DNA of 59,889 nucleotides from positions 1 to 59,889 of IMG/VR virus record IMGVR_UViG_3300010371_000040. One strand, written 5' to 3'. The notes beneath the pieces were generated by a model, which saw only the letters and a list, made by a program, of their open reading frames with translations, did no database searches and was not told the origin of the DNA. Of the stretch, positions 1 through 59,889 are shown piece after piece. How positions within the stretch are numbered: position 1 is the stretch's first letter; every line of letters starts with the position of its first letter. The DNA comes from a virus. A program made the translations under genes and the position numbers.

Positions 1-180
1 ACGTCGGTGGCGCCCGACAGGTCCGGCAGGGCGGTCAGGCCCGGGTTGTTCTCGATCCAGACGTCGGTGGCGCCCGACAGGTCCGGCAGGGCGGTCAGGC
101 CCGGGTTGTTCACGATCCTGACGTCGGTCGCGGCGGGCAGGTCGGGCAGCGACGTCAGCCCGGGGTTGTTCTCGACCCTG
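1..180. repeat. 60-bp tandem repeats, left end
   Basis: Three consecutive 60-bp units begin at 1, 61 and 121, each containing cggtggcgcccgacaggtcc or a close variant, with a degenerate fourth unit after 180. The first two are almost identical and the third has several differences. They encode the 20-residue protein repeats. The same unit recurs at 59743-59889, so this is where a circular or permuted molecule was opened. Confidence 0.95.
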
Positions 181-257
181 ACGCGAGTAACCTTGCCCAG
201 ATCCATCTTCAGGAAGGCGGCGAGAGTGACCAGCTTTCCGTTGGCTTGGATTGTCAT
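1..257 (-). CDS. Leucine-rich-like 20-residue repeat protein, N-terminal part (runs off the window start)
   Basis: The ATG lies at 257 behind a strong ribosome site (GAGGAGATAA). A short N-terminal cap (MTIQANGKLVTL...) is followed by near-identical 20-residue units of the form NNPGLTALPDLSGATDVxIx, encoded by 60-bp DNA repeats. The frame leaves the window at base 1 and continues in the piece at 59552-59889 if the ends are overlapped by 55 bp; the whole protein would then be about 179 residues with an uncertain repeat count. LRR-like proteins of this kind are common phage accessory genes of unknown role. It is the gene following the DUF3268-like gene at 260-688 in the minus-strand operon. Confidence 0.8.
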   Translation of the reverse strand, partial: MTIQANGKLVTLAAFLKMDLGKVTRVRVENNPGLTSLPDLPAATDVRIVNNPGLTALPDLSGATDVWIENNPGLTALPDLSGATD

Positions 258-259
258 TT

Positions 260-688
260 TTATCTCCTCAATTTGGTGGTGAAAGGGGCAAATATCTCAA
301 CGACGCGCGCGCACTTCGCCGCGTCGAAAAACTCAATGTCGCACCGCTCGCTGGCAGGCAATTGCATCTGCTCGCGGAGCCATTTGTAGGCGTGCCCCTG
401 CGCGCGGAAATAGCCGATGTTGTCCCGCCTGGCAGCCGCGCGGACCAGCCAGTCGAAATGCTGGTGCGCCGCCTCGCGAGCGGCCCGCAGATCGGCATCG
501 GCCATCGTGCCCAGCGGACGCTCGGTCTTCGCCTGCGCACCGATCCAGGCCGCGTCACCGGCGCAGTACCAGAACTTCTTGTCCGCAAGATCCTGGTCTC
601 GCCGATCGCCATAGATCACCGAGCCGGCGACCAGCACGGCATCACCGCCGCAATACGGGCAGATCGGGGGCGAGACGGGCTTGACCAT
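260..688 (-). CDS. DUF3268-type zinc-finger protein
   Basis: A 142-residue protein with an N-terminal CPYCGG zinc knuckle (about residues 11-16) and a second Cys in FWYC. The RPLGTMADADLRAAREAAH segment follows, then a C-terminal FDAAKCARVVEIF. This order (CPYCG, RPLGT-LAD-ELR, KxAYxWL, CRxVVE) is characteristic of the DUF3268 zinc-finger family found in phages and prophages; function is unknown. It sits between the 689-1609 gene and the repeat gene at 257 with almost no spacing, so it is part of one minus-strand operon. Confidence 0.75.
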   Translation of the reverse strand: MVKPVSPPICPYCGGDAVLVAGSVIYGDRRDQDLADKKFWYCAGDAAWIGAQAKTERPLGTMADADLRAAREAAHQHFDWLVRAAARRDNIGYFRAQGHAYKWLREQMQLPASERCDIEFFDAAKCARVVEIFAPFTTKLRR

Positions 689-1609
689 TCAGCGCCGGGC
701 CTCAGGTCGCTTTTTCGTGCACCAATTGCACTCCGCGACGTAGCAGTGATCCCGGCCAGCGCACGCCTTGGGGAAATTGCATTCGACATAGGGAGGCCGT
801 TGCGCCTCTGGAGTCGAGTTGTAGAGTTCCAGCTTCCGTGCATATCGCTCGCGCGCCAATATCCATGCTTTAGGCTCATCCCATTCCGGCTTGAGCGGCT
901 GCAGGCGGATGCCGTTTCCTTCATCCACCGCCGCGAGCCGCAGATGTGCAGCGAACCGCGCGAAGATCGGAATGAAAACCTCCTGCCGAAGGAACAAGCC
1001 GCCCGTGCCGACGTGCTGATGCCAGGGCCTAATCCAACGCGGGCGCGTCAAGGAACGCAGATAATAGTCGTCCTTGGTGTTGATATAGGCCAGCTCAACG
1101 AAACCGGCGGGGCATGGCCCATGCCAAGGGCCGCGCATGGTTGCCTCGGCTCCATCGGACATCAGAATGTCGATATGGGCACCGGCGAAACCATCCTCTT
1201 GCCTTGTGCAAAGGCGCTCGACGTCGCGCCACTCACCGGGCTCGATTCCCCAATTGTCCCCCTGATCTGGATACTGCTTCATCTGGCCTTCGGGGGTGAA
1301 AAATCGCTTCACCGTATCCATCACGAGCGGGCTGCTCTGATAATAAGCCTCGGCCCGGCCATCGTCCGACACCGCGAGGAATAGGCTCTTGTCTCGCGTG
1401 AACCGCTTGTTCTCCCATTTGCGTAGGTTCGTGTTCGTTTTCAGCGTGAACCGAGGAATGTTGCCGAAGCCGTCACCCCACCATATATGCAGGCCGGTCG
1501 CCCACGTGGGAATTTCCTGACGGCCGATCGGCAGATCGATCACGCTCCACGACGGATCGCCTTTGTATCCGATGCGGATCGAATGCGACTGCTCATCAGA
1601 ACAAAACAA
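689..1609 (-). CDS. Conserved-looking hypothetical protein with C-terminal Cys cluster
   Basis: The frame stays open further upstream, but the Cro-like gene begins on the other strand at 1715. I therefore place the start at TTG 1609, preceded by CCGGGAGA, giving 306 residues. The start is uncertain. The protein is Trp/Arg-rich with no membrane segment, and its last 40 residues carry five or more cysteines (CNFPKACAGRDHCYVAECNW), suggesting zinc binding. I do not recognise the family. It is the first gene of the minus-strand arm, directly facing the control region. Confidence 0.65.
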   Translation of the reverse strand: MFCSDEQSHSIRIGYKGDPSWSVIDLPIGRQEIPTWATGLHIWWGDGFGNIPRFTLKTNTNLRKWENKRFTRDKSLFLAVSDDGRAEAYYQSSPLVMDTVKRFFTPEGQMKQYPDQGDNWGIEPGEWRDVERLCTRQEDGFAGAHIDILMSDGAEATMRGPWHGPCPAGFVELAYINTKDDYYLRSLTRPRWIRPWHQHVGTGGLFLRQEVFIPIFARFAAHLRLAAVDEGNGIRLQPLKPEWDEPKAWILARERYARKLELYNSTPEAQRPPYVECNFPKACAGRDHCYVAECNWCTKKRPEARR

Positions 1610-1714
1610 TGGATGGTCTCCCGGTTGGCTTGGTGACGGGACCGTCGCACATAACGTATTTTGTGTAAAGACCTGTATTGCGCTGCCGACATTTTTCTGT
1701 TTATCGTTGCCGGC
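1610..1714. promoter_or_regulatory. Divergent early control region
   Basis: This 105-bp gap separates the first minus-strand gene from the Cro-like gene and is the only point where both long operons diverge. It is A/T-richer than its surroundings. An imperfect inverted repeat, GCACATAA-cgta-TTTTGTGT, lies at 1647-1666 (6 of 8 arm positions pair) and could be an operator for the Cro-like protein. I did not find convincing -35/-10 pairs for either direction. Promoter function is inferred from layout only. Confidence 0.5.
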
Positions 1715-1915
1715 ATGAGCGACCAAGCACTCTTCACGAAAGCACTTCACCACGTCGGCGGCCAGATCCAGGCACTCGCAAATGCCTGCGGCGTTACCAG
1801 GCCGACGATCTATCTCTGGCAGTCGAAAGTGAATGCCGATCCGCCAGAGGTGCTGACGTTGCACGCGAAACTGAAACTCCGGAAAGCCGCCGGACTGGGG
1901 GACGAAGATGGCTGA
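1715..1915 (+). CDS. Cro-like / YdaS-type helix-turn-helix regulator
   Basis: A 66-residue basic protein. MSDQALFTKALHHVGG is followed by the HTH segment QALANACGVTRPTIYLWQ (about residues 17-34), matching the Cro/YdaS pattern of small phage repressors that lack a dimerisation or protease domain. The start is the internal ATG at 1715, because the open frame upstream encodes a hydrophobic stretch unlike the family. As the first gene of the rightward arm, opposite the leftward operon, it is placed like lambda Cro. Its stop overlaps the next start by 8 bp. Confidence 0.8.
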   Translation: MSDQALFTKALHHVGGQIQALANACGVTRPTIYLWQSKVNADPPEVLTLHAKLKLRKAAGLGDEDG

Positions 1916-2174
1916 CAAGGTAAGCGCCTGGCAGGCAGCGGATGGTTCGATCTTTCTGGTCGAGCAGGACGCCAAGGACCGCGATTTCGAGATCGCCTTG
2001 CGAGCTTGGGCACAGGACTATTTTAATACGCCCGGCGACGAAGCGCTTTCCGCGCAGCAAGAAAATTTCATTGCGGCGATGATCGCTGAACGGTCGAAGC
2101 TGCTGGCGATCTTCAAGCTGCTGAACGGCGGCAATCCTATCGTGGCACCGGCCCGGAGCGAGGAACCCCAATGA
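1908..2174 (+). CDS. Hypothetical early protein, 88 residues
   Basis: Starts at ATG 1908 inside the end of the Cro-like gene and ends by ATGA overlap with the acyl carrier protein gene, so it is translationally coupled on both sides. It is acidic and predicted helical, with no motif I recognise. Context places it in the early operon. Confidence 0.7.
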   Translation: MADKVSAWQAADGSIFLVEQDAKDRDFEIALRAWAQDYFNTPGDEALSAQQENFIAAMIAERSKLLAIFKLLNGGNPIVAPARSEEPQ

Positions 2175-2419
2175 CCGACGCCCGGACCGACGACGAGATC
2201 ACCTTGAGGGTCGGCCAGCTGGCGCTCGATCACTTCGGTATGGCAGATCGCCCCGTCGCGTCGACGAGCATCGAGTCCCTCGACCTGGACAGCCTCGACT
2301 ACATCGAGTGGATCCTGCTGGTCGAGGAGGCGTTCCGGATCGAACTGCCGGACGATGCGGCTATGAAGTTCACCACCGTCGGCGACATCGCCGATTTCGT
2401 GCGGCACGCCCGCAAATAA
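2171..2419 (+). CDS. Acyl carrier protein
   Basis: An 82-residue acidic protein with the full ACP pattern: an N-terminal helix, then IESLDLDSLDYIEWILLVEE, followed by FRIELPDDAAMKFTTVGDIA. Ser41 in the DSL signature is the expected 4'-phosphopantetheine attachment site. Helix II and the E-I-P-D/TVGD segment match bacterial AcpP closely, and length is as expected for a stand-alone ACP. It overlaps the upstream gene by ATGA and lies 16 bp before the RMF-like gene. No ketosynthase, acyltransferase or holo-ACP synthase is visible here, so it would have to use host enzymes or act in some other role. Confidence 0.9.
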   Translation: MTDARTDDEITLRVGQLALDHFGMADRPVASTSIESLDLDSLDYIEWILLVEEAFRIELPDDAAMKFTTVGDIADFVRHARK

Positions 2420-2435
2420 CACAGTAGAGAAAACG

Positions 2436-3254
2436 ATGACGGAAAGTGCTGCCGAGGGCGCGCGGCGGGAGAATTTCGGCGCCAAGGACTTTCTAGCGGC
2501 GGAAGCCGAGCTCAACGACCTGCTGAACAAGGTCGAGTCGGCGAAGGGCCGGTACAAGGCCGCCCGCAAGCGTTGGAAGTCGGACGGCCTCAACCTCGCC
2601 ATGTACGACGCCGTGCAGACGCTCAAGAAGCAGGACGAGGCGGACGTTGCCGACAACGAGCGCGATCGGCTGAAGTACGCCAAGTGGGCGAACCTCGACC
2701 TCGGCTTCCAATCGACGTTCGAATTCACGCCGCTGACGCCAAAGGAACAAGAACAGCGAGACATGAACGACGCGACGCAGTTGGGCTATCTCGCCGGCCG
2801 CCGCGGCGACGAGCGCAAGTCCAACCCGTTCCAGGCTGGCACCGTGGCCTACGCCGCCTTCGACACCGGCTGGATCAACGGCGAGAAAGAGCACTTCGAC
2901 GACGCCAAGAAGGAACCTCGCCAGCCCGCGAAGGGCGCCGGGCCGGAAGTGTCGGGCGGCGCGAAGAAGCGGAAGGCGGCGAAAGAACAGAACCCCGAGC
3001 CGGTAGGCGGCAACGCCGAGCCGGGCGCAGCAGCGGGCGCGGAGCCGCTGCGGGAAGGTGGCTCTCTCGTCGAAGCCACAGAGGCTAGCCAAGGCGAAGG
3101 CGTCCGCACATCAGAGCAGGCGGGTAGCGCTCAACCAGAGGACGATGCCGAAGCCGGTGGGAGCCCGGCACCTGAAGCCGAAATTCCGATCAGCGGCGCT
3201 CCGGTCCAAGACGAAGACCCGCTGGAAATCCCGGCGTTTCTCAAGCGGTCATAG
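2436..3254 (+). CDS. RMF/CrpP-like domain protein with long low-complexity tail
   Basis: A 272-residue protein in three parts. Residues about 20-90 form a charged helical region. Residues 117-152 (GYLAGRRGDERKSNPFQ ... DTGWINGEKE) resemble ribosome modulation factor / CrpP, a small fold seen alone in host proteins and fused in phage proteins. A Glu/Gly/Ala/Pro-rich disordered tail ends in EIPAFLKRS, a short ending I associate with alphaproteobacterial phage proteins. The function of such fusions is not known; ribosome binding would be a guess. Confidence 0.6.
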   Translation: MTESAAEGARRENFGAKDFLAAEAELNDLLNKVESAKGRYKAARKRWKSDGLNLAMYDAVQTLKKQDEADVADNERDRLKYAKWANLDLGFQSTFEFTPLTPKEQEQRDMNDATQLGYLAGRRGDERKSNPFQAGTVAYAAFDTGWINGEKEHFDDAKKEPRQPAKGAGPEVSGGAKKRKAAKEQNPEPVGGNAEPGAAAGAEPLREGGSLVEATEASQGEGVRTSEQAGSAQPEDDAEAGGSPAPEAEIPISGAPVQDEDPLEIPAFLKRS

Positions 3255-3533
3255 AATTTGCCGGGTGCCGTGACGGGCGGCATTAAACGGGTGAGCGGCC
3301 AGCCAAAGGGGTCACAGAAGTGATGAGTATGGCACCAACAAGCTACCCGGCACCGTAATTCTGGGCGGGGTCGTGGGCGATCTGCAGCGGAATCAAATGC
3401 GGAGAGAGCCCTCAGTGAACGCCAACTTAAAGGCGTGACCAGTTCGGCAGAGTAGCGAACAGGCCGGCCACCGCTTCCATCAACGGGTCCTCACCTTGGC
3501 GAGCGTTGGCCGGTTCCTTAACGGAGAAATGGG

Positions 3534-3731
3534 ATGTCTGAGATCACCTATCGGATCTGGTTCACGCCCGCCGTCAATGGCGCACCGCAGGCTCTTCCCG
3601 CGCCCGACTATGAGTTTCACGAGCGCGCCGCCGCGGAGACGGTTGCCGACCACCTCGGCACGGTGAACAACCCTTGCTGGAACGGCGTCTATAGCGTCGT
3701 CGAGCAGATTGGCGGGAGGCCGCGGGCGTGA
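3534..3731 (+). CDS. Hypothetical small protein, 65 residues
   Basis: ATG at 3534 preceded by GGAGAAATGGG. No domain recognised. Its stop overlaps the GTG start of the next gene (GTGA), the coupling style seen throughout this arm. The 279 bp before it (3255-3533) contain no gene I can support. Confidence 0.65.
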   Translation: MSEITYRIWFTPAVNGAPQALPAPDYEFHERAAAETVADHLGTVNNPCWNGVYSVVEQIGGRPRA

Positions 3732-3898
3732 GGGTCGTCGAGCAAATCGATCTCGCCACGCGCGCGATGTACACGATGGACGATGGGCAGGTTTTCTTCG
3801 TTGATCGGCGCGGTTGGATTTTCCATTCTGATGGTCATCCGGCATCGCATCCGCTTGTCGAGGAATTCATTGTGGCGGTCGTCGCATGGGAAAGCTGA
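3728..3898 (+). CDS. Hypothetical small protein, 56 residues, GTG start
   Basis: A small frame from GTG 3728 to TGA 3898, coupled to both neighbours (GTGA at the start, TGATG at the end). The product reads MRVVEQIDLATRAMYTMDDG and ends in FIVAVVAWES. The coupling and compact spacing support it; function is unknown. Confidence 0.55.
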   Translation: MRVVEQIDLATRAMYTMDDGQVFFVDRRGWIFHSDGHPASHPLVEEFIVAVVAWES

Positions 3899-4530
3899 TG
3901 TCCGTGTATGCCAGCCGCACCGGCACCAAGCGCAATCTCGCGGCGATTGCCGAAGCGGGGTGGGGATTGCTGGTCTCTCGTGCTGGAGAATGGCGGACCG
4001 AGGGCTTTGTCGATTGGGTTGCCGACAATGGCGCCTGGGCGGACTTCCAAGCCGGGCAGCCGTTTGACGAGGATATGTTCGAAGAATTCCTGCAATGGAT
4101 TGAAAGCCAATCGATTGCGCCGCGCTGGCTTGTGCTCCCCGATATAGTCGCCGGCGGCCTCGAATCCCTTTCACTGTCGCTCCGCTTTCGGAATCGCTGT
4201 CTTTCTGTAGCACCGCTCGTACTGATCGCAGTCCAGGATGGCATGGAACACGATCATCTTGCTCCGCACGTAGGGCCGTCAGTCGGCATATTCTTGGGCG
4301 GATCGACCGGCTGGAAGCTCAAGCAGATGCGGTATTGGGGCGAATTCTGCGCTGACCGCAATATTCACTATCACGTTGCGAGAGTTAACACGGCGCGGCG
4401 GATGTTTCTTGCCTCTGCGGCAAATGCCGATGGCGTAGATGGGTCTAGCGGCTCTCGCTTTGCCGTAACCATCAGAAAGCTGGACTTAGCAAGGCGTCAA
4501 CCCGATCTCTTCGCGCCGAGGGTCACATGA
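3898..4530 (+). CDS. TGT-fold / DpdA-like base-exchange protein
   Basis: A 210-residue protein. I prefer the ATG at 3898 (GGGAAAG just upstream, family-like MSVYASRTGTKRN) over 3886. Motifs align with the tRNA-guanine transglycosylase barrel. D43NGAW sits like the DSGGFQ general base, VLPDIVAGG (D82) like the substrate Asp, AVQDG at 112-116 like IVQGG, FLGGST at 132-137 like the GG loop, and D181GSSGSR like the nucleophile motif FDCVLPTR. The TGT zinc site is absent, as in phage DpdA proteins that insert 7-deazaguanines into DNA. No queuosine-precursor genes were found, so the substrate is unknown. It is coupled by ATGA to the RuvC-like gene. Confidence 0.65.
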   Translation: MSVYASRTGTKRNLAAIAEAGWGLLVSRAGEWRTEGFVDWVADNGAWADFQAGQPFDEDMFEEFLQWIESQSIAPRWLVLPDIVAGGLESLSLSLRFRNRCLSVAPLVLIAVQDGMEHDHLAPHVGPSVGIFLGGSTGWKLKQMRYWGEFCADRNIHYHVARVNTARRMFLASAANADGVDGSSGSRFAVTIRKLDLARRQPDLFAPRVT

Positions 4531-5075
4531 CCCCGCGCGCCGGCGCCCTCTGCCTTGATCTGGGCAGCGACTGTGGTTGGGCCAGGGAGCGCCCCGGCCT
4601 TCCGCCGCGCCTCGGCACGTGGAATCTCCGCGCTCCATCGAAGCATCCGGGCGCGATGCTCTGCAACCTCACGGACTTCCTGTGGGATCATTGCAGCGAT
4701 GACCCGCCCGAGAAGATCGTCTACGAAGCGCCGTTCATGATGATCCCCAAGCAGGGCGACAAGGCGATGGGAAATGCCGCGACGCTGGAGCACCTCCTGT
4801 GCCTCACAGCGCCGGTGAAGATGATGGGCTGCCGTCTCTCGATCCCGGTCTATCTGATCGCGGTCAGCAGCGCGCGCAAAGGGTTCTGCGGCAACGGGCG
4901 CGCGACGAAGGAAGAGGTCTATGAAGAAGCCGTACGACGCGGATGGAACCCGGCCAACATGCACGAGTCGGACGCCGGAGCTTTGAGCGATCAGTACCAG
5001 CAGCTTTTCCATCCCGAAGAGTGGGCGCGGTGCAATCCGGGACTCGCGGCGGCGCGGGCGTATAGGAGGCGATGA
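4527..5075 (+). CDS. RuvC-like Holliday-junction resolvase
   Basis: A 182-residue RNase H-fold nuclease. The N-terminal LCLDLGSDCGWA places the first catalytic Asp at D11. VYEAPF supplies the conserved Glu and HESDAGAL the C-terminal acidic pair. Length and motif order match phage RuvC-like resolvases that trim branched DNA before packaging. It overlaps both neighbours by ATGA-type junctions, inside the replication/recombination block. Confidence 0.75.
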   Translation: MTPRAGALCLDLGSDCGWARERPGLPPRLGTWNLRAPSKHPGAMLCNLTDFLWDHCSDDPPEKIVYEAPFMMIPKQGDKAMGNAATLEHLLCLTAPVKMMGCRLSIPVYLIAVSSARKGFCGNGRATKEEVYEEAVRRGWNPANMHESDAGALSDQYQQLFHPEEWARCNPGLAAARAYRRR

Positions 5076-6520
5076 TGACCGACGGCCGCAAACCCCAAAG
5101 CAAGACGGACAACAGAGGACCGGTGATGGATTACGACGAGTTTCTGGATAGGAAGACGCAGATCGGCACGCAGGACGGGTTTGATCCGGTGTTCGAGCCG
5201 GAGTTCCTGTTCGATTTCCAGCACGCGCTGGTCGAGTGGGCGGTGCTCAAGGGACGCTCGGCCATATTCGCCGACTGCGGCATGGGCAAGACCGCGATGC
5301 AGTTGGCTTGGGCAGAAAATATCGTTCGAAAGACGAACCGGTCGGCGTTGATCCTCACTCCGCTCGCTGTCGCTCATCAGACCGCCCGCGAGGCCGCGAA
5401 GTTCGATATCGAGGCGCACGTCTCGACCGACGGGACCGTTCGACCCGGCATCAACATCGCCAACTACGAGAAGCTCCACTATTTCGACGCCAACGACTTC
5501 GCCGGCACGGTGTGCGATGAGAGCTCAATCCTCAAATCGTTCGACGGGACAAGACGACAACAGATCACCGAATTCATGCGCAAGATGCGATATCGGCTGC
5601 TCTGCACCGCTACGCCGTCGCCGAACGAATATATCGAGCTCGGCACGTCGAGCGAGGCGCTCGGCTATCTCGGCTACATGGACATGCTGACGAGGTTCTT
5701 CAAAAACGACCAGGGCAATTCGATCAAGCCGAATGTCTTCCGTGACAAGGGCCGCAACCACGCCAAACTCGACGACAACGCGAAATGGCGGTTCAAGGGG
5801 CACGCCGAGGGTCCGTTCTGGCAGTGGGTGTGCTCGTGGGCGAGGGCCATGCGCAAGCCGTCCGACCTTGGGTTCAGTGACGGTGATTTCGTTCTGCCCC
5901 CTCTGGTCGAACAGCAGCACCTTGTTCATGCCACCTCGCGGCCTGACGGCATGCTGTTCGCGCTTCCCGCCTACGGGTTGCAGGAGCAGCGCGAGGAGCG
6001 GCGCCGGACTATCGACGAGAGGTGCGAGGCGGCGGCCGGACTGGTCAACCGCACGGGCGCGCCGGCGATTGTCTGGTGCCATCTCAACGACGAGGGCAAC
6101 TCGCTCGAGAGGCTGATACCGGACGCCGTGCAGGTCAGCGGAACCGATTGCGACGACGCGAAGGAAGAGAAGTTCACCGCCTTCGTCGACGGCAAGGCGC
6201 GTGTCCTGATCACCAAGGACAAGATCGGCGCCTGGGGCCTCAACTTTCAGCACTGCGCGCACTCGGTATCGTTCCCGACGCACTCATTCGAAGGCTACTA
6301 CCAATCGGTGCGCCGATGCTGGCGGTTCGGCCAGACGAGGCAGGTCGTGTCCGACATCGTGACGACCGAGGGCGAGAAAGACATCCTCGCCAACCTGCAG
6401 CGCAAATCTGCCGCCGCGGACAAAATGTTCACCGCCCTGATCGGCTACATGAACGACGCGATCGCCGTTGATCGCAGCACGAAATTCACTAAGAAAGAGG
6501 AACTGCCAGCATGGCTGTGA
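5072..6520 (+). CDS. SF2 (SNF2-like) DNA helicase
   Basis: A 482-residue ATPase. Walker A is DCGMGKT (68-74), motif II is DES (149-151) and motif III-like TATPSPNEY follows. The C-terminal RecA-like lobe carries GAWGLNFQHC and ends with YYQSVRRCWRFGQTRQV, a good motif VI. It lacks extra DNA-binding domains and matches the compact phage helicases found beside RuvC-like nucleases and methyltransferases. The stop lies inside the start of the next, frameshifted gene. Confidence 0.85.
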   Translation: MMTDGRKPQSKTDNRGPVMDYDEFLDRKTQIGTQDGFDPVFEPEFLFDFQHALVEWAVLKGRSAIFADCGMGKTAMQLAWAENIVRKTNRSALILTPLAVAHQTAREAAKFDIEAHVSTDGTVRPGINIANYEKLHYFDANDFAGTVCDESSILKSFDGTRRQQITEFMRKMRYRLLCTATPSPNEYIELGTSSEALGYLGYMDMLTRFFKNDQGNSIKPNVFRDKGRNHAKLDDNAKWRFKGHAEGPFWQWVCSWARAMRKPSDLGFSDGDFVLPPLVEQQHLVHATSRPDGMLFALPAYGLQEQREERRRTIDERCEAAAGLVNRTGAPAIVWCHLNDEGNSLERLIPDAVQVSGTDCDDAKEEKFTAFVDGKARVLITKDKIGAWGLNFQHCAHSVSFPTHSFEGYYQSVRRCWRFGQTRQVVSDIVTTEGEKDILANLQRKSAAADKMFTALIGYMNDAIAVDRSTKFTKKEELPAWL

Positions 6521-6716
6521 AGAAGGGCTACAAGCAGTCTCCAGAGCATATCCGCAAGCGCATCAGAACCCCCGCGCAAAATTGGATGAAATCTCTGTCG
6601 CTGAAATCCGCTCTATCAGGGCTGCGACCGGAGAATATTACGCAAAAATTGGCGCTAAGTACGGGGTTTCTGCGCAGCAAGTGTTCAGAATAGTCAATCT
6701 AAAATCCTGGAGTTAA
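6511..6716 (+). pseudogene. Small HTH protein gene interrupted by a -1 frameshift
   Basis: Translation from ATG 6511 gives MAVKKGYKQSPEHIRKRI, a typical start for a small phage HTH protein. That frame then turns into non-family sequence and stops at 6693. The expected continuation, LDEISVAEIRSIRA ... YAKIGAKYGVSAQQVFRIV (a clear HTH), lies in the -1 frame and ends at 6716. The switch falls near a run of five Cs at 6569-6573. It could be a sequencing indel, a true mutation or programmed -1 slippage. The joined product would be about 65-70 residues. Confidence 0.6.
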
Positions 6717-6718
6717 AC

Positions 6719-7690
6719 ATGCCGGTAATCGACCAAGTTATTACTGAGAGATATGCTATATATAATTCTGATTGTATCGACATAATGAAGTCCCTGCCCG
6801 ACGAAAAGATACACCTGTCGGTCTATTCCCCTCCGTTTGGAGGTCTATTCCAATATTCCAGCAGCGAGCGCGATCTATCGAACGCCGACAGCTACGAGCA
6901 GTTTTTCGAGCACTACGCCTTCGTGGTGCGCGAACTCGCCCGACTGACGGTGCCCGGTCGGATGACGGCGGTGCATTGCATGGATGTCCCAAGCGGCAAC
7001 ACCGGAACCGATTTCCTCATCGACTTTCCCGGCGACATTATCCGACTGCACCAGCGCGAGGGATGGAATTTCATAGCTCGGTATGCCGTCTGGAAAGAAC
7101 CGCTGGCCGTGCGTAATCGCACCATGGCGAAGAACCTGGCGCATCGATCGCTAGTCGAGGACAGTTCTCGATGCAGTGTCGCCTCGGCCGATTACCTCTT
7201 GGTGTTCCGTCGTGCCGGCGAGAACAAAATCCCGATCACCCATCCGACCGGGCTGATGGATTATGCCGGATCGCGACTCCCACCGACCGACGTTCTGAAG
7301 TTCCGCGGCTGGACGGGCAATCAGATCGAGAACAAGTTCTCGCATTGGATCTGGCGCCAGTACGCGTCGGCCTTCTGGGATGACGTCCGCATTGAGCGCG
7401 TGCTGCCGTTCAAGCAGGCTCGAGACGAACAGGACGAAAAGCACGTCCACCCGCTGCAACTCGACGTGATCGAGCGGGTGGTCACACTGTGGAGCAATCC
7501 GGGCGAAACCGTGCTTACGCCGTTCATGGGCGTGGGCAGCGAGGTCTTCGGCGCGGTCTCGCTCGGCCGGCGCGGCATCGGCGTCGAACTGAAGCCGACC
7601 TATTACCGTCAGTCCGTCAAGAACATGGCTCGCGTCGGTACGCCGGTCGAATACTCCACGCGCGACATGTTCGACGAGGCAATGGCATGA
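6719..7690 (+). CDS. DNA methyltransferase (N4-cytosine/N6-adenine, beta-type order)
   Basis: A 323-residue enzyme with catalytic motif IV first (YSPPF, residues 37-40) and the SAM-binding motif I near the C-terminus (TPFMGVGSE, about 267-275), the permuted beta-class order. NSDCIDIMKSLPDEKIHL before motif IV is also typical. SPPF/SPPY is common in N4-cytosine enzymes, but DNA N6-adenine cannot be excluded. There is no cognate nuclease, so it probably protects phage DNA or changes expression. The first 150 bp are clearly A/T-richer than the surroundings. Confidence 0.85.
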   Translation: MPVIDQVITERYAIYNSDCIDIMKSLPDEKIHLSVYSPPFGGLFQYSSSERDLSNADSYEQFFEHYAFVVRELARLTVPGRMTAVHCMDVPSGNTGTDFLIDFPGDIIRLHQREGWNFIARYAVWKEPLAVRNRTMAKNLAHRSLVEDSSRCSVASADYLLVFRRAGENKIPITHPTGLMDYAGSRLPPTDVLKFRGWTGNQIENKFSHWIWRQYASAFWDDVRIERVLPFKQARDEQDEKHVHPLQLDVIERVVTLWSNPGETVLTPFMGVGSEVFGAVSLGRRGIGVELKPTYYRQSVKNMARVGTPVEYSTRDMFDEAMA

Positions 7691-7821
7691 CCAAGGGCGA
7701 ATTCATCGAAAAGCTGATCGCCGACCTGATGCGATCTCATCCGCTGAAGACGGCGGCTCAGCGTCGGCGGCTGGCCGAGGAGATCTGGCGGCAATACATG
7801 CTGCACGGGTTCGGTCCGTAA
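7687..7821 (+). CDS. Hypothetical very small protein, 44 residues
   Basis: The ATG at 7687 overlaps the methyltransferase stop (ATGA). The product MTKGEFIEKLIADLMRSHPL ... RQYMLHGFGP is basic and helical, without a known domain. Coupling to the methyltransferase is the main support. Confidence 0.55.
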   Translation: MTKGEFIEKLIADLMRSHPLKTAAQRRRLAEEIWRQYMLHGFGP

Positions 7822-7979
7822 TTTCTTGACCGATCCACTTAATAGGGAATAGCTTTTCAACCGTCCGCCCCGGCCAGGGCACATGGACACGGGTGGGGTA
7901 GTCGCCGGAGTCGTTCCCGGTCGGCAGCTCCACCCACCCCTGCCGCATTCTTGCGGCGCGAACGACAGGAGAAAACGCC

Positions 7980-8147
7980 ATGAGTGCGCCAGGACCACAA
8001 TCCACCGAGCACCTTTCCAGTCTCCGCGCTGCCCTGACAGCCGACGACCTGTTCATCCCCTCCGCCCTTCCCCGTGACAGCGGCGAGCGCGCGACCGTGG
8101 AAATCCTCGCGTCGATTGAGCGGGCTGTCGAGCGGGTGTCATCATGA
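7980..8147 (+). CDS. Hypothetical small protein, 55 residues
   Basis: ATG at 7980 with AGGAGAAAACGCC directly upstream. It ends by ATGA overlap with the gene at 8144. The sequence is helical and acidic (ALTADDLF ... ATVEILASIERAVERV). No family recognised. The 158 bp before it hold no gene I can support. Confidence 0.65.
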   Translation: MSAPGPQSTEHLSSLRAALTADDLFIPSALPRDSGERATVEILASIERAVERVSS

Positions 8148-8563
8148 CCCGGACCACCGATACACCCCATAGGGGACATACAGAACTACCGTGGCGCGTG
8201 ACTGAAACTTGGTCGCCGCCGGTCGGCAACTATTCGCCAGGGCCGAATGAAGAGGTTCGCGACGGAAAGATTTTCTGGGGCTACTCGATTTCTGGCAGCG
8301 ACGAGCGCGGTGCTCATATCCTGCCAACCCTTGGCGCGATCCACAACTTTCCAGATCAAATCCACGCCAACGCCGCCTTCATTGTCCAGGCCGTCAACTC
8401 CCACTATGGGCTGATAGAGGCGCTGGAGAAGGCGCGCGACACTTTCCGCCACTACGGAGACCTGCACGCCGCCAAGCCCGACGAGGTGAAGGCAAAGCGC
8501 AACTACGACCTCGCCGACGAAATGGATGCAGCACTTAAGGCAGCGAGAGGGGAGAAGTCGTGA
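8144..8563 (+). CDS. Hypothetical phage protein, 139 residues
   Basis: The central segment HANAAFIVQAVNSHYGLIEA is a phrase I associate with many small phage proteins of unknown role, followed by a charged helical end. Overlaps both neighbours by ATGA/GTGA. No catalytic motif is visible. Confidence 0.75.
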   Translation: MTRTTDTPHRGHTELPWRVTETWSPPVGNYSPGPNEEVRDGKIFWGYSISGSDERGAHILPTLGAIHNFPDQIHANAAFIVQAVNSHYGLIEALEKARDTFRHYGDLHAAKPDEVKAKRNYDLADEMDAALKAARGEKS

Positions 8564-8814
8564 GCGAGCGCCCCTTCTCGCCCGCGAGCGATCCGCCCGA
8601 GCCCACGCACTGCCACCTCTGCGGCGACAAATTCTCAGCGCTCGCACCGCGCCACAAGCACCATCGCGACTGCTGCACGCACTGCATCCGTGAAAAGCTG
8701 CTAAGCATCCAAGGCATCGATATGACGGACCGTCGGCCGTGGATCGATCAGCTTTACGCTGCTTGGCTGGCTCAGGACGACCAGCCGTTCGATGTTCCGG
8801 AGCGGTCCGAATGA
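8560..8814 (+). CDS. Small zinc-ribbon protein, 84 residues, GTG start
   Basis: GTG 8560 overlaps the previous stop. The N-terminal half holds CHLCGDKF, then a His-rich stretch and CCTHC, a likely four-ligand zinc site. The C-terminal half is acidic. Coupled by ATGA to the replication-initiation gene, so it may act with it; the role is inferred only from position. Confidence 0.65.
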   Translation: MSERPFSPASDPPEPTHCHLCGDKFSALAPRHKHHRDCCTHCIREKLLSIQGIDMTDRRPWIDQLYAAWLAQDDQPFDVPERSE

Positions 8815-9584
8815 GCGGCTGGTATCGCATGTACGACGACGAGTTGGACGATCCGCGCATACAGCGTCTGCCGGCCGAAGACTTCAAATTCCGGATGAAC
8901 TGCCTGCACCTCGCGAACCGCCACGGCGGGTTTTTGCCCTCGATCGAAGACATCGCCTTTGCGTTTCGTATGACCGATATCGCTGTCCGATCGACCCTCG
9001 ATCGCCTGCTTATCGCTGGCCTGATCGAAGTATCGAAAGGTGGGCCGAACGGTAAGCGGATCGCTCCTTTGGACTGGAATAAAAGGCAATACAAATCAGA
9101 TACTTCAACCGAAAGAGTGCAACGTTTCAGGGAACGACAGGCAACGGCGACTGAAACGCCATTACGCGCGCGTTCAGAATCAGATCAGAATCAGAATCTT
9201 AAATCCACGGCTGACGCCGTCGTGGTCGATCTATTTGGCGGTCAGCAGCAGCCCGAACCTGTCCAGGCCGCGATCGAACCCGACCAATCGTACACACCGA
9301 CCAAGGAATTTTGGGACCTCGGGCCGGCCGTGCTCAAAGCCGTCGGCGTCGAGCAGAAATCCATACGTGGCCTGATGGGCAAGCTGCAGAAGGCCAGGCG
9401 CCCGGACGAGTGCTGCCGGATCATCGAGCTGATGTCCGAGCAGCCACCCGCCGATCCGGTGCCGTGGCTGATGTCCTGGTGCAATCCGGCTCGACGCGTG
9501 CCGTTTGCCAACGGCCGACCTCCGCCCGATCCAGGCGACGACGGCTCGCCGTTCGGTTCCGGGGAAGTCATGGACAGCTGGTAA
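8811..9584 (+). CDS. Replication-initiation / helicase-loader type protein
   Basis: A 257-residue protein starting at ATG 8811 (ATGA overlap). The first 90 residues (WYRMYDDELDDPRIQRLPAE ... FRMTDIAVRSTLDRLLIAGL) form a winged-helix resembling phage replisome-organiser N-termini. A charged linker (STERVQRFRERQA) follows, then a C-terminal helical domain. It lies immediately before the primase-helicase genes, fitting a DNA-binding initiator that recruits the helicase. No Walker motif is present, so it is not a DnaC ATPase. Confidence 0.65.
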   Translation: MSGWYRMYDDELDDPRIQRLPAEDFKFRMNCLHLANRHGGFLPSIEDIAFAFRMTDIAVRSTLDRLLIAGLIEVSKGGPNGKRIAPLDWNKRQYKSDTSTERVQRFRERQATATETPLRARSESDQNQNLKSTADAVVVDLFGGQQQPEPVQAAIEPDQSYTPTKEFWDLGPAVLKAVGVEQKSIRGLMGKLQKARRPDECCRIIELMSEQPPADPVPWLMSWCNPARRVPFANGRPPPDPGDDGSPFGSGEVMDSW

Positions 9585-9588
9585 AATC

Positions 9589-9888
9589 ATGGGGATGCAC
9601 GATGAAATTACGAAATTGGGGATCAAGCTGCCATCAACGGCACCGGGGACCTACCACACGACCTGCCCAAAATGCTCGCACACCAGGAAGCACAAAACCG
9701 CGCGCTGCCTCACCGTCACCATCGAGCGAGACCGCTTCAAGCATTTTTGCCACCATTGCGGCTGGAAAGGTGTCGTAAGCGATGGCGCTGAGCAGCAAAG
9801 CCATCGATTGGGCCAAAGGCCGCGGAATCAGCGAGTCGACTTTGGCGGCGCTCGGCGTCGACAGCGGTACGACCTGGATGGGCGATGA
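9589..9888 (+). CDS. Primase zinc-ribbon in its own reading frame
   Basis: ATG at 9589 (second ATG at 9595). The first about 62 residues are the zinc-binding domain of a T7 gp4-like primase: TTCPKCSHTRKHKT ... FKHFCHHCGWKG. In typical enzymes this domain continues in frame into the TOPRIM/helicase part. Here the frame instead runs about 100 bp over the start of the next gene and stops at 9888, giving 99 residues whose tail looks like out-of-frame sequence. Either the primase is split into two polypeptides or a frameshift joins them. Confidence 0.65.
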   Translation: MGMHDEITKLGIKLPSTAPGTYHTTCPKCSHTRKHKTARCLTVTIERDRFKHFCHHCGWKGVVSDGAEQQSHRLGQRPRNQRVDFGGARRRQRYDLDGR

Positions 9889-11251
9889 GCGGGGCGAATG
9901 CGAGGTAATCGCCTTCCCGTACCGTCGCGGCGCCAAGGTCATCAACTGCAAATACCGGACGATCGAGGGCAAAGACTTCAAGCAGATGAAGGACCCGGAG
10001 CTGCGTTTCTGGAACGCGGACGCGGTACTTGCCGGGGAGAAGCGCGAGGTTTTCATCGTCGAGGGGGAGTGTGACGCCCTGGCGATGGTCGAGGCAGGCC
10101 TGTCGATCGACGCGGTGCTCAGCGTGCCGAACGGGGCGCCGTCACAGGCCTCCGACGCTCCCGAACAGCAGGACCGCTACCGGTTCGTCGAGACGGCGCT
10201 GGGCGAGGGGATGGGGAAGGTCAAGAAGTTCGTGATCGCCGTCGACCAGGACGCGCCCGGCCTCGCTCTGCGGCAGGACCTTGTGCGCCTGCTGGGCCCG
10301 GCGCGCTGCTCATTCATCGATTGGCCGTACGGCTGCAAGGACGCGAACGAATTCCTGCTGAAGTTCGGCGCCGAGGACTTGCGATCATATCTCACCGAGG
10401 CCGCGCAGGAATGGCCGGTGGAGGGGTTGTACCGTCTATCCGAGCTGCCGGAGCAGGCGCCTTTCGAGACCTGGTTGCCAGGCTTCCGAGAGTGGGAAAA
10501 CAAGCTACGATTCGCGGCCAGGACTGTGAGCGTTTGCACCGGCTATCCCGGGCACGGAAAGACGTCTCTGATGACCCAAATCTGGTATCAGATCTGCCGC
10601 GATTATAACCTGTCGGTGGCGATGGCGAGTTTCGAGACGCGGCCGAAGCCTCACCAGCGAAAGAACATCCGCCAGTTCATGTACGGCAAGCCCCAGGGCG
10701 AGCTTTCGGATAATCAGATCGCCGAGGCCGATAAGTGGGCCGACGATCATATGTATTGGATGGTCCACCCGAATCGCAAACCTTCCCTCCGCTGGCTGTT
10801 GGACACCGCGGAGGTTGCCATAATCCGGCATAGGGTACGCTCCGTTTCGATCGATCCCTGGAATCGCCTCGAGGGTGATCGGCCGCAGGGGATGTCCGAG
10901 ACCGATTACATCGGCCAGTGCCTGGACGAGTGCATCGACTTCGCCAACGACATGAACGTCCACGTCCAGATCCTCGCGCACCCCGCTAAGACCGACCCCA
11001 ACCACCGAAAGAGCCCGCCGCAGCTCTACGACATCGCCGGCAGCTCGCACTGGAATAACAAGGTCGATCTTGGCCTGTGCGTCCATCGGCCGGCGACATT
11101 CGAAGGCGGCCAGCGCAAGACCGAGGCCAATCTGTACGTGCTCAAGACGCGCTTTGAGGAGCTCGGTTATCCGTGCAAGTTGGCGCTGGATTATAGGCTG
11201 GATCAGCGGCGGTACGTCTCGACCGATTATCAGGTGGGGGCGGTGCCGTGA
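9782..11251 (+). CDS. TOPRIM / DnaB-type primase-helicase
   Basis: A 489-residue protein. The TOPRIM domain shows EGECDALAMVEAG at 94-106 and VDQDAPG further on. The RecA-like helicase has Walker A GYPGHGKTS (254-262), a Walker-B-like VSIDPWNR and LAHPAKTD. This is the T7 gp4-type replicative primase-helicase minus its zinc ribbon, which lies in another frame just upstream. ATG 9782 follows a TAA in its own frame at 9776-9778, so it cannot simply be extended in frame. The stop overlaps a GTG that begins the methyltransferase remnant. Confidence 0.9.
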   Translation: MALSSKAIDWAKGRGISESTLAALGVDSGTTWMGDERGECEVIAFPYRRGAKVINCKYRTIEGKDFKQMKDPELRFWNADAVLAGEKREVFIVEGECDALAMVEAGLSIDAVLSVPNGAPSQASDAPEQQDRYRFVETALGEGMGKVKKFVIAVDQDAPGLALRQDLVRLLGPARCSFIDWPYGCKDANEFLLKFGAEDLRSYLTEAAQEWPVEGLYRLSELPEQAPFETWLPGFREWENKLRFAARTVSVCTGYPGHGKTSLMTQIWYQICRDYNLSVAMASFETRPKPHQRKNIRQFMYGKPQGELSDNQIAEADKWADDHMYWMVHPNRKPSLRWLLDTAEVAIIRHRVRSVSIDPWNRLEGDRPQGMSETDYIGQCLDECIDFANDMNVHVQILAHPAKTDPNHRKSPPQLYDIAGSSHWNNKVDLGLCVHRPATFEGGQRKTEANLYVLKTRFEELGYPCKLALDYRLDQRRYVSTDYQVGAVP

Positions 11252-11343
11252 TCTACGGCAGCGTGTGCAGCGGGATAGAAGCCGCGACGGCCGCTTGGCA
11301 TCCCCATGCTTATCCGGTTCCCACCCATAGCCACAACGCCTAG
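11248..11343 (+). pseudogene. C5-cytosine methyltransferase remnant, N-terminus
   Basis: GTG 11248 overlaps the primase-helicase stop. The product opens with MIYGSVCSGIEAATAAWHP, the SAM-binding FxGxG-like start of Dcm-type phage methyltransferases, but stops at 11343 after 31 residues. The matching C-terminus is found at 11770-12096. The catalytic PCQ/ENV region is missing, replaced by an unrelated gene at 11353-11760. Confidence 0.75.
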
Positions 11344-11352
11344 GAGATAGAC

Positions 11353-11760
11353 ATGGGAACGCATCTTATTGATGGCGAGTTTCAGTCGGACAAGTACCCG
11401 ACAACCCCGCGCGGCAAGGTTCCGCTGAGCACCAAGGACCCGACCGCTCAAGACCTGCTTTGGCAATACGCCCAGCGCCGCCGTTCGGTCGATGCCGAAT
11501 TCGCTGACGATCTGGAATGGGCGCTCACTAAGCACGGGTATGTCTACTCCCCCGACCTTCCCGGCACCCGCGTGACGCCTACAGATGAGATGATAGAGGC
11601 ATTCTGCGCGAAGATTGCCCCATTGGATGACTGCGATTGGGGTGCGAAGAAATACATTCGAGATGTACTCGCCCACTTCACCGCTCCTGCACGGGTAGAG
11701 CCTACCGACGAAGCAATTGTTTCACCGCCCAAAGCTACGGATAGTGGCGATGGGCGTTAA
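11353..11760 (+). CDS. Hypothetical phage protein, 135 residues, inserted in the methyltransferase gene
   Basis: ATG 11353 has a good ribosome site (TAGGAGATAGAC). The N-terminal FQSDKYPTTPRGKVPLS and DPTAQDLLWQYAQRRRSVDA segments look like a conserved phage family; the C-terminal half (TPTDEMIEAFCAKIAP) is a separate helical part. It carries no methyltransferase motif. It occupies exactly the place where the catalytic core of the flanking C5-methyltransferase should be. Confidence 0.75.
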   Translation: MGTHLIDGEFQSDKYPTTPRGKVPLSTKDPTAQDLLWQYAQRRRSVDAEFADDLEWALTKHGYVYSPDLPGTRVTPTDEMIEAFCAKIAPLDDCDWGAKKYIRDVLAHFTAPARVEPTDEAIVSPPKATDSGDGR

Positions 11761-11769
11761 CCGGATAAG

Positions 11770-12096
11770 CATGCCCTGAACCTACGCGGTCGGGAAGGCG
11801 GATCGCAGTTCGAAGAGGCGGACGTCGCCAGCCTCCGCTCGGCGAGCGGAGGCTCTAGCCGTTCCTACGTGTCGCAATCGGCCGTGCGGCGTCTGATGCC
11901 CGTCGAGTGTGAGAGATTGCAGGGATTCCCCGACGGGTGGACGGATGTGCCTTATCGGGGAAAGCCTGCGGCAGATGGTCCGCGGTACAAGGCTCTGGGC
12001 AACTCGATGGCGGTTCCGTGTATGCGGTGGATTGGCGAGAGAATTCAGATGGTGGACGACCTGCTCAGTCGACCATCCCCAGCCCGAGCGCCCTGA
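11770..12096 (+). pseudogene. C5-cytosine methyltransferase remnant, C-terminus
   Basis: In one frame from about 11770: HALNLRGREGGSQFEEADVA, then YVSQSAVRRLMPVECERLQG, FPDGWTDVPY, KPAADGPRYKALGNSMAVP and MRWIGERI. This is the target-recognition end and motifs IX-X of a Dcm-type enzyme. No start precedes it except a GTG at 11869. Together with 11248-11343 it shows one ancestral gene whose middle was deleted and replaced. The remnant cannot be catalytic alone. Confidence 0.8.
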
Positions 12097-12268
12097 TCTC
12101 CAGTTCCAGCTTCAGGCGCTCGCGGATGGCGTTGGCGTCGGCACCGGTGGGATCGCTGCCGTATCCATCGACCAGAATGCGCTCGATGATGTTCGTTGGC
12201 AGGCGCGCGACGTCCAAAGGCTCGCTCAGCGGTTGGCCGAAGAGTTCCCTAACTTCCCATTCCAGCAT
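12065..12268 (-). CDS. Possible small minus-strand gene, 67 residues
   Basis: A lone minus-strand frame overlapping the end of the methyltransferase remnant by 32 bp. The product (MLEWEVRELFGQPLSEPLDV ... LKLELEIRALGLGMVD) has protein-like helical composition, and GGAGG lies 12 bp before the ATG. No family recognised. It has no other minus-strand neighbour, so support is moderate. Confidence 0.45.
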   Translation of the reverse strand: MLEWEVRELFGQPLSEPLDVARLPTNIIERILVDGYGSDPTGADANAIRERLKLELEIRALGLGMVD

Positions 12269-12372
12269 GATTTTCTCAGCCTCCGACGCGCAGTGAAAGG
12301 CAGGCGACGAACATCGCTCCCGCCGCGCCCTTCGCTATCCTGTGCTTACCACAGTCAACAGGAGCGAAATCC

Positions 12373-12696
12373 ATGGATGAGCGAATCTATGAGATCGCCA
12401 TCAACGATGGGCACGCGATCCAGCGGTATCGTGCTGTCGAATACGAGGGCGCGATATGGCTCGCCTTAGCCTGGATCGCCAATGATCGAGAACGATGGCA
12501 AGCGCCAACGATATTGGTCGGTCTGGAGAATCATCAGGTCCGAGATCACCGGACGATGGTTGGTGTCCCGGATTTCTCGATACCCTCACCAGTGCCCAAA
12601 GCTGAAATCGAGGCCCTTTCCCGAGGGGAACCAGTCGCCGGATACAGAGTGGTAAGGTCTCCGCCGTTGCGATTTCCCTTAGAGACCCGTCACTGA
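12373..12696 (+). CDS. Hypothetical protein, 107 residues
   Basis: ATG 12373 follows AACAGGAGCGAAATCC, a clear ribosome site. The sequence is mixed alpha/beta (EYEGAIWLALAWI, GYRVVRSPP) with no recognised motif. It opens a short segment of looser spacing than the coupled genes upstream. Confidence 0.65.
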   Translation: MDERIYEIAINDGHAIQRYRAVEYEGAIWLALAWIANDRERWQAPTILVGLENHQVRDHRTMVGVPDFSIPSPVPKAEIEALSRGEPVAGYRVVRSPPLRFPLETRH

Positions 12697-12727
12697 TGTC
12701 CGGTTCTGTCATACGGGATGATCCACT

Positions 12728-13375
12728 GTGACTAAGCGCAAGGACACACACCCGCTGGAAAAGGCGGCTCTTGAGCGCCACGCTGCTGCGGTCGGTGAAA
12801 TCGTCTTGGCGTGGAACGACCTACACGAGCATCTGTCCTTCATATTCTCCACCATCTTGGCTCATCCGCATCCGCTGGTGGCACACGCGCTTTGGACCAC
12901 GCTCGCGAACGACGCCGCTCAGCGCGATCTATTCCTCGCTGCCTTGGAAATGCCGGACATTGGACCGCCGCCCCGTATTCGGGAAAAGTTCAAATGGGCG
13001 ATAAAGCAGTTGGGCGGCCTGGCTGTGTATCGCAACGACATCGTCCACGGCTCCACAGGCTTCCTGATCAACGACAAAGGCGTCGAGATGGGTTTCTCAG
13101 TGTCCGGAAACTCCCTGAAGCGACTAATTCGCCATCGCCACGGCCCTGTAGGCATCGGCCTGCCCGAGGTCATGTCGATGCTGCGGGACGATCTGCGGCG
13201 GATCGACGATTATGTTTCGGACGTTTGGCGCTCGATGCCGCCGATGAAGCTGCGCACATCGCCTTGTAGACCGCGACTGCGGCTTCTCGAAGCCATTGGT
13301 CGGGCCATCGCTCAAGAGCCTCGCCCCCCTCACAAGAAAGCACGAAAGCGCCAGCGGAAATCATCTTCCCGGTGA
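12728..13375 (+). CDS. HEPN-like protein, putative RNase
   Basis: A 215-residue protein from GTG 12728. The N-terminal 120 residues are helical (VGEIVLAWNDLHEHLSFIF) and contain VYRNDIVHG. R102-N-D-I-V-H107 fits the R-x4-6-H active-site signature of HEPN ribonucleases, with the usual polar residue after Arg. The C-terminal 50 residues are very basic. HEPN proteins often serve in toxin or abortive-infection systems; no partner antitoxin is evident next to it. Assignment rests on a short motif and helix pattern. Confidence 0.4.
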   Translation: MTKRKDTHPLEKAALERHAAAVGEIVLAWNDLHEHLSFIFSTILAHPHPLVAHALWTTLANDAAQRDLFLAALEMPDIGPPPRIREKFKWAIKQLGGLAVYRNDIVHGSTGFLINDKGVEMGFSVSGNSLKRLIRHRHGPVGIGLPEVMSMLRDDLRRIDDYVSDVWRSMPPMKLRTSPCRPRLRLLEAIGRAIAQEPRPPHKKARKRQRKSSSR

Positions 13376-13725
13376 TCGCTGCGTTTTTGCGTTGGCGGGA
13401 TATGCGTGGCGATGCGCTCATCACGCACCGCCTGCGGCGGCCTGTCGATAAAACCCTACCACTTGTGCCTACTACGTTAAAGTGATAATTCCCCCTGTTG
13501 CGGTGTAGTCTACAGGAATTCGCCGGGTTGGCAAGCGCCAGAAACACCGAGGCCCCGGATGCTGGGAGCAGCACCGGGGCCTTCTTCGATCCGCCGTCCC
13601 TGCCGAAGCCAGGGGTGCGGAAAGCGGGTTGACGGCAAAGTTACCAAGCCGTACCGTCGCATCGCTTGGCGGCGATTTCACCTACATACGGTCAGCCGCG
13701 CTCCAACGCAAGCTTTCGGGTGCGT
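13376..13725. other. Intergenic 350 bp with one ACTACACCR site
   Basis: No gene I can support. It holds GGTGTAGT at 13502-13509, one copy of the dispersed motif, inside a short inverted repeat (CCTGT ... ACAGG, 13494-13516). An A/T-richer stretch (actacgttaaagtgataatt) precedes it and may be part of a promoter for the Lar-like gene. Confidence 0.5.
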
Positions 13726-14034
13726 ATGTCCGATTTCTGGTCACATCTCGCGTTGTTCGCCGGCCTGATCGTCGTGGTCGCGACGGCGGGCGCGTACCTC
13801 TTTCGCCGTAGATCCGACCGCGCCGACAGCCAGGCGATCCCGCTCCGCTCGCACATCGGCGATATCGGCGAATTCATCGAATGCCGCCAGCCATGCCCGT
13901 TCTGCCGATCGTCGGACCTGGTGCTCGATGTGGATTCGCTATGCAAGCACCACGTGGCGTGCGACCGGTGCGGGATATGGGGCCCGGCCGGGGATGATCC
14001 CGCGGACGCCGTGGCGATTTGGGATAAGCGGTGA
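13726..14034 (+). CDS. Lar-like zinc protein with N-terminal membrane anchor
   Basis: A 102-residue protein from ATG 13726. Residues about 7-25 (LALFAGLIVVVATAGAYLF) form one membrane segment. The C-terminus, CPFCRSSDL ... VACDRCGIWGPAGDDP ... AIWDKR, matches the restriction-alleviation (Lar) zinc-finger pattern CPFCG-x-CxxCG-GP-AxxxWN. Lar proteins are normally soluble, so the anchor is odd. The upstream ribosome site is weak, and a longer start is possible. Confidence 0.6.
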   Translation: MSDFWSHLALFAGLIVVVATAGAYLFRRRSDRADSQAIPLRSHIGDIGEFIECRQPCPFCRSSDLVLDVDSLCKHHVACDRCGIWGPAGDDPADAVAIWDKR

Positions 14035-14306
14035 TGGCGGTCAAACCCCTCAAGGTTGTCGAGTTCAAGCCGGAGCGCGCGGATCCGGAAGTGGTCGATG
14101 CGCTCGCCGACCTCTTGGATCTCGCCAAATCCGGCCACCTGCGCGGGTTCGTCATGGTCACGACTGAATTGCTTGAGACCGGTGCCGCAGGAACCGCGAT
14201 TCTCGATGCCGGCGTGATGGATTCGATCAGATTCCTCGGCAAGATCTCGATGCTCGAGGCCAAGGTGCGGCGAGATTTCCTCGAGCATCTTGAGAGCGAC
14301 GAGTGA
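14031..14306 (+). CDS. Hypothetical protein, 91 residues
   Basis: GTG 14031 or ATG 14034, overlapping the Lar-like stop. The sequence is helical (VVDALADLLDLAKSGHLRGF) and followed by a likely strand. Coupled to the next gene by GTGA. No recognised family. Confidence 0.65.
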   Translation: MMAVKPLKVVEFKPERADPEVVDALADLLDLAKSGHLRGFVMVTTELLETGAAGTAILDAGVMDSIRFLGKISMLEAKVRRDFLEHLESDE

Positions 14307-14797
14307 TCGTGTACAAGCGCACCGCCAAATTCCAAGCGAAAGTCGCAGCATTATCGGGTGCGCCCCTGCAGAACTGGGATCATTTCCAGCAACGCCGGGG
14401 AAGCAAAAAGCCCGATACGGTCGAGCATTACGCTACGCAGCCGACCCAATCATTTTGCGTTTCGGTCTCCGGTGCGGATTATGAGCGTTGCATCGAGCTG
14501 AAGTCGTGGGGCTTCAAGTGGTGCGCACCGACCAAAAGCTGGATCCGCCTTTTCTCCGACAAGGGTAAGGCGATCAGCTTGGCCCGGGACCTCCGCGACC
14601 GCGGCTATCCCGTGAAGCTGCACAACGTGAAGCCGCAAGAGGCGCCCAAGCCAATCGTCCAGAAACAGCGCATCGAGATTTATGGCCCCGTGACCCGCAC
14701 GGAAGCCACAGGAAAAGCGCGATCGTATCGCGGGCAGGGAGGCCAGGCAGCGATTAGCGCCGGCGATGCCCATAAATGGCGTGAGAACCGCCGTTGA
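14303..14797 (+). CDS. Hypothetical protein, 164 residues, GTG start
   Basis: Coupled to the gene above. Basic, with a central WGFKWCAPTKSWIRLFSDKG segment and a Gly/Arg-rich end, suggesting nucleic-acid contact. No domain recognised. It is the last gene before the regulatory HTH/recombinase pair. Confidence 0.6.
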   Translation: MIVYKRTAKFQAKVAALSGAPLQNWDHFQQRRGSKKPDTVEHYATQPTQSFCVSVSGADYERCIELKSWGFKWCAPTKSWIRLFSDKGKAISLARDLRDRGYPVKLHNVKPQEAPKPIVQKQRIEIYGPVTRTEATGKARSYRGQGGQAAISAGDAHKWRENRR

Positions 14798-15131
14798 ACA
14801 GATTTTCCAACATAGTCTCTCGGGATACCGCCGAGGGTGCAATCGGGGCTCCGCCCAAGCCGTAACGCTTGTTCAGGCGCGGAGGCTACCGCGCTCGTCT
14901 CGTCGTTTCGTTAAACGATCCCAACCGGGGCAGCGCCCGCCATAGCGCAAACCCCTGCGGCTCAAAGTGTTGCCACGCGGCCAATCTCCTTCGCGCGCGG
15001 CAGTTAGCACTGAATTAAAGAGATATGATTTCCCATGCCCGAAACCCACCGAAATCCTTCCCTGCTACCATCCATCCGCTGCAAAACACGTCGCTCGTCG
15101 CGCACCCTGCATTCCTCGCAGATGGTAAGCC
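14798..15131. other. Intergenic 334 bp, no gene seen
   Basis: I looked for tRNA T-loop patterns and small coupled frames and found none. Short G/C hairpin potential exists (cggggctccgcccaag), and the end is A/T-rich (gaattaaagagatatgattt). It separates the plus-strand early genes from the 3' end of the minus-strand HTH gene. Confidence 0.4.
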
Positions 15132-15488
15132 TCAACCCTTCTTGCGTTGCTGGTCGAGGATGAGACGAAGCCACCGAGCAGCACCGGCAACACCCTCCAT
15201 CCGCTTGGCGTGTTCGTGCTCTGCGGCAGCCGCCAAGGTGCGTCGCAGGTCCGCTGAGAACCGAGTAGCCGTGCAACGGTCCAGCACCTGCTCAAGCACG
15301 GGCCGCGGGACAGTCAGGTGACCGCTGCCCCATTTCTGGACAGTCTGATATCGGCGTCCGAACACAGCCGCCATGCGACGATTCCAATCCTCTCCATATG
15401 CAACCCGAAAGATTTCGGAAAACCGTGGCTGAGATACCGAACCCGCTGCAACGTAATCCGCAGGCTCTTGAAGCCAAGTACGGGGCAT
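15132..15488 (-). CDS. HTH-type transcription regulator (repressor candidate)
   Basis: A 118-residue protein, start chosen at ATG 15488. FSEIFRVAYGEDWNRRMAAV then FGRRYQTVQKWGSGHLTVP read as a winged or Cro-type HTH with recognition helix near QTVQKW, followed by a Lys/Arg-rich helical C-terminus. It diverges from the serine recombinase across a region carrying a strong promoter and the dispersed GGTGTAGT motif. That arrangement makes it the best candidate for the protein that binds those sites. This is inference. Confidence 0.6.
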   Translation of the reverse strand: MPRTWLQEPADYVAAGSVSQPRFSEIFRVAYGEDWNRRMAAVFGRRYQTVQKWGSGHLTVPRPVLEQVLDRCTATRFSADLRRTLAAAAEHEHAKRMEGVAGAARWLRLILDQQRKKG

Positions 15489-15572
15489 GGCGTCGGCTCT
15501 CGCTCTGTCAGTGGTCGAAATTGACCCGTCCCGTGTAGTCCCGAAACCCGCAGAAAACAAGGCTTTTGGTGA

Positions 15573-15602
15573 TTGACATGCGGTGTAGTTGTTCGATATC
15601 TG
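15573..15602 (+). promoter_or_regulatory. Promoter with operator-like motif in its spacer
   Basis: TTGACA at 15573-15578, an 18-bp spacer, then TATCTG at 15597-15602. The spacer contains GGTGTAGTT (15582-15590), one of the 11 copies of the dispersed motif, where a bound protein would block RNA polymerase. It points toward the serine recombinase at 15637. Confidence 0.55.
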
Positions 15603-15636
15603 TCTAAGGGTCGCCATTGTCGAACGGGAAAAACAG

Positions 15637-16179
15637 ATGAAACCGGCACTCGCCTATATCCGCGTCAGCACACAGAAACAGGGTCGCTCCGGTCTCGGAC
15701 TGGAAGCACAGACGGCAACTATTGAGCGGGTGTCCGCGGCAGAGGGCTTCCGGGTGATCGAGACCTATCAGGACGTCGAGTCTGGATCGAAGGACGATCG
15801 GCCAGCGCTGATGCAGGCGCTGGCGAGGGCGAAGCTTCTCGGCTGTCCGATCATTGTCGCCAAACTCGACCGATTATCACGAGACGTCCACTTTATCTCG
15901 GGTTTGATGAAGGAGCAGGTCGAGTTCATCACCGGCGATCTTGGGCGCCAGGCCGATCCGTTCACGCTGCACATATACGCCGCCTTCGCTGAGAGGGAGC
16001 GGAAGATGATCAGCGACAGGACCAGAGCCGCGATGGCAGCTGCGAAGGCTCGAGGCCAGACGTTCGGCAACCCCAACCTCGCTGCTGTCCGCTTCAAGGG
16101 TGATGCCAGAGTGGCGGCCATGGCGCGCGAGGCGCGGTCGATCAAACTGGCACAGCGCAGGGCCAGGGCGGCGATCTGA
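15637..16179 (+). CDS. Small serine recombinase (resolvase/invertase type), short C-terminus
   Basis: A 180-residue protein from ATG 15637. The catalytic domain is complete: YIRVSTQKQGRSG with Ser11, then DVESGSKDDRPAL, VAKLDRLSRD and ERKMISDRTRAAM. After GNPNLAAVR the usual C-terminal HTH recruitment domain of this family is missing; the chain ends in a basic helix. DNA targeting may therefore be altered. The recombinase and the divergent HTH gene could form a lysogeny or inversion switch, but no other integrase was seen. Confidence 0.75.
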   Translation: MKPALAYIRVSTQKQGRSGLGLEAQTATIERVSAAEGFRVIETYQDVESGSKDDRPALMQALARAKLLGCPIIVAKLDRLSRDVHFISGLMKEQVEFITGDLGRQADPFTLHIYAAFAERERKMISDRTRAAMAAAKARGQTFGNPNLAAVRFKGDARVAAMAREARSIKLAQRRARAAI

Positions 16180-16497
16180 GAGGGTGGGTAGCCGGCATGG
16201 GTGTTCCCCGGCGCCCAGCCGACCCGATGGGACACACGGGATGGACGTTGAGGGCGCTACATCTCCCACCCCCCACAACCCTGAGCGCGACTACACCGTG
16301 CGACGGAAGCGAGGGTTTCTGCGGGTTTGAGCGGTTGGTCGGGTGGCTACTTGGAGGGTTTGGCGGCTTACTTGGAGCTTTTCGGCGCTGACCGAGGGGC
16401 GATTTGAATGCCGAAATCATCGGAACGCCCCAGAAAGGCACTACACCGCAGCGTGAAAGGGTGTATGGTGTAGTTGTTTTTGGCGAGGGAGGTCGTT
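16180..16497. promoter_or_regulatory. Intergenic region with three ACTACACCR sites
   Basis: No gene supported. It carries ACTACACC at 16290-16297 and an inverted pair, ACTACACC 16440-16447 and GGTGTAGT 16467-16474, separated by 19 bp, just upstream of the gene at 16498. A near-repeat (gctacttggag / cttacttggag) lies around 16340-16380. The inverted pair could be a repressor operator or, since a serine recombinase is adjacent, a crossover subsite. Confidence 0.5.
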
Positions 16498-16776
16498 ATG
16501 GGCGCTGGTGGTGGCGGTGTCGGCTTCGGCGGGCATCATGTTGGCGGGGCCGGTTTGTCCCGCCGGGTGATTTCGAGTTCGGATGCCGCTCGCGAGACGA
16601 TGTCCGCGGCTCGCGGCATGCTAGACGAGGACCGGCAGAAGGACCCGAGCCGCGAGTGGAGGACCGATCATGGGCTTCCGCAGCCTTGGCCGGCGGGCGC
16701 ATGGTTCTGGGTCGGCTTCTTGGTCGGTGCATTCGTGATTTCGATCCCGTGGTGGATTTTTTGGGAGAACACCTGA
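16498..16776 (+). CDS. Small protein with C-terminal membrane segment, 92 residues
   Basis: ATG 16498 follows GAGGGAGGTCGTT, a strong ribosome site. The Gly-rich N-terminus (MGAGGGGVGFGGHHVGGAG) and a soluble middle are followed by one C-terminal membrane segment, WFWVGFLVGAFVISIPWWIF. It begins a run of ten tiny genes leading to the terminase. Function unknown. Confidence 0.65.
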   Translation: MGAGGGGVGFGGHHVGGAGLSRRVISSSDAARETMSAARGMLDEDRQKDPSREWRTDHGLPQPWPAGAWFWVGFLVGAFVISIPWWIFWENT

Positions 16777-16970
16777 TGTCGGACACACAACACGAGCTCG
16801 ATACGGACCTGCGGATGCACTGCCTGGAGTTGGCGGCGGACAAGATGCCGTCGTTCGGCAGCCATCAGGCCGTGGTTCAGGCGGCCGAGGCGTACTACGC
16901 GTTCGTGACGGGCGAGGGAACCGGGCTCAAGTTGTCCGGCTTGCCGCCGGATCAGAAGGTGAGTGTGTGA
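16776..16970 (+). CDS. Hypothetical small protein, 64 residues
   Basis: Coupled by TGATG to the preceding gene. Acidic and helical, of the type seen in many phage MSDTQHELDTDLRMHCLELA-like proteins. No known domain. Confidence 0.65.
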   Translation: MSDTQHELDTDLRMHCLELAADKMPSFGSHQAVVQAAEAYYAFVTGEGTGLKLSGLPPDQKVSV

Positions 16971-17101
16971 TGCCGTCGATCACCGAGTTCATGTGGCTGC
17001 GTCACGGTTCGCCGATGCCGGAAGGTTGGCGTCTTGCCGATCAGGCGATCACGCACCACACGCGGTATGCGGTGCTGATCATGCGCGAGGTGGGGCCATG
17101 A
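16970..17101 (+). CDS. Hypothetical very small protein, 43 residues
   Basis: ATG 16970 overlaps the previous stop by one base (TGATG) and its own stop overlaps the next ATG (ATGA). The product MPSITEFMWLRHGSPMPEGW then continues with a basic/hydrophobic end. Coupling is the main support. Confidence 0.55.
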   Translation: MPSITEFMWLRHGSPMPEGWRLADQAITHHTRYAVLIMREVGP

Positions 17102-17214
17102 TATTCGCCTCGATCTTCGGCGCCGCCGGCGTTGCGATCATCCTGTACGTCGCGTTCGGCGCGCACGGGGTGAAGTGCGATTGCGAGCGGGGAGAAAAAT
17201 GCGGAGAGTGCTGA
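17098..17214 (+). CDS. Tiny membrane protein with Cys tail, 38 residues
   Basis: A single membrane segment (IFGAAGVAIILYVAFG) is followed by KCDCERGEKCGEC, four cysteines in thirteen residues, probably a metal-binding or disulphide tail. Coupled to its neighbours. No family known to me. Confidence 0.55.
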   Translation: MIFASIFGAAGVAIILYVAFGAHGVKCDCERGEKCGEC

Positions 17215-17366
17215 GCAGGTTTCATAGTCAGTTCGGGCGGATACACGCGATCCAGTTTCGCGCGGGGCGCCGGATCGTATTCGTGAGGCTTCCTGATGGC
17301 GGATATCTGTTTCCATCGTCGGTGGAGACAGTGAACCGAGGCCGACCGTGGCAGGACGTGCAGTGA
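17199..17366 (+). CDS. Hypothetical small basic protein, 55 residues
   Basis: ATG 17199 behind GGGGAGAAAA, which lies inside the previous gene. Arg-rich, beta-like (AIQFRAGRRIVFVRLPDGGY). Coupled to the next gene by GTGA. Confidence 0.55.
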   Translation: MRRVLSRFHSQFGRIHAIQFRAGRRIVFVRLPDGGYLFPSSVETVNRGRPWQDVQ

Positions 17367-17560
17367 GCGTCATCGAAGAAATCCGCCGCGGCCAACGCTT
17401 CGGCATGCTCACCGTCCGCGGACCTGGCGCATCGGACGCACGCGGGGCCGCCGGCTGGATCTGCGACTGCGACTGCGGCACGAAGGGCGTGTGGGCGAAG
17501 GGTCAGAAATTGCGGTCGGGCGCGAAGACGTCGTGCGGCTGCCGGGGGAGGGGAAAGTGA
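17363..17560 (+). CDS. Small Cys-rich zinc protein, 65 residues, GTG start
   Basis: Contains WICDCDCGTKGVWAKGQKLR and ends in KTSCGC, the CxCG ... SCGC pattern found in phage zinc proteins, often linked to AP2/HNH proteins. Here it stands alone. Likely nucleic-acid binding; role unknown. Confidence 0.65.
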   Translation: MSVIEEIRRGQRFGMLTVRGPGASDARGAAGWICDCDCGTKGVWAKGQKLRSGAKTSCGCRGRGK

Positions 17561-17757
17561 AAATCTATGCCCGCGACCTCAAGCGGATTTTGGCGTCCTT
17601 GCCCGAGGAGCCGACGCACAACGATAGATGCCCGCACCCCAAGGTTTACGTCCAACCACGGCCAGTCATCCCGTGGGGGTCTCCCATGCCTAACGCGGTG
17701 ACGACGTCGACCCTGCACGTCACGTTCGACGGCAGTGACTTCATAATCGAGGGCTGA
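17557..17757 (+). CDS. Hypothetical small protein, 66 residues, GTG start
   Basis: Coupled by GTGA to the zinc protein. N-terminal helix (MKIYARDLKRILASLPEE), a Pro-rich middle, and a C-terminal beta strand pair (TLHVTFDGSDFIIEG). No known domain. Confidence 0.55.
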   Translation: MKIYARDLKRILASLPEEPTHNDRCPHPKVYVQPRPVIPWGSPMPNAVTTSTLHVTFDGSDFIIEG

Positions 17758-17758
17758 A

Positions 17759-17887
17759 ATGATCATCGAAGCGTGGCACGGTGCGTATGTGATCCTGACC
17801 GATATCCTCGGTTTTGCGATGGCGCTGGCGGTCCTGGCCGTCATCGGTTTCGCGGTCGCTGTGGTCCGGAAGCTGGTGATCCGATGA
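17759..17887 (+). CDS. Tiny single-span membrane protein, 42 residues
   Basis: ATG 17759, stop overlapping the next ATG. A long hydrophobic helix (FAMALAVLAVIGFAVAVV) ends in a basic RKLVIR anchor, giving a likely inner-membrane protein with its C-terminus in the cytoplasm. Function unknown. Confidence 0.55.
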   Translation: MIIEAWHGAYVILTDILGFAMALAVLAVIGFAVAVVRKLVIR

Positions 17888-18096
17888 GCGACATCGCCGT
17901 CACCGATGCCATGCGCCGCGCCGGTATCGCCGCCTTCCGCGCATGGTGCCAGGGCGATTGCCCCGACGACCTCGGCGTGTACGACTTCATCTATCTGGCG
18001 ATGGAACGGGCGCGGATGGAGGGCGAGCAGGCGGCCAGGGATGCGCGGTTGTCGGCGAGGGACGCCACCTCCTGCGATGACGTGCCGCCAGCATGA
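17884..18096 (+). CDS. Hypothetical small protein, 70 residues
   Basis: Coupled by ATGA. Helical and acidic (AMRRAGIAAFRAWCQGDCPD ... YLAMERARMEGEQAARDA). Its place two genes before the large terminase would suit a small terminase subunit, but it is short and I see no specific similarity. Confidence 0.55.
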   Translation: MSDIAVTDAMRRAGIAAFRAWCQGDCPDDLGVYDFIYLAMERARMEGEQAARDARLSARDATSCDDVPPA

Positions 18097-18265
18097 ACAG
18101 AATTTGGGGTCGCTGCGGGTTCCAAAGGGCGGATGACCACGCCCCGCAACGGCCGTCCACGCTAACCGCCGGTTCCCCAATCTCGATCACGACCGGCGGC
18201 GTGCGCAAACGCGGCGGCGACGCAAGATATACACGCGAATGGACGGCAACGGTTATGGTGCAAGG

Positions 18266-18418
18266 ATGATCGAACTTCCCCGCCGCAAGTTCCTCACCGG
18301 CCTCGGCGCGCTGATGGGCGCGGGTGCCGAGCAGGCGGTGCTTTTCGCACTCGAGCGCTGCATCTATGCCGGCGGTGCCGTTCAGGTCGTGCGCTTGAAG
18401 GGGCAGCCCGGCGAATGA
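18266..18418 (+). CDS. Small protein with Tat-like RR motif, 50 residues
   Basis: MIELPRRKFLTGLGALMGAG resembles the twin-arginine signal pattern (RRxFL plus a moderately hydrophobic stretch). I recall similar tiny proteins directly before the terminase in alphaproteobacterial podoviruses. Nothing resembling a folded passenger follows. Coupled by ATGA to the terminase. Confidence 0.6.
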   Translation: MIELPRRKFLTGLGALMGAGAEQAVLFALERCIYAGGAVQVVRLKGQPGE

Positions 18419-20313
18419 GCGATTTCAACTGGGACGCCCTGCAGGAAGGCTTCTATGACTTCCTTTCTCACGTCCAAATTCTGAGTAAGGACGAGGGCCG
18501 CGTCCGCCTGCGCATGTACGACGCGCAGCGCTATTTCTTCGATGAGATTTTCGACGGCCTTCGCAACGACATCCACTGGTTCGTTTGCGGCAAGGGCAGG
18601 CAGCTCGGGATCACGACCGCATGCCTGATGTTCGACACCTTCTACGCCGGCGCCATGCCCGACGTGCAGGGCGGCATCGTGTTCGATACCACCGACAACA
18701 AGGAGAAGTTCCGCAAGCTGCTCGACGAGATGATGATGTCTCTGCCGCCGAGCCACGCGCTGCCGATCCGCAAAGGGGGCAACAACCGCGCCGGCATCAC
18801 GTTCGAAAACGGCAACATGCTGGACTACCTCGTCGCCGGCATCAAACGCGGAACCGGCACGCTCGGCAACTCCCGTGCGCTCAATTTCAGCCACGCGAGC
18901 GAATGCGCCTACTACGGCGACAGCGAGGCGGTGCAGGCATACAAGAACGTGCTGTCGGACGTGTTCCCGACCAGGCTGTACATCTTCGAGTCGACGGCCA
19001 AGGGGTACAACCTGTTCTACGACCTGTGGGAAGAGGCGGTCGCCGACGAGGTTGCCAAGAAGGCGATATTCATCGGCTGGTGGCGCAAGCGGACCTATAG
19101 CCACGCCAAGGGCACGCCGCTATTCCAGCGCTATGGGTGGCCGAAACTATCCGACGACGAGCGCGAGCGGTCCAAGATCGTTGATGACCTTTACGGGGCG
19201 AAGATCACGATTGAGCAATGGGCGTGGTATCGCCATCGCGCCGATCCGGCCGGACGCGCGAACGAGGAAGAGAACCAGTCCGAGCAGCGCGAGATGGTCG
19301 CGCAGGAGCATCCGACCCATCCCGAGGAGATGTTCCGCGAATCGGGCAACCCCTTCATCCCGTCGCAATATCTCGACCCGGCGATGAAGATCGCGCAAAA
19401 GGCGATGTTCAAGGGATACCGCTATCACCTCGGCGACGACATCTCGACCATGCGGCTGGAAAAGACGAAGTTCGTCAACCAGACGCAGATGCGCGTGTGG
19501 CAGGAGCCGTCGCCCACAGGCGTCTATATCGTCGCCGCCGATACCGCGTTCGGCATATCCGACGACGGCGATGCGCAATGCGCCCAGGTCGTGCGCTGCT
19601 ACGCCGACAAGATGGTGCAGGTCGCCGAGTTCTGCGACCGCAGCGTGCAGCCGTTCCAATTCGCGTGGATTCTGCTGCACCTATGCGGCTGGTACGGCGA
19701 CTGCCGGTTTATCCTTGAGCTCAACGGCGCCGGCGAGGCGGTGTGGACCGAACTCAAGAACCTGAAGCAGCGGGTCGAGAACGGCTCGCTCTATCCACCG
19801 CGGCCTTTCCCCGGCGACGACCCGAACGACGAGGACACCGCCGAAGCGCGCAACACCTATGCCCGGGTGCGGCAGTACCTGTTCCGGCGATCGGACAGCC
19901 TGGGCGGCGGCATGAACTGGCAGATGAGGACCAGCCTCGAGACCAAGTTCAATTTCATGACGCAGTTCGCCGACCGCTTCATGCTCGGCCAGTTCGATAT
20001 TTTCTCGGTGCCGGCGCTGAAGGAAATGCAGACGCTGAACAAGGACGGCCGCATGATCCACGCGGCCGGCAAGGGCAAGGACGACCGCCCGGTTACGCTC
20101 GGGCTGGCGACGCGGGCCTATATCGACGATATTCGCGCGCAGCTTGTCGGCAAGAACATGACGTTCGAGGCCGAGGAACTGAAGGCCCGCGAGGGCGGCG
20201 AGACGTTGCACGGGCGGTTTCTGAGTTCGATCATGGAGCGACAATTCGCGCTGAAGGCGGCGGACAGGCGGGCGGTGACGCGGCGCAAGCAGGGCAAGAA
20301 TTGGTCATGGTGA
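18415..20313 (+). CDS. terL: Terminase large subunit
   Basis: A 632-residue packaging motor. N-terminal ATPase: the variant Walker A VCGKGRQLGITT lies at 57-68, followed by GGIVFDTTDNKEKFRKLLDE, and GTLGNSRALNFSHASECAYY carries the Walker B/catalytic Glu region. The C-terminal RNase-H nuclease starts at VAADTAFGISDDGDA, with later acidic residues in FILELNGAGEAVW. Size and order match podovirus TerL proteins. It heads the late region and is followed by a zinc-ribbon protein and the portal. Confidence 0.9.
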   Translation: MSDFNWDALQEGFYDFLSHVQILSKDEGRVRLRMYDAQRYFFDEIFDGLRNDIHWFVCGKGRQLGITTACLMFDTFYAGAMPDVQGGIVFDTTDNKEKFRKLLDEMMMSLPPSHALPIRKGGNNRAGITFENGNMLDYLVAGIKRGTGTLGNSRALNFSHASECAYYGDSEAVQAYKNVLSDVFPTRLYIFESTAKGYNLFYDLWEEAVADEVAKKAIFIGWWRKRTYSHAKGTPLFQRYGWPKLSDDERERSKIVDDLYGAKITIEQWAWYRHRADPAGRANEEENQSEQREMVAQEHPTHPEEMFRESGNPFIPSQYLDPAMKIAQKAMFKGYRYHLGDDISTMRLEKTKFVNQTQMRVWQEPSPTGVYIVAADTAFGISDDGDAQCAQVVRCYADKMVQVAEFCDRSVQPFQFAWILLHLCGWYGDCRFILELNGAGEAVWTELKNLKQRVENGSLYPPRPFPGDDPNDEDTAEARNTYARVRQYLFRRSDSLGGGMNWQMRTSLETKFNFMTQFADRFMLGQFDIFSVPALKEMQTLNKDGRMIHAAGKGKDDRPVTLGLATRAYIDDIRAQLVGKNMTFEAEELKAREGGETLHGRFLSSIMERQFALKAADRRAVTRRKQGKNWSW

Positions 20314-20525
20314 GAATGTCTAAGGGCCGCCTTCGTGCCGACGAATTGGTCAAGCTGGCGCTGAGCGAAGGGCACAAGCTTCCGTTGACGCCAGTGCTTG
20401 ATTTTCAACGGGTCGCCATGGCAACGCTGGTCCGCTTCGAAAGCGGCATATTCAGCATCCACGACAACGGGTGCGTGTTCGAGATGGCAGACGAGTATCC
20501 GAGCAGGCCGATACGCAAGGTGTAA
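20307..20525 (+). CDS. Hypothetical small protein, 72 residues
   Basis: ATG 20307 overlaps the terminase end; ATG 20316 is an alternative. Basic N-terminus, then beta-like segments (MATLVRFESGIFSIHDNGCV). No domain recognised. Confidence 0.6.
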   Translation: MVRMSKGRLRADELVKLALSEGHKLPLTPVLDFQRVAMATLVRFESGIFSIHDNGCVFEMADEYPSRPIRKV

Positions 20526-20527
20526 TC

Positions 20528-21115
20528 ATGGGTTATTTGGTCCGGACATATGAATGCGACAACGGCGGCGAGGGCGAGCCTCACCAGTTCGAGATGATGA
20601 TCAAGTCGGACGAGCATCCGAGCTTCTGCCCGACGTGCGGCAACCCGATCGAGGACGTGAAGGTCATCCCGGGGACGAAGCATGTTGGCAAGTCGAACAT
20701 CAACAAGGCCGTCGACATGACCTATCGGGCGCTGGAGGAAAGCTCGGCCGTGCGCGCCGAAGCCGCCGGCAACCCGAACTTCAAGATCACGAACATGAAG
20801 GACAACCTTCGCGAAGGTGATGTCGCCGCGATGCCGATTCGCAACTCTGTGACCCAGTTCATGGACGAGGCTGGGAGCCAGGGCGCCAAATTCGGATGGG
20901 GCGGCGGTGCGGCGGCGGCCAGTTCGGCGCCGATCGCGCAGGTCAACCCGAATTTCAAGGCGCAGGCCGGTGCGGTGAAACCCGACGGCGTGCTCAACGG
21001 CATGACCGGGCCCGGCCACGTCGCGCTATCCGCCATCCAGGGCGACCGCGGACAGACACACATCGGCAAACGCGCGGAACAGGTTCACGCGGGCCGTCTC
21101 AACAAGGGAACATGA
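20528..21115 (+). CDS. Zinc-ribbon phage structural-region protein
   Basis: A 195-residue protein from ATG 20528. N-terminal FmdB-like ribbon: YECDNGG ... SFCPTCGNPIED. The remaining part is low-complexity, Gly/Ala/Asn-rich with no enzyme motif. Zinc-ribbon proteins of this kind commonly lie between terminase and portal in phage genomes; the role is unknown. Confidence 0.7.
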   Translation: MGYLVRTYECDNGGEGEPHQFEMMIKSDEHPSFCPTCGNPIEDVKVIPGTKHVGKSNINKAVDMTYRALEESSAVRAEAAGNPNFKITNMKDNLREGDVAAMPIRNSVTQFMDEAGSQGAKFGWGGGAAAASSAPIAQVNPNFKAQAGAVKPDGVLNGMTGPGHVALSAIQGDRGQTHIGKRAEQVHAGRLNKGT

Positions 21116-21116
21116 C

Positions 21117-21977
21117 ATGTCATACCTATGCATCTACCACGCGAATTGCGCCGATGGCTTCGCCGCCGCCTGGGTCGTTCACCGCGCTCTCGGCGATCAG
21201 GTCGAATTCCACGCCGCGACCTATGGCGACACGCCGCCCGAGGTCATCAACAAGCACGTACTGGTCGTCGATTTCTCGTACCCGCTCGAAGACCTGACCC
21301 GTATGCAGTCTCGGGCTAACAGCGTGATGGTGCTCGACCACCACAAGACTGCCGAGGCCGATCTGCGCGACATCGAGGCCGGATCGGCGTCGTTCCACAA
21401 TCACGATCACGTCGGTCTACGGGCGATCTTCAATCAGACGACTTCCGGCGCGGGCCTCGTATGGGATTGGTTCAACCCGGGCGATCCGAGGCCGCTGATC
21501 ATCGACTACGTCGAGGACCGCGACCTGTGGAAGTTCCAGAAGGACCACTCGCGCGAAATCAACTCCTTCATCTCCACCATCGAAGATGACTTCGGGGTCT
21601 GGGATACGGAGGCCGAATCGCTTGAAGACGATCTCGGCTTTGAGATGGCCCGAGGGATCGGTCACACACTCGAAAAGTGGAAGCGGGAGTACGTCGACGA
21701 TGCCGTCAGCGCGAGCAAACGCATCATGCGGATCGGCGGCCACGATGTTCCGTGCGCGAACGTGCCGTTCCGCATGGCTTCCGACGCGGGCAATCTTATG
21801 TGCAAGGGCAATCCGTTCGCGGCCACGTATTGCGACACGGAAAAGGGGCGCGTATTCAGCCTGCGCTCGACCGACGCCGGGCTCGATGTGTCCGTTGTCG
21901 CCAAGTCCTACGGCGGCGGCGGGCACCGGAATGCCAGCGGATTCAAGATGCCGATCGGCTGGGAAGGAGACCTGTAA
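21117..21977 (+). CDS. DHH-family phosphoesterase
   Basis: A 286-residue enzyme. The DHH domain shows YHANCADGFAAAW (Asp13), VVDFSYP and VLDHHKT, the acidic/His ligands for two metal ions. DHHA1 follows, ending in AKSYGGGGHRNASGF, the GGGHxxAxG motif. The family includes nano-RNases (NrnA), RecJ and pyrophosphatases; length fits the NrnA-like group. It lies in the morphogenesis block, perhaps recycling short RNAs or nucleotides. Confidence 0.85.
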   Translation: MSYLCIYHANCADGFAAAWVVHRALGDQVEFHAATYGDTPPEVINKHVLVVDFSYPLEDLTRMQSRANSVMVLDHHKTAEADLRDIEAGSASFHNHDHVGLRAIFNQTTSGAGLVWDWFNPGDPRPLIIDYVEDRDLWKFQKDHSREINSFISTIEDDFGVWDTEAESLEDDLGFEMARGIGHTLEKWKREYVDDAVSASKRIMRIGGHDVPCANVPFRMASDAGNLMCKGNPFAATYCDTEKGRVFSLRSTDAGLDVSVVAKSYGGGGHRNASGFKMPIGWEGDL

Positions 21978-22330
21978 TGTCGGACCTCTACATCGTCACC
22001 GTCACGCTGACCACGAAGACGCAGCATCAGCTTTTCTTCGACACGCCGGGGAAGGCGCGCGATGCGTATGCCGCTCTGACGCACAACCAGACGCACCTGA
22101 ATGGACCGGCCGCCGTGCAGATCGAGGACGATTACGGCTGCAACATGAGCCTGCGCTGCATGGACATCGTCGCCGTCGAGGAACGCAACTGGACCCGTCA
22201 GCAGGAAAGCCAGGTCGAGGCGCAGCTGCATCAGGCGCGCGCGCAGGCCAGGGGTCAGCGCCGCGCGGCATCCGACCCTGAACTGAAATTCTTGGCATCC
22301 GCTCCGCAGCCGGGCATGTTGAGGGCATGA
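21977..22330 (+). CDS. Hypothetical protein, 117 residues
   Basis: ATG 21977 directly overlaps the DHH stop. Beta-rich first half (LYIVTVTLTTKTQHQLFF) and a helical Gln/Arg-rich end. No recognised motif. Confidence 0.65.
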   Translation: MSDLYIVTVTLTTKTQHQLFFDTPGKARDAYAALTHNQTHLNGPAAVQIEDDYGCNMSLRCMDIVAVEERNWTRQQESQVEAQLHQARAQARGQRRAASDPELKFLASAPQPGMLRA

Positions 22331-22348
22331 AACCGCTCCGGTGCCGAC

Positions 22349-24046
22349 ATGCTGCTGCCATCCAGTGACCGCCTCGCCCGCTGGGCCAAGGAACGGGTGA
22401 TCGACCAGTGCCGCAGCAGCGTCGGCGATCGCATGCAGATGGCCCGGTCGATCAACACATGGCGATTCACCGGCAGCGATAGCGGGTCACAGGCGATCTA
22501 TAACCGCCTCGGAACCCACTGCGATAAGCTCTCGTCCGCGGTGTACTCGCCGGCCGACGTCCGCTACCAGATCGAGTACGAGTCCGACTATGGATCGATC
22601 TTCACGGACAGAGCCAAGGTCGCGGCCCGCTATCTGACGCGCGAGATCGCCCAGCGTAACCTCGACCTGTCGTTCCAGGAGGCCGTGGAGGAAGCCGTCC
22701 CGCTCGGTTGCGCGATCCTCAAGCACATCTGGACGCACCACGGCCCCGACGTCACCACGCTGATGCCGTGGCAGTTCGGTGTCTATAACGAGGCGGAAAC
22801 GGATCTCGATAAGCAGGAGGCGATGTGCGAGACGACCTACTTGCTGCCCGAGGAAGTCTGGCGCCGCATCAGCCACCGCTCGGACGCCAAGGAACTCTTC
22901 CGCCGGATCATGTCGCACTCCCGCCGTGCGTCTCAGGATGAGGTTCCGCCTGGCTTCATGCACCAGCTTCTGATGGCTGGCACCCCGCCGCTGATCCAGG
23001 ACCAAGGCGCGGCATCGAGCCCCGGCGGCATGATCTCGCTCACCGGCACGCCGGCGGTTGCGATGATGGCCGCCGAGATGCAGGACGGTCTCATCGAGGC
23101 GCACCAGGCGTGGGTGGTGAACGACGAGACCGGCGACTACACGACGATCCAGCTCATCGAGCCGGACATCCTGATCGCGCCGCGGCTGATCCGCTCGAAC
23201 CTGTTTTTCCCGCACGAGCACCCGTTCAATGTCGTGCGCGTCAATCCGCAGCGGAACTACTTCTGGGGCATGTCCGAGCTCTCGCAGTTGATCAAGCTCC
23301 AGGCGCTGCTGCGCGACCGCACCGAGGACGTGAAGAAGATCATGGGCCTCCAGTACGACCGTATCCGCGCGTTCATCGGCTTCTCGGGCATGAACGATGA
23401 GAAGTACGACCAGATGACCAACGAGGGGTGGCTGTCTGAGGAAAACCCCAACGCGAAGATCGACGACCTGACGCCACCGCTGCCCGAGAACGCATTCAAC
23501 GAGATCAAGATGATCATCGATTTCTTCGATGAGATCGCCGGGTTCGATAATGCGACGTCGGGCAAGGGCGAGCCGGGCATCCGGTCGGCGAACCACTTTC
23601 AGGGCGTGCTTCGGCAGGCATCCCCGCGTCTGCGCGACCGCGCAATCCGGGTCGAGCGCCAGTGCGCGGAGTTCGGCGAGAAGGTTTTGTGGCACTGCGC
23701 CGCGAAGGACGCCCGGGTTTTCTGGACGAAGACCGACGATCCGGAGAAAAAGACCGATTTCCTGCTGTCACAGCTTCCCGATGACGCTCGCGTGCTGGTC
23801 GACAGCCATTCCGCGAGCCCGATCTACGAGCAGGACCATGCGAATACGGCGGCGTTTTTGTTCAAAAGTGGCGCCATCGACAGCGAAGATTTGTTGAACC
23901 TTCTTCCGGTACCAAACAGAGATTTTCTCATCGAGAAACTTAAAAACAGGGAAATATCGAAGCGCCAGATGCTGGAGAGTCTTCCGCCCGAGCTACGCGC
24001 CCAAGTCATTACCGGAAAGACCGTCAGCCACGCCGGAAAGCATTGA
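22349..24046 (+). CDS. Portal protein
   Basis: A 565-residue protein in the place and of the size expected for the podovirus portal. It shows the helical wing, the PWQFGVYNEAE segment, DYTTIQLIEPDILIAPRLI and the long helical KLQALLRDRTEDVKKIMGLQ stem region. The end (PPELRAQVITGKTVSHAGKH) is basic. It lies three genes after the zinc-ribbon protein and is followed at once by a strong hairpin and the foreign minus-strand cassette. Confidence 0.85.
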   Translation: MLLPSSDRLARWAKERVIDQCRSSVGDRMQMARSINTWRFTGSDSGSQAIYNRLGTHCDKLSSAVYSPADVRYQIEYESDYGSIFTDRAKVAARYLTREIAQRNLDLSFQEAVEEAVPLGCAILKHIWTHHGPDVTTLMPWQFGVYNEAETDLDKQEAMCETTYLLPEEVWRRISHRSDAKELFRRIMSHSRRASQDEVPPGFMHQLLMAGTPPLIQDQGAASSPGGMISLTGTPAVAMMAAEMQDGLIEAHQAWVVNDETGDYTTIQLIEPDILIAPRLIRSNLFFPHEHPFNVVRVNPQRNYFWGMSELSQLIKLQALLRDRTEDVKKIMGLQYDRIRAFIGFSGMNDEKYDQMTNEGWLSEENPNAKIDDLTPPLPENAFNEIKMIIDFFDEIAGFDNATSGKGEPGIRSANHFQGVLRQASPRLRDRAIRVERQCAEFGEKVLWHCAAKDARVFWTKTDDPEKKTDFLLSQLPDDARVLVDSHSASPIYEQDHANTAAFLFKSGAIDSEDLLNLLPVPNRDFLIEKLKNREISKRQMLESLPPELRAQVITGKTVSHAGKH

Positions 24047-24066
24047 GGGGAGGCTTTCGCCTCCCC
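24047..24066. terminator. Perfect hairpin between portal gene and pentamer array
   Basis: Stem GGGGAGGC pairs perfectly with GCCTCCCC around a TTTC loop. It starts just after the portal stop and sits at the far (3') end of the minus-strand pentamer tract. There is no T-run on either strand, so it may be a pausing or RNA-end-protecting hairpin rather than a classic terminator. Confidence 0.6.
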
Positions 24067-24450
24067 TCCCCTGCCTGACCAGACCTCTGCTCACCGCGCC
24101 TCGCGATACCGCACCCCGGCGCAGCTTGCCAAGCCAAGCCAAACTCTAAATCTCTAAAATAATCCTCGCCGCACCTATCCATTGCACACCTCACCGAGGC
24201 CGTCCTTGCCCAGCACCGCCCTACAGGACCAAGCCGCGCCGAAACTGAAATTGATAAATAAATCCTCGCCAGACCACACCCGGCCACGGCTGACCAAACA
24301 CTGCACCGCCACACCCAATTCGACCTTGGACCGCCGGACCTAAGCCCGCCATTCCACGCGCAACCCTGCCGAAGCATTCCGCGCCTAGCCTTGCCTAACA
24401 CCGCACAACCTCGCCGGGCCATGGCTAGCCAATCCCAGCCGTGCCGGACC
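24067..24450 (-). repeat. In-register pentanucleotide tract (GGNNN on the minus strand), probable structural RNA
   Basis: Cut into 5-mers from 24061, the plus strand gives about 78 units to 24450, of which I count 51 ending in CC; several more end in GC. The register never slips. Two A/T-rich blocks of exactly 20 nt (24141-24160 and 24241-24260) interrupt it, and each is followed by the same ten bases AATCCTCGCC (24161-24170 and 24261-24270). On the minus strand this is (GGNNN)n starting right after the stop of the gene at 24453. It is not a protein gene: the open frame has no sensible composition. I suggest a transcribed RNA. Confidence 0.75.
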
Positions 24451-24452
24451 CC

Positions 24453-25076
24453 TTATCCTGCCTCAATCGAAAAGTTGGAAATGCCGAAACGACCGTAAGT
24501 CGGCCGGAAATCGCCGACGCCGACCAGACGACCAGCGGACTCGATGGTCTCGCGCAGGTCGTTGGTCGAAATGTACTCAGGTAGGCCGCACATCAGTTGG
24601 ATTTCGGCGGCCCAACCCGCCCGCATCGCAGGACGCGTGCGCGTGATCGCCGACCGTTGAATGACGACCCGCCGCCGATCCTCGTAGTCCCAATCCGGGG
24701 TTCCGAGAGAGGCCAATTCGGTCAGGCTGACGATCCCGGCGTTGAATAAATCCATCGCCGACTTCCGGGGGCTGCGCGGGTCCTGACGGAACTTCGCCGC
24801 CATCACGATCGACCGCCGCAGGTATTCGCCGGGCAGGCAGAGCATCCCCGCCTCGTCGCGGTAGACGTAGCTTTCCAGATCGTCGCTCTTTTTGGCCGCG
24901 CTGTTCTTCGCCGCCTTCGCCTTGGTCTCGACGGCCTCCGAATTCCACCGATGGAACAGGATCGCCGCCGATCCCACGATTGTGACGCGCGCGATGTACG
25001 GCTCGCTGAGTGCGATGTCCGAGTTTCCGCCGGGCGAAACGCCGTCGATGACCTTCAATGCTGCTGACTTTGCCAC
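24453..25076 (-). CDS. Cassette protein with RAMP/Cas7-like C-terminal motif, 207 residues
   Basis: GTG 25076 is chosen because AGGAG lies 7 bp before it. A likely strand (YIARVTIVGSAAILFHRW, 27-44) is followed by a Lys/Ala-rich loop, LCLPGEYLRRSIVMAAKF (79-96), PRSPRKSAMDLF, a basic strand VVIQRSAITRTRP and finally AGRLVGVGDFRPTYGRFGI (181-199). The Gly/Arg end resembles the glycine-rich loop of RAMP (Cas7-like) RNA-binding proteins, but I cannot confirm homology. Its stop codon abuts the pentamer tract, suggesting protein and RNA belong together. No nuclease motif is visible. Confidence 0.6.
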   Translation of the reverse strand: MAKSAALKVIDGVSPGGNSDIALSEPYIARVTIVGSAAILFHRWNSEAVETKAKAAKNSAAKKSDDLESYVYRDEAGMLCLPGEYLRRSIVMAAKFRQDPRSPRKSAMDLFNAGIVSLTELASLGTPDWDYEDRRRVVIQRSAITRTRPAMRAGWAAEIQLMCGLPEYISTNDLRETIESAGRLVGVGDFRPTYGRFGISNFSIEAG

Positions 25077-25160
25077 TTGCAATCTCCTTGCCTAAAAACG
25101 CCATATGTCGTATGGCTCGCGCATTGCTATTAGCACTACGTATTGCAGGGAGCAAGCATT
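25077..25160. promoter_or_regulatory. Divergent control region of the cassette
   Basis: An 84-bp gap between the minus-strand RAMP-like gene and the plus-strand ribbon-helix-helix gene. It contains the inverted repeat CCATA-tgtcg-TATGG (25101-25115), a size and shape suited to a ribbon-helix-helix dimer. For the minus strand, TTGCTC with TAATAG 17 bp downstream is a weak promoter candidate. Autoregulation by the RHH protein is inferred. Confidence 0.5.
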
Positions 25161-25316
25161 ATGTCCGAGAAAGTCGCGGTAACCTTCCGCATCGAGAAAA
25201 AGCTGAGAGACCAGCTTGAGAAAATCGCACATTTCGAGCGCCGGACGATGACCGGCGTCATTGAAGCGATGATCGATGATCGGTGGAAGCAGACGCCGGA
25301 CGGGAAGGCCGACTAA
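25161..25316 (+). CDS. Ribbon-helix-helix regulator, 51 residues
   Basis: ATG 25161 preceded by GGGAG. The sequence VAVTFRIEKKLRDQLEKIAH then RRTMTGVIEAMIDDRW matches the MetJ/Arc/CopG fold: a beta strand, a helix, a turn and a second helix. Its stop overlaps the convergent KTSC gene's stop. It diverges from the RAMP-like gene and probably controls it. Confidence 0.75.
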   Translation: MSEKVAVTFRIEKKLRDQLEKIAHFERRTMTGVIEAMIDDRWKQTPDGKAD

Positions 25317-25591
25317 AACTGCGGCTTGTTCGTCTGCTCGAACGGCACTCGCTTCCGCACCAACGCATGCAGCGCACTCCCGATGCTCTCGGCACCCATG
25401 ATCTGCGCCGCCGTATCAGCATCGATGCCAGGATAGAAACCCTTGTTTCCCGCCGGGTTCTTGACCGTCGGCGCGAAGTGAACGTGAAGCTGTTGCGCCT
25501 GTGCGTCGTACCCGATTTTCAGGATGTGGCTTGATAGCACTTCCTGCATCTCGACGGGCGGCGGGGCGGGTTGCTGATTTTCTTCGTCCAT
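25313..25591 (-). CDS. KTSC-domain-like protein, 92 residues
   Basis: ILKIGYDAQAQQLHVHF, then FYPGIDADTAAQIMGAES and IGSALHALVRKRV follow the KTSC pattern (IxxxGYDxxxxxLxVxF ... YxxVPxxxxxxLxxAxSxGxxxxxxIR). KTSC domains occur alone or fused to enzymes; function unknown. Last gene of a three-gene minus-strand unit. Confidence 0.6.
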   Translation of the reverse strand: MDEENQQPAPPPVEMQEVLSSHILKIGYDAQAQQLHVHFAPTVKNPAGNKGFYPGIDADTAAQIMGAESIGSALHALVRKRVPFEQTNKPQF

Positions 25592-25593
25592 CT

Positions 25594-25827
25594 CTAGCCT
25601 CTAAAGTCTCCGAGTTCGGAAATCATCCGTTCTATTTCTGGATCGACCGACAACATCGAAAGGCACTCAACTGGCGGCTGCATCTCTAGCCGCCGCCCAA
25701 TTTCATATGCGAAATTATCGGACGCTTTTTCGAATTCAGACCACACACCGGCCCGAACATCGAGACGCCCAGATGCGATAGTCGGATACATCTCTTCCAA
25801 GAGTTTCAGCTTGCCGGGTGTGAGCAT
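25594..25827 (-). CDS. Hypothetical protein, 77 residues
   Basis: ATG 25827 (MLTPGKLKLLEEMYPTIA), with an in-frame TTG at 25851 as an alternative. Helical and acidic. Packed between the HTH gene and the KTSC gene with 1-2 bp spacing, so it is co-transcribed. No known domain. Confidence 0.6.
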   Translation of the reverse strand: MLTPGKLKLLEEMYPTIASGRLDVRAGVWSEFEKASDNFAYEIGRRLEMQPPVECLSMLSVDPEIERMISELGDFRG

Positions 25828-25828
25828 G

Positions 25829-26011
25829 TTACCCGTGCCGACACCCCTCAAGGTACTTGTTCACGTCTTCCGGCATGAAGTGATATCGGCCCTGAACCTT
25901 GTAGTACGGCGGGCCGTATCCGTTGCGCATCCAGGACCGGAGAACCTGCAGGCTGACCCCGAGAATCGATGCCGTGTCCTTCGGTTTCAGGCTTTTGGAC
26001 ATATCGACCAT
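25829..26011 (-). CDS. MerR/excisionase-like HTH protein, 60 residues
   Basis: ATG 26011 lies behind AAGGG. KPKDTASILGVSLQVLRSWM then YKVQGRYHFMPEDVNKYLEG is the helix-wing pattern of AlpA/Xis-type HTH proteins. It heads the three-gene minus-strand unit of the cassette and is a candidate regulator or excisionase. Confidence 0.7.
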   Translation of the reverse strand: MVDMSKSLKPKDTASILGVSLQVLRSWMRNGYGPPYYKVQGRYHFMPEDVNKYLEGCRHG

Positions 26012-26213
26012 TTCGAAACCCTTCCGAGCGCTGACCGTCACTAATGCGAGCAAATATCACCTTTCGCGCGCTTGAACAATTAGATGCTCGCCGGATAGTT
26101 GCCCGAGAAATCAGCGGTCTCTCTGGGCTTTCGCCTCCGGCGCTACGTCGGGCGAGGTATCGAGGAACCCTCCGAGCGCCGTTGATGGCAACGCCAACCC
26201 AAGGAGAGAAGGA

Positions 26214-26255
26214 ATGAAGCGTCGTCGCCATTCCGGCCGTAAGGGCCGCCGGTAA
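26214..26255 (+). CDS. Possible 13-residue basic peptide
   Basis: A nearly ideal ribosome site (AAGGAGAGAAGGA) is followed by ATG and a 13-residue frame, MKRRRHSGRKGRR. It resumes the plus-strand structural operon after the cassette. Such a short peptide could be real or a leader for the next gene; a strong site with no other start argues for translation. Confidence 0.4.
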   Translation: MKRRRHSGRKGRR

Positions 26256-26260
26256 TCCGG

Positions 26261-26701
26261 GTGCCTCCGCTTCCGCCACAACTCGCAGCCGCCTTGGCCG
26301 GGAAATCCCCGGCCGCAGGTGCAGGCTCGGCACCGGGTCAACCTCCCTTTGGTTCCTCCCCGATGACGGCGCCCACACCGAACCGCGGCATGCAAGGCGA
26401 GGGCCTGTCCCTCGTGGCGGAAGCGAAGCGCATGCTCGAAAAGGCATTGTCGATGCCGGGCCTGGGTGCCGAAACCGACATAGGACAGGCGATCCTCAAG
26501 TCGCTCGAAGCCATCGGCAAGGTTTTGCCGGAAGGCACAGTCACTCCGGGAATGCGCGATGCCGGCATGCAGCAGTGGATGATGCAGGGCCGCCGCGAGA
26601 ACCCGATGGCCGCAATCATCGCGGCGCTTCAGGGCGGTGGTGGAGGCGGAACGCCCGCTGCCCCCGCGCCCGGTGGCGCCGAACTTCCCGCCGCCGCATA
26701 G
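26261..26701 (+). CDS. Structural-operon protein, 146 residues, GTG start
   Basis: A Pro/Gly/Ala-rich N-terminus (LPPQLAAALAGKSPAAGAG), a central helical part (LVAEAKRMLEKALSMPGLGA ... AILKSLEAIGKVLP) and a Gly-rich end. It lies between portal and scaffold in the late operon. It probably takes part in head assembly, but no specific family is recognised. Confidence 0.65.
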   Translation: MPPLPPQLAAALAGKSPAAGAGSAPGQPPFGSSPMTAPTPNRGMQGEGLSLVAEAKRMLEKALSMPGLGAETDIGQAILKSLEAIGKVLPEGTVTPGMRDAGMQQWMMQGRRENPMAAIIAALQGGGGGGTPAAPAPGGAELPAAA

Positions 26702-26719
26702 CAGCAGAGGACTACACCA

Positions 26720-26887
26720 ATGGCTAAGGATATGTTCGGGTCGTTGCCCACCGGCATCCCGAAGAACAGCAACCAGGTCGAGCGAGTCGACCTGACCCAG
26801 GCGGACATGGGTGCCCGCGCTTCGCATATGCCGAAGCTGGAGAAGAACCCCAAGAACGCCGTCAAGCACGTGACGCAGGGGCGGTAA
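26720..26887 (+). CDS. Hypothetical small protein, 55 residues
   Basis: ATG 26720, immediately preceded by ACTACACC (26711-26718), one of the dispersed motif copies. The product is polar and basic at its end (KNPKNAVKHVTQGR). No known domain; coupled to the scaffold-like gene. Confidence 0.6.
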   Translation: MAKDMFGSLPTGIPKNSNQVERVDLTQADMGARASHMPKLEKNPKNAVKHVTQGR

Positions 26888-26888
26888 C

Positions 26889-27524
26889 ATGGCGCTGATC
26901 GAGATCGAAGACAGCATCGCCGCCGAGCTCGCCAAGAACGGCATTCGCTACACCGACGCCAGCACGACCTATAAGGGTGCGCGCGAGTCCCAGGCCGCGC
27001 TCGCCAAGATTATGGGCGGCCCGCAGCGGATGGAGTTTCTGAAGCTGTACAAGGCAGCGTTCCCGGACGCAGTCGTGCCCGAGCTCGATGCCGCTGCGCC
27101 CGTCAATGATGCCGTCGCCGCGCTCGCCAAGGAATTCTCGGACTATAAGGCCAGGGTCGAGGAAAAAGAGACCGAGCGCGAGAAGAAGCTGCGCGAGGAA
27201 TCCGCTTCGCAGACCGTCGCGAACGGCCGCAAGATGCTCCGCACCGACAAGAAGCTCGATGACGAGGGCGTCGATGCGGTCGAGAAGATCATGCTCAAGC
27301 ACGGCATCCAGGACTACGAGGTCGCGTTCAAGGTGTTCAACGCTGATCGCGAACCTGACCCGCAACAGCTTCCGTCCAGTTGGGCAGGCCGCTCGCTCGA
27401 CTGGTTCGAGAAGCAGGAGAACAAGCCCGACCAGGAACTTCTGCTGAAGGATCCCGCCGCGTTCAAGCGGCAGGAAATCGGCAAGGTCTTGGCCGAGGCC
27501 CGCGCCGGCAAGCTGGCGGCATAA
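26889..27524 (+). CDS. Scaffold-like head assembly protein
   Basis: A 211-residue, highly charged, largely helical protein with a coiled-coil stretch (ALAKEFSDYKARVEEKETER) directly before the capsid gene. That composition and position are typical of scaffolding proteins. No protease motif is present. Assignment is by position and composition. Confidence 0.6.
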   Translation: MALIEIEDSIAAELAKNGIRYTDASTTYKGARESQAALAKIMGGPQRMEFLKLYKAAFPDAVVPELDAAAPVNDAVAALAKEFSDYKARVEEKETEREKKLREESASQTVANGRKMLRTDKKLDDEGVDAVEKIMLKHGIQDYEVAFKVFNADREPDPQQLPSSWAGRSLDWFEKQENKPDQELLLKDPAAFKRQEIGKVLAEARAGKLAA

Positions 27525-27536
27525 AGGAGAAACGCA

Positions 27537-28559
27537 GTGACCTTCCCGCTTTCCGGAACTGGCATCGCACCGACAGGGCCAGTCTTCAGCGAACTCAACG
27601 CCCTGACGCGCCGCGCATTCATTCCGACGGTGGTCACGCAGCTCTATTTCTCGAGCCCGTCCCTGTTCATGCTGATGGGTGCGGCCCAACGCGCGGCCGG
27701 CGGCCTCAACCAGATCACGGTGCCGGTGCAGGGCCAGTCGATGGTCCAGGGTGCCTGGACCGGCTATGCGGGCAACTTCAACAGGCCTCAGGTCATCCCC
27801 GGCGTTCAGCCCGCCCAGTGGATGCTGAGCTACTATACCGTCCCGGTCCCGCTGGTCATGGGCGAGGCGCTCATCCAGTCGACCGAGGCGATCGTTCCGA
27901 TCATCGACGTCCGCATGAACGACGTGTACGCGGTGATGGCGCAGCAGTTCTCAAGCGCGCTGTTCAGCAACAACTCGGCGAATTCGCTGATGCCGCAGGG
28001 TTTCGTCGAGGCATTCGACGATGGCAGCCAGGTGCCGGTCTACGGCGGCATCGCGCGCAACCAGGGCGGAAACCAGTTCTGGCAGTCCAACCGCATCACC
28101 AATGTCGGCGCCAACAACACGCGCGCCGCCTGGTCGACCTATCTGATCCAGGTGACCAAGCTGGCCGGCGGCGAGACGCCCGATTTCGTGCTGATGTCAC
28201 CCGGCGACTTCGCCGTCCTGGCGGCGCAGTTCATCGGTGTCGAGCAGATCAACATACGTCCGGGCCAGCAGTTCACGATGGACACGAACATCCGGTCGGG
28301 CTTCCCGAACGTGATGATCAACGGGGTGCCGTTCTTCCTCGACTACTCGTGCCCGACCGGCACGGCGTATATGGCGAACAGCAAGTATTACGCCATGCAT
28401 ATCAGTGAGGACGCGCAGTTCGACTTCACCGGGTTCTATAGCCTTGTTCCATTGGGGCAATTGGCCGTCGTAGGCGTAGCTTACACCGGGTATAATGTGA
28501 TTTGCTCAAAGCCCGTTTCTGGTGCAAGTTTCAGTGGCATCACTGGGGCGCCATTTTAG
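27537..28559 (+). CDS. Major capsid protein
   Basis: A 340-residue protein from GTG 27537, 12 bp after the scaffold-like gene. It shows an N-terminal arm, FIPTVVTQLYFSSPSLFMLM, a long helix region (AVMAQQFSSALFSNN) and a beta-rich core ending in GQLAVVGVAYTGYNVICSKP. Length, composition and place between scaffold and connectors fit an HK97-fold capsid protein. Its stop overlaps the convergent HNH stop. Confidence 0.8.
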   Translation: MTFPLSGTGIAPTGPVFSELNALTRRAFIPTVVTQLYFSSPSLFMLMGAAQRAAGGLNQITVPVQGQSMVQGAWTGYAGNFNRPQVIPGVQPAQWMLSYYTVPVPLVMGEALIQSTEAIVPIIDVRMNDVYAVMAQQFSSALFSNNSANSLMPQGFVEAFDDGSQVPVYGGIARNQGGNQFWQSNRITNVGANNTRAAWSTYLIQVTKLAGGETPDFVLMSPGDFAVLAAQFIGVEQINIRPGQQFTMDTNIRSGFPNVMINGVPFFLDYSCPTGTAYMANSKYYAMHISEDAQFDFTGFYSLVPLGQLAVVGVAYTGYNVICSKPVSGASFSGITGAPF

Positions 28560-29236
28560 GACTTGCGATTACTTAGTAGTGCCTCTGCAATAGAGTACAT
28601 GTCTTCATCGGTAGTTGAGCCCTTGAAGGCATTGAGTGACCAAAGGATGAACCGGCAGTTCGACTGCACATATCCGAGCTTCGGCTCGATCTTGTCGATG
28701 GAAGGGTGAAAGGTAAAAGGTGTTCCTCCGGGCATACCAATCGCGAATGGGATATTTGAAAGCTCGCATCGGCCAGTCCAGCGGGCTAAAGCCCATTCTG
28801 CCGTTAGGTCGAAAGGCATTCCTCGCTTTTCCGCCCGCCTTCGCACGCCATCCAGCAGGGGCTTCCACGGCTCTTCCAGCCTCCGTTGCTGGTACTGCAC
28901 CTTTCTCCGGCCATTATCAGCATGGCGATAAGCCTCGTGAAGCCGGTAATAATTCCTGGTTTTCCAGCGGTTTCTGCATTCAAAGCAGCAGAACTTCTGC
29001 GTTCGCCTTGTTTGCACGAGCGGGCGCTTGCATTCCAGGCATTCTGTCTCGGCTAGCGCAGGTTTTCCGGCGTTTCGTTTTTCGCGCTCTGCGGCCAATC
29101 TCGCGTCTCGATGGCGCAGATAGCATTGGCGCTGCTTATATCGAAGTCTGCACTTCTTGCCACAGTAAAGGCGAGTTGAGATGCGCGTCTGAAAAGATGA
29201 TCCGCATTGCTGGCAGTTTCGTTCCTCAAGCTTCAT
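28556..29236 (-). CDS. HNH-type homing endonuclease with zinc knuckles
   Basis: A 226-residue protein from ATG 29236 (GAGGA upstream). N-terminal knuckles: NCQQCGSSF ... YCGKKC and TECLECKRPL ... FCCFECRNRW. The C-terminal nuclease has the phage HNH phrase HPSIDKIEPKLGYVQSNCRF followed by LWSLNAFKG. It is the only minus-strand gene between the capsid gene and the next structural gene, of lower GC than its neighbours. A mobile, self-spreading gene is likely. Confidence 0.8.
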   Translation of the reverse strand: MKLEERNCQQCGSSFQTRISTRLYCGKKCRLRYKQRQCYLRHRDARLAAEREKRNAGKPALAETECLECKRPLVQTRRTQKFCCFECRNRWKTRNYYRLHEAYRHADNGRRKVQYQQRRLEEPWKPLLDGVRRRAEKRGMPFDLTAEWALARWTGRCELSNIPFAIGMPGGTPFTFHPSIDKIEPKLGYVQSNCRFILWSLNAFKGSTTDEDMYSIAEALLSNRKS

Positions 29237-29280
29237 TCCGTCCTCACGGGATTTTTGCCTTCGTAAAAGGGGTATCATAA

Positions 29281-30162
29281 ATGGCGATAGGTGGCCAGGG
29301 TTTGGCTTTGCCCTACCCGCAGTCTCTCAACCCGGTCCCGTTCAACTTCGCGCAGCAGCCGATCGGTCGCACGTTCGATCTGGTCGCGGGCGCGGCGGTG
29401 CTGATTCCGTCCGGGACCTGGATGATCTTCTCCAAGAACGGCTATTCGGTCGTGCAGTACCTGTCGCCGGTGAGCGGCGAATGGGTGCCGCTGGCGAGTT
29501 CGCCGCAGACCACGGGCTTCGTGTTCGTATCGTCGGATGGCGTGAACTTCCGCGTCTGGAACCCGAAAGGCTTCCCGATCAGCGCAACCGTCACCGGCGC
29601 CGGCAGCGGCTACGTGCAGTCCTCGACCACCGTCACCGCCGGTTCGGGCGGCTCGCTGTGGCACGCCATCGTCGGCGGCGCGGTCAACAGCAGCGTCACC
29701 ATCGGCGCCGACGCGAAGGGCAATGTCGGCGGGTCGAATTTCACCCTGCCGCCCACGCTGGTCGTTCAGGCCCCTCCGGCGCAGTTGCAGAACCTGCCGT
29801 CGACCGCCACCGCACAGGGCGGCGTCGCCTGCACGATGACCTGCACGATCAGCGGCGGAGCGATCAACGCCGTGACGGTCGATGCAGCGGGCGCGGGCTT
29901 TCAGTCGGCTCCGGTCGTCCAGGTGATCCCGAACCCCTTCGACCCGAACATCGGTTCGATCACGGTGCCGACGCTGACGACCACGCTGACCGGTTCGGGC
30001 ACGATCACGGCGGTGCTGCTGGACTTCTTCGGCACGGCCTCCGGGTCGGCACCGACGCTGACGATCGCCGGTGCGGGTTCGAGCGCGACGGCGACCGCCA
30101 ACATCGTGGCGACCGCGGCCACGGATACCGTGACGATGCAGCAGGTTCCGAGCGGCATCTAA
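29281..30162 (+). CDS. Virion protein with GSGY-type module
   Basis: A 293-residue, Gly/Thr/Ser-rich beta protein following the capsid gene. It starts with a defined domain (ALPYPQSLNPVPFNFAQQPI ... GTWMIFSKNGY) and then has repetitive segments (TVTGAGSGYVQSSTTVTAGS) related to those in the proteins at 31655 and 32865. Probably head decoration or connector; specific role unknown. Confidence 0.65.
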   Translation: MAIGGQGLALPYPQSLNPVPFNFAQQPIGRTFDLVAGAAVLIPSGTWMIFSKNGYSVVQYLSPVSGEWVPLASSPQTTGFVFVSSDGVNFRVWNPKGFPISATVTGAGSGYVQSSTTVTAGSGGSLWHAIVGGAVNSSVTIGADAKGNVGGSNFTLPPTLVVQAPPAQLQNLPSTATAQGGVACTMTCTISGGAINAVTVDAAGAGFQSAPVVQVIPNPFDPNIGSITVPTLTTTLTGSGTITAVLLDFFGTASGSAPTLTIAGAGSSATATANIVATAATDTVTMQQVPSGI

Positions 30163-30177
30163 AGTCGATGAGGGGCC

Positions 30178-30900
30178 ATGGCGCTCACAGCCTATCTGGG
30201 TCAGGTCGCCTCGCTCCTCGATGACTTCAGCAACGTCGAGTACTCCCAGGCCAACCTGACCATCTGGATCAACGACGCGCGCGTGCAGATCGCCGCCGTG
30301 TCGGAATCCGTGCGCGGGCTTGCGCAATACACCTTCCTGTCCGGCCAGCACGGGTACAAGTTCGCAGACGCGACCGTGATCCCGACCGGTGCCGGCGGCG
30401 TGCTGACGACCCGCAAAGGCCAGGTGTTCGTCAACAATCAGTGGCAGGAGATATACAACCGCGAGTGGGACTGGTTTTTCTCGTACGAGCTCTGCGGACC
30501 GCGCTCGGTCGCGGTGGGCGTGCCGACGGTGTTTTCCGAGTTCCAGCCCGGCATCACCGGCCAGTTCTGCGTCTCGCCGACGCCCGACCAGAGCTATCAG
30601 GCGAAGTTCGACGCGGTGTGCTACCCGGTCAATCTCGTGAACGACAGCACGAACGAAGCGCTGCCCTATCCGTGGACCGAAGCCGTGCAGTATTATGCTG
30701 CCTACCTCGCGCTCCTGAATGCCCAGCGCAATGCGGATGCAGACCAGATGTTCCAGAGGTACGAGGTGTTCGAGCGGCGGGCGACGCAGATGACCACGCC
30801 GACCGCGCTGCCGGTCAATCGTCCCGGCGGGCCTGGTGCCAAGATCGCGGCGACGAAGTCCGTGCTCACGACGCAGAGCCAGCCGGGCGGGGGTGGCTGA
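30178..30900 (+). CDS. Connector-like protein, paralogue 1 of 3
   Basis: A 240-residue protein. LGQVASLLDDFSNVEYSQAN then WINDARVQIAAVSESVRGLA at the start, EALPYPWTEAVQYYAAYLAL in the second half, and FERRATQMTTPTALPVN near the end are all repeated in the next gene and partly in the third. The helical N-terminus and position after the capsid suggest a head-to-tail adaptor. Confidence 0.65.
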   Translation: MALTAYLGQVASLLDDFSNVEYSQANLTIWINDARVQIAAVSESVRGLAQYTFLSGQHGYKFADATVIPTGAGGVLTTRKGQVFVNNQWQEIYNREWDWFFSYELCGPRSVAVGVPTVFSEFQPGITGQFCVSPTPDQSYQAKFDAVCYPVNLVNDSTNEALPYPWTEAVQYYAAYLALLNAQRNADADQMFQRYEVFERRATQMTTPTALPVNRPGGPGAKIAATKSVLTTQSQPGGGG

Positions 30901-31655
30901 TGGCCCTCTTCGCCTACCGCCAACAGGTGGAGCGGCTGCTTCAGGACACGCAGCAGGTTCTCTATAACCTCGCCGACATCGACGTCTATATCAACGACGC
31001 GCGGGTCCAGATCGCGCTTGCGGCCGAGTGCATCCGACAGCCGGCGCAGATCGCGATGGTCCAGGGACAGCAGTCGTACGCATTCTCCAGCGCAACATTC
31101 ACCGCGGCCCCGACGATTCCCGCTGGTCTGGGCGGGGTCGGCAATGTCCGGAGCTGCATGCTGGTTCTGGCGACGACCAATCCGCAAGGCCAGCCGGGGC
31201 AGAAGCGCATCCCGATCCGCGCGTGGGAGTGGTTCGAAAGCTACTATCTCGCCGTGAACGTGCCGACGCAGGGCGCGCCGGTGATCTCGGCCAGGCTGCA
31301 GCCGGGTCTCGTCGGCACGCTGTGGTTCGCGCCGCCGCCCGACGCGGCCTATCAGATCAACCTCGACGCCGTGGCCTATCCGGCGGCGCTGGCGACCGAC
31401 GCCGACCCGGAGGCTCTGCCGTACCCGTGGACGGACGCGGTGCCGTTCTTCGCCGCATACCTCGCCTATCTCAGCACGCAGAACGCGGACGCGGCTCAGA
31501 AGATGTGGATCGAATATTCGAAATTCCAGCAGCGCGGCACGCAGATCACGACGCCGACTAGGACCCCGTACAAGTACCCTGGCGGCATGGGCGCACAGGA
31601 GGCCATGCAGAAGGTGCCGTTGACCGGCGGCCTGCAGCGCCAGGGTGGCGGCTGA
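30900..31655 (+). CDS. Connector-like protein, paralogue 2 of 3
   Basis: 251 residues; ATG 30900 overlaps the preceding stop. It shares VYINDARVQIALAAECIRQP, ALPYPWTDAVPFFAAYLAYL and KFQQRGTQITTPTRTPYKYP with the gene before, clearly a tandem duplication. Role as for paralogue 1. Confidence 0.65.
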   Translation: MALFAYRQQVERLLQDTQQVLYNLADIDVYINDARVQIALAAECIRQPAQIAMVQGQQSYAFSSATFTAAPTIPAGLGGVGNVRSCMLVLATTNPQGQPGQKRIPIRAWEWFESYYLAVNVPTQGAPVISARLQPGLVGTLWFAPPPDAAYQINLDAVAYPAALATDADPEALPYPWTDAVPFFAAYLAYLSTQNADAAQKMWIEYSKFQQRGTQITTPTRTPYKYPGGMGAQEAMQKVPLTGGLQRQGGG

Positions 31656-32611
31656 TGGGCGCGCTGTATGGGTATATGCAGGCGACCCAGCGACTGCTTT
31701 CCGATGAAGTCCAGGCGGTTTATTCGCTGGATGACCTGGAGAACTATATCCAGCAGGGCCGCGAAGAAGTGGCGATGCAGGGGCAGTGCATCCGGCGGAC
31801 TACGCCCATCTCCGGCTCGATCATGGCGCTCCAGGTGGTCAACCCGGGGTCGGGCTACACCAACCCGACCATCCAGATATCGCCGCCCGACTCGCCGCAG
31901 GGGTTGTTGCCCTATCCCACCGGAGCTCAAGCGACGGGTACGCTTCAGCAGATCGGTGGCCAGATTTCCAACGGCAGCGTCAGCTTCGGCGGCAGCGGGT
32001 ACTATGCGCCGGCCGCGACGGTGGTCGATCCGACCGGCACAGGAGCCGTCGTGCAGCCGATCGTCTCGCCGGTATCGCAGACCACGTACGGGCAGGAGAC
32101 GTATCAGTTCGCCGATTTCCCGATGTCGATGTATCCCGGCGTCGGCCCGATCTTCGCCGCGCGCAGCGTGTCGGTGCAGTGGACGCAGTGGCAATATAGC
32201 ATCAGCTTCGTCTCGTTCTCGAAATACCAGGCGCTGGTCCGGCAGTACGTGTCGTCGTTCTTCGCGCCGCCCGTGATCGGCTGCCAGTTCGGGCAAGGCA
32301 CCGACGGCAGCTTCAAGCTCTATCCGCTGGCCGACCAGAACTATCAGCTCACGCTCGATGCGCTGTGCCTGCCGCTTCCGCTGCTCGACGACCAGTCGCC
32401 GGAAGCGATCCCCGACCCGTTCACCCGCGCGGTGCCGTATTACGCCGCCCACTTGGCGCTTCTTGGCCGCGCCTCGATGTTTCCGCAATACTCGCAACTC
32501 GCCATGGCCTATTTCAATCCCAAGGACGGCGGCCTTTTCGGCATGTATTTGCGCCGCGCTTGCGCGTTCACCCAACCAGGCCGGGTCAGCAGCTTCTATA
32601 GCCGGATATGA
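31655..32611 (+). CDS. Connector-like protein, paralogue 3 of 3, with GSGY insert
   Basis: 318 residues; ATG 31655 overlaps the preceding stop. It keeps the N-terminal pattern (RLLSDEVQAVYSLDDLENYI, GREEVAMQGQCIRR) and the AVPYYAAHLALLGRASMF segment. In the middle it has acquired GSGYTNPTIQISPPDSPQ and GSGYYAPAATVVDPTGTGA, the beta modules seen in neighbouring proteins. Confidence 0.65.
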   Translation: MGALYGYMQATQRLLSDEVQAVYSLDDLENYIQQGREEVAMQGQCIRRTTPISGSIMALQVVNPGSGYTNPTIQISPPDSPQGLLPYPTGAQATGTLQQIGGQISNGSVSFGGSGYYAPAATVVDPTGTGAVVQPIVSPVSQTTYGQETYQFADFPMSMYPGVGPIFAARSVSVQWTQWQYSISFVSFSKYQALVRQYVSSFFAPPVIGCQFGQGTDGSFKLYPLADQNYQLTLDALCLPLPLLDDQSPEAIPDPFTRAVPYYAAHLALLGRASMFPQYSQLAMAYFNPKDGGLFGMYLRRACAFTQPGRVSSFYSRI

Positions 32612-32865
32612 CGATGCACCTCGACAATCTCGCCCGCGCCGTCGAACTCCAGGCGCAACTGAAGCAGTGGCAGGAAGCGCTCAGCCGCTGCGATCCCGGC
32701 GTTTTCCAAGGTGCCTCGGTCCGCGTCTGGACGGCGGCTCACGGACATCAGGGCCAGAAGTCGGAAACGATCGTGAATCTGGAGGCCGGCCAGTTGAAGC
32801 CGTTCTGCGAAGAGAACATCCGGCGCGTTCAGACTGAACTTCGAGAAATCGGGGTGGAGATCTGA
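32608..32865 (+). CDS. Hypothetical structural-operon protein, 85 residues
   Basis: Coupled at both ends. Two helices (VELQAQLKQWQEALSRC and IRRVQTELREIGVEI) flank a small beta part. No known domain. Confidence 0.6.
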   Translation: MTMHLDNLARAVELQAQLKQWQEALSRCDPGVFQGASVRVWTAAHGHQGQKSETIVNLEAGQLKPFCEENIRRVQTELREIGVEI

Positions 32866-35117
32866 TGGCTGAAGGCGGCGCATCGCTCCCGGCAGCACCG
32901 CAGCGTACGCCGGGCCTGCCCGAGAACCCGGACATGCTCGTGTTCCAGGGTTTCCAGGGCATCGACACAAAGCCGCCTCGCCCATCCGTAGCCGACAATA
33001 TGTGCAGTTGGGCCTGCAACATGATGTTCTTGGGCGACGGGAACATCCGTACGTTGCCGGACCTCTCGCAGACCCCGCTCTACACGGCGCTCAGCAAGAC
33101 AATCATCCATTTCGACTTTTACGGTCTGTCGCCGGCGGGTCCGGCCAGCGGTCCATCGGCCATCGTCTTTCTCAGCGACGGCAGCGCTGTTTCGGTCGCC
33201 GCCTTCACCGGCGTAGTCACGAACGTTGCGCCGGCAGGAACATTCAATCCGCCCGCCGGCACCGCGGTGGCGACGCGGCAGTTCGGCGTGCAATATCTGC
33301 TGATCGCCACGAACCAGTCGCGCAATGGGTACTGGATCTGGGACGGGACGCTGCTCTATGCGCCGGGCACCATCGGGCCGGAAGTCACGCTGACCGACCC
33401 GGGCACGCTCTACGCATCGGCGCCGACGGTTACGGCGGTGGGTGGCAGCGGGTCCGGTGCGACCTTCACCGCCACGGTGAACGCCGGCGGGGTCGAACTC
33501 GTCACAGTGACAAATCAGGGGTCCGGCTGGTTGAACACCGACCCGGACACGGTGCTTCTGCATTTCACCGGTGGCGGCAGCGGGACGACGGCATACGGGC
33601 ACGCGGTCATCAACGACGGCGCGATTACGAACGCGGAGATCGTGAACGGAGGGTCGGGCTATACGAGCGTGCCCACGATCGGCATCACGGACGCGACCGG
33701 GAGCGGCGCAACCATCATTGTCGACGGCATTTCCGGTGGCGTTATCACGAGCGTGAAGATCACTCATTGCGGCTCAAATTACACCGCGCCGACCGCGACA
33801 GTGACGGGCGGCGGCGGAAGCGGCGCCAACATCGCCCTTCTTCTTCAGAACGGCGTGATCACCGGCGTTTCGATGGTCGACATCGGCAGCGGCTATATCG
33901 AGCGCCCGACCGTCTTCTTCATATCGTCGACCGGATCGGGTGCCAGCGCCGTTGCGGTCCTGTCTCAGGGAACCATCACCGATATCGATTTCGGCGACGG
34001 AGCCGGCGCGGGGTTCAGCGGGTCCGGCTACACCGCGCCGGTCATCGTCGGGTTCGAGGGCGGCGGCGGGCCGGCGAGCGGCACGGTGCAACTCATGCCG
34101 TTCGGCATTCAGGGCACGGCTATCGAGGTCTATCAGAGCCGCGTGTGGATTTCGACCACGCGCACCAAAGTCAAGACGTTCTTCAGCGCGCCCGGTTCAG
34201 CGGTCGACTTCAGCCCGAACGATGGCGGCGGCGTATTCCCGGCCACGGACTCGGTCCTGCGGTATCAGTGGATATCGCTCATCCAGTCGAACGGCTTCCT
34301 GTACCTCATCGGCGATTCGTCGGTGAACTATATTTCCGGAGTGACGACGGCAGGCTCTCCGGTTATCACGACCTTCTCGAACCTCAACGTCGACCCGCAG
34401 ATCGGATCGCCCTGGCGCGACAGTGTGATCTCGTACTCGCGCGCCGTGATCATGGCGAACCCGTTCGGCATCCATGCGATCTACGGCGGCTCGGTGCAGA
34501 AGATTTCGACGCCGCTTGACGGGGTGTTCGGGAGCGCGTCGACGACCCTCGTGCTCAACAACCCCTCGTCGGCGGTCGCGGAGGTGTTCGGCGTCCACGT
34601 CTACATGCTGCTGCTGCCGATCACCGACCCGATCAGCGGGCAAGAGGTCAACACGCTGTTCATGTGGGACGGCAAGCGCTGGTGGGCGTGCCAGACGAGC
34701 ATCGGCCTTCTGAAGATCGCGACCGAGGAGTGGGGCAGCACGATCAACGCCTACGGCACCGACGGCATCAGCATCTATAAGCTGTTCACGACGCCGAGCC
34801 TGCTGACGACCAAGACCATCCAGTCGAAGCAATGGATGCGGCCGTCGGTGAACGTCGAGAAGAAGGCGATGCAGATGTACGCTTTCTGGCAGACGAACGC
34901 CAACGCAACGCTGAACTTCACGGTCGACACCGAGAATGGCTCGACCGCGGTGACACAGGGATCGTTCACCTCGACGACCGGCACGACGACATTCGCCAGG
35001 TCGAACGCCGGCGACAACCTCGGCTATGCTATGGGCTTCACGATGACATCGAACAGCGTCGATTTCACCATCATCAACATGACGTTGCTCATCAAGCAGC
35101 AGAGGCTGAAGGTATGA
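32865..35117 (+). CDS. Tail hub / tail tubular-type protein with inserted GSGY modules
   Basis: A 750-residue protein, the largest of the head-tail block. The first 170 residues and the last 330 (starting near FGIQGTAIEVYQSRVWISTT) look like one conserved beta-propeller-type tail protein. Between them lie about five modules beginning GSGY or GSNY (GSGYTSVPTIGITDATGSGA, GSNYTAPTATVTGGGGSGA, GSGYIERPTVFFISSTGSGA). Position after the connectors suits a podovirus nozzle protein. Confidence 0.65.
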   Translation: MAEGGASLPAAPQRTPGLPENPDMLVFQGFQGIDTKPPRPSVADNMCSWACNMMFLGDGNIRTLPDLSQTPLYTALSKTIIHFDFYGLSPAGPASGPSAIVFLSDGSAVSVAAFTGVVTNVAPAGTFNPPAGTAVATRQFGVQYLLIATNQSRNGYWIWDGTLLYAPGTIGPEVTLTDPGTLYASAPTVTAVGGSGSGATFTATVNAGGVELVTVTNQGSGWLNTDPDTVLLHFTGGGSGTTAYGHAVINDGAITNAEIVNGGSGYTSVPTIGITDATGSGATIIVDGISGGVITSVKITHCGSNYTAPTATVTGGGGSGANIALLLQNGVITGVSMVDIGSGYIERPTVFFISSTGSGASAVAVLSQGTITDIDFGDGAGAGFSGSGYTAPVIVGFEGGGGPASGTVQLMPFGIQGTAIEVYQSRVWISTTRTKVKTFFSAPGSAVDFSPNDGGGVFPATDSVLRYQWISLIQSNGFLYLIGDSSVNYISGVTTAGSPVITTFSNLNVDPQIGSPWRDSVISYSRAVIMANPFGIHAIYGGSVQKISTPLDGVFGSASTTLVLNNPSSAVAEVFGVHVYMLLLPITDPISGQEVNTLFMWDGKRWWACQTSIGLLKIATEEWGSTINAYGTDGISIYKLFTTPSLLTTKTIQSKQWMRPSVNVEKKAMQMYAFWQTNANATLNFTVDTENGSTAVTQGSFTSTTGTTTFARSNAGDNLGYAMGFTMTSNSVDFTIINMTLLIKQQRLKV

Positions 35118-35287
35118 CGGCGACCCTAGACCGGCTCGAGCGCGAAAAGGAAGCGCTACACCGTGAAATCAGCCTATACGCCGATGCGCCGGCATTCATG
35201 GACAGCGACGTCATCAACCGGCGGATTTCCAAGGTGCGCGCGCGGATCGGCGAGATCGACGCGGCGCTAGAAAAGGTCGCGGAATGA
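35114..35287 (+). CDS. Small coiled-coil protein, 57 residues
   Basis: ATG 35114 overlaps the hub stop. Heptad-rich from end to end (ATLDRLEREKEALHREISLY, VRARIGEIDAALEKVAE). No known function. Confidence 0.6.
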   Translation: MTATLDRLEREKEALHREISLYADAPAFMDSDVINRRISKVRARIGEIDAALEKVAE

Positions 35288-35625
35288 GCGCGGCGCAGTT
35301 GTTCAATATTCCCGTGACCTCGGAACAGCGCGCCGAGTGGGTGTTCGCCAATGCGTCCTCGCACAACAGCATCGTCGACGCGATCCTGGCGCAAAAGGGC
35401 CAGAATTTGACCCGCTTTTCTCTCGATCCGCTGAACCCGACGAACATTCAGGACTTTCTGCTCGGGCACCAGTTCATGCACGACCAGATGGACCAAGTTC
35501 TCGGCATCGGAGGCAACGACTACACGTCGTTCGACCCCAACGATCCGAGCGCCGTGGATTATTTGTGGCAACAGCATGCCAATGAGCATATTTTGGCCGA
35601 AACTCAGCTTGGGATATCGTCATGA
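35284..35625 (+). CDS. Hypothetical structural-operon protein, 113 residues
   Basis: Coupled by ATGA. Starts FNIPVTSEQRAEWVFANASS and is rich in Asn/Asp/Gln. Probably a minor virion or assembly protein; no domain recognised. Confidence 0.6.
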   Translation: MSAAQLFNIPVTSEQRAEWVFANASSHNSIVDAILAQKGQNLTRFSLDPLNPTNIQDFLLGHQFMHDQMDQVLGIGGNDYTSFDPNDPSAVDYLWQQHANEHILAETQLGISS

Positions 35626-36383
35626 GCGCCAGACGCCGACCCTACAAGCGACCGGGTCCGAAAGCACCGGAGCCGAGAGCGAAAACCATCCCGATCATGG
35701 GCAAGCAGCCGAAACTTGAGGCCGGCCAGCTATCCCGTCCCGAAATGCACGAGCGTGCGGGCGCATATTCGTCCGAGCCGACCACCCTCCCCGATCCGAG
35801 AGCGAAAATGATCGACACATCGTACGAGTCCACCGTTCCCCGTCGCGTCGTGGAGGCCGAAATCGACGAACTGCTCGACTGGGCCATGCCGCGGTTCAAG
35901 CATCGGTGGCCGCGCTGCACCGAGCAGACCGTTCGTCCGTTCCTCATCATGGCGCTGCGCAACGGGCGGTATTGCTTCCTGCGCACCGGCATGGCCATCG
36001 CCTTGTTCGAGGCGGTGACCGACTGGACCGAGCCGGAGCGCGTGGTCAAGACGATATTCGTCGAGACACAGCCTTCGCGCGGCGTGCGCGGCACCGGCAA
36101 GCTGTCGGACGGGACCGAGATCACCGACCCGGCCGCCGCACCCGGCATCTATCGCGCCGTGAAGTTGGAACTGCCCAACCTGTATAAGGCCGGGTTCAAG
36201 TGGGCGATCGACATCAGCGCCGCCGAGTTTTTCTACGATGACTCGACCGGCGCCGACGTAGAGCCGATTGCCGAACTTCTCGGCAGCGACGGACGGCGCA
36301 TCACACATTCGGTCAACGTCAAGGCGGCGCTTGAGCGGGCCGAAGCGGCGAAAGTGGCTCTGACGGAGATGGCGGCGGAATGA
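35622..36383 (+). CDS. Hypothetical structural-operon protein, 253 residues
   Basis: A Pro/Arg/Lys-rich, disordered N-terminus (about 60 residues) and a mixed alpha/beta body (WAMPRFKHRWPRCTEQTVRP, AIALFEAVTDWTEPERVVKT). The body resembles a small acetyltransferase-like layout, but I see no clear acetyl-CoA motif. It lies next to the sulfotransferase/GNAT-like gene. Confidence 0.55.
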   Translation: MSARRRPYKRPGPKAPEPRAKTIPIMGKQPKLEAGQLSRPEMHERAGAYSSEPTTLPDPRAKMIDTSYESTVPRRVVEAEIDELLDWAMPRFKHRWPRCTEQTVRPFLIMALRNGRYCFLRTGMAIALFEAVTDWTEPERVVKTIFVETQPSRGVRGTGKLSDGTEITDPAAAPGIYRAVKLELPNLYKAGFKWAIDISAAEFFYDDSTGADVEPIAELLGSDGRRITHSVNVKAALERAEAAKVALTEMAAE

Positions 36384-36649
36384 TCGCGGGACGCATCAAG
36401 GGGGCGACCCGATATTTGGGTGCCCCAATCGGTTGGGAGCCGGATGAGCAAGGGCCGTGCGCGCATCTCGCTATCTGGGACCACGAGACAACGGCTGGCG
36501 AAGCGATGGCGAGCGTCTGGGAGCCAACACCAGATGAACTGGATCGCCTCGCGAATGGGGCAAAGGTCATTCTGACAGTTTGCGGTCACATTCACCCGCC
36601 AGTGTCTCTCAAGGTCGGCGCCGTGCCAAAAGACGAGGGCCCGGGGTGA
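36380..36649 (+). CDS. Hypothetical protein, 89 residues
   Basis: Coupled at both ends. Contains CAHLAIWDHETTAGEAMASV and a conserved-looking CGHIHPPVSL at the end. I recall this type of protein near phage structural genes but not its function. Confidence 0.6.
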   Translation: MIAGRIKGATRYLGAPIGWEPDEQGPCAHLAIWDHETTAGEAMASVWEPTPDELDRLANGAKVILTVCGHIHPPVSLKVGAVPKDEGPG

Positions 36650-37725
36650 GCCACCAGCCGTTCATCTGTCTTTCGCTTCCAAGGTCGCGCAGTCATTGGC
36701 TCGCGCGCTTTTTGTCGTATCGCGACGTCGCGTGCGGCCACGAGGAAGCGCGCCACATCCGGGGCGTGGACGATGTGCGGTCTCTGCTGTCGCTCCCGTA
36801 CGCCGGGTCCTGCGAGACAGCGGCCGCCCCGTTCTGGCGGCTGATCGTCCAGATGCGTCCCGATATCCGGATTGTGACCGTGCGCAGGCCGGTTTCCGAG
36901 GTCGTACGGAGCCTGATCCGCCTCAATATCCCGTTCGATGAGGCAAAGCTGACGAAGAACATCACGGCGCTCGACCGCAAGCTCGACCAGATCGAGGCCC
37001 GCGTCCCCGGAGTGCTGTCCGTCAACTACACCGATCTTTCGGGCGAGGAAGGGTGTCGGCGCGTTTGGGAGCACTGCCTGCCGTATGCATGGGACCAACA
37101 CCGATGGTTCCTGATGAGCGGGCAGAATATGCAGATCGATATGCACGCGCTCATGCGCTACCGGATTGCGTTCGGCGACCAGATGTCCCGCGCCGCGGCG
37201 TTGTGCGCCCGCGAAATCCGCTCGACCATCCTGCGCAACCGACAGCCGCGCGAACTCGACGGCATCACCTTCCAGGAAGAGACGTTCGACCAGTGGTGGG
37301 AAGGCGGGCAAAAGCTGTTCGCCGAGCACTGTCTCGACGTCGGCGAGACGCATGACGCCTACCTGCGCAAGAATGTGCCGCTGATGAAGCGCCTAGCCGA
37401 ACTCGGCGCGGTGCAGTTCATGACGGCGCGGTGCAACGGTCGCATGTTCGGCTATCTTGTGACGGTCATCGGCCCCTCGCTTGAGGACGAAAATCTTAAC
37501 ATCGGGACTCAGACGACGTTTTACGGCTCCCGCGATGTTCCGGGCCTGGGTCTGAGGCTGCAAAGGGCCTCGCTGGACGCGCTCAAGCGCCGCGGGGGCA
37601 CCTGGGACATCATCCCGCGCGCTGGCGTCCGGGGTAGCGGGCAGCGCATGGAAGCGCTTTACCGGCGGCTCGGAGCGGAGGATAACGGACGTCTGTTCCG
37701 CATCAGGCTGGAGGAGGCCGCGTAA
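36646..37725 (+). CDS. Sulfotransferase-like P-loop domain fused to a GNAT-like domain
   Basis: 359 residues from GTG 36646. ICLSLPRSRSHWLARFLSY (7-25) is the 5'-PAPS-binding loop signature of sulfotransferases, followed by VTVRRPVSEVVRSLIRL, like the 3'-phosphate site. From about residue 250 a second domain (FMTARCNGRMFGYLVTVIGP ... GLRLQRASLDALKRRG) looks like an acetyltransferase fold. It lies inside the virion block immediately before the ejection-type proteins. Substrate unknown. Confidence 0.6.
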   Translation: MSHQPFICLSLPRSRSHWLARFLSYRDVACGHEEARHIRGVDDVRSLLSLPYAGSCETAAAPFWRLIVQMRPDIRIVTVRRPVSEVVRSLIRLNIPFDEAKLTKNITALDRKLDQIEARVPGVLSVNYTDLSGEEGCRRVWEHCLPYAWDQHRWFLMSGQNMQIDMHALMRYRIAFGDQMSRAAALCAREIRSTILRNRQPRELDGITFQEETFDQWWEGGQKLFAEHCLDVGETHDAYLRKNVPLMKRLAELGAVQFMTARCNGRMFGYLVTVIGPSLEDENLNIGTQTTFYGSRDVPGLGLRLQRASLDALKRRGGTWDIIPRAGVRGSGQRMEALYRRLGAEDNGRLFRIRLEEAA

Positions 37726-37726
37726 C

Positions 37727-38887
37727 ATGGGACTTGGAGCAGCGGCGGGTGGACTTCTGGCATCGCTCGGCGTGGGCGAGGCGACGGCAGGCATTCTCGG
37801 CCCGGTCCTGGCAGACGCGGCTATCGGGACGGTGGGATCGGCCATTACCGGCGGAGACCCGCTGACCGGCGCGCTGATTGGTGGCGCAGCCGGCGGCATC
37901 GGCGACCTCTTTGGCGGCGCTGGCGGCATTGGTGGCCTGTTCGGAAGCGGGGCGGATGCGGCGACGCCAGGGCTGGCATCAGCGGGAAGTGCAGCAGCCC
38001 CGGCTTCCGAAATCGCCTCACCTGTGACAGGAGCGATACCGGCCGCAGGCGCGGCCGGGGCTGGCGGAGATATCAGCAGTATCGCGGGTTCGACCGGTGC
38101 GACGACAATAGGCGCCGGAGCCCCGAGCATCGCCCCGGCGGCGCTGGACCTGTCCACGGCCACGCCCGGCGCTGTGTCGGTCGGCGGTGCCGGTCTCAGT
38201 CCCGCGTCCATCACCGGAACCAGCCTTGCCGCGCCCGGCGCTGCGGGAGGAGCGGGCGCCATCGGTGGGGGCGGTGCGGGAGGCTTCGTCCCATCGGCGG
38301 CTCCTGCGCTCGATACCACCGGCATCTCGCCCGACATTCTGGCCGGTAATGCGCCGAGCCTGACCCAGCCGACAGACACCCTGGCCGGCGGCGGTTCGTT
38401 CGGCAGCAGGGCGCTCAACTACGTCAGCAACCATCCCGGCTTGGCGCTGGGCGGTCTCGGCCTCGGCGCGTCGCTGCTCATGAATTCGTCGGTCCCCGGC
38501 CTGGACTCGCTCCAGACTGAGGCGGGCCTGCTCGCGCAGAAGGGCAATTCTGCGGCCGGTGCGCTGCAGTCCGGCCAGTTGCCGCAGGGCGCGCAAGCCT
38601 CTCTAGATCAGGCCACCGAAGCGGCCAAGGCCACCATGCGCAGCCGGTTCGCCGGTCTCGGCCTGTCCGGCTCGACGCAGGAGGCTGAAGCGCTGTCCGG
38701 CATCGACCAGCAGGCGGCATCGCAGAAGTACCAGATGCTGCTGCAACTGACGCAGACCGGCCTCGGCGAACTCGGACAGGCCGACAGCCTCTACGGCACG
38801 ATCCTGAATGCCGAGGTCGCGCAGGACGCTAACGCATCGAACGCGATCAGCCGGTTCGCGGGAGCACTGGCTGGCGGGGCCGGATAA
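37727..38887 (+). CDS. Gly/Ala-rich ejection-type virion protein
   Basis: 386 residues. The first two thirds are extremely Gly/Ala-rich with hydrophobic stretches (AAAGGLLASLGVGEATAGIL). The last 130 residues are helical (LDQATEAAKATMRSRFAGLG). Internal podovirus proteins that enter the host membrane during DNA ejection often look like this. No lytic-transglycosylase motif is seen. Confidence 0.6.
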   Translation: MGLGAAAGGLLASLGVGEATAGILGPVLADAAIGTVGSAITGGDPLTGALIGGAAGGIGDLFGGAGGIGGLFGSGADAATPGLASAGSAAAPASEIASPVTGAIPAAGAAGAGGDISSIAGSTGATTIGAGAPSIAPAALDLSTATPGAVSVGGAGLSPASITGTSLAAPGAAGGAGAIGGGGAGGFVPSAAPALDTTGISPDILAGNAPSLTQPTDTLAGGGSFGSRALNYVSNHPGLALGGLGLGASLLMNSSVPGLDSLQTEAGLLAQKGNSAAGALQSGQLPQGAQASLDQATEAAKATMRSRFAGLGLSGSTQEAEALSGIDQQAASQKYQMLLQLTQTGLGELGQADSLYGTILNAEVAQDANASNAISRFAGALAGGAG

Positions 38888-40617
38888 TGGCTGATCCGAC
38901 GATTGATCCGAACGCGACGGTGACAGGCGCGCCGCCAGCCGATACAGCGACTACACCGGCAACCGCAGCTACGCCGCCGCAAAATACCCCGCAACCGCCG
39001 TCAACTTCTTCTCGACCGGCTGCAACCGCCGTTGCGCCGCGAACCGGCGGCGGCATGGCGGGCACCGTTGCGGCGATACGGCAAGGTTATGCCGACCAGG
39101 CGAGCCATCTGGACGACCAAGCGAAGGCGATGATCGCGCAGATCGGCAAGCAGGGCGATCAGCTCGGTGAGGCGATGAAGCGCGTCCGCGATGCGCAGGA
39201 CAAGGCCGACGAGGCGCAGACCGCCGCGACGAAGGCGCTCGCCGCACCGCCGAAGCACCCGGAGCAGGATTCGCTAAAGAAGATGGGCGGTCTGGCGACC
39301 GTCGTCGGCATCCTGGGCGGCCTGTTCACGCGCGCGCCCATGACGGCGAGCCTCAATGCCGCCGCCTCGGCGATAGAAGCCTATAACAAGGGCGACGAGA
39401 AGAACTACGAACTCGCCTACAAGCAGTGGCAGACGCAGACCGACATGATGTTCAAGGTTGCCGAGATGCAGAGCAACCGCGTCAAAGAGATCATGTCGAA
39501 CGAGGAAATGGGCCTCAACGAGCGCAAGACGATGCTCGACCTGACCCTGCGCGCGGCCGGCCTGTCGCAACTCGCCGACGCGGCTCGCATCAACGGCGAA
39601 AGTGTCGTGCTCGACTGGCAGGAGAAGATGCAGTCGGCGGCGCAGCAGTTCAAAATCCACGAAGACACGGTAAAGATGCACCATGAGGACCGCCTCGATG
39701 CGCTGCGTGCCCGCGAGGACGCTAAATGGACGCTGATGACTGGCGTGGGTGACGATGGGAAGCCGCAGCAGTTCTGGGTGAACCCGTCCGAGCGTAAAAT
39801 CGAGGACATGAACCGTCAGCCTGTCAATTACACGCCGACGAACCTGACAAAGGCCGCATCTGGTGCCGCGATCAGCGATGATGCAGCGGATTTCATCGCC
39901 GATGGTCTGTTGGCCGGCAATCGGCAGGCTGCGACTGGTCTGGCTCGCAACGCCGCCAACATGGCGAAGGTCGATGAGGCGCTGACTCGCAAGGCGAAGG
40001 AAAAGGGCGTCAGCGGTGCTGATCTGGCGGCGATACAGGCCGAATTCCAGGGCAACACTGCTGGCGAACGCGCTGTCGGCACGCGCACGGCTAACATGGA
40101 GATCGCAGCGAACGAGGTCAAAAATATGGCTCCGCTCGCGCTCATGGCGTCGGAGAAAGTAGATCGGACGCAGTACCCGACCCTCAACTCCGTTATTCTG
40201 GCGGCCGAGAAGGGCTCGGGCGACGAAGATGTCGTGCGGTTCGGCTTGGCTGCGAACTCTCTGATCTACATGTACGCCAAGTTCCTGAACCCAAACGGCA
40301 TCCCTACCGACGCCGACAAGGCAAAAGCCGCCGACATCCTGTCTACTGCGTGGGCTAAAGGACAGTTCCGGTCCGCAGTCGATCAAATCCAGCAGGAGAT
40401 AAAAGTCGGCAAAGAGGGGTTGAGCGAAACAAAAACCGAGCTGCGGGACTCTATGTCTGGTCGCGGCTCTACGAGTTCTCAGCCGACGCAGACTCCCGGT
40501 GCCCATCCCCCTATTCCCGCAGGTGTCCCGATGGACAAAAGCCCGCAGTGGAGCCCGAGCACCGGAAAGTTCTGGTGGAAGGACGATAGCGGTGCCTGGC
40601 AGTCGAAGGCTCCGTGA
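38887..40617 (+). CDS. Internal virion protein candidate
   Basis: 576 residues, coupled to the gene before. A Thr/Pro/Ala-rich N-terminus is followed by long helices (QASHLDDQAKAMIAQIGKQG, AYNKGDEKNYELAYKQWQTQ), one hydrophobic patch (MGGLATVVGILGGLFTRAPM) and a C-terminal PQWSPSTGKFWWKDDSGAWQ tail. Size and order fit a second ejection protein. ACTACACC occurs at 38950 inside the gene start. Confidence 0.6.
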   Translation: MADPTIDPNATVTGAPPADTATTPATAATPPQNTPQPPSTSSRPAATAVAPRTGGGMAGTVAAIRQGYADQASHLDDQAKAMIAQIGKQGDQLGEAMKRVRDAQDKADEAQTAATKALAAPPKHPEQDSLKKMGGLATVVGILGGLFTRAPMTASLNAAASAIEAYNKGDEKNYELAYKQWQTQTDMMFKVAEMQSNRVKEIMSNEEMGLNERKTMLDLTLRAAGLSQLADAARINGESVVLDWQEKMQSAAQQFKIHEDTVKMHHEDRLDALRAREDAKWTLMTGVGDDGKPQQFWVNPSERKIEDMNRQPVNYTPTNLTKAASGAAISDDAADFIADGLLAGNRQAATGLARNAANMAKVDEALTRKAKEKGVSGADLAAIQAEFQGNTAGERAVGTRTANMEIAANEVKNMAPLALMASEKVDRTQYPTLNSVILAAEKGSGDEDVVRFGLAANSLIYMYAKFLNPNGIPTDADKAKAADILSTAWAKGQFRSAVDQIQQEIKVGKEGLSETKTELRDSMSGRGSTSSQPTQTPGAHPPIPAGVPMDKSPQWSPSTGKFWWKDDSGAWQSKAP

Positions 40618-42500
40618 TGGCAGATCAGCCGCCCAATGACCTCGTGCCGGTGAACGCTGGTGCCGGCGGACCTCCGTCCGATCTGGTACCAGTGTCTAAG
40701 TCCCCCGCAGCGCCGCCGTCCGCGCCGCAGAGTAAATTCGGGTCGCTCGGCCAATTCTTGTCCGGAACACCGTCGTCGCCCGGTAAGGACCCGACCGTCC
40801 AGGCGTCGAACGACCCGGAGAAGACCTACTATGACGTTCTGCCGCTCGCGCAGAGCAAGAAGACCGGGCAGTTGGAACTCGCCTATCCGAAATGGGCTCG
40901 CGCGCCGCAGCAGAGCGCCGATGTGCTTCAGCAGGCAGCGGAGGGCAAGCGCCAACTGACGCCCGGCCAGATCGGTCTCGCTGGAATGGATGTGGCCGGG
41001 TTGTCACCGACATCGACCGTCCGAGACATGGTTTCCGGACTTGCTCGTGAGGCGCCGACCACGCTGAAGATGGCGAAGGATTTCGACACATCGATAAGTA
41101 AGGAGACGATTGCCGCCCTCAAGCGCGCCGCCGCTGGCGATCCCGACCGAGCCGCTGCGAAGCTGACCAACAAGGCAATCGAGAAGATCAACAAGCGCGC
41201 TGCCGCAGACGAGGTGACGGCGCAGAGCGTGATGGACGCGCAGGCTGTCGCAAATGCTGCCGGCAATAAGACCACGCTGCTCGACATGGGCAAGAACCTC
41301 CAGGGTCTCGGCGGATCGCTCTATCGCACGCCGGGAAGGGCGAGCGCCGACCTTCGCAAGTTCCTAGACGCCCGCGTAGAGGCTCAAAAAGGCCAGCTGA
41401 CCGGCGGGATTGAAGAACTCGCTAAGGGTTCGTCGTACGACACCATCAACAGGTTTTACGCGGAGAGGTCCACCGCCGCGCGACCGCTCTACAAGGAGGC
41501 CGAGAGCGTCGCGCCGATCTATTCCGACCGGCTGAAGGAGTTCATGGGCGACCGCGAGTTCCGGGCGGCAATGTCGCGCGGCGCGCGGAATGAAATCCGC
41601 GAGGCGATTGCCGAAGGTCGCCCCGTCCACAACGAGGACTACGCCATTGTCGGCTGGAATGAAGCCGGTGACCCGGTTATCGGCCCAACGCCGACTATGA
41701 AGACCCTCATGCTCGCCAAAGAGGGCATGGATGCGCGCATAGCGGAGATGGTAGACCCGGCCACGGGGCGCATTACCAAGGACGGCTTGGCCCTGAAGAA
41801 GTTCAAGGACGCCTATTTGAACGAACTCGACAAACTCAACCCGAAGTACAAGGCGGCCCGGGAGGCATGGGCAGGCCCGACCGAAAGCGCACAGGCCGTG
41901 GACGCCGGTCGGAAACACTTCAGCCGCGGCGAGACCGACCCGCAGGTGCGGGCCGAGTTCGATGAATTGTCCGACGCCAACAAGGACTTCTATCGCCTTG
42001 GCGCGGCAGAGGCGAAGCTCGACCAGATGCGTGCCGGTCCCAAAGCTGGCGATCGGTCAAAGCGCATCGTCAATTCGGACAAGGACGAAGACCGCTGGCG
42101 CATGATGTTCGATGACAAGGACAGCGCCGACCGGTTCATCAATTCCGTCGAGGCACAGAGGCAGGCATTCGAGACGCGTACGAAGATCGCGGGCGGATCG
42201 CAGAGCCTTGAGCGCGCCGCCGAGGACCAGTCACAGGGAATGGATGATTTCCTCAAGGTCATAGACGTTGCCGGAAAGGCCACCACTAACCCGCTTATGG
42301 CGGCGATCAAGGCTTATCAGATGAAGCGTGATCTCGGCCTCCGCAACAACCCTGCGCTGAATCAGGAATTGGTCCGCATCTTGACCGACCCTAACCTCCG
42401 TACGGGACCGGGGCCGAACCTGTTGAGCAAGGTCGCAGTGCCGCCCCGCCAAAGCTATCTTCCCGACGTCTTAGGCACCAAGCCGGGCGCTCCCCAATAG
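40614..42500 (+). CDS. Internal virion protein candidate, large
   Basis: 628 residues, coupled by overlap. Polar N-terminus with a DLVPV repeat, then a long helical, charged body rich in Ala/Lys/Asp with no enzyme motif. Third of three consecutive large helical proteins, as in podovirus ejection complexes. The C-terminal end is Pro-rich. Confidence 0.6.
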   Translation: MMADQPPNDLVPVNAGAGGPPSDLVPVSKSPAAPPSAPQSKFGSLGQFLSGTPSSPGKDPTVQASNDPEKTYYDVLPLAQSKKTGQLELAYPKWARAPQQSADVLQQAAEGKRQLTPGQIGLAGMDVAGLSPTSTVRDMVSGLAREAPTTLKMAKDFDTSISKETIAALKRAAAGDPDRAAAKLTNKAIEKINKRAAADEVTAQSVMDAQAVANAAGNKTTLLDMGKNLQGLGGSLYRTPGRASADLRKFLDARVEAQKGQLTGGIEELAKGSSYDTINRFYAERSTAARPLYKEAESVAPIYSDRLKEFMGDREFRAAMSRGARNEIREAIAEGRPVHNEDYAIVGWNEAGDPVIGPTPTMKTLMLAKEGMDARIAEMVDPATGRITKDGLALKKFKDAYLNELDKLNPKYKAAREAWAGPTESAQAVDAGRKHFSRGETDPQVRAEFDELSDANKDFYRLGAAEAKLDQMRAGPKAGDRSKRIVNSDKDEDRWRMMFDDKDSADRFINSVEAQRQAFETRTKIAGGSQSLERAAEDQSQGMDDFLKVIDVAGKATTNPLMAAIKAYQMKRDLGLRNNPALNQELVRILTDPNLRTGPGPNLLSKVAVPPRQSYLPDVLGTKPGAPQ

Positions 42501-42589
42501 CCGATTAGAACACTACCCGCTGACCGGCATTTTCCTGTGTTTCGCAGAGTTTAGCCGCTTCTCGGACACATTTCCGCTCTTTCCTCATG

Positions 42590-42617
42590 TTGTTGCGTTG
42601 GCCGGTGTCGCGATAAT
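42590..42617 (+). promoter_or_regulatory. Candidate promoter before the tail/lysis segment
   Basis: TTGTTG at 42590-42595, a 16-bp spacer and GATAAT at 42612-42617, in one of the few real gaps of the late operon (42501-42625). The next ATG at 42626 is only 9 bp beyond and has no ribosome site, so the message would be leaderless. Confidence 0.4.
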
Positions 42618-42625
42618 CCCGGTCC

Positions 42626-42877
42626 ATGGCTGAAATCCGCATGCCCAACGATGACTTGCGCGCGAAGCTGGATCGGCTCGCCGAAAAGATCGTCGATGGC
42701 GTCATGGAGGACCAGGAAGCGACACGGCGTGAGATGACCGAGGCGCTGAAGACCGCCAGCCAGTGGTGGAGTTCGTCACGCAAGGGCGAGCCGGCGACCG
42801 ACGAGCCTGGGTCCGCCTGGAAGCAATACCAGAAAAACATGAACGGAGGCACCAATGGGAAGACCCACTCGGCTTAA
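42626..42877 (+). CDS. Hypothetical small protein, 83 residues
   Basis: Helical and charged (DDLRAKLDRLAEKIVDGVME), ending in a polar tail. Its end overlaps the next gene by 23 bp. No ribosome site is visible; see the candidate leaderless promoter. Confidence 0.55.
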   Translation: MAEIRMPNDDLRAKLDRLAEKIVDGVMEDQEATRREMTEALKTASQWWSSSRKGEPATDEPGSAWKQYQKNMNGGTNGKTHSA

Positions 42878-43505
42878 GGTGCTCGGCGACCGCCCGGTGC
42901 CGATCGATCATGGCGGCGAACCGGACCTGCGCAAGGTGATCGAGGCGTTCCCGGCGGCTGCCGGTGCGGGCCCCGAGATGTCACTTGAACGGCAGATCGA
43001 GACGCCGCCGGAGCTCGACCCCACGGCCGCGGCGATTATGGAAATGCTCCGCAAGTCGCACGACCGGATCGAGGGGAGCGTTCAGCAGGCTCGCCAGGAA
43101 GCCGCGCAGGCCACGCATGCAGCGACCGAGGCGCTCACCCGCACCGCAGGAATGGCCGACATGCTCACCGCCCTGCCGGAGCGCGTCGAGGCTGCGGAAC
43201 AACAGGTGACCTACGTCGCCGAGCGGGCCATTGCCGCCATCGCACAGAGCGACCAGCAGAACAAGACGCTCGCTGCGGCAAAGGCCGCAACCACCATCGT
43301 CGCGGCGCAGAAGATCGGGGAGCGCATCGGTGCGTCTCTGGCCGCTGCGCTCGACCGCCTGCCCGGCCTCGTCATGCTCGGCGCCACCATCGTGCTGTTC
43401 CGCGACGTGCTGCCAGAGCCGAGCACGATGAAGCTTGCTGCCTTGGCGCTGTTCGGTGCCTGCGGCGTTGCGCCGGCCGTGTGGCTGTCCTCGCGGAGGA
43501 AGTGA
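42855..43505 (+). CDS. Coiled-coil protein with two C-terminal membrane segments
   Basis: 216 residues; GGAGGCACCA precedes the ATG. A long Ala/Gln-rich coiled coil (about 55-165) is followed by two hydrophobic segments (LPGLVMLGATIVLFRDVL and MKLAALALFGACGVAPAVWL). It could be a holin-like or membrane-remodelling protein of the lysis stage; assignment is by topology only. Confidence 0.55.
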   Translation: MGRPTRLKVLGDRPVPIDHGGEPDLRKVIEAFPAAAGAGPEMSLERQIETPPELDPTAAAIMEMLRKSHDRIEGSVQQARQEAAQATHAATEALTRTAGMADMLTALPERVEAAEQQVTYVAERAIAAIAQSDQQNKTLAAAKAATTIVAAQKIGERIGASLAAALDRLPGLVMLGATIVLFRDVLPEPSTMKLAALALFGACGVAPAVWLSSRRK

Positions 43506-43696
43506 TGCCGACCAGGAAGCCGACAACCAAGGCCGGGAGGGCATCGAAGGTCCACAAGGTGATGTCCGAGTTCAAGCACGGCGCGTTGCATAGCGGGTCG
43601 AAGTCCGGCCCGCCCGTGAGCAGCCGCAAGCAGGCGGTCGCCATCGCGCTCAGTGAGGCCGGGAAATCGCGCAAAGGCAAAAGGAGCAAGCGGTGA
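43505..43696 (+). CDS. DUF6496-type small basic protein, 63 residues
   Basis: VHKVMSEFKHGALHSGSKSG then SSRKQAVAIALSEAGKSRKG match the short DUF6496 pattern (KVMxEFKxGxLxSG ... SRKQAIAIALSEAG) common in phages and bacteria. Very basic. Role unknown. It is coupled to the tail-fibre gene. Confidence 0.75.
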   Translation: MPTRKPTTKAGRASKVHKVMSEFKHGALHSGSKSGPPVSSRKQAVAIALSEAGKSRKGKRSKR

Positions 43697-45612
43697 AGCT
43701 TCTGAAGCGGCTCGGCTTGGCGGTCGGCCTCACGCTCCTGCCGATCGCCGCATTCGCGCAAACCGGCAATTGTCCAGCCGGCAGCCAGCAAGCTCGCCTC
43801 ATCACCGGCACCAGCTACACGGTCGGCCAGACCGACGACTGCCAGCTCCTGGTGTTCAGCAGCGGAAGCTCGATCACCGTTAATCTCCCCGCGCCGGGCA
43901 CTGCGGGCGGCTTTCGGCCTGGGTATTTCACGGTCCAGGTCCAGACCATCGGCGCGGGCACCGCGACGGTAACGCCGCTCGCGCCGTCCGTGCCCTTTGG
44001 TTCGCCCGCGCCAACAATCAACGGCACCGCCACCCTGGCGCTGACAAGCGGCAATGGCGCGCTGATCTCGGTCGGCACAAATTCCAACTGGTATGCGATT
44101 GTGGGCGGCGGCGGTGCCGCATTCAACCCGGCCTCGCCTCCCCCGATAGGGAATGTTACGCCGAACACGGGCAAGTTCACGAACCTGACCGTCACCGGAA
44201 CCTGCACGGGCTGCCTCACCGTCGACCCGACGCAAGCCTATACTTGGACCGCGCTGCAAACTTTTTCCGGCGGTATGTCGAATATAACGCCAGCGACGAA
44301 TGTCGTTGGCAATATCTTCTTCCAGCAGAGCACGACGAATGCGCCAACCACGGCGGATTCCCTATTCCGGCCTATCTACTGGTCGGATATCCTGAATACG
44401 CCGAGTTCCGGGTCATCGGGCGGCATCCATGAGCATTTTTTCGTTGAAACCGACACGAACTTCAACGGCACGTTTACGCAGTCTGGCGAATACAATGGGA
44501 TGCACGTCTTCGCCAAGGACATCAACGTCAGTTGCGCGAACAGCACGAGTTGCGTGAGGTCAGGACGCCTGGGCGGATACGAGTTCAGCGGCACCAATGA
44601 TATCGACAATACCGGTTCGCTGACGCCGTTCTACGACGTGTTTGTGAACAATGCCAGCGGGTCTATCACTCTCTATCAGGCTTTCTCTTCTGGCCCGGTG
44701 AACAACGGCACAATCGGCACGTATGCCTTTCTGGAATATGACGGGATTACTGGAAACCAACCGACAGTTGCCAATTACTCTTTCCTGTCCAAGTCCACAT
44801 CCGCGATCTTTGACCACGCAGGTCCGATGGTTGTTGGCGTTGTGGGAACCACTTCGGGCGGCTCACAACTCTTTATTAAGGGTGTAGGGACCGGCTCGGG
44901 CAGCGACCTGCTGGTCAAAGATTCAACGAATGCGATCAAGTTCAACCTGACCGATAATGGCAATCTGACGCTCACTGGCGAAGTATCTGGCGCGTCGAAT
45001 ATCCGCGCCATTCCCATCGGCCTCGGTGCGGCGTCAACCGGCGCGTTTACGACCCTCACTGCCAATGGCACGGTCAACCTCAATGCCAGTAACAACGCAG
45101 CGACGAATATCGGTACGGGCACGACGACCAGCGCCGTCACTATCGGCGGCGCGAGCAACACGACAATCGTCGCGAGCGTTTTGCTCAACACCGGCATCAC
45201 CGCTGACACCGGCCATACCGATGCGACCGTTTGCGAAGACACGACAACCCATCAGTTTTATTCGGGCACCGGCACGCTCGGGGTGTGCCTCGGCACATCG
45301 AGCATCCGGTTCAAGCACGACTGGCGCGAACTGTCCGGCCTCGGTCTAACGCAAATCCAGGCGCTGAAGCCCGGCACGTTCTTCTACAAGAAGGGCTATG
45401 GCGACAGCGGCGCGCACCAGCAAATCGGTTTCCTCGCCGAAGACGTGGACAAGGTTATTCCGAAGCTGGTGGGCCGCGATTCTCAGGGAAAGCCGTCGTC
45501 CGTGGACATTCTCGGGATGGTCCCTGTGATGGTGAAGGCTATGCAGCAGCAGCAGGCGGAAATCGCAGAACTCAAGGAAGAGGTCGCGCTGCTTCGCAGG
45601 CACCGCCACTGA
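43693..45612 (+). CDS. Tail fibre with signal peptide and S74 chaperone domain
   Basis: 639 residues from GTG 43693. It begins MKLLKRLGLAVGLTLLPIAA-FAQ, a textbook Sec signal with AxA cleavage site. The body is beta-rich Gly/Thr/Ser repeat. The last 100 residues (SSIRFKHDWRELSGLGLTQI ... GFLAEDVDKVIPKLV ... VKAMQQQQAEIAELKEE) are an intramolecular chaperone of peptidase-S74 type that trimerises fibres and cuts itself off. A fibre with an export signal is unusual. Confidence 0.8.
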   Translation: MKLLKRLGLAVGLTLLPIAAFAQTGNCPAGSQQARLITGTSYTVGQTDDCQLLVFSSGSSITVNLPAPGTAGGFRPGYFTVQVQTIGAGTATVTPLAPSVPFGSPAPTINGTATLALTSGNGALISVGTNSNWYAIVGGGGAAFNPASPPPIGNVTPNTGKFTNLTVTGTCTGCLTVDPTQAYTWTALQTFSGGMSNITPATNVVGNIFFQQSTTNAPTTADSLFRPIYWSDILNTPSSGSSGGIHEHFFVETDTNFNGTFTQSGEYNGMHVFAKDINVSCANSTSCVRSGRLGGYEFSGTNDIDNTGSLTPFYDVFVNNASGSITLYQAFSSGPVNNGTIGTYAFLEYDGITGNQPTVANYSFLSKSTSAIFDHAGPMVVGVVGTTSGGSQLFIKGVGTGSGSDLLVKDSTNAIKFNLTDNGNLTLTGEVSGASNIRAIPIGLGAASTGAFTTLTANGTVNLNASNNAATNIGTGTTTSAVTIGGASNTTIVASVLLNTGITADTGHTDATVCEDTTTHQFYSGTGTLGVCLGTSSIRFKHDWRELSGLGLTQIQALKPGTFFYKKGYGDSGAHQQIGFLAEDVDKVIPKLVGRDSQGKPSSVDILGMVPVMVKAMQQQQAEIAELKEEVALLRRHRH

Positions 45613-45630
45613 AACATGGAGTGCGTGAAC

Positions 45631-46692
45631 ATGAAATTCCTCGGTCGCTTGGCGCTGGCAATCGCGCTGCTCGCCTCCCCGGTCGCCTTCGCACAGAATA
45701 GCGCGACCTGCCCGGCCTACACGCTCGGCGCCGCATCGACCCCGATCACGGCCACGACGTACACCATCGGACAGACGGACCAGTGTCTGCTGAAGGTGTT
45801 CAACAGCGGTTCCGCCGTGACGGTGAAGCTGCCGCCGTCCGGTACCGCCGGCGGATTCTACCCGGCCTTCCCGGTCAGCGTGTGGAACATGGGCGCGGGC
45901 ACGGTCACCCTGACCCCGCAGGCCAATATCGCCGGCACTACACCGACCATCAACGGGCAGAGCACGCTCGCGCTGACGCAAGGCCGCGGCGCCCAACTGT
46001 CGATCGGTAGCGACGGCAATTGGTACGCGAACACGAGTTCGACCGCGGGCGGCGGCGCGACCTTCGGCACGATAACATTCGGATCTGGCTCGACCGTCGG
46101 CGGCACGCTATCGGGCGGCGCGAGCGCGGCGACCATTGCCTCGACCGGCGGCCCGCTCATCGTCGATGCACCATCGACCAACGGCGTCTATGTCGGCGGA
46201 TCGACAACGGCTAACTCCGGCCTCCAAGTCGCGCCCGGCACCGGAACCATCGTCAACCAGGTCGTCCTCACCCCGGCGGCCACCGGCACCGCGCCGAGCG
46301 TAGCGGCCGGTGGCCCGAGCGCGGATGCCAACGCCAATCTGAGCGTGGCGGGCACGGGCACGGGCATCGTGCTGCTGGGGCAGACTATCTGCACCGTGAC
46401 CGGCGCGACGCCGCAGACCTGCAACGGCCAGCGCGGCATCGTCACGACCGGCACGCTCACCACGGCCACGAGCACGGCATCGACGTACCAGATCAACAAT
46501 TCGTCGGTCACCACGTCCTCGATGGTCCAATGCACGCTTCAGGCATATTCCGGCACCTACTTCACCAACGGCATCCCCGTGATCCTGGACTGTAAGCCGG
46601 GCTCTGGGTCGATCACGGTCGATTTCGCCAACATCAACGGGACCAACGCGCTGAACGGCACGCTTGCAATCGGCTTCGCGGTCCTGAACTGA
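45631..46692 (+). CDS. Tail-fibre-like protein with signal peptide
   Basis: 353 residues; ATG 45631 has GGAG 9 bp before it. Signal peptide MKFLGRLALAIALLASPVAF-AQ. Its N-terminal domain (TYTIGQTDQCLLKVFNSGSA, GTAGGFYPAFPVSVWNMGAG) is a clear paralogue of that in the preceding fibre. The remaining body is Thr/Gly repetitive beta structure. It has no chaperone domain. Confidence 0.7.
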   Translation: MKFLGRLALAIALLASPVAFAQNSATCPAYTLGAASTPITATTYTIGQTDQCLLKVFNSGSAVTVKLPPSGTAGGFYPAFPVSVWNMGAGTVTLTPQANIAGTTPTINGQSTLALTQGRGAQLSIGSDGNWYANTSSTAGGGATFGTITFGSGSTVGGTLSGGASAATIASTGGPLIVDAPSTNGVYVGGSTTANSGLQVAPGTGTIVNQVVLTPAATGTAPSVAAGGPSADANANLSVAGTGTGIVLLGQTICTVTGATPQTCNGQRGIVTTGTLTTATSTASTYQINNSSVTTSSMVQCTLQAYSGTYFTNGIPVILDCKPGSGSITVDFANINGTNALNGTLAIGFAVLN

Positions 46693-46705
46693 ACGTGAGG
46701 TCGAG

Positions 46706-47176
46706 ATGCGCAAAAATAGGGTTTCCGCCAGTGTACTGATCGCCGTCGCGCTTCATCTTTCGCCCGCACTCGGACAGCAGCAACGGCAACCTCCATCACT
46801 GCCTACGCAGACCGCAGTCACGATTTCGATCCCGCTCGTCGGCGTTCCATCGTCGTTGGCGGGCAGCGGCTCCTGGACGTCACAGTGCATCCAGATGAGT
46901 TATTACCGCGCCTACACGCTGTTCGTCGGGCTTGCCGCAGCAGGCACGATCCAGTCGCAGCGTTACGCCGACGCCGCCTGTACGCTCCCTATCGATGCCG
47001 TGCCGTCCAGCGCGCAGGCGCTGACGATGGGGGCATCTTGTCCATCGGCGGGCTATTGCGGCGCGTTCTCATCCAATGACGGACACCCTTTTGTCGCGCT
47101 CAAGGTAACGCTGACCGACACATCCACCTCGACCAACGCAATCGTCAGCACGGCATTCCTTCCCGGAGCCGAGTGA
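46706..47176 (+). CDS. Secreted-type tail-region protein, 156 residues
   Basis: Signal-like start MRKNRVSASVLIAVALHLSP-ALG, then a Gln/Pro linker and a beta domain with paired cysteines (WTSQCIQMSYYRAYTLFVGL, ADAACTLPIDAVP, ASCPSAGYCGAF). The cysteines suit an exported protein. Third of four consecutive genes with signal peptides. Confidence 0.65.
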   Translation: MRKNRVSASVLIAVALHLSPALGQQQRQPPSLPTQTAVTISIPLVGVPSSLAGSGSWTSQCIQMSYYRAYTLFVGLAAAGTIQSQRYADAACTLPIDAVPSSAQALTMGASCPSAGYCGAFSSNDGHPFVALKVTLTDTSTSTNAIVSTAFLPGAE

Positions 47177-50007
47177 TGCTAAAGCGCGCATCAGCCGCGT
47201 TCGCGCTCGCCGCCACGCTGATCTCCACCACTACACCGGCGCAGGTCCAGCCGTCCGGCGGCAACTTCACGCTCGGCCACGGCGTGCGGGTGATGAACTC
47301 GGCCGGAACCGCAATCGGCGACGCCGGCGGCGCGGCGGGCACAACGAGCGGGCAGACGAACTATCTCACCGAGCTCGGCATCACCAACACCGGCACGCCG
47401 CTGTGCATCAACGACGCCTTCACCAACGCTGTCGGCGGCTATCATCAGATGTGCTTCGGCGCCAAGGCGCTCGGCGGCGGTCTGATCTCGTACAATGCCT
47501 ATAACGGCGCGTCGGCGCTCGGCCTGTTCTTCAACATCAACGGCACGACCTACGGCTTCCCGGGGCCAGGCAACGGCAACGTCATGGGCCCGGTGTCGTC
47601 GATCGATGGCGACATGGCCGTCTTCAACGGCACCAGCGGTACGATCATCAAGGACGGCGGTCCGCCGGCAACCTTCGTCGGCACGACCGCCGCGCTTCAG
47701 GCGCTGGCCGTCGCCGGCCGGGGTGGCGGGTACTCGGTCCTGCGCGGCGGCTATTACGTCGTCGGTGATGCGTCCACGGTGCTCTATTCGCTCAGCACCT
47801 CGCCGTGCTCTCTGAATGCGGGCGCGGGAGACGGTGGCTCGCAGGTCGCATCGACCACCGCAGGCTATTGCTGGATTCTCGGATCGGTGACGGCCTATAG
47901 CGTCAAGCAGTGGGGCGCGACAGGCAGCTCCGCGTCGACCACCGGCAACATCACGGCGAGCAGCGGAGCGCTAACCATCGGCTCGGCGTCGGACTTTCAG
48001 AACAAGCAGCAGATCGACATCTTCGGCGCCGGCGCGACCTTCACCGGCGCACAGGCCACGAGCGTCGGTATCGCGACCGGGGGCACGACCGGTTCCACGG
48101 CCTGGTGCGTCCGCATCGTCACCGTCGATAGCCACCTCGCCTATAGCGCCGCGACATCGGAAGTGTGCGACTCGAACGGCATCGCGATGCCGAACACAAC
48201 CAATGCGCCCGATCCGCGGCAGGTTGTGACATACACGGACGGGTCCACCACCGGCGGATCGAACCTGATCTATATCGGACAAACGGGTGCCGAGATTTGC
48301 GCCGGGTCGCAGTCGCATAACAGCCCGTTCCTCGGCACCTGGACATACTACGGCTTGACCCAGGCAACGTGTCCGTCGTGGGCTCCGACCTCTCCGCCGG
48401 CGCAGGCTGGTAAGGGCGTACTCGTGACCACGATCACTGCGGGCGGAGGGACGACGTCGCTCACTGTGTCGCCGACCGCCACGAACACGGCGTCGGGCGC
48501 GGTGGTCAAACATGACGACACGGCCGCGATCCAGGAAGCGCTCGCCAGCGTGCAGAATACCGTATTGCCGGCGGGCAATTACCACATCACCAGCGGCCTC
48601 ACACTTAACCAGTCGGCGGGGCAGAGCCTGTCGGGATGCGGCAGCCAATGCGCCCTCCTGGTGCCAGACGGTATCTACGACGTGGTTTCTCTGCTCCAGA
48701 CGACGGTGCCGGCCACGAGCTTCAGCCAGGAGGTTTCTGACTTCGGAATCACGGCGAGCGGCATGGCCGGCGGCTATTGCATGACGATCAACGGCGCGAA
48801 CCGACCCTATGTCCGCAATATCCAGCCGAATTCCTGCTACAACGACATGCAGATCACCGATTCGTTCATCGGCACGATCTTCCGCTACTGGGCGATCAAC
48901 CAGCGTCGCGGCGACTACGGCTGGTATCTGTGGGGCACCGGCAGCGGCGTGGCGGCGCAGGCGGGCGTCTACGACATATTCGACGTGAACACGTCGTCCT
49001 TCTACCAGGGCGTCGGCATTCGGATTAACGGCAACGTTGCGTCGCTGCGTACGTACAAGTTCGGGATCGAAAGCGGACCCACCTGTATGGTGGCTGACAA
49101 TGCGATCGGCGCCGGGACGCTGCCGACCTATGCCGATATGTACAGCATGGGGTTCAATGCCTGCTTCCTGCACGCGATCTCGCTCACCGCGACGCAGAAC
49201 TACGTATTCTACAAGGCGTATGTGCAACAGAGCGGCCCGGCCAGCGAAGCGGTTTATATCGATCAGACGGCTTCGCAGACGAAGTTCGACAGCAGCACGA
49301 TCACCACCGCAACGGGCGGAAACGGGATTACGAACGGCGGGTTCGCGACCGAGATCGCAAACACGGACATCGTCAGCGGATTGGCTTCGGCGGCGGGCAT
49401 CGAATGCACATCGACCGCCGTCGACATGACGATCAACGGCGGCACCACGCACAACGTTGTCGGGTTGGTTCAATCCACCACGTTGAACTACGGCCTCCTG
49501 CTCGACAGCGGATGCGCCAACTGGCACGCGGATGGCGTGTTCCGGGGCAAGCTCGAAGATACCGCGAACAGGGCCAACAACACCGAGGGGGTGCTGAATG
49601 GCGTGTCGTACCCGGTGCCGAACAGCCATGTAAACGCAGCAGGAGGCCAGTCTCTGACGGTCGCCAGCTTCCCCAACCTGTATCTCGGCACCACGGGCAA
49701 CCAGGCGTTTTTCGACACCACCGGCTATGCCTCGACGCCGACCTATACGACCGACACCGCGGCCAATATCCTCGGCGCGTTTGCATCGCCTTATGTCGGA
49801 CAGCAATTCACGATCATCTGGCGCAACCATTCAAACAACACAGTCACTGTCGCTGGCGGGTCGGGCGTCACAATGTCGGGCACGACCATACCGGCGAGCG
49901 GCGGGACAGGCATGGAGAGCCAAACGCGGCTCGTCGGCACGATCACGAACACCGGATCGCCCGCCCTTACGCTGAAGGTCTGTGCGAACCTCGCCGGAGC
50001 GTGCTGA
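47176..50007 (+). CDS. Tailspike, pectate-lyase-like beta-helix, with signal peptide
   Basis: 943 residues from ATG 47176 (a GTG lies 3 bp upstream). It starts with the signal-like MLKRASAAFALAATLISTTTP-AQ. A head-binding type domain follows, then AYSVKQWGATGSS and KHDDTAAIQEALASVQNTVL-PAGNYHITSGL, the entry to a right-handed beta-helix as in polysaccharide-degrading tailspikes. The C-terminal domain is beta-sandwich-like. Probably the capsule or O-antigen depolymerase. Confidence 0.75.
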   Translation: MLKRASAAFALAATLISTTTPAQVQPSGGNFTLGHGVRVMNSAGTAIGDAGGAAGTTSGQTNYLTELGITNTGTPLCINDAFTNAVGGYHQMCFGAKALGGGLISYNAYNGASALGLFFNINGTTYGFPGPGNGNVMGPVSSIDGDMAVFNGTSGTIIKDGGPPATFVGTTAALQALAVAGRGGGYSVLRGGYYVVGDASTVLYSLSTSPCSLNAGAGDGGSQVASTTAGYCWILGSVTAYSVKQWGATGSSASTTGNITASSGALTIGSASDFQNKQQIDIFGAGATFTGAQATSVGIATGGTTGSTAWCVRIVTVDSHLAYSAATSEVCDSNGIAMPNTTNAPDPRQVVTYTDGSTTGGSNLIYIGQTGAEICAGSQSHNSPFLGTWTYYGLTQATCPSWAPTSPPAQAGKGVLVTTITAGGGTTSLTVSPTATNTASGAVVKHDDTAAIQEALASVQNTVLPAGNYHITSGLTLNQSAGQSLSGCGSQCALLVPDGIYDVVSLLQTTVPATSFSQEVSDFGITASGMAGGYCMTINGANRPYVRNIQPNSCYNDMQITDSFIGTIFRYWAINQRRGDYGWYLWGTGSGVAAQAGVYDIFDVNTSSFYQGVGIRINGNVASLRTYKFGIESGPTCMVADNAIGAGTLPTYADMYSMGFNACFLHAISLTATQNYVFYKAYVQQSGPASEAVYIDQTASQTKFDSSTITTATGGNGITNGGFATEIANTDIVSGLASAAGIECTSTAVDMTINGGTTHNVVGLVQSTTLNYGLLLDSGCANWHADGVFRGKLEDTANRANNTEGVLNGVSYPVPNSHVNAAGGQSLTVASFPNLYLGTTGNQAFFDTTGYASTPTYTTDTAANILGAFASPYVGQQFTIIWRNHSNNTVTVAGGSGVTMSGTTIPASGGTGMESQTRLVGTITNTGSPALTLKVCANLAGAC

Positions 50008-50078
50008 CAGCGTGTCGGCGGCGGACGTATCCAGGGCGTTGGGAGCGCCCTTTCAACCACACAGAGGTGTCGGCCTCC

Positions 50079-50246
50079 ATGCGTCCAACCAATAAGCCGG
50101 AGCCCGCCGGCCCGTACGAGCAGCACACGCTATCCGCCCTTGTTTCACGGGCGCAACCCGACTTTGCAGTAGTATTACTATCTGGCGAGGGCCACGGATT
50201 TGTCGCAGATTGGAGACAACCATATCCAGAGCAGCGGGTTAGATAA
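50079..50246 (+). CDS. Hypothetical small protein, 55 residues
   Basis: ATG 50079, GAGG 11 bp upstream; the stop overlaps the next ATG by one base. MRPTNKPEPAGPYEQHTLSA then FAVVLLSGEGHGFVADWRQP. Small but coupled. Confidence 0.45.
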   Translation: MRPTNKPEPAGPYEQHTLSALVSRAQPDFAVVLLSGEGHGFVADWRQPYPEQRVR

Positions 50247-50536
50247 TGAGTACAGGCATATCCAGCCACCGTCAGTCCGATGGAGACTCGCCTGCGGCGG
50301 TTCGCGCCCTGGAGCTCGCGATGGAGGCTAAGACAATCATCCTTCAGCATCAGAAAACGTGCGACGAGGATAGGATCGACCGGCGCCAGCAAATCGCCGA
50401 TCTCCACAAGTCTTTGCTGGCGTCGAAGGAAGAGGTGCAGCGGGTCATCAATCGCGGCATGGCATGGGTCATCTGCATCCTGGTCGCGAGCATGGGCTAC
50501 TTCCTCGTGACATTCGGCCTTCCAGGCCACCACTGA
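50246..50536 (+). CDS. Small protein with C-terminal membrane segment, 96 residues
   Basis: A helical, charged body (DRIDRRQQIADLHKSLLASK) and one C-terminal membrane segment, MAWVICILVASMGYFLVTFG. Tail-anchored layout in the lysis area; may be an Rz-like or holin-associated protein. Confidence 0.6.
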   Translation: MSTGISSHRQSDGDSPAAVRALELAMEAKTIILQHQKTCDEDRIDRRQQIADLHKSLLASKEEVQRVINRGMAWVICILVASMGYFLVTFGLPGHH

Positions 50537-50539
50537 GAA

Positions 50540-50562
50540 AATCTCGACAAAACGGTGTAGTT
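50540..50562 (+). promoter_or_regulatory. ACTACACCR-type site (GGTGTAGTT) before the holin candidate
   Basis: GGTGTAGTT at 50554-50562, with TCGACA 4 bp before it, echoing the arrangement TTGACA-3 bp-GGTGTAGT at 15573-15589. It lies in a 71-bp gap before the gene at 50608, so it may be an operator within a promoter. Confidence 0.4.
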
Positions 50563-50607
50563 GCGGTAAGCGCTTGTTCCTGACATTTGCTCAAGGGAGC
50601 GCGCACC

Positions 50608-51099
50608 GTGGCCGATACGCCCGCAACAGCACCCACCCCGACCGGCCAGACCGCCAAGACCGCCGCTGCGGCCGGTTCGGGCACGGCACTGACGATCATC
50701 CTGCTGTCGATTGGCCTGCACCTCAATATCCACCTCACCGAAGAAGAGGCGGTCGCGTGGACCGGCGCGATTACGGCGGCGGCCGGCTGGATCGGTCACA
50801 GGCTTGAGCGACGCCTGGACGCCAAGCAGCAGGCCGAGCTCGCCGCGCTCGAGACGGACGCCGCGCGCCTGGCGGCAAATCCCGCCGTCCAAGCGATAGT
50901 CTCCGACGCGGTATCGAGGGCGCTGGCGGGTGCAGCCGTTGCCCCCAAGCCGTCGACAGCCACCTCGGCCACTGTGTCGAGCGGCCCCGCGCAGGTCCAG
51001 TCCGGCGCAACCGTCACGCCGTCGAAGCCCGTCCCAATGCCCGGCACGGTGAGCGTGACAAGCGGCACCACGCCGATGTCCTCACACGCCACATCGTAA
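50608..51099 (+). CDS. Holin-like membrane protein, 163 residues, GTG start
   Basis: GTG 50608 behind AAGGGAG. A Thr/Ala-rich N-terminus, then one hydrophobic segment (GTALTIILLSIGLHLNIHL) and a second (AVAWTGAITAAAGWIGHRLE), a charged helix and a disordered tail. Two short membrane segments separated by an acidic turn suit a holin. The assignment is by topology. Confidence 0.55.
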   Translation: MADTPATAPTPTGQTAKTAAAAGSGTALTIILLSIGLHLNIHLTEEEAVAWTGAITAAAGWIGHRLERRLDAKQQAELAALETDAARLAANPAVQAIVSDAVSRALAGAAVAPKPSTATSATVSSGPAQVQSGATVTPSKPVPMPGTVSVTSGTTPMSSHATS

Positions 51100-51112
51100 G
51101 GATCACTACACC

Positions 51113-51328
51113 ATGAAAAAGCGCCACCAACACCAGCGTACCGATGTCCCGCTTATCGGGCTCCTACCGCGAAACCCAAAGCCTCGCGGCTATCGCTCTG
51201 CTCGGATCGGAACTCAGAACCGCCGGATCATCGCGCGTCGCGAATGGGAGGTCGATCAGGGGAACGGCAGCGTGATGCGGGAGTTCACCTTCCACGCCAC
51301 CAAGGGCTATCGGTCGGCCCGCATCTGA
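51113..51328 (+). CDS. Hypothetical basic protein, 71 residues
   Basis: ATG 51113 directly follows ACTACACC (51105-51112) and AAGGA. Arg/Lys/His-rich; it contains YRSARIG and ends KGYRSARI, a small internal repeat. No family recognised. Confidence 0.55.
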   Translation: MKKRHQHQRTDVPLIGLLPRNPKPRGYRSARIGTQNRRIIARREWEVDQGNGSVMREFTFHATKGYRSARI

Positions 51329-51343
51329 ACAGGGAGAATACCC

Positions 51344-51730
51344 ATGAAAATTCGCCATCGCACTCCGAGGCAGAGGGCGCTCTTGTATAAGGTCGCCGCT
51401 GTCCAGGTCATTCTGGCCGCTCTCTCCGGCTGCACCTCGGCCCAAATCGCATCCGGCGTCGCCACCGCAAGCAAGTATCAGCAGGACGTGCAGAACGCCT
51501 GCGCCATCGCATCGGCCAGCGCCAACAACCCGGCGGCCGTGCTGCTCGGTGCGAGCGTCCCGGCGGTCGCCCAGGCGGTCAATCTGGTGAAGGCGTCGTG
51601 CTCGACCGAAGAAGCGGTTGCGTCGCTCGTACTGTCGCCAACGTCGGTGGCGTGGCTCGGAACGCTGAACACGACCATCACCAGCAAAGGCAAGACGGTA
51701 CTGCCGCCGCCGGTCGCACCGACGTCGTGA
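51344..51730 (+). CDS. Lipoprotein (spanin-like candidate), 128 residues
   Basis: AGGGAGAATACCC precedes the ATG. A basic start, a hydrophobic stretch VAAVQVILAALSG and Cys30 in LSGC give a good lipobox. The mature part is Ala/Ser/Val-rich and helical. In a lysis region this suits an outer-membrane spanin, though it is longer than usual and the inner-membrane partner is unclear. Confidence 0.6.
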   Translation: MKIRHRTPRQRALLYKVAAVQVILAALSGCTSAQIASGVATASKYQQDVQNACAIASASANNPAAVLLGASVPAVAQAVNLVKASCSTEEAVASLVLSPTSVAWLGTLNTTITSKGKTVLPPPVAPTS

Positions 51731-52239
51731 GCGCTCTAGCCCGCATCATCCCGCGCCTCGCCTGCCTGCTGGAGGACGAACTCCTGCAGGTCGAGCAGAT
51801 GCTACGGGATCATCGGCACACGCGGCGGGTTCGTGCTACAAGCGTGCGTCTCTCTGGTCTTCATTTCATCAACGCAAACGGAGATTTCCAAATGCCACAG
51901 CAGCAGCTTATCGTCGGCACTCCCTACACCGCCGCACTCGTCTTTACCGATGCCGAGGGCAACACCGGCGTCGGCCCCATCGGTTCCGTCACCGCGTCCG
52001 ATCATGTCGTCACGGCGTCCTTGTCGGCCGACGGTCAGCACCTGAATGTCATCGCGACTGCGGCACCGTCCGGCCCCGTCACGATCACCTGGCACGACCC
52101 GAGCGGATCGATCGCCGACACGGATCTGGTCGAGATCACCGCGGAAGGCACGGGCGATGGGACGGGTGGTCAGACGGGCGGATTTCTTGCCACGTCGGTG
52201 GCGCTGTCCGGTGATCTGGTCGAGGGCACGTCCGCCTGA
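51727..52239 (+). CDS. Hypothetical protein, last gene of the late operon
   Basis: GTG 51727 overlaps the lipoprotein stop (GTGA) and gives 170 residues. A second start, ATG 51892 behind GGAGA, gives 115. The shorter part is Ig-like beta structure (PYTAALVFTDAEGNTGVGPI, NVIATAAPSGPVTITWHDPS) like bacterial Ig-like domains on phage surfaces. Both may be used. Confidence 0.6.
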   Translation: MSALARIIPRLACLLEDELLQVEQMLRDHRHTRRVRATSVRLSGLHFINANGDFQMPQQQLIVGTPYTAALVFTDAEGNTGVGPIGSVTASDHVVTASLSADGQHLNVIATAAPSGPVTITWHDPSGSIADTDLVEITAEGTGDGTGGQTGGFLATSVALSGDLVEGTSA

Positions 52240-52265
52240 TCGGCGGCGGGAATAGAAAGGTATCG

Positions 52266-52300
52266 AGGCCGGCGCCTACGGGTTGCCGGCCTTTTTCTTG
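52266..52300 (+). terminator. Rho-independent terminator of the late operon
   Basis: Stem GGCCGGC (52267-52273) pairs with GCCGGCC (52285-52291), followed at once by TTTTTCTT. It ends the rightward arm and faces the converging leftward genes. Confidence 0.8.
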
Positions 52301-52309
52301 CGCGCCTTC

Positions 52310-52786
52310 TCAATCTTTCTTTGGAAAATCTTCCGGGCTCAGCGTCTCGTCCTCATATAACGCCTGCTCAGCCCCATCTCTCGTCAGCACGAATAGCCAA
52401 TCGCCGCCGAAGGTCGCTCGATTGTCGATTCGAACAGCGAGACCTTTCTTGCACATATCCATCCACGCGCCGTAATCGCCATGGCTTTCACCGGCAACGA
52501 ACCTATTCCGATAGCTCTCTTTGCGTTTGCCGTCTAAGCCAAGTGCATGACGCGCAAGAGAAACCTCAGCGAAATAAAGCTGGCTGTGCTTCCAGCAGAA
52601 TGCCCGGCTCCCGGCGAAAAGCTCGCTATCCCGCATCGGGCAGCTAAAATCACAGTGTTCGGTTCCAGCCATCATGCATTGGCCGCCGTCCATCAGGCCG
52701 CACTCATCCATGAGGTCGTCGTCTTCGTCGCGGTCGAAGTCGTCGGAATCGTAGTCATCGTCGAACCACCCGCGCTGCTCAGACAT
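52310..52786 (-). CDS. Acidic Cys-rich hypothetical protein, 158 residues
   Basis: The N-terminal 30 residues are almost all Asp/Glu (FDDDYDSDDFDRDEDDDLMD), followed by CGLMDGGQCMMAGTEHCDFS, a cysteine cluster that may bind zinc. Overlaps the RecT stop by 8 bp. Last gene of the leftward arm. An acidic DNA-mimic role is possible but unproven. Confidence 0.65.
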   Translation of the reverse strand: MSEQRGWFDDDYDSDDFDRDEDDDLMDECGLMDGGQCMMAGTEHCDFSCPMRDSELFAGSRAFCWKHSQLYFAEVSLARHALGLDGKRKESYRNRFVAGESHGDYGAWMDMCKKGLAVRIDNRATFGGDWLFVLTRDGAEQALYEDETLSPEDFPKKD

Positions 52787-54044
52787 TCAGTCCTCCCGCC
52801 GGCTTGCGGATCTCGGCATTCACCGCCGCGACCGCCTCCGCCAGCCCCACCACAGCACCGATCAGCGGCTTGTTCGCCTGATCGAACGCCAGCATTTCGC
52901 GCGCCTTCCCGTCGGCAAACATCGGCGCGACGATCGCCCGGTAGCGGAGCAGATATTCCCCCTCGCTTTCGAACTTTTCCTCGCCGGTCGGGGTCATCAG
53001 CCGGTAGATCGCGTCCTCGTCGGAGGGTGCGGGCTCGGATTGCCCCGCCGCTGCGTCAATGGCCTCTCGGATATCGAGGCGCATCCGCTTCACCGTATCG
53101 GGATGCTTCTCGGCGATCCGGTCGAACACCTCGCGGTTGCGGTCCAAGAATGCGGTCAGCGCCGGGGCACTTGCGCCGCCGCCCAACCGCTTGCGTATCT
53201 GGTATGCCCAGTTCTCCTCGTTCTCCAGATCGCGCGTCACGCCATCGCCGAAAATCGCTTCCCACTTCGTTTGATCGCGCAGGGAGAACGCCTCCGACGG
53301 AGGCGGCTGCGTTGCGCTGACCGGATGAACTTCGGCGTCAACGATCAGCGCTTGGTCCTCAGCGCGGATGTATGCAGGACTTCCCTGGTCGACGGCGTCG
53401 TCGAGCGCCACAGCCAACTGCAGAAGGTCGATCGGGCACGACTTTGACAGTCGGCGCTTAACCGTCTTCTTCGCCATCTCGACGAAATCGGTGTTCCACG
53501 GCGTATCGGCGCGCTTCGTCTTCGACCGCGCCTTGATCCGCATGATCTCGTCCAGGCCCATCGCATCGACCAGCGGCGGGAACATCTTGCTTTCGAGGGT
53601 GGCGTAGGCGGCGATGATCTTCGTCTTGTCCGGCTGGCGCTTGCTGAAGTCGGGCCAGACCTTCGCATAGCCGCCGGTGCCGAGCATGATCTCGTACCGC
53701 TCGCCTTCGTAGATCGCATTGCCGCCGAGCAGGAAACCAGATCGGGCGGCGATGGTGCCGTACCCCTTCACGCCGGTGACGAATTGCGCCTCGCTGCCGT
53801 AGGGAATGATGAAACCCTGACCGGTCGGCCCATCGCATAGCAGGCCGAGCGTGCAGGCCGTGAAGGCCGCGCGCTGGAGTGAAACTGCGGTGCATTCCCG
53901 AAGCTTATATTCGCGCTCGCAGGCAATCATGATCGACTGCATCACGCGCTTGACCGGCAGATTGGCGTTCGCCGGGATGGCCTCGGCCATGCGCGGCACC
54001 AGCGGCTTGAAGTGGTTCTCAATGACGACGAGTTCAGCAGCCAT
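52779..54044 (-). CDS. recT: RecT-type single-strand annealing protein
   Basis: 421 residues. The core matches RecT: LPVKRVMQSIMIACER, CTAVSLQRAAFTACTLGLLC, YGSEAQFVTGVKGYGTIAAR and FVEMAKKTVKRRLSKSCPID. The C-terminal 150 residues are longer than in minimal RecT. It partners the YqaJ exonuclease encoded next to it for double-strand-break annealing recombination. Confidence 0.85.
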   Translation of the reverse strand: MAAELVVIENHFKPLVPRMAEAIPANANLPVKRVMQSIMIACEREYKLRECTAVSLQRAAFTACTLGLLCDGPTGQGFIIPYGSEAQFVTGVKGYGTIAARSGFLLGGNAIYEGERYEIMLGTGGYAKVWPDFSKRQPDKTKIIAAYATLESKMFPPLVDAMGLDEIMRIKARSKTKRADTPWNTDFVEMAKKTVKRRLSKSCPIDLLQLAVALDDAVDQGSPAYIRAEDQALIVDAEVHPVSATQPPPSEAFSLRDQTKWEAIFGDGVTRDLENEENWAYQIRKRLGGGASAPALTAFLDRNREVFDRIAEKHPDTVKRMRLDIREAIDAAAGQSEPAPSDEDAIYRLMTPTGEEKFESEGEYLLRYRAIVAPMFADGKAREMLAFDQANKPLIGAVVGLAEAVAAVNAEIRKPAGGLNV

Positions 54045-54047
54045 GTT

Positions 54048-55022
54048 TCAGATTCCCAGTTCCTGCGGCAAGTCCGGACCGTTGGCCTGGCTGCAATATT
54101 GTGAAAGATCGGTCGGCATATCCTCGACCTTGGCCGTGAGACGCATCTGGACATGCGCCTTTACGACTTGCGTACGCTCCTTGACCTCGACGCGCGAGAT
54201 ATTGAGGCGCCGCCCGTGGAGCAGCATGGAAGCCGCATCGCCGGCCGCAGCCAGCAGCCTGACCTTGATCTCCTCGGCATCCTTTTTTCCGCCCGACTCC
54301 CGCGCCTTGGCGAACTCGTACGCCTCGATCATGAGCGCCAGTTCGATGGCGCGCTTGTCGTCGAAATCGGCTTCGGTCAGCACCTTCTCACGATCGGTGC
54401 GCGGCAGGGCAAAGATCAGCGCGGGGAGCTCAAGCGCACGGCCAAGCACTTCCGGTTCCCGCTTATGCCTCACGTCGTCCAGGAAGCGGGACGCTTCGGC
54501 GGCAATCTGCTGCTGCACCTCGCCGCCGGGTTCGCGCGGATAGAGGCGGAAGTCGTTGCCGCCGACGAGGCAGGCTATCGCGCCCCACTTCGGAATGCCG
54601 AACTCCGGATGCGGCGTCATGAGCTGCACCTGATGCTGAACCTCGACGTGATCGGGTGCCAATGTGTCGGTCCAGGTGTCGCGCCACCGCATCCAGTCGA
54701 CGTTCTTAGCCTCGACGAAGCCAAGGCCGCGCTGCGGGTCCAGAACGTACCCGTCCGGCGTGCAGCCCACCGGCAGAGAGGGGTGGCGGAAGTACACCGC
54801 CTGGTCGTGCGGCAGAACCTCGGCGCGCAGTTCGTCAGCCGCCGCGCGCAGGATCGTGGGTTCGAGGCGCGAGCCCCATTCCATGCGCTCGTTCTCCTCG
54901 GGATCGACATCGAACCCCTCGGCGAAGTGCTGGTACATGGTGAATCGCGTGGCGTAAGGCGAGCGGTTGAGGATAGCCGGCATCTGGCTGGCGGACACGG
55001 TTTGCTTGGTGATGTCAGGCAC
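54048..55022 (-). CDS. YqaJ-type phage exonuclease
   Basis: 324 residues from GTG 55022 (TAGGAGAAACGCCA upstream). VSASQMPAILNRSPYATRFT, MEWGSRLEPTIL, VGCTPDGYV (catalytic Asp), GFVEAKNVD (E-x-K) and HQVQLMTPHPEFG show the lambda-exonuclease/YqaJ fold. It resects dsDNA ends to feed RecT. Confidence 0.85.
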   Translation of the reverse strand: MPDITKQTVSASQMPAILNRSPYATRFTMYQHFAEGFDVDPEENERMEWGSRLEPTILRAAADELRAEVLPHDQAVYFRHPSLPVGCTPDGYVLDPQRGLGFVEAKNVDWMRWRDTWTDTLAPDHVEVQHQVQLMTPHPEFGIPKWGAIACLVGGNDFRLYPREPGGEVQQQIAAEASRFLDDVRHKREPEVLGRALELPALIFALPRTDREKVLTEADFDDKRAIELALMIEAYEFAKARESGGKKDAEEIKVRLLAAAGDAASMLLHGRRLNISRVEVKERTQVVKAHVQMRLTAKVEDMPTDLSQYCSQANGPDLPQELGI

Positions 55023-55728
55023 TGGCGTTTCTCCTACGGTCGATTTCCTGTTGGGCGTTCCATTTCAGGTCCGCGTCCATATCGGCTTGGTTCAGCATCC
55101 AGTTGAGAAAGCCGGCCTCGACTTCGTGCCATGGCTTGCCGCGGAACTTGCCGAGCGGACACTTCGGGAGCAGGCGCGGCTCTCGGGACCACGCGACCAT
55201 CTGCTTGGCGGTGATCGTGACCAGCAGCGCCTTGAGCAGATGCGCCGTCACGTAGGCGTCCGGCCCCGCCCGATGCGCCGGCATCGTCTTTTCGTGATCG
55301 GGATCGATTATGCTCTGATCCTGAAGCCAGTACCGCAGCGCGCCGTTGGAATGGCTCGGGGCATGCGGCCAGACGCGAAGGGCGCATTTATAGGTGCAGA
55401 TGATCGGAACCGGCGGCTCGAAAAACTTGACCTCGAACTCGGCATTGTGCGCGGCCAGCACGACCACGCCGTCTTCCTCGATCTGAGCTCGGAAATCTCG
55501 CGGCACGAACGGGCCGGACGTTGCCAAGTCACGGATCGATATGTGATGCGCGGCACGGGCGCCGGGATCGATCGACGTGACGCCGCCGCACAGGCGGGAC
55601 ACCGGGTCGGCGATATTCCAGCCGCCCGCATCCTGCACCATGTCGCACGTGCCGACCTCGATCACCTTGGCTTCGGTCGGCTCCATCGCGCTCGTTTCGA
55701 AGTCGACAATTCGAATAAGTGACATCAT
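55015..55728 (-). CDS. DEDD 3'-5' exonuclease (DnaQ-like) with C-terminal zinc-like tail
   Basis: 237 residues. RIVDFETSAM supplies D9 and E11, AAHNAEFEVKF the next Asp/Asn region and HRAGPDAYVTA the last Asp, so the exonuclease is complete. The end, LPKCPLGKFRGKPWHEVEAG, is the short DUF3820-like motif often fused to such enzymes. Probably proofreading or RNA trimming; in an operon with the recombination genes. Confidence 0.8.
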   Translation of the reverse strand: MMSLIRIVDFETSAMEPTEAKVIEVGTCDMVQDAGGWNIADPVSRLCGGVTSIDPGARAAHHISIRDLATSGPFVPRDFRAQIEEDGVVVLAAHNAEFEVKFFEPPVPIICTYKCALRVWPHAPSHSNGALRYWLQDQSIIDPDHEKTMPAHRAGPDAYVTAHLLKALLVTITAKQMVAWSREPRLLPKCPLGKFRGKPWHEVEAGFLNWMLNQADMDADLKWNAQQEIDRRRNASA

Positions 55729-55964
55729 TCCCCCTTGATTTCCGCCATCGTCGCCAAAGGCTGCGCGTCATTGAACGCATCCGTGAGCGCGTCATGCATC
55801 GCCGGATTGTCGGCCCAAATCTCGCGCGCCCGTTTCAGCGCGTCGGCACAGCGCCGATCTTCCTCGGCCCGCTGATCCTTGGGCAATTGATAATCCCACC
55901 CGGCGCGGCAATAACTCATCTCGCCGAGGCACTTGGTGAATTCGGTGATCAGGCCGGCGCTCAT
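55725..55964 (-). CDS. Hypothetical protein, 79 residues
   Basis: Coupled by ATGA at both ends. Helical (RRCADALKRAREIWADNPAM). No recognised domain. Confidence 0.6.
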   Translation of the reverse strand: MSAGLITEFTKCLGEMSYCRAGWDYQLPKDQRAEEDRRCADALKRAREIWADNPAMHDALTDAFNDAQPLATMAEIKGE

Positions 55965-56221
55965 TTCCGGCTCTCCGGCGTGAACGGAAACACCATCGGC
56001 GCTGGCCCAGCCAAAGCGGCAAGGCTGGCATAGTGCTTAATGATCTCCGCGTTCGCCTCGATGGCGGCGCGTCGGACGATGACGGCGAGGTCGGCCGAGA
56101 AGCGCGCCCGGTCGCCGACGTTATCGGGCTGCCACCGGTTCGTGAACCACTCAATCTCGCGGGCCAGGACGGCATCGTTTCGCACCGCCTCGTCACGGTT
56201 GCGCGCGTCGGTCGCGTTCAT
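55961..56221 (-). CDS. Hypothetical protein, 86 residues
   Basis: Coupled at both ends. Helical with several Arg/Glu residues (AREIEWFTNRWQPDNVGDRA). Small early phage proteins of this shape are frequent; no function known. Confidence 0.6.
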   Translation of the reverse strand: MNATDARNRDEAVRNDAVLAREIEWFTNRWQPDNVGDRARFSADLAVIVRRAAIEANAEIIKHYASLAALAGPAPMVFPFTPESRK

Positions 56222-56622
56222 CGGTTTCCTCCATCAGATTGCGCGATTAGGCGAAAAAGGACCGGCCGCGACGGACCCATATCGCCGTCATCGTCATGCA
56301 CCCACCACGATCCGGTCGGCCATTTGCCCTCGTAGTGGCAGCGGTGAATTCCGGTCGATCCAGGCTCGATCACCTCAAATATCGAGCCATCCTTTGGGCA
56401 GTAGATCGCGTCGTTCCAGCCGAGTTCCTTGAGCCGGAGATAGCCGTCGAACATGTGTTTGATCGCTGACTGCACGTCCGGCATCAGGACGGCGCGGACG
56501 GCTTCATGGTCTTTCGCTGCTGCCGAAAGCGCGTCTGCCTCGTCCTTGCGGATCGGCTCGTGGCAGTGGGTGCCGTCCGGATTGCGGAACGTGGCATGGC
56601 CGACAATCGGGTTGTCGCTCAT
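56218..56622 (-). CDS. Hypothetical protein, 134 residues
   Basis: Coupled at both ends. Contains HATFRNPDGTHCHEPIRKDE and a C-terminal beta part with His/Trp clusters (HRCHYEGKWPTGSWWVHDDD). Possibly metal-binding; no known family. Its upstream neighbour lies in a hairpin-rich region with one partial motif copy (TCTACACCG, 56626-56634). Confidence 0.6.
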   Translation of the reverse strand: MSDNPIVGHATFRNPDGTHCHEPIRKDEADALSAAAKDHEAVRAVLMPDVQSAIKHMFDGYLRLKELGWNDAIYCPKDGSIFEVIEPGSTGIHRCHYEGKWPTGSWWVHDDDGDMGPSRPVLFRLIAQSDGGNR

Positions 56623-56984
56623 CTCTCTACACCGCTGATCTGATTGACCGACCGCGCACGCGTCGGTAAGAATTGGGGCGCACCGAGGGTCGCTAAACCC
56701 CCGGCGCGCAACGGAAGGTCTGTGGTCCCAGTCCCTTCCGGTTTCAGGCCCAAGTCGCGGTTGCGACTTTCCCCGAAATTCATGTGGGACCCGCAGTCAC
56801 GGGCTCCTGCTCCCAAAGCCCGATGTACCACCGGGGAATTCACCCGGCCCGCGCCGTTGGCCGCATGAGGCGGCGGCGCAGACACATCGCCTTGTACCGC
56901 AGTTGCCGGGAAACTTAAATCCCGGGCGGGGCGTCTGGCCGTACGATAATCGGCAGCGATGTTGAAACGGTGGTTGAGCATCAT
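56619..56984 (-). CDS. Possible coding gene in a hairpin-rich stretch, 121 residues
   Basis: ATG 56984 behind CCAGGGAC, stop coupled by ATGA to the next gene; both favour a real gene. The product (VHRALGAGARDCGSHMNFGE, RNRDLGLKPEGTGTTDLPLR) has no clear fold. The DNA is unusually rich in perfect hairpins, for example AAGTCGC-ggtt-GCGACTT at 56751-56768 (approximate), plus GGAAGG/CCTTCC and CCGGG/CCCGG pairs. It could be a structured RNA instead, or both. Confidence 0.45.
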   Translation of the reverse strand: MMLNHRFNIAADYRTARRPARDLSFPATAVQGDVSAPPPHAANGAGRVNSPVVHRALGAGARDCGSHMNFGESRNRDLGLKPEGTGTTDLPLRAGGLATLGAPQFLPTRARSVNQISGVER

Positions 56985-57035
56985 GTCCCTGGAGCTAGGG
57001 TCTCTGTAGTGGAGGCGGGGTCTAGCGGGTGGCGG

Positions 57036-58502
57036 CTATTCCGTTTTCTCAGGTTGGGCAACGTGCCCATCCTCGATCACGATCACCTGGCCGCCGGCAC
57101 CAGAGCGGACGCACTCCATCCAGACTTGGAAGTTGTTGTCGGCCGCCATGCCGGCGAGCACCGCCAGGTTCTTGTCGTCCAGCTTGTCGCCGTCCTTGAT
57201 CCGGATGATGCGCAGTTCCGGATTGGCGGCCATCGCGAGCGCGCAGGACACCTTGAGCTGCTGTGCCGTGGACGCCTGGTCGAGCGGCAGACCGTCGAGC
57301 AGCACCATGCCATCGCCGAAGGACATGCCTTCCACCGGCATCTTGGCGCTGGCGATCGCGTCGGCGCGCTTCTTGGCGCGCTCGTCCATGGTGGCGGTGA
57401 GATCGCCGGCCTTGGCCTCCTCCGCCTCGGCCTGCTTGATCAGCTCGGCGCGGCGGTCAGCGGCATCGCATAGCTGATTGCTGCGCTGGCCGGACTCGAT
57501 CTTGTCGACCATGGCGGTGACATCGACGAGCGGATCGAGCGGCTTCCATGTCGCCTGCTCGGCTTCCATGTTCGCGATCGAGGCGGCGAGCGAATCGCGG
57601 TTCGTCTCGAAATGATGCTTCTGGTTGTCCATCGCACCCTCGGCGCCGATCGTCAGGTCGACCTTTCTCTGCTCCAGGCGCTTGATCTCGTCGTCGATGC
57701 GCTTGATCTCCGCGTCGCGCTCGGCGGTGATCTTGCCGATGGCCGCACCATGCTGCTCGCGGCCACGCTCAATCGCTGCCTTGTTGTCGGCGATCTCGTC
57801 CAGCAGCTTCTGCCGGCGCCGCTGCTCCTGCTCGATGGCCGCGTTCGTTTTGCTGGCGTCGGTCATCTGCGCCATGAGTCCGCTGACGTCCACGCGTTCG
57901 GGCACCTCGACCGCCACGACCACACCGGCCGCCTGCGCGCGGAGATCCTTGGCCCGCCGGTTGATATCCGTCCGCTGGGCGAAATCATCCTTGTTCAGCT
58001 GCTCGAGCTCGTCGATGTCCTCGTCGATCTGGACAACGCCCTTGATCATGCTCATCTGCTCAGCCGGCTTCATGCCCATGAACTCGAGCGGATCGAACGC
58101 GATCGTCGACAGCAGGGCGTCCAGCATCGATTGCGGCTTGGGGTATTTCAGCCCCTCCGCGTTCTGGACGGTGAGGGTCGAGCCGCCGGCCGCAGTGAAC
58201 GTGCGCGTGACGACGATCTCGCCCAGATCCAGGCGCACGGATGCCTTTTCCTGTCCCTTGCGCACCGGCTGGGCCGGCAGCGTCTTTTCACCGCCGAGCG
58301 CGTACCAGATCGAATCAAGGCATGACGACTTGCCCTCACCATTGCCGCCTGAGATTTGGATCAGATCCCCGGTCGGGGTGATTTCCACCGCGCTGATGCG
58401 CTTCACGTTCTCGGCCTCGAGGCGGACGATACGCATCTGGCGCTTCGGCTTGGCGGTGGTCGATTTTACCATGTTAGCGTTTTCGTTAAAAAGGTCGCTC
58501 AT
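57036..58502 (-). CDS. SMC/Rad50-like AAA ATPase
   Basis: 488 residues. Walker A is GGNGEGKSS (52-60), after RIVRLEAENVKRISAVEITP. A long charged coiled coil occupies about 170-385, and LDGLPLDQASTAQQLKVSCA with IIRIKDGDKLDD forms the C-terminal half site (signature/Walker B region). This is the single-chain phage recombination ATPase commonly encoded near RecT/exonuclease genes. Confidence 0.85.
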   Translation of the reverse strand: MSDLFNENANMVKSTTAKPKRQMRIVRLEAENVKRISAVEITPTGDLIQISGGNGEGKSSCLDSIWYALGGEKTLPAQPVRKGQEKASVRLDLGEIVVTRTFTAAGGSTLTVQNAEGLKYPKPQSMLDALLSTIAFDPLEFMGMKPAEQMSMIKGVVQIDEDIDELEQLNKDDFAQRTDINRRAKDLRAQAAGVVVAVEVPERVDVSGLMAQMTDASKTNAAIEQEQRRRQKLLDEIADNKAAIERGREQHGAAIGKITAERDAEIKRIDDEIKRLEQRKVDLTIGAEGAMDNQKHHFETNRDSLAASIANMEAEQATWKPLDPLVDVTAMVDKIESGQRSNQLCDAADRRAELIKQAEAEEAKAGDLTATMDERAKKRADAIASAKMPVEGMSFGDGMVLLDGLPLDQASTAQQLKVSCALAMAANPELRIIRIKDGDKLDDKNLAVLAGMAADNNFQVWMECVRSGAGGQVIVIEDGHVAQPEKTE

Positions 58503-58518
58503 TCTGTCGTTCTCCCGG

Positions 58519-59355
58519 TCAGTGCATCAAAAAGGTGATCGGCTTGTGCGTGGCCCAACAAAGGGCGCAGGTCGCGCAACTGGTGGTCTTGTCGGTCTGC
58601 GCGGGGCAGACGATGGAGCCGGGGGGCGCGTCGGATACGCGCTCAACCACCGTGGTTCCGTTCTCGCCTGCCATGCCGGACGTGCGGACGGCGAACCGGT
58701 CCCACAGCGTGACCCGGCACGATTTGACTGCGCGACCGATCGGCGTGTCTGGTGCCCAGGCGGTGTACCCGAACACGCGCAAGGCCGGATAGTCTTCAAG
58801 CCACCGCGCCCACTGCCACACGTAGTCGACCGAATAGAAGTCGCCGAGCACGTGGAGCCGGACGACAAAGCCTTGCGGGTGGCGCAACTGCAGAACGGCG
58901 AGTTCGACCGACAGTCGCCAGATCAGCGCGTCACCGTGCCGATATCGTTTCGCCGCCTGCATGTGGTTGCCGTAGCACGAGGCATAGAGCGCGCAGGCCG
59001 TCGGGCACGTCGCGCGCTCTTCCAGTGCCAGCGTGTAGATCGGGAAGCCGCGCCAGTGGCCTTTGAGCACCTCGCCGCCCAGCTTGCGCGAATACGATCC
59101 CGGCTTGATGATCGGCTGGTCGCCAGTCGGATCGAATACGCGCGTCGGGAATAGAGTGCGCGCGCCGCGGATCGCGTCATGCCCCGGCTTAAGCACGACG
59201 CGGCGGGTGCCCTTGTGGTGCAGGTTCTCGCGGATGGACTGGCCGTCGATTGCGCCCTTGGTCGTGCCCATCGCGTGGGCGATTTCGGTCGCAGACAGGC
59301 CGGCGGCCCAATGTGCCCGAAGCTCGGCTCGCTTTTCATCGGTCCAGGTGATCAT
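58519..59355 (-). CDS. Gp88-like protein with GcrA-type N-terminal HTH
   Basis: 278 residues from ATG 59355. Residues 3-48 (TWTDEKRAELRAHWAAGLSA then EIAHAMGTTKGAIDGQSIRE) resemble the DNA-binding domain of the alphaproteobacterial regulator GcrA. The rest has C117PTAC121ALYASC127YGN, VVRLHVLGDFYSVDYVW (HVxGDFxS) and FGYTAWAPDTPIG, the pattern of the phage Gp88 family, ending in a CPAQ ... CATCALC cluster. The Gp88 fold is thought to be metal-cluster-related; the function is unknown. Confidence 0.65.
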   Translation of the reverse strand: MITWTDEKRAELRAHWAAGLSATEIAHAMGTTKGAIDGQSIRENLHHKGTRRVVLKPGHDAIRGARTLFPTRVFDPTGDQPIIKPGSYSRKLGGEVLKGHWRGFPIYTLALEERATCPTACALYASCYGNHMQAAKRYRHGDALIWRLSVELAVLQLRHPQGFVVRLHVLGDFYSVDYVWQWARWLEDYPALRVFGYTAWAPDTPIGRAVKSCRVTLWDRFAVRTSGMAGENGTTVVERVSDAPPGSIVCPAQTDKTTSCATCALCWATHKPITFLMH

Positions 59356-59555
59356 CGCGGCAACCCCGCAGCCATGTCGCGCCACGACAGGTACATGCCG
59401 AGCAGCATCACCAGCGGCCAGAACATGCACACGACCGACCAGAACCACGAATATCTGATGATGTCGGGATCGGTCTGGCCGTCGGTCGCGACGATCCACG
59501 CGTGGAACCGGACGCAGGTCCAGCCATATGCCAGCGTGGCGAGGAAGATGATCAT
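59352..59555 (-). CDS. Small membrane protein, 67 residues
   Basis: Coupled by ATGA at both ends. Two hydrophobic segments (MIIFLATLAYGWTCVRFHAW and WFWSVVCMFWPLVMLLGMYL) separated by a polar loop. Early membrane protein of unknown role, perhaps superinfection exclusion. Confidence 0.6.
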   Translation of the reverse strand: MIIFLATLAYGWTCVRFHAWIVATDGQTDPDIIRYSWFWSVVCMFWPLVMLLGMYLSWRDMAAGLPR

Positions 59556-59889
59556 TTCGCCCGCGCCTCGACTTCCGCGATGATCTTTTCCGCGAGGTCA
59601 CGGCACTGCGATCCCGTGCGCCAATGCGCGCGTGACTCGTCGAAAGTGAACCAGCGGCAGCCGGCGCTGATGCGCCAGGTGCCGTCGCGCAGCGGAACGC
59701 CAAGAAAGCGATAGCCGCGGAGATCTTCGCCGCCATCGATGAGGGCGGTCAGGCCCGGGTTGTTCACGATCCAGACGTCGGTGGCGCCCGACAGGTCCGG
59801 CAGGGCGGTCAGGCCCGGGTTGTTCACGATCCTGACGACGGTGGCGCCCGACAGGTCCGGCAGGGCGGTCAGGCCCGGGTTGTTCTCGA
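59552..59889 (-). CDS. Leucine-rich-like repeat protein, C-terminal part (enters from window end)
   Basis: Continues the gene starting at 257. From 59889 the frame reads repeat units NNPGLTALPDLSGATDVxIx, then the C-terminal domain GYRFLGVPLRDGTWRISAGC-RWFTFDESRAHW, known from many phage LRR-type proteins. Overlapping the window ends by 55 bp keeps the frame; joining them end-to-end does not. Stop at 59552, coupled to the membrane-protein gene. Confidence 0.8.
   Translation of the reverse strand, partial: ENNPGLTALPDLSGATVVRIVNNPGLTALPDLSGATDVWIVNNPGLTALIDGGEDLRGYRFLGVPLRDGTWRISAGCRWFTFDESRAHWRTGSQCRDLAEKIIAEVEARAK
59743..59889. repeat. 60-bp tandem repeats, right end
   Basis: About two and a half copies of the unit also found at 1-180. 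The last 55 bases equal bases 1-55 except for one position (a at 59838, t at 4). Marks the point where a circular or permuted genome was opened. Confidence 0.95.

Follow-up and report, generated by a model that had tools for sequence, protein, structure and literature searches.

A probable VIPR system in a tailed phage, with a guide that matches the portal gene of related phages

The window, by which we mean the whole analysed stretch of 59,889 nucleotides (IMG/VR virus record IMGVR_UViG_3300010371_000040), contains a gene for a RAMP protein and, on the same strand, a tract of five-base units located between this gene and the portal gene. The names vipr and vrRNA used below are those of the recently described VIPR systems. 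The features of the locus are as follows.

24453 to 25082, minus strand: vipr gene (start called at a TTG); its 209-aa RAMP product is a homologue of SUSP1 Vipr
24061 to 24450, minus strand: vrRNA array (putative), 78 in-register GGYNN units including the tail blocks; in 82 of 84 related loci vipr likewise has tracts next to it on its own strand
24271 to 24450, minus strand: segment A, 36 uninterrupted GGYNN units
24241 to 24270, minus strand: tail-like block after segment A, GGCGAGGATT followed by 20 A/T-rich nucleotides, with no stable fold
24171 to 24240, minus strand: segment B, a putative guide of 14 units
24141 to 24170, minus strand: tail-like block after segment B, GGCGAGGATT followed by 20 A/T-rich nucleotides; a copy of the block at 24241, with 100 nt from start to start
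24071 to 24140, minus strand: segment C, 14 units forming a putative guide; read with a one-base skip, the initial 12 units (24081-24140) match the portal gene in related phages, or 13 if AGTTT at 24141-24145 is counted
24045 to 24068, minus strand: hairpin that closes the array on its 3' side, with a 10-bp stem and a GAAA loop; end or tail of the last putative vrRNA
23858 to 23892, plus strand: site in the window's own portal gene (22349-24046) that corresponds to the guide C target; 19 of 24 guide bases, a weaker match than in the best rivals
25161 to 25316, plus strand: small divergent ribbon-helix-helix (Arc-like) gene, 51 aa; PHROG Arc-like repressor, E=6e-5

Elsewhere in the window, TRF identified the same kind of 60-bp tandem repeat at both contig ends (1-183 and 59742-59889), encoding for example 'VNNPGLTALPDLSGATDVW'. 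The break in the contig probably falls within a single repeat array, and the genome may therefore be circular or circularly permuted. An HNH endonuclease gene (28556-29278, minus strand) lies on the opposite strand within the late region, where it separates the major head protein gene from the one that follows, and the product of the gene at 21117-21977, between the terminase and portal genes, starts with YHANCADGFAAAW, which by eye resembles a DHH-family phosphoesterase.

The tract keeps a register of five across 390 nt with zero indels. In one phase of the plus strand, 51 of the 78 pentamers between 24061 and 24450 end in CC, compared with a mean of 17.7 for the best phase in 1000 dinucleotide-preserving shuffles (sd 1.7, max 26) and with 21 in the best other 390-base stretch of the window. 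The strong lag-5 signal over the shuffled controls, which a sequence-only reading of this DNA had named as a test, confirms the 390-bp in-register pentanucleotide tract reported there, and the register can be considered established. On the minus strand, positions 1 and 2 of the unit are each a G in 61 of the 78 units and position 3 is a pyrimidine in 66, while positions 4 and 5 are near random in composition. The unit is thus GGYNN; the earlier description as (GGNNN)n captured the GG and the spacing but missed the pyrimidine. A coding explanation was rejected, since a five-base period is incompatible with one reading frame, and the minus-strand ORF at 24024-24422 has no supporting homologue. 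Searches of the tract against Rfam gave no match at E<=1, and BLASTN of the tract region against phage records returned none.

The motif for a two-tetrad quadruplex with loops of three is GGN3GGN3GGN3GG, and the spacing of the GG pairs would fit a series of such G-quadruplexes that fold as RNA or DNA and have no guide function. However, a quadruplex requires no register held constant through 78 units and no pyrimidine in the third position (66 of 78), and quadruplexes predict neither the linkage to a RAMP gene nor the match of the NN letters to portal genes described below, a match that already disfavours this explanation. We consider it highly improbable.

The tract follows immediately on the stop codon of the 24453 gene, as had also been claimed from the sequence. 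When searched against PDB as a single sequence, the product of this gene matched 36pp_D ("SUSP1 Vipr protein") with E=3.2e-7, and a profile of 53 Vipr homologues without SUSP1 matched the same entry with E=4.2e-11 and no other; a version of the profile that contained SUSP1 Vipr was discarded as evidence. We regard the homology to Vipr as established. The Vipr homologue further matches phrog_4652, a family of unknown function (E=4.6e-18), and has no family match in Pfam, NCBIfam or PADLOC; the PADLOC and NCBIfam scan covered the RAMP protein, and the neighbours of vipr were scanned with PHROGs and Pfam. An AlphaFold2 model of the protein (pLDDT 83) has CRISPR Cas7/Csm3-type RAMP subunits as its best Foldseek matches (E 2e-7), and the VIA-align superposition on the Cas7/Csm3 RAMP gives Z 12.9 over 165 residues at 3.4-3.9 A, from which a Cas7/Csm3-type RAMP fold is predicted. 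The reading frame is intact and contains the residues that are invariant among 57 homologues (G184, G188, R193, P194, G197 and R198); the glycine-rich C-terminal stretch G184-R198 is among the most conserved parts of the protein. The homologue in phage DSL-LC04 (OR003939.1, 22429-23046) is annotated as a 'helix-turn-helix transcriptional regulator', an annotation that is contradicted by the RAMP homology.

VIPR (Viral Interference Programmable Repeat) was described on bioRxiv in April/June 2026 for, among others, Escherichia phage SUSP1 and a Pseudomonas fulva prophage (PMC13142463). These systems consist of the phage RAMP protein Vipr, which has a glycine-rich loop, and vrRNAs of about 100 nt that are encoded in intergenic DNA beside vipr, with 9-16 YNNGG repeats and an invariable, structured 3' tail, and the loci 'typically' include an accessory gene, vap (PMC13142463). 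The proposed mechanism is that Vipr subunits hold the GGY and present the NN, and that the NN pairs recognise dsDNA with one base skipped, usually the wobble base of a codon (PMC13142463). The targets are competing phages and satellites, and guides against vipr genes have been reported for other VIPR systems (PMC13142463). VIPR is a likely relative of CRISPR and has been proposed as its ancestor. A second paper on the system was not found in our literature search. The arrangement of vipr with a GGY/NN array is also visible in the SUSP1 sequence. The suggestion in the sequence-only reading of an RNA that something reads every five nucleotides is supported, for a putative minus-strand RNA tied to the gene at 24453 and a protein as its reader: VIPR vrRNAs work in this manner (PMC13142463), and the neighbouring gene codes for a Vipr homologue. 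The proposal of a new kind of RNA did not survive, as the family was already published in April-June 2026; the tract adds a member to this very recent family and comes with a natural target. The overall interpretation given in that reading is thus partly supported.

In minus-strand order, the array is composed of segment A, a block, segment B, a block, segment C and the hairpin. Both A/T-rich 20-nt blocks (24141-24160 and 24241-24260) are real, each adjoining the same ten bases, AATCCTCGCC (GGCGAGGATT on the minus strand), and they are placed 100 nt apart. Segments B and C have 14 units each, in modules 100 nt apart, and segment A has 36 units without a break and probably represents more than one (overlapping) guide. 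Similar tail-less GGYNN tracts of roughly 90-100 units were seen in two related loci, upstream of vipr in L016 and downstream in L055. Segment C runs into the GAAA hairpin at 24068-24045, which had been described as a perfect 8-bp hairpin; the hairpin exists, but its stem is 10 bp long. It has no T run and was not picked up by the terminator scan. The A/T-rich blocks fold no better than shuffles, which counts against the identification as VIPR. The earlier designation "structured RNA" is only partly apt: the tract is probably a guide, and its two A/T-rich blocks are no more stable than shuffles.

A search of IMG/VR with the Vipr alignment recovered 240 loci, 80 of which were examined. Together with L006, L007, phage DSL-LC04 and a Burkholderiales MAG (L012) this gave 84 loci, among which L040 and L006 represent a single contig and some further loci are nearly identical. 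In 82 of the 84, tracts with GG in register 5 lie no more than 1.5 kb from vipr and on its sense strand, upstream in 61 and downstream in 64, and an antisense tract was found in two. The linkage of tract and vipr is therefore conserved, and the homologous tracts in relatives that had been named as a second test are present.

No recurrent gene family was found beside vipr across the clade, except for by-products of the tracts and ordinary phage genes. The genes that follow vipr in SUSP1, DSL-LC04, Medea1 and LESphi2 have no homologues in the window either, which also counts against a VIPR system. The small protein encoded at 25161-25316 is, judging from its sequence, a putative regulator or accessory DNA-binding protein, and no convincing homologue of it was found beside other vipr genes. 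Arc-like proteins can bind short tandem sites, which raises the question of whether the tract is a binding array for this protein, or simply a degenerate tandem repeat. However, the tracts in the relatives adjoin vipr with no convincing ribbon-helix-helix homologue, and the NN letters, near random in composition, yet carry the sequence of a target. We give this explanation almost no credence.

The evidence for a target comes from segment C. Read in the pattern NNxNNx, its NN letters agree with the portal gene of phage L003 at 23 of 28 bases; the L003 portal is 72% identical to that of the window. In a comparison with 59 portal homologues, the best target of guide C is the portal gene of L111 (IMGVR_UViG_3300021433_000003), with 23 of 24 bases over 12 units, or 25 of 26 when one more 5' unit is added. 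The scores for other portal genes are 22/24 in both L003 and L108, 21 in L004 and 19 in the window itself. Sites that match guide C in at least 19 of 24 bases number 12 in 1.38 Mb of loci, and 11 of these 12 correspond to the same portal position (L003 counted twice). Guides C with shuffled unit order reach at most 21 (n=1000), reversed or complemented guides 18, and the NN letters with skips of 0, 2 or 3 bases 17, so that, among readings of the NN letters, only the one-base skip yields the match. The other dinucleotides of the pentamer, which are G-rich and of low complexity, reach 18-22, as scores taken irrespective of the portal site. In the guide C match, every skipped base falls on the wobble position in the frame of the portal gene. 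The dependence of the match between guide and target on the published code is in our opinion established, and the sequence data suggest that DNA targets are specified by the NN letters, with one base skipped after each pair.

None of the portal-bearing phage contigs examined (L111, L108, L003, L005 and others) has a match to vipr, except L102, which was chosen for its vipr. No portal homologue was found in 398 genomes from the phylum to which the L012 host belongs. Two observations count against the VIPR interpretation, namely that the best target of guide C is imperfect (23/24) and that the exact 10-unit pattern of this guide was not found in the viral contig collection.

The one-base-skip code was determined independently of the present analysis (PMC13142463), and we examined it more broadly with 237 tracts (6590 units) from the 84 source loci and the window, searched against 1.6 Mb with the arrays masked. 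Matches with a score of at least 18 numbered 14 for a skip of 1 and 7 for a skip of 3, with none for skips of 0 and 2. Because a skip of 3 reproduces the pentamer itself, the 7 matches are taken to be residual array sequence. One of the 14 matches (L186) was chosen by guide pattern and is not independent. Besides the portal matches, which are among the 14, a guide in L046 (tract starting at 2751, units 25-35) matches vipr in the antisense orientation, with a one-base skip, in L016, L027, L030 and L072-L075. These matches to seven vipr genes point to a case of VIPR against VIPR.

When segments A and B were scored locally against all loci, and when their exact 8-unit patterns were searched in viral contigs and extended, the matches stayed at chance level, which again counts against the VIPR interpretation. 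Units 9-17 of segment A match 16 of 18 bases at 32495-32520 (minus strand) in the window's own gene at 31655-32611, with the skip at the wobble base. The score is borderline, at the 95th percentile of shuffles, and no near match was found in 10 related contigs. The site may mark a homologous target gene in a rival phage.

We also considered the possibility that the locus is a relic, in which guide C was once aimed at a portal gene and the system has since decayed and become non-functional in this phage. The array is admittedly irregular, with a GG start in 51 of the 78 units, an exact GGY in 42, and 8 units that belong to the A/T blocks, and this too weighs against the VIPR interpretation. A relic would be in line with the 27 units that have no GG start, the lack of a recognisable vap, the failure to find targets for A and B, and the imperfection of the sole target found. 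On the other hand, decay would have broken a register that has been kept over 390 nt with no indel, the vipr frame is intact with its invariant residues, and a recurrent neighbouring gene is absent from most relatives too. We find a relic unlikely. Taken together, we are confident that the locus represents a VIPR system of a tailed phage, and that its last guide is directed against the portal gene in related phages that compete with this one.

We hypothesize that minus-strand transcription covers both vipr and the array downstream of it, and that the array is cut or started into vrRNAs, each with a GGYNN run followed by a tail; a length of about 100 nt is suggested since the modules measure 100 nt. 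The Vipr RAMP subunits may then line up along the vrRNA, holding the GGY and presenting the NN, as proposed previously (PMC13142463), so that the NN pairs would read dsDNA as NNxNNx..., with the skipped base on the wobble position of the codon. The last guide (C) would repress the expression of the portal gene in competing phages, the phage's own portal gene differing at the target site, and segments A and B presumably carry further guides.

Our findings indicate that VIPR can be recovered from sequence alone, and they test and independently recover the one-base-skip code on guides that are absent from the main text of the original study (PMC13142463). The natural target lies in the portal gene of sister phages whose examined contigs contain no vipr, which points to phage-on-phage interference against a structural gene, with a self score of 19/24 compared to 22-23/24 for the best non-self sites. 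The 240 related IMG/VR loci show that the clade is common in environmental phages. More tentatively, the locus could belong to a large VIPR sub-lineage with no dedicated Vap. Long GGYNN stretches that run unbroken would act there as overlapping guides, and the phages would direct guides against an essential head gene of sister phages while the phage's own copy is kept distant by codon changes. We consider this extended hypothesis possible but somewhat doubtful. An example of such a codon change at the portal site is a serine encoded by AGT where several relatives use TCN.

With regard to known systems, the Cas7/Csm3 RAMP proteins of CRISPR (type III-A Csm and type VII) share the predicted fold over residues 26-209 of the Vipr homologue (Z about 12.9), whereas the sequence identity is only about 9-13%. 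CRISPR guides pair contiguously save for every sixth base (PMC13142463 and general knowledge), in contrast to the skipping of one base in VIPR, and no CRISPR array of identical repeats with unrelated spacers was detected, either in a repeat search of 23800-24700 or among the tandem repeats of the whole window. Phage DSL-LC04 (OR003939.1) codes for a protein that is 58-59% identical to the Vipr homologue and has sense-strand GGYNN tracts, but these are located upstream of vipr, and a small lysine-rich protein is encoded after it. The published VIPR systems of SUSP1 and the P. fulva prophage differ in several respects. SUSP1 Vipr has about 26% protein identity to its homologue in the window. The published tail is pseudoknotted, and that of SUSP1 is reported to be structured, whereas the tails in the window are short, A/T-rich and have no stable structure. 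The window furthermore has a 36-unit stretch with no tail and no recognisable vap beside vipr, and its guide matches the portal gene of sister phages, while published guides target satellites or lysogeny regulators. Common to these systems and the window are the RAMP-fold Vipr, the location in a phage, and the placement of vipr beside genes, putative in the window, for GGY/NN tandem-repeat RNAs, and probably also the units of about 100 nt and the targeting of coding DNA in competing phages, where the single skipped base falls on the wobble position.

Follow-up and report, generated by a model that had tools for sequence, protein, structure and literature searches.

The stretch of DNA analysed here, hereafter the window, is a virus record of 59,889 bases. 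Right behind the stop codon of its portal gene (22349–24046) lies a block of ~1.27 kb on the opposite strand, which comprises a hairpin, three runs of GGYNN pentamers, a gene for a 207-aa protein, an 84-bp gap and a divergent ribbon–helix–helix (RHH) gene. The 207-aa gene (vipr; 24453–25076, minus strand) has a GTG start and encodes a RAMP/Cas7-like protein with the C terminus AGRLVGVGDFRPTYGRFGISNFSIEAG. Its stop codon, TAA, occupies 24455–24453, and the pentamer tract starts at this stop codon, as the preliminary description of the locus had stated. Parsed into units on the minus strand, the tract consists of three in-phase runs separated by two AT-rich gaps of 20 nt, i.e., run A (24261–24450; 38 units, 27 with GG), run B (24161–24240; 16 units, 12 with GG) and run C (24071–24140; 14 units, 10 with GG). 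The count for run C omits two units that lie in the terminator; with these, it has 16 units, 12 of them with GG. Runs A and B have the common ending GGCGAGGATT followed by the AT-rich 20 nt (24241–24260, a tail or a leader, between runs A and B; 24141–24160 between runs B and C), while run C is followed by a terminator-like hairpin, GGGGAGGC-TTTC-GCCTCCCC (24047–24066), in the interval to the portal stop codon. This hairpin, for which we have no covariation data, is likely a bidirectional terminator and the 3′ end of the transcript of the tract.

On the other side of vipr, the RHH gene (25161–25316, plus strand; 51 aa) is Arc-like, with Arc-like repressor PHROGs as its best matches (E 6e-5 and 1e-4). 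The 84-bp gap between the two genes contains the palindrome CCATA-TGTCG-TATGG (25101–25115), a possible operator. Thus, the divergent RHH gene, the gap and the palindrome of the preliminary description are all real. Pfam had no match for Vipr or the RHH protein, and searches of Rfam, at E 0.1 with seven loci (50 kb) and at E 1 with positions 23900–25400 of the window, gave nothing. The window's portal protein has no profile match either, and its label rests on tblastn homology to annotated portal proteins; similarly, we take a large ORF of 632 aa (18415–20313) for the terminase without a profile match. The structural region also contains a DHH/DHHA1-like phosphoesterase gene (21117–21977), the Pfam matches of which are below the curated cut-offs. 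One 60-bp tandem repeat is present at both ends of the record (1–183 and 59742–59889), which is probably a circular genome cut within a repeat. No phage nearly identical to the window over 18000–30000 was found in the phage collection.

By its predicted fold, the 207-aa protein is, with high confidence, of the RAMP/Cas7 type. First, the AlphaFold2 model, built from 58 sequences (57 from related loci plus the window), has a pLDDT of 90.1 and a pTM of 0.82. Second, every one of the 50 PDB matches listed by Foldseek is a chain from a CRISPR RAMP complex, in most cases Csm or type VII; the best is the Csm complex chain 9ash_F (E 4.6e-8). Third, VIA-align superposed the model on 8z4l_F, a chain of a type VII complex (Z 13.0, rmsd 4.0, 163 residues), and on 9ash_F (Z 12.4, rmsd 3.8, 161 residues), with an identity of only 6 to 18% across 50 rows. 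One match among viral models bears the name “Cas system-associated RAMP superfamily protein”. By sequence, Vipr belongs to PHROG 4652 (E 4.6e-18), the function of which is unknown. Residues G182, G186, D189, R191, P192, G195 and R196 of the C-terminal motif are invariant in the 58 aligned sequences. The resemblance of the C terminus to the glycine-rich loop of RAMP proteins had been suggested from the letters alone, and the proposed comparison with Cas7 and Csm3 folds by structure prediction now bears it out.

Relatives of Vipr are present in Phage DSL-LC04 (59% identity), in Felix O1-like phages, including SUSP1, Medea1 and LESphi2, and in hundreds of IMG/VR contigs; the SUSP1 homologue (H15/H16) is 27.9% identical over residues 69–205. 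We scanned the loci of the best 80 of at least 511 relatives and of the best 80 of 187 for tracts with at least 9 of 12 GG pentamers in phase within 60 bp, keeping near-identical contigs in both sets. Such a tract lies within 1.5 kb on the strand of the gene in 75 of 82 window-type loci and in 76 of 80 SUSP1-type loci, whereas an equally strong tract on the opposite strand was found in three and none of these loci, respectively. The proposed check that homologues should lie next to a pentamer tract was thus passed almost without exception. These data also bear on the possibility that Vipr is a degenerate or orphan Cas7 relative from a class 1 CRISPR system, either left over or acting in trans. 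The closest solved structures among those listed are indeed Csm3/Cas7-type chains of types III and VII, i.e., class 1 CRISPR backbone proteins with which Vipr shares the overall fold and the C-terminal glycine-rich motif. However, the RNA register at the window locus is 5 nt, guide and fixed letters alternate, and the GGYNN tract is not a CRISPR array; no such array was seen in the locus, and Tandem Repeats Finder, which is not a CRISPR finder, returned three rows in the window and none at the locus. Moreover, Vipr forms its own family, and 151 of 162 loci with such a gene have a GGYNN tract next to it. On this evidence from the gene and its locus, the explanation is disfavoured, and we give it next to no weight.

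The tract itself stands out clearly from its surroundings. On the minus strand, stretches of 100 bp have in-phase GG in as many as 15 of their 20 pentamers, compared to a mean of 1.55 (sd 1.28) for this strand of the window and a maximum of 8 on the plus strand. A pyrimidine occupies the third position in 34 of 38 units of run A, 12 of 16 of run B and 13 of 14 of run C, and also in all 11 units of run A that lack GG. Across the window clade (214 runs; 3825 units with GG), 88.7% of the GG units have a pyrimidine at position 3, and the letters at positions 4 and 5 are distributed almost evenly; in units without GG, the pyrimidine is still present in ~80%. The repeat unit is, therefore, GGYNN and not plain GGNNN, as it had been read initially. 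Proteins that bind RNA at such short intervals are known: TRAP is oligomeric and recognises an RNA motif repeated approximately every 5 nt. It binds NAG-NN repeats, its fold differs from that of Vipr, and its spacer letters carry no information. Similarly, the GGYNN transcript could be a decoy or a scaffold for assembly of the RAMP protein in which the NN letters are without information. The adjacency of gene and tract and the motif evidence fit this explanation equally well, and the nearly even composition of NN is what is expected of positions that are not read. What speaks against it comes from the content of the NN letters, and is given below.

A recent preprint (bioRxiv 2026.04.26.720920/PMC13142463; April–June 2026) describes a system with the same architecture. 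VIPR consists of an ancestral RAMP protein of phages, Vipr, and of vrRNAs with 9 to 16 YNNGG repeats; the NN letters pair with double-stranded DNA with one base skipped, mostly the wobble base of a codon; and the mode of action is repression, directed at competing phages, satellites and other VIPR systems. In the SUSP1 and P. fulva systems, although not in the window phage, the vrRNA was reported to be expressed and to co-purify with Vipr. The preprint also reports that repression is programmable and that silencing is lost once NN pairing is perturbed. It names seven VIPR types and six vap genes; its functional experiments concern type II, its main experimental system is SUSP1, and sRNAs from two further kinds of array were sequenced. 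Among the papers listed by our literature searches, no other was on VIPR, and none listed on Felix O1 repeats was relevant. The idea in the preliminary description that a RAMP protein binds a pentamer RNA agrees with this work; the step, however, is 5 nt and not the roughly six that had been inferred from Cas7 proteins. That the NN letters are a guide to DNA had gone unseen; we infer it from the preprint and from the targets described below.

The window locus matches VIPR in several respects: a phage-borne RAMP protein of ~20 kDa with a G-loop, GGY/NN arrays that adjoin its gene, a code with a 1-nt skip at the wobble base and targets that belong to competing phages or are VIPR genes of other loci. 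In terms of individual traits, the locus is carried by a phage or provirus; the protein has the RAMP fold with an RRM core and G-loop (the thumb domain was outside our scope); fixed GGY with hypervariable NN is met in the window clade; and runs B and C fall within the range of 9 to 16 units. Run A exceeds this range and could comprise several vrRNAs, the ends of which are guesses. At L002:4665–4900, L021:2455–3200 and L046:4708–4750, hairpin-like or repeated spacers separate GGYNN runs and are candidates for vrRNA tails or processing signals. Additional GG-pentamer tracts lie distant from vipr in L038 and L039 (~590–760, minus strand; on the other strand than vipr) and in L009 (1992–2302).

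The window locus differs from VIPR as described in the preprint by its longer run A, by the divergent RHH gene in place of any recognised vap gene and by its portal-gene target, the main text naming satellite phages and prophage regulators. The window Vipr is 26 to 27% identical to the aligned type II-like members, compared to 59 to 60% within its own clade. We clustered the neighbours within 2.5 kb in 62 window-type loci, namely 61 of the 82 clade loci and the window. Apart from ORFs in the tracts, no family occurs in more than five of them, and the 14 largest neighbour families are all without a window ORF. Thus, the window is a new VIPR member that is not of the studied type II and has no recognised vap gene. 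With seven types and six vap genes in the preprint, a VIPR type without vap is possible.

If the NN letters are read with one base skipped, targets at this spacing should exceed those at others. We compared 419 unique runs with 1.17 Mb of fetched loci in which the tracts were masked. Placements with at least 18 of 20 letters numbered 68 at the 1-nt skip versus 2, 8 and 6 at skips of 0, 2 and 3 nt and 4 to 7 in three shuffles. Most of this excess came from a single guide, that of L046; counted per guide, it is modest (12 of 419 versus 2, 6 and 5 at the other skips and 3 to 6 in 1-nt-skip shuffles). The L046 guide (4633–4707) has the opposite-strand code GG GA TT CG CC AC TA GG AG TT, which spells GDFRPTYGRF, the G-loop motif of Vipr. 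It matches the rival vipr genes of L019, L048 and L057 at 20 of 20 letters, the vipr gene of the window at 19 and 64 of 146 vipr genes at 18 or more (pool: 81 of the 82 and 64 of the 80 loci plus the window). The vipr gene of L046 itself, which is the neighbour of this guide, scores 18, with both arginine codons exchanged: the guide reads CG and AG, and the gene has AGA and CGA. We consider this an apparent anti-VIPR guide. Overall, 3 of 419 guides target Vipr at the 1-nt skip, compared to one at the 2-nt skip and 0 to 2 in five shuffles, and the L046 case is the sole one that stands on its own. Immediately behind vipr in L018 (3119–3423) is a GGYNN run of 61 units, a stretch of which matches the part of vipr encoding RPAMKAGWQA at 19 of 20 letters in L026 and at 15 to 16 in its own gene; the own-gene mismatch includes amino acid differences.

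In the window, run C yields the clearest target. Its NN code, TT TT AA GC GG GC AT GA GC GA GA CT CA AG, corresponds to the portal motif (F/L)(F/L)(K/N)AGA(I/M)(D/E)A(D/E)(D/E)L. Three observations connect this guide C to portal genes. First, its core of 20 letters (units 2–11) has five exact matches among 2.9 million IMG/VR viral contigs, and all five fall within portal or portal-like genes and keep the codon register. The best, L171, matches 11 consecutive units; an exact target for all 14 units was not found. The portals of L171 and L167 are homologous to that of the window (33% and 27% identity). Not all labels are equally firm: L167 has no profile match and is called a portal by its 26 to 27% identity to the window portal; L170 is weakly supported (PHROG E 4.4e-5; Pfam SU10_portal E 0.0023, below the cut-off); and L168 and L169, without profile matches, are labelled by their identity to L170 (55%, via L181, which is identical to L168, and 60%, respectively). 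Second, in the portal genes of four kin records (L172–L175), which are 58 to 73% identical to that of the window, guide C matches at 19 of 20 letters in L173 and L174, 18 in L175 and 17 in L172, whereas of 2000 shuffles of unit order none reached 19 and four reached 18. Third, among 50 whole phage records searched with up to three mismatches, three matched, each at one site and always in the portal gene. These three are all the kin records in the set, and no record matched the backwards control pattern. Thus, at the level of sequence, the VIPR trait of 1-nt-skip DNA targets with the wobble base skipped is met by run C and by L046.

These targets weigh heavily against a tract in which NN is not read. 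A mere decoy or scaffold would not account for a guide in codon register that falls in portal or portal-like genes in all five viral matches and in kin alone among 50 records, or for the L046 guide with its perfect score in three rival vipr genes. It is also at odds with the programmable repression and the loss of silencing upon NN perturbation reported in the preprint (PMC13142463). We regard it as very improbable. A VIPR locus in which the match of guide C to portals is a coincidence, i.e., a common word rich in Ala, Gly, Asp and Glu with the real target elsewhere, deserves somewhat more consideration. In bacterial and archaeal genomes, the core of guide C occurs at five places: three archaeal GatD genes, with the same word of ten codons, one portal-like gene (Stenotrophomonas, L181, 100% identical to L168) and one gene for another protein. 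The word is, therefore, not unique to portals. In addition, the window's own portal gene matches at 16 of 20 letters, a level that we estimate chance could give in 60 kb. Against coincidence stand the five viral matches, some in genes only distantly related to the window's, the restriction to kin among the 50 records with an empty backwards control and the absence of any shuffle at 19. We consider coincidence unlikely and infer, without assay data, that guide C is aimed at the portal gene of kin phages.

Runs A and B gave no convincing target in viral contigs or in the 50 whole records. For run A, two 9-unit patterns had 0 and 1 match, the single match being out of codon register, and two 10-unit patterns matched 0 of 50 records. 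At a 2-nt skip, run A matched once at 18 of 20 letters, in L172, a score reached in 0 of 150 shuffles; the triplet register is broken in this match, which is probably due to chance among 12 guide–skip tests. For guide B, a 9-unit pattern had two matches in viral contigs with identical surroundings and out of codon register, which we rejected as chance; it matched 0 of 6 records and, with three mismatches, 1 of 50, equal to the backwards control.

Comparison with the kin also shows what occupies this site in related phages. In L174, the homologue of the window's next gene (25316–25591) lies 5 bp past the portal match, and in L175 it lies ~190 bp from it. L172 (11680–12136; ~0.46 kb) and L173 (11689–13036; ~1.35 kb) have other cargo at this site, suggesting that the position behind the portal gene is a cargo hot spot. 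None of the nine target or kin records, some of which are fragments, yielded a Vipr. From the contents of the site in these four kin and the lack of a detectable Vipr, it follows that vipr, the tract and the RHH gene are jointly absent from kin, and together they appear to be an accessory module. The proposal of a self-contained module of regulator, protein and RNA thus holds for the unit as it is found here, with its flanking genes 5 bp apart in L174; the RHH gene travels with it in this case but does not look like a conserved part of the family.

Altogether, the best explanation of the locus as a whole, and one that we hold to be highly probable, is that it is a VIPR locus with guide C directed against the portal gene of kin, its function being inferred from the preprint (PMC13142463) and from sequence. 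By analogy with that system, the tract would be transcribed and yield vrRNAs; Vipr subunits would line up along the RNA and grip the GGY letters; and the exposed NN letters would base-pair with double-stranded DNA, leaving out one letter in each triplet, usually that at the wobble position, and thereby repress transcription of the target. The decoded target leads us to infer that, upon entry of a related phage into the same cell, guide C would silence that phage's gene for the portal, the connector of head and tail. This suggests that vipr and its guide are a weapon against rival phages.

Guide C lies ~170 bp from the corresponding site in the phage's own portal gene (23858–23899, plus strand, as read off the codons), and the score of 16 is due to codons 4 and 9, which are AGT and AGC (serine) where guide C reads GC (alanine). 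The producer's own portal would escape by virtue of these two serine codons. AGY accounts for 92 of 264 serine codons in nine window genes, so that two AGY codons would occur by chance in ~12% of cases, and the class of arginine pair in L046's own gene (AG, CG) is found in 15 of 78 copies of the motif. The idea of a codon switch, in which AGY or arginine exchange provides escape, is thus suggestive only. Under a code that leaves out the wobble base, silent escape is possible only at the six-fold codons of Ser, Arg and Leu. We raise as a speculation, more doubtful than probable, that the guide and the escaped copy of its own target form a linked killer-and-immunity pair that spreads with the module as a selfish supergene. 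If so, a module that recombines together with the adjacent escaped allele would spread through kin phages.

The window locus is a VIPR member that was found from raw sequence alone, and its decoding provides independent support, from another clade, for the noncontiguous code. In the closest relatives, the natural target inferred here is an essential structural gene; the guide of another phage is aimed, as it appears, at the most conserved motif of rival Vipr proteins. These targets suggest that VIPR works in exclusion among sibling phages, and self-avoidance under a code that skips the wobble base becomes directly testable.
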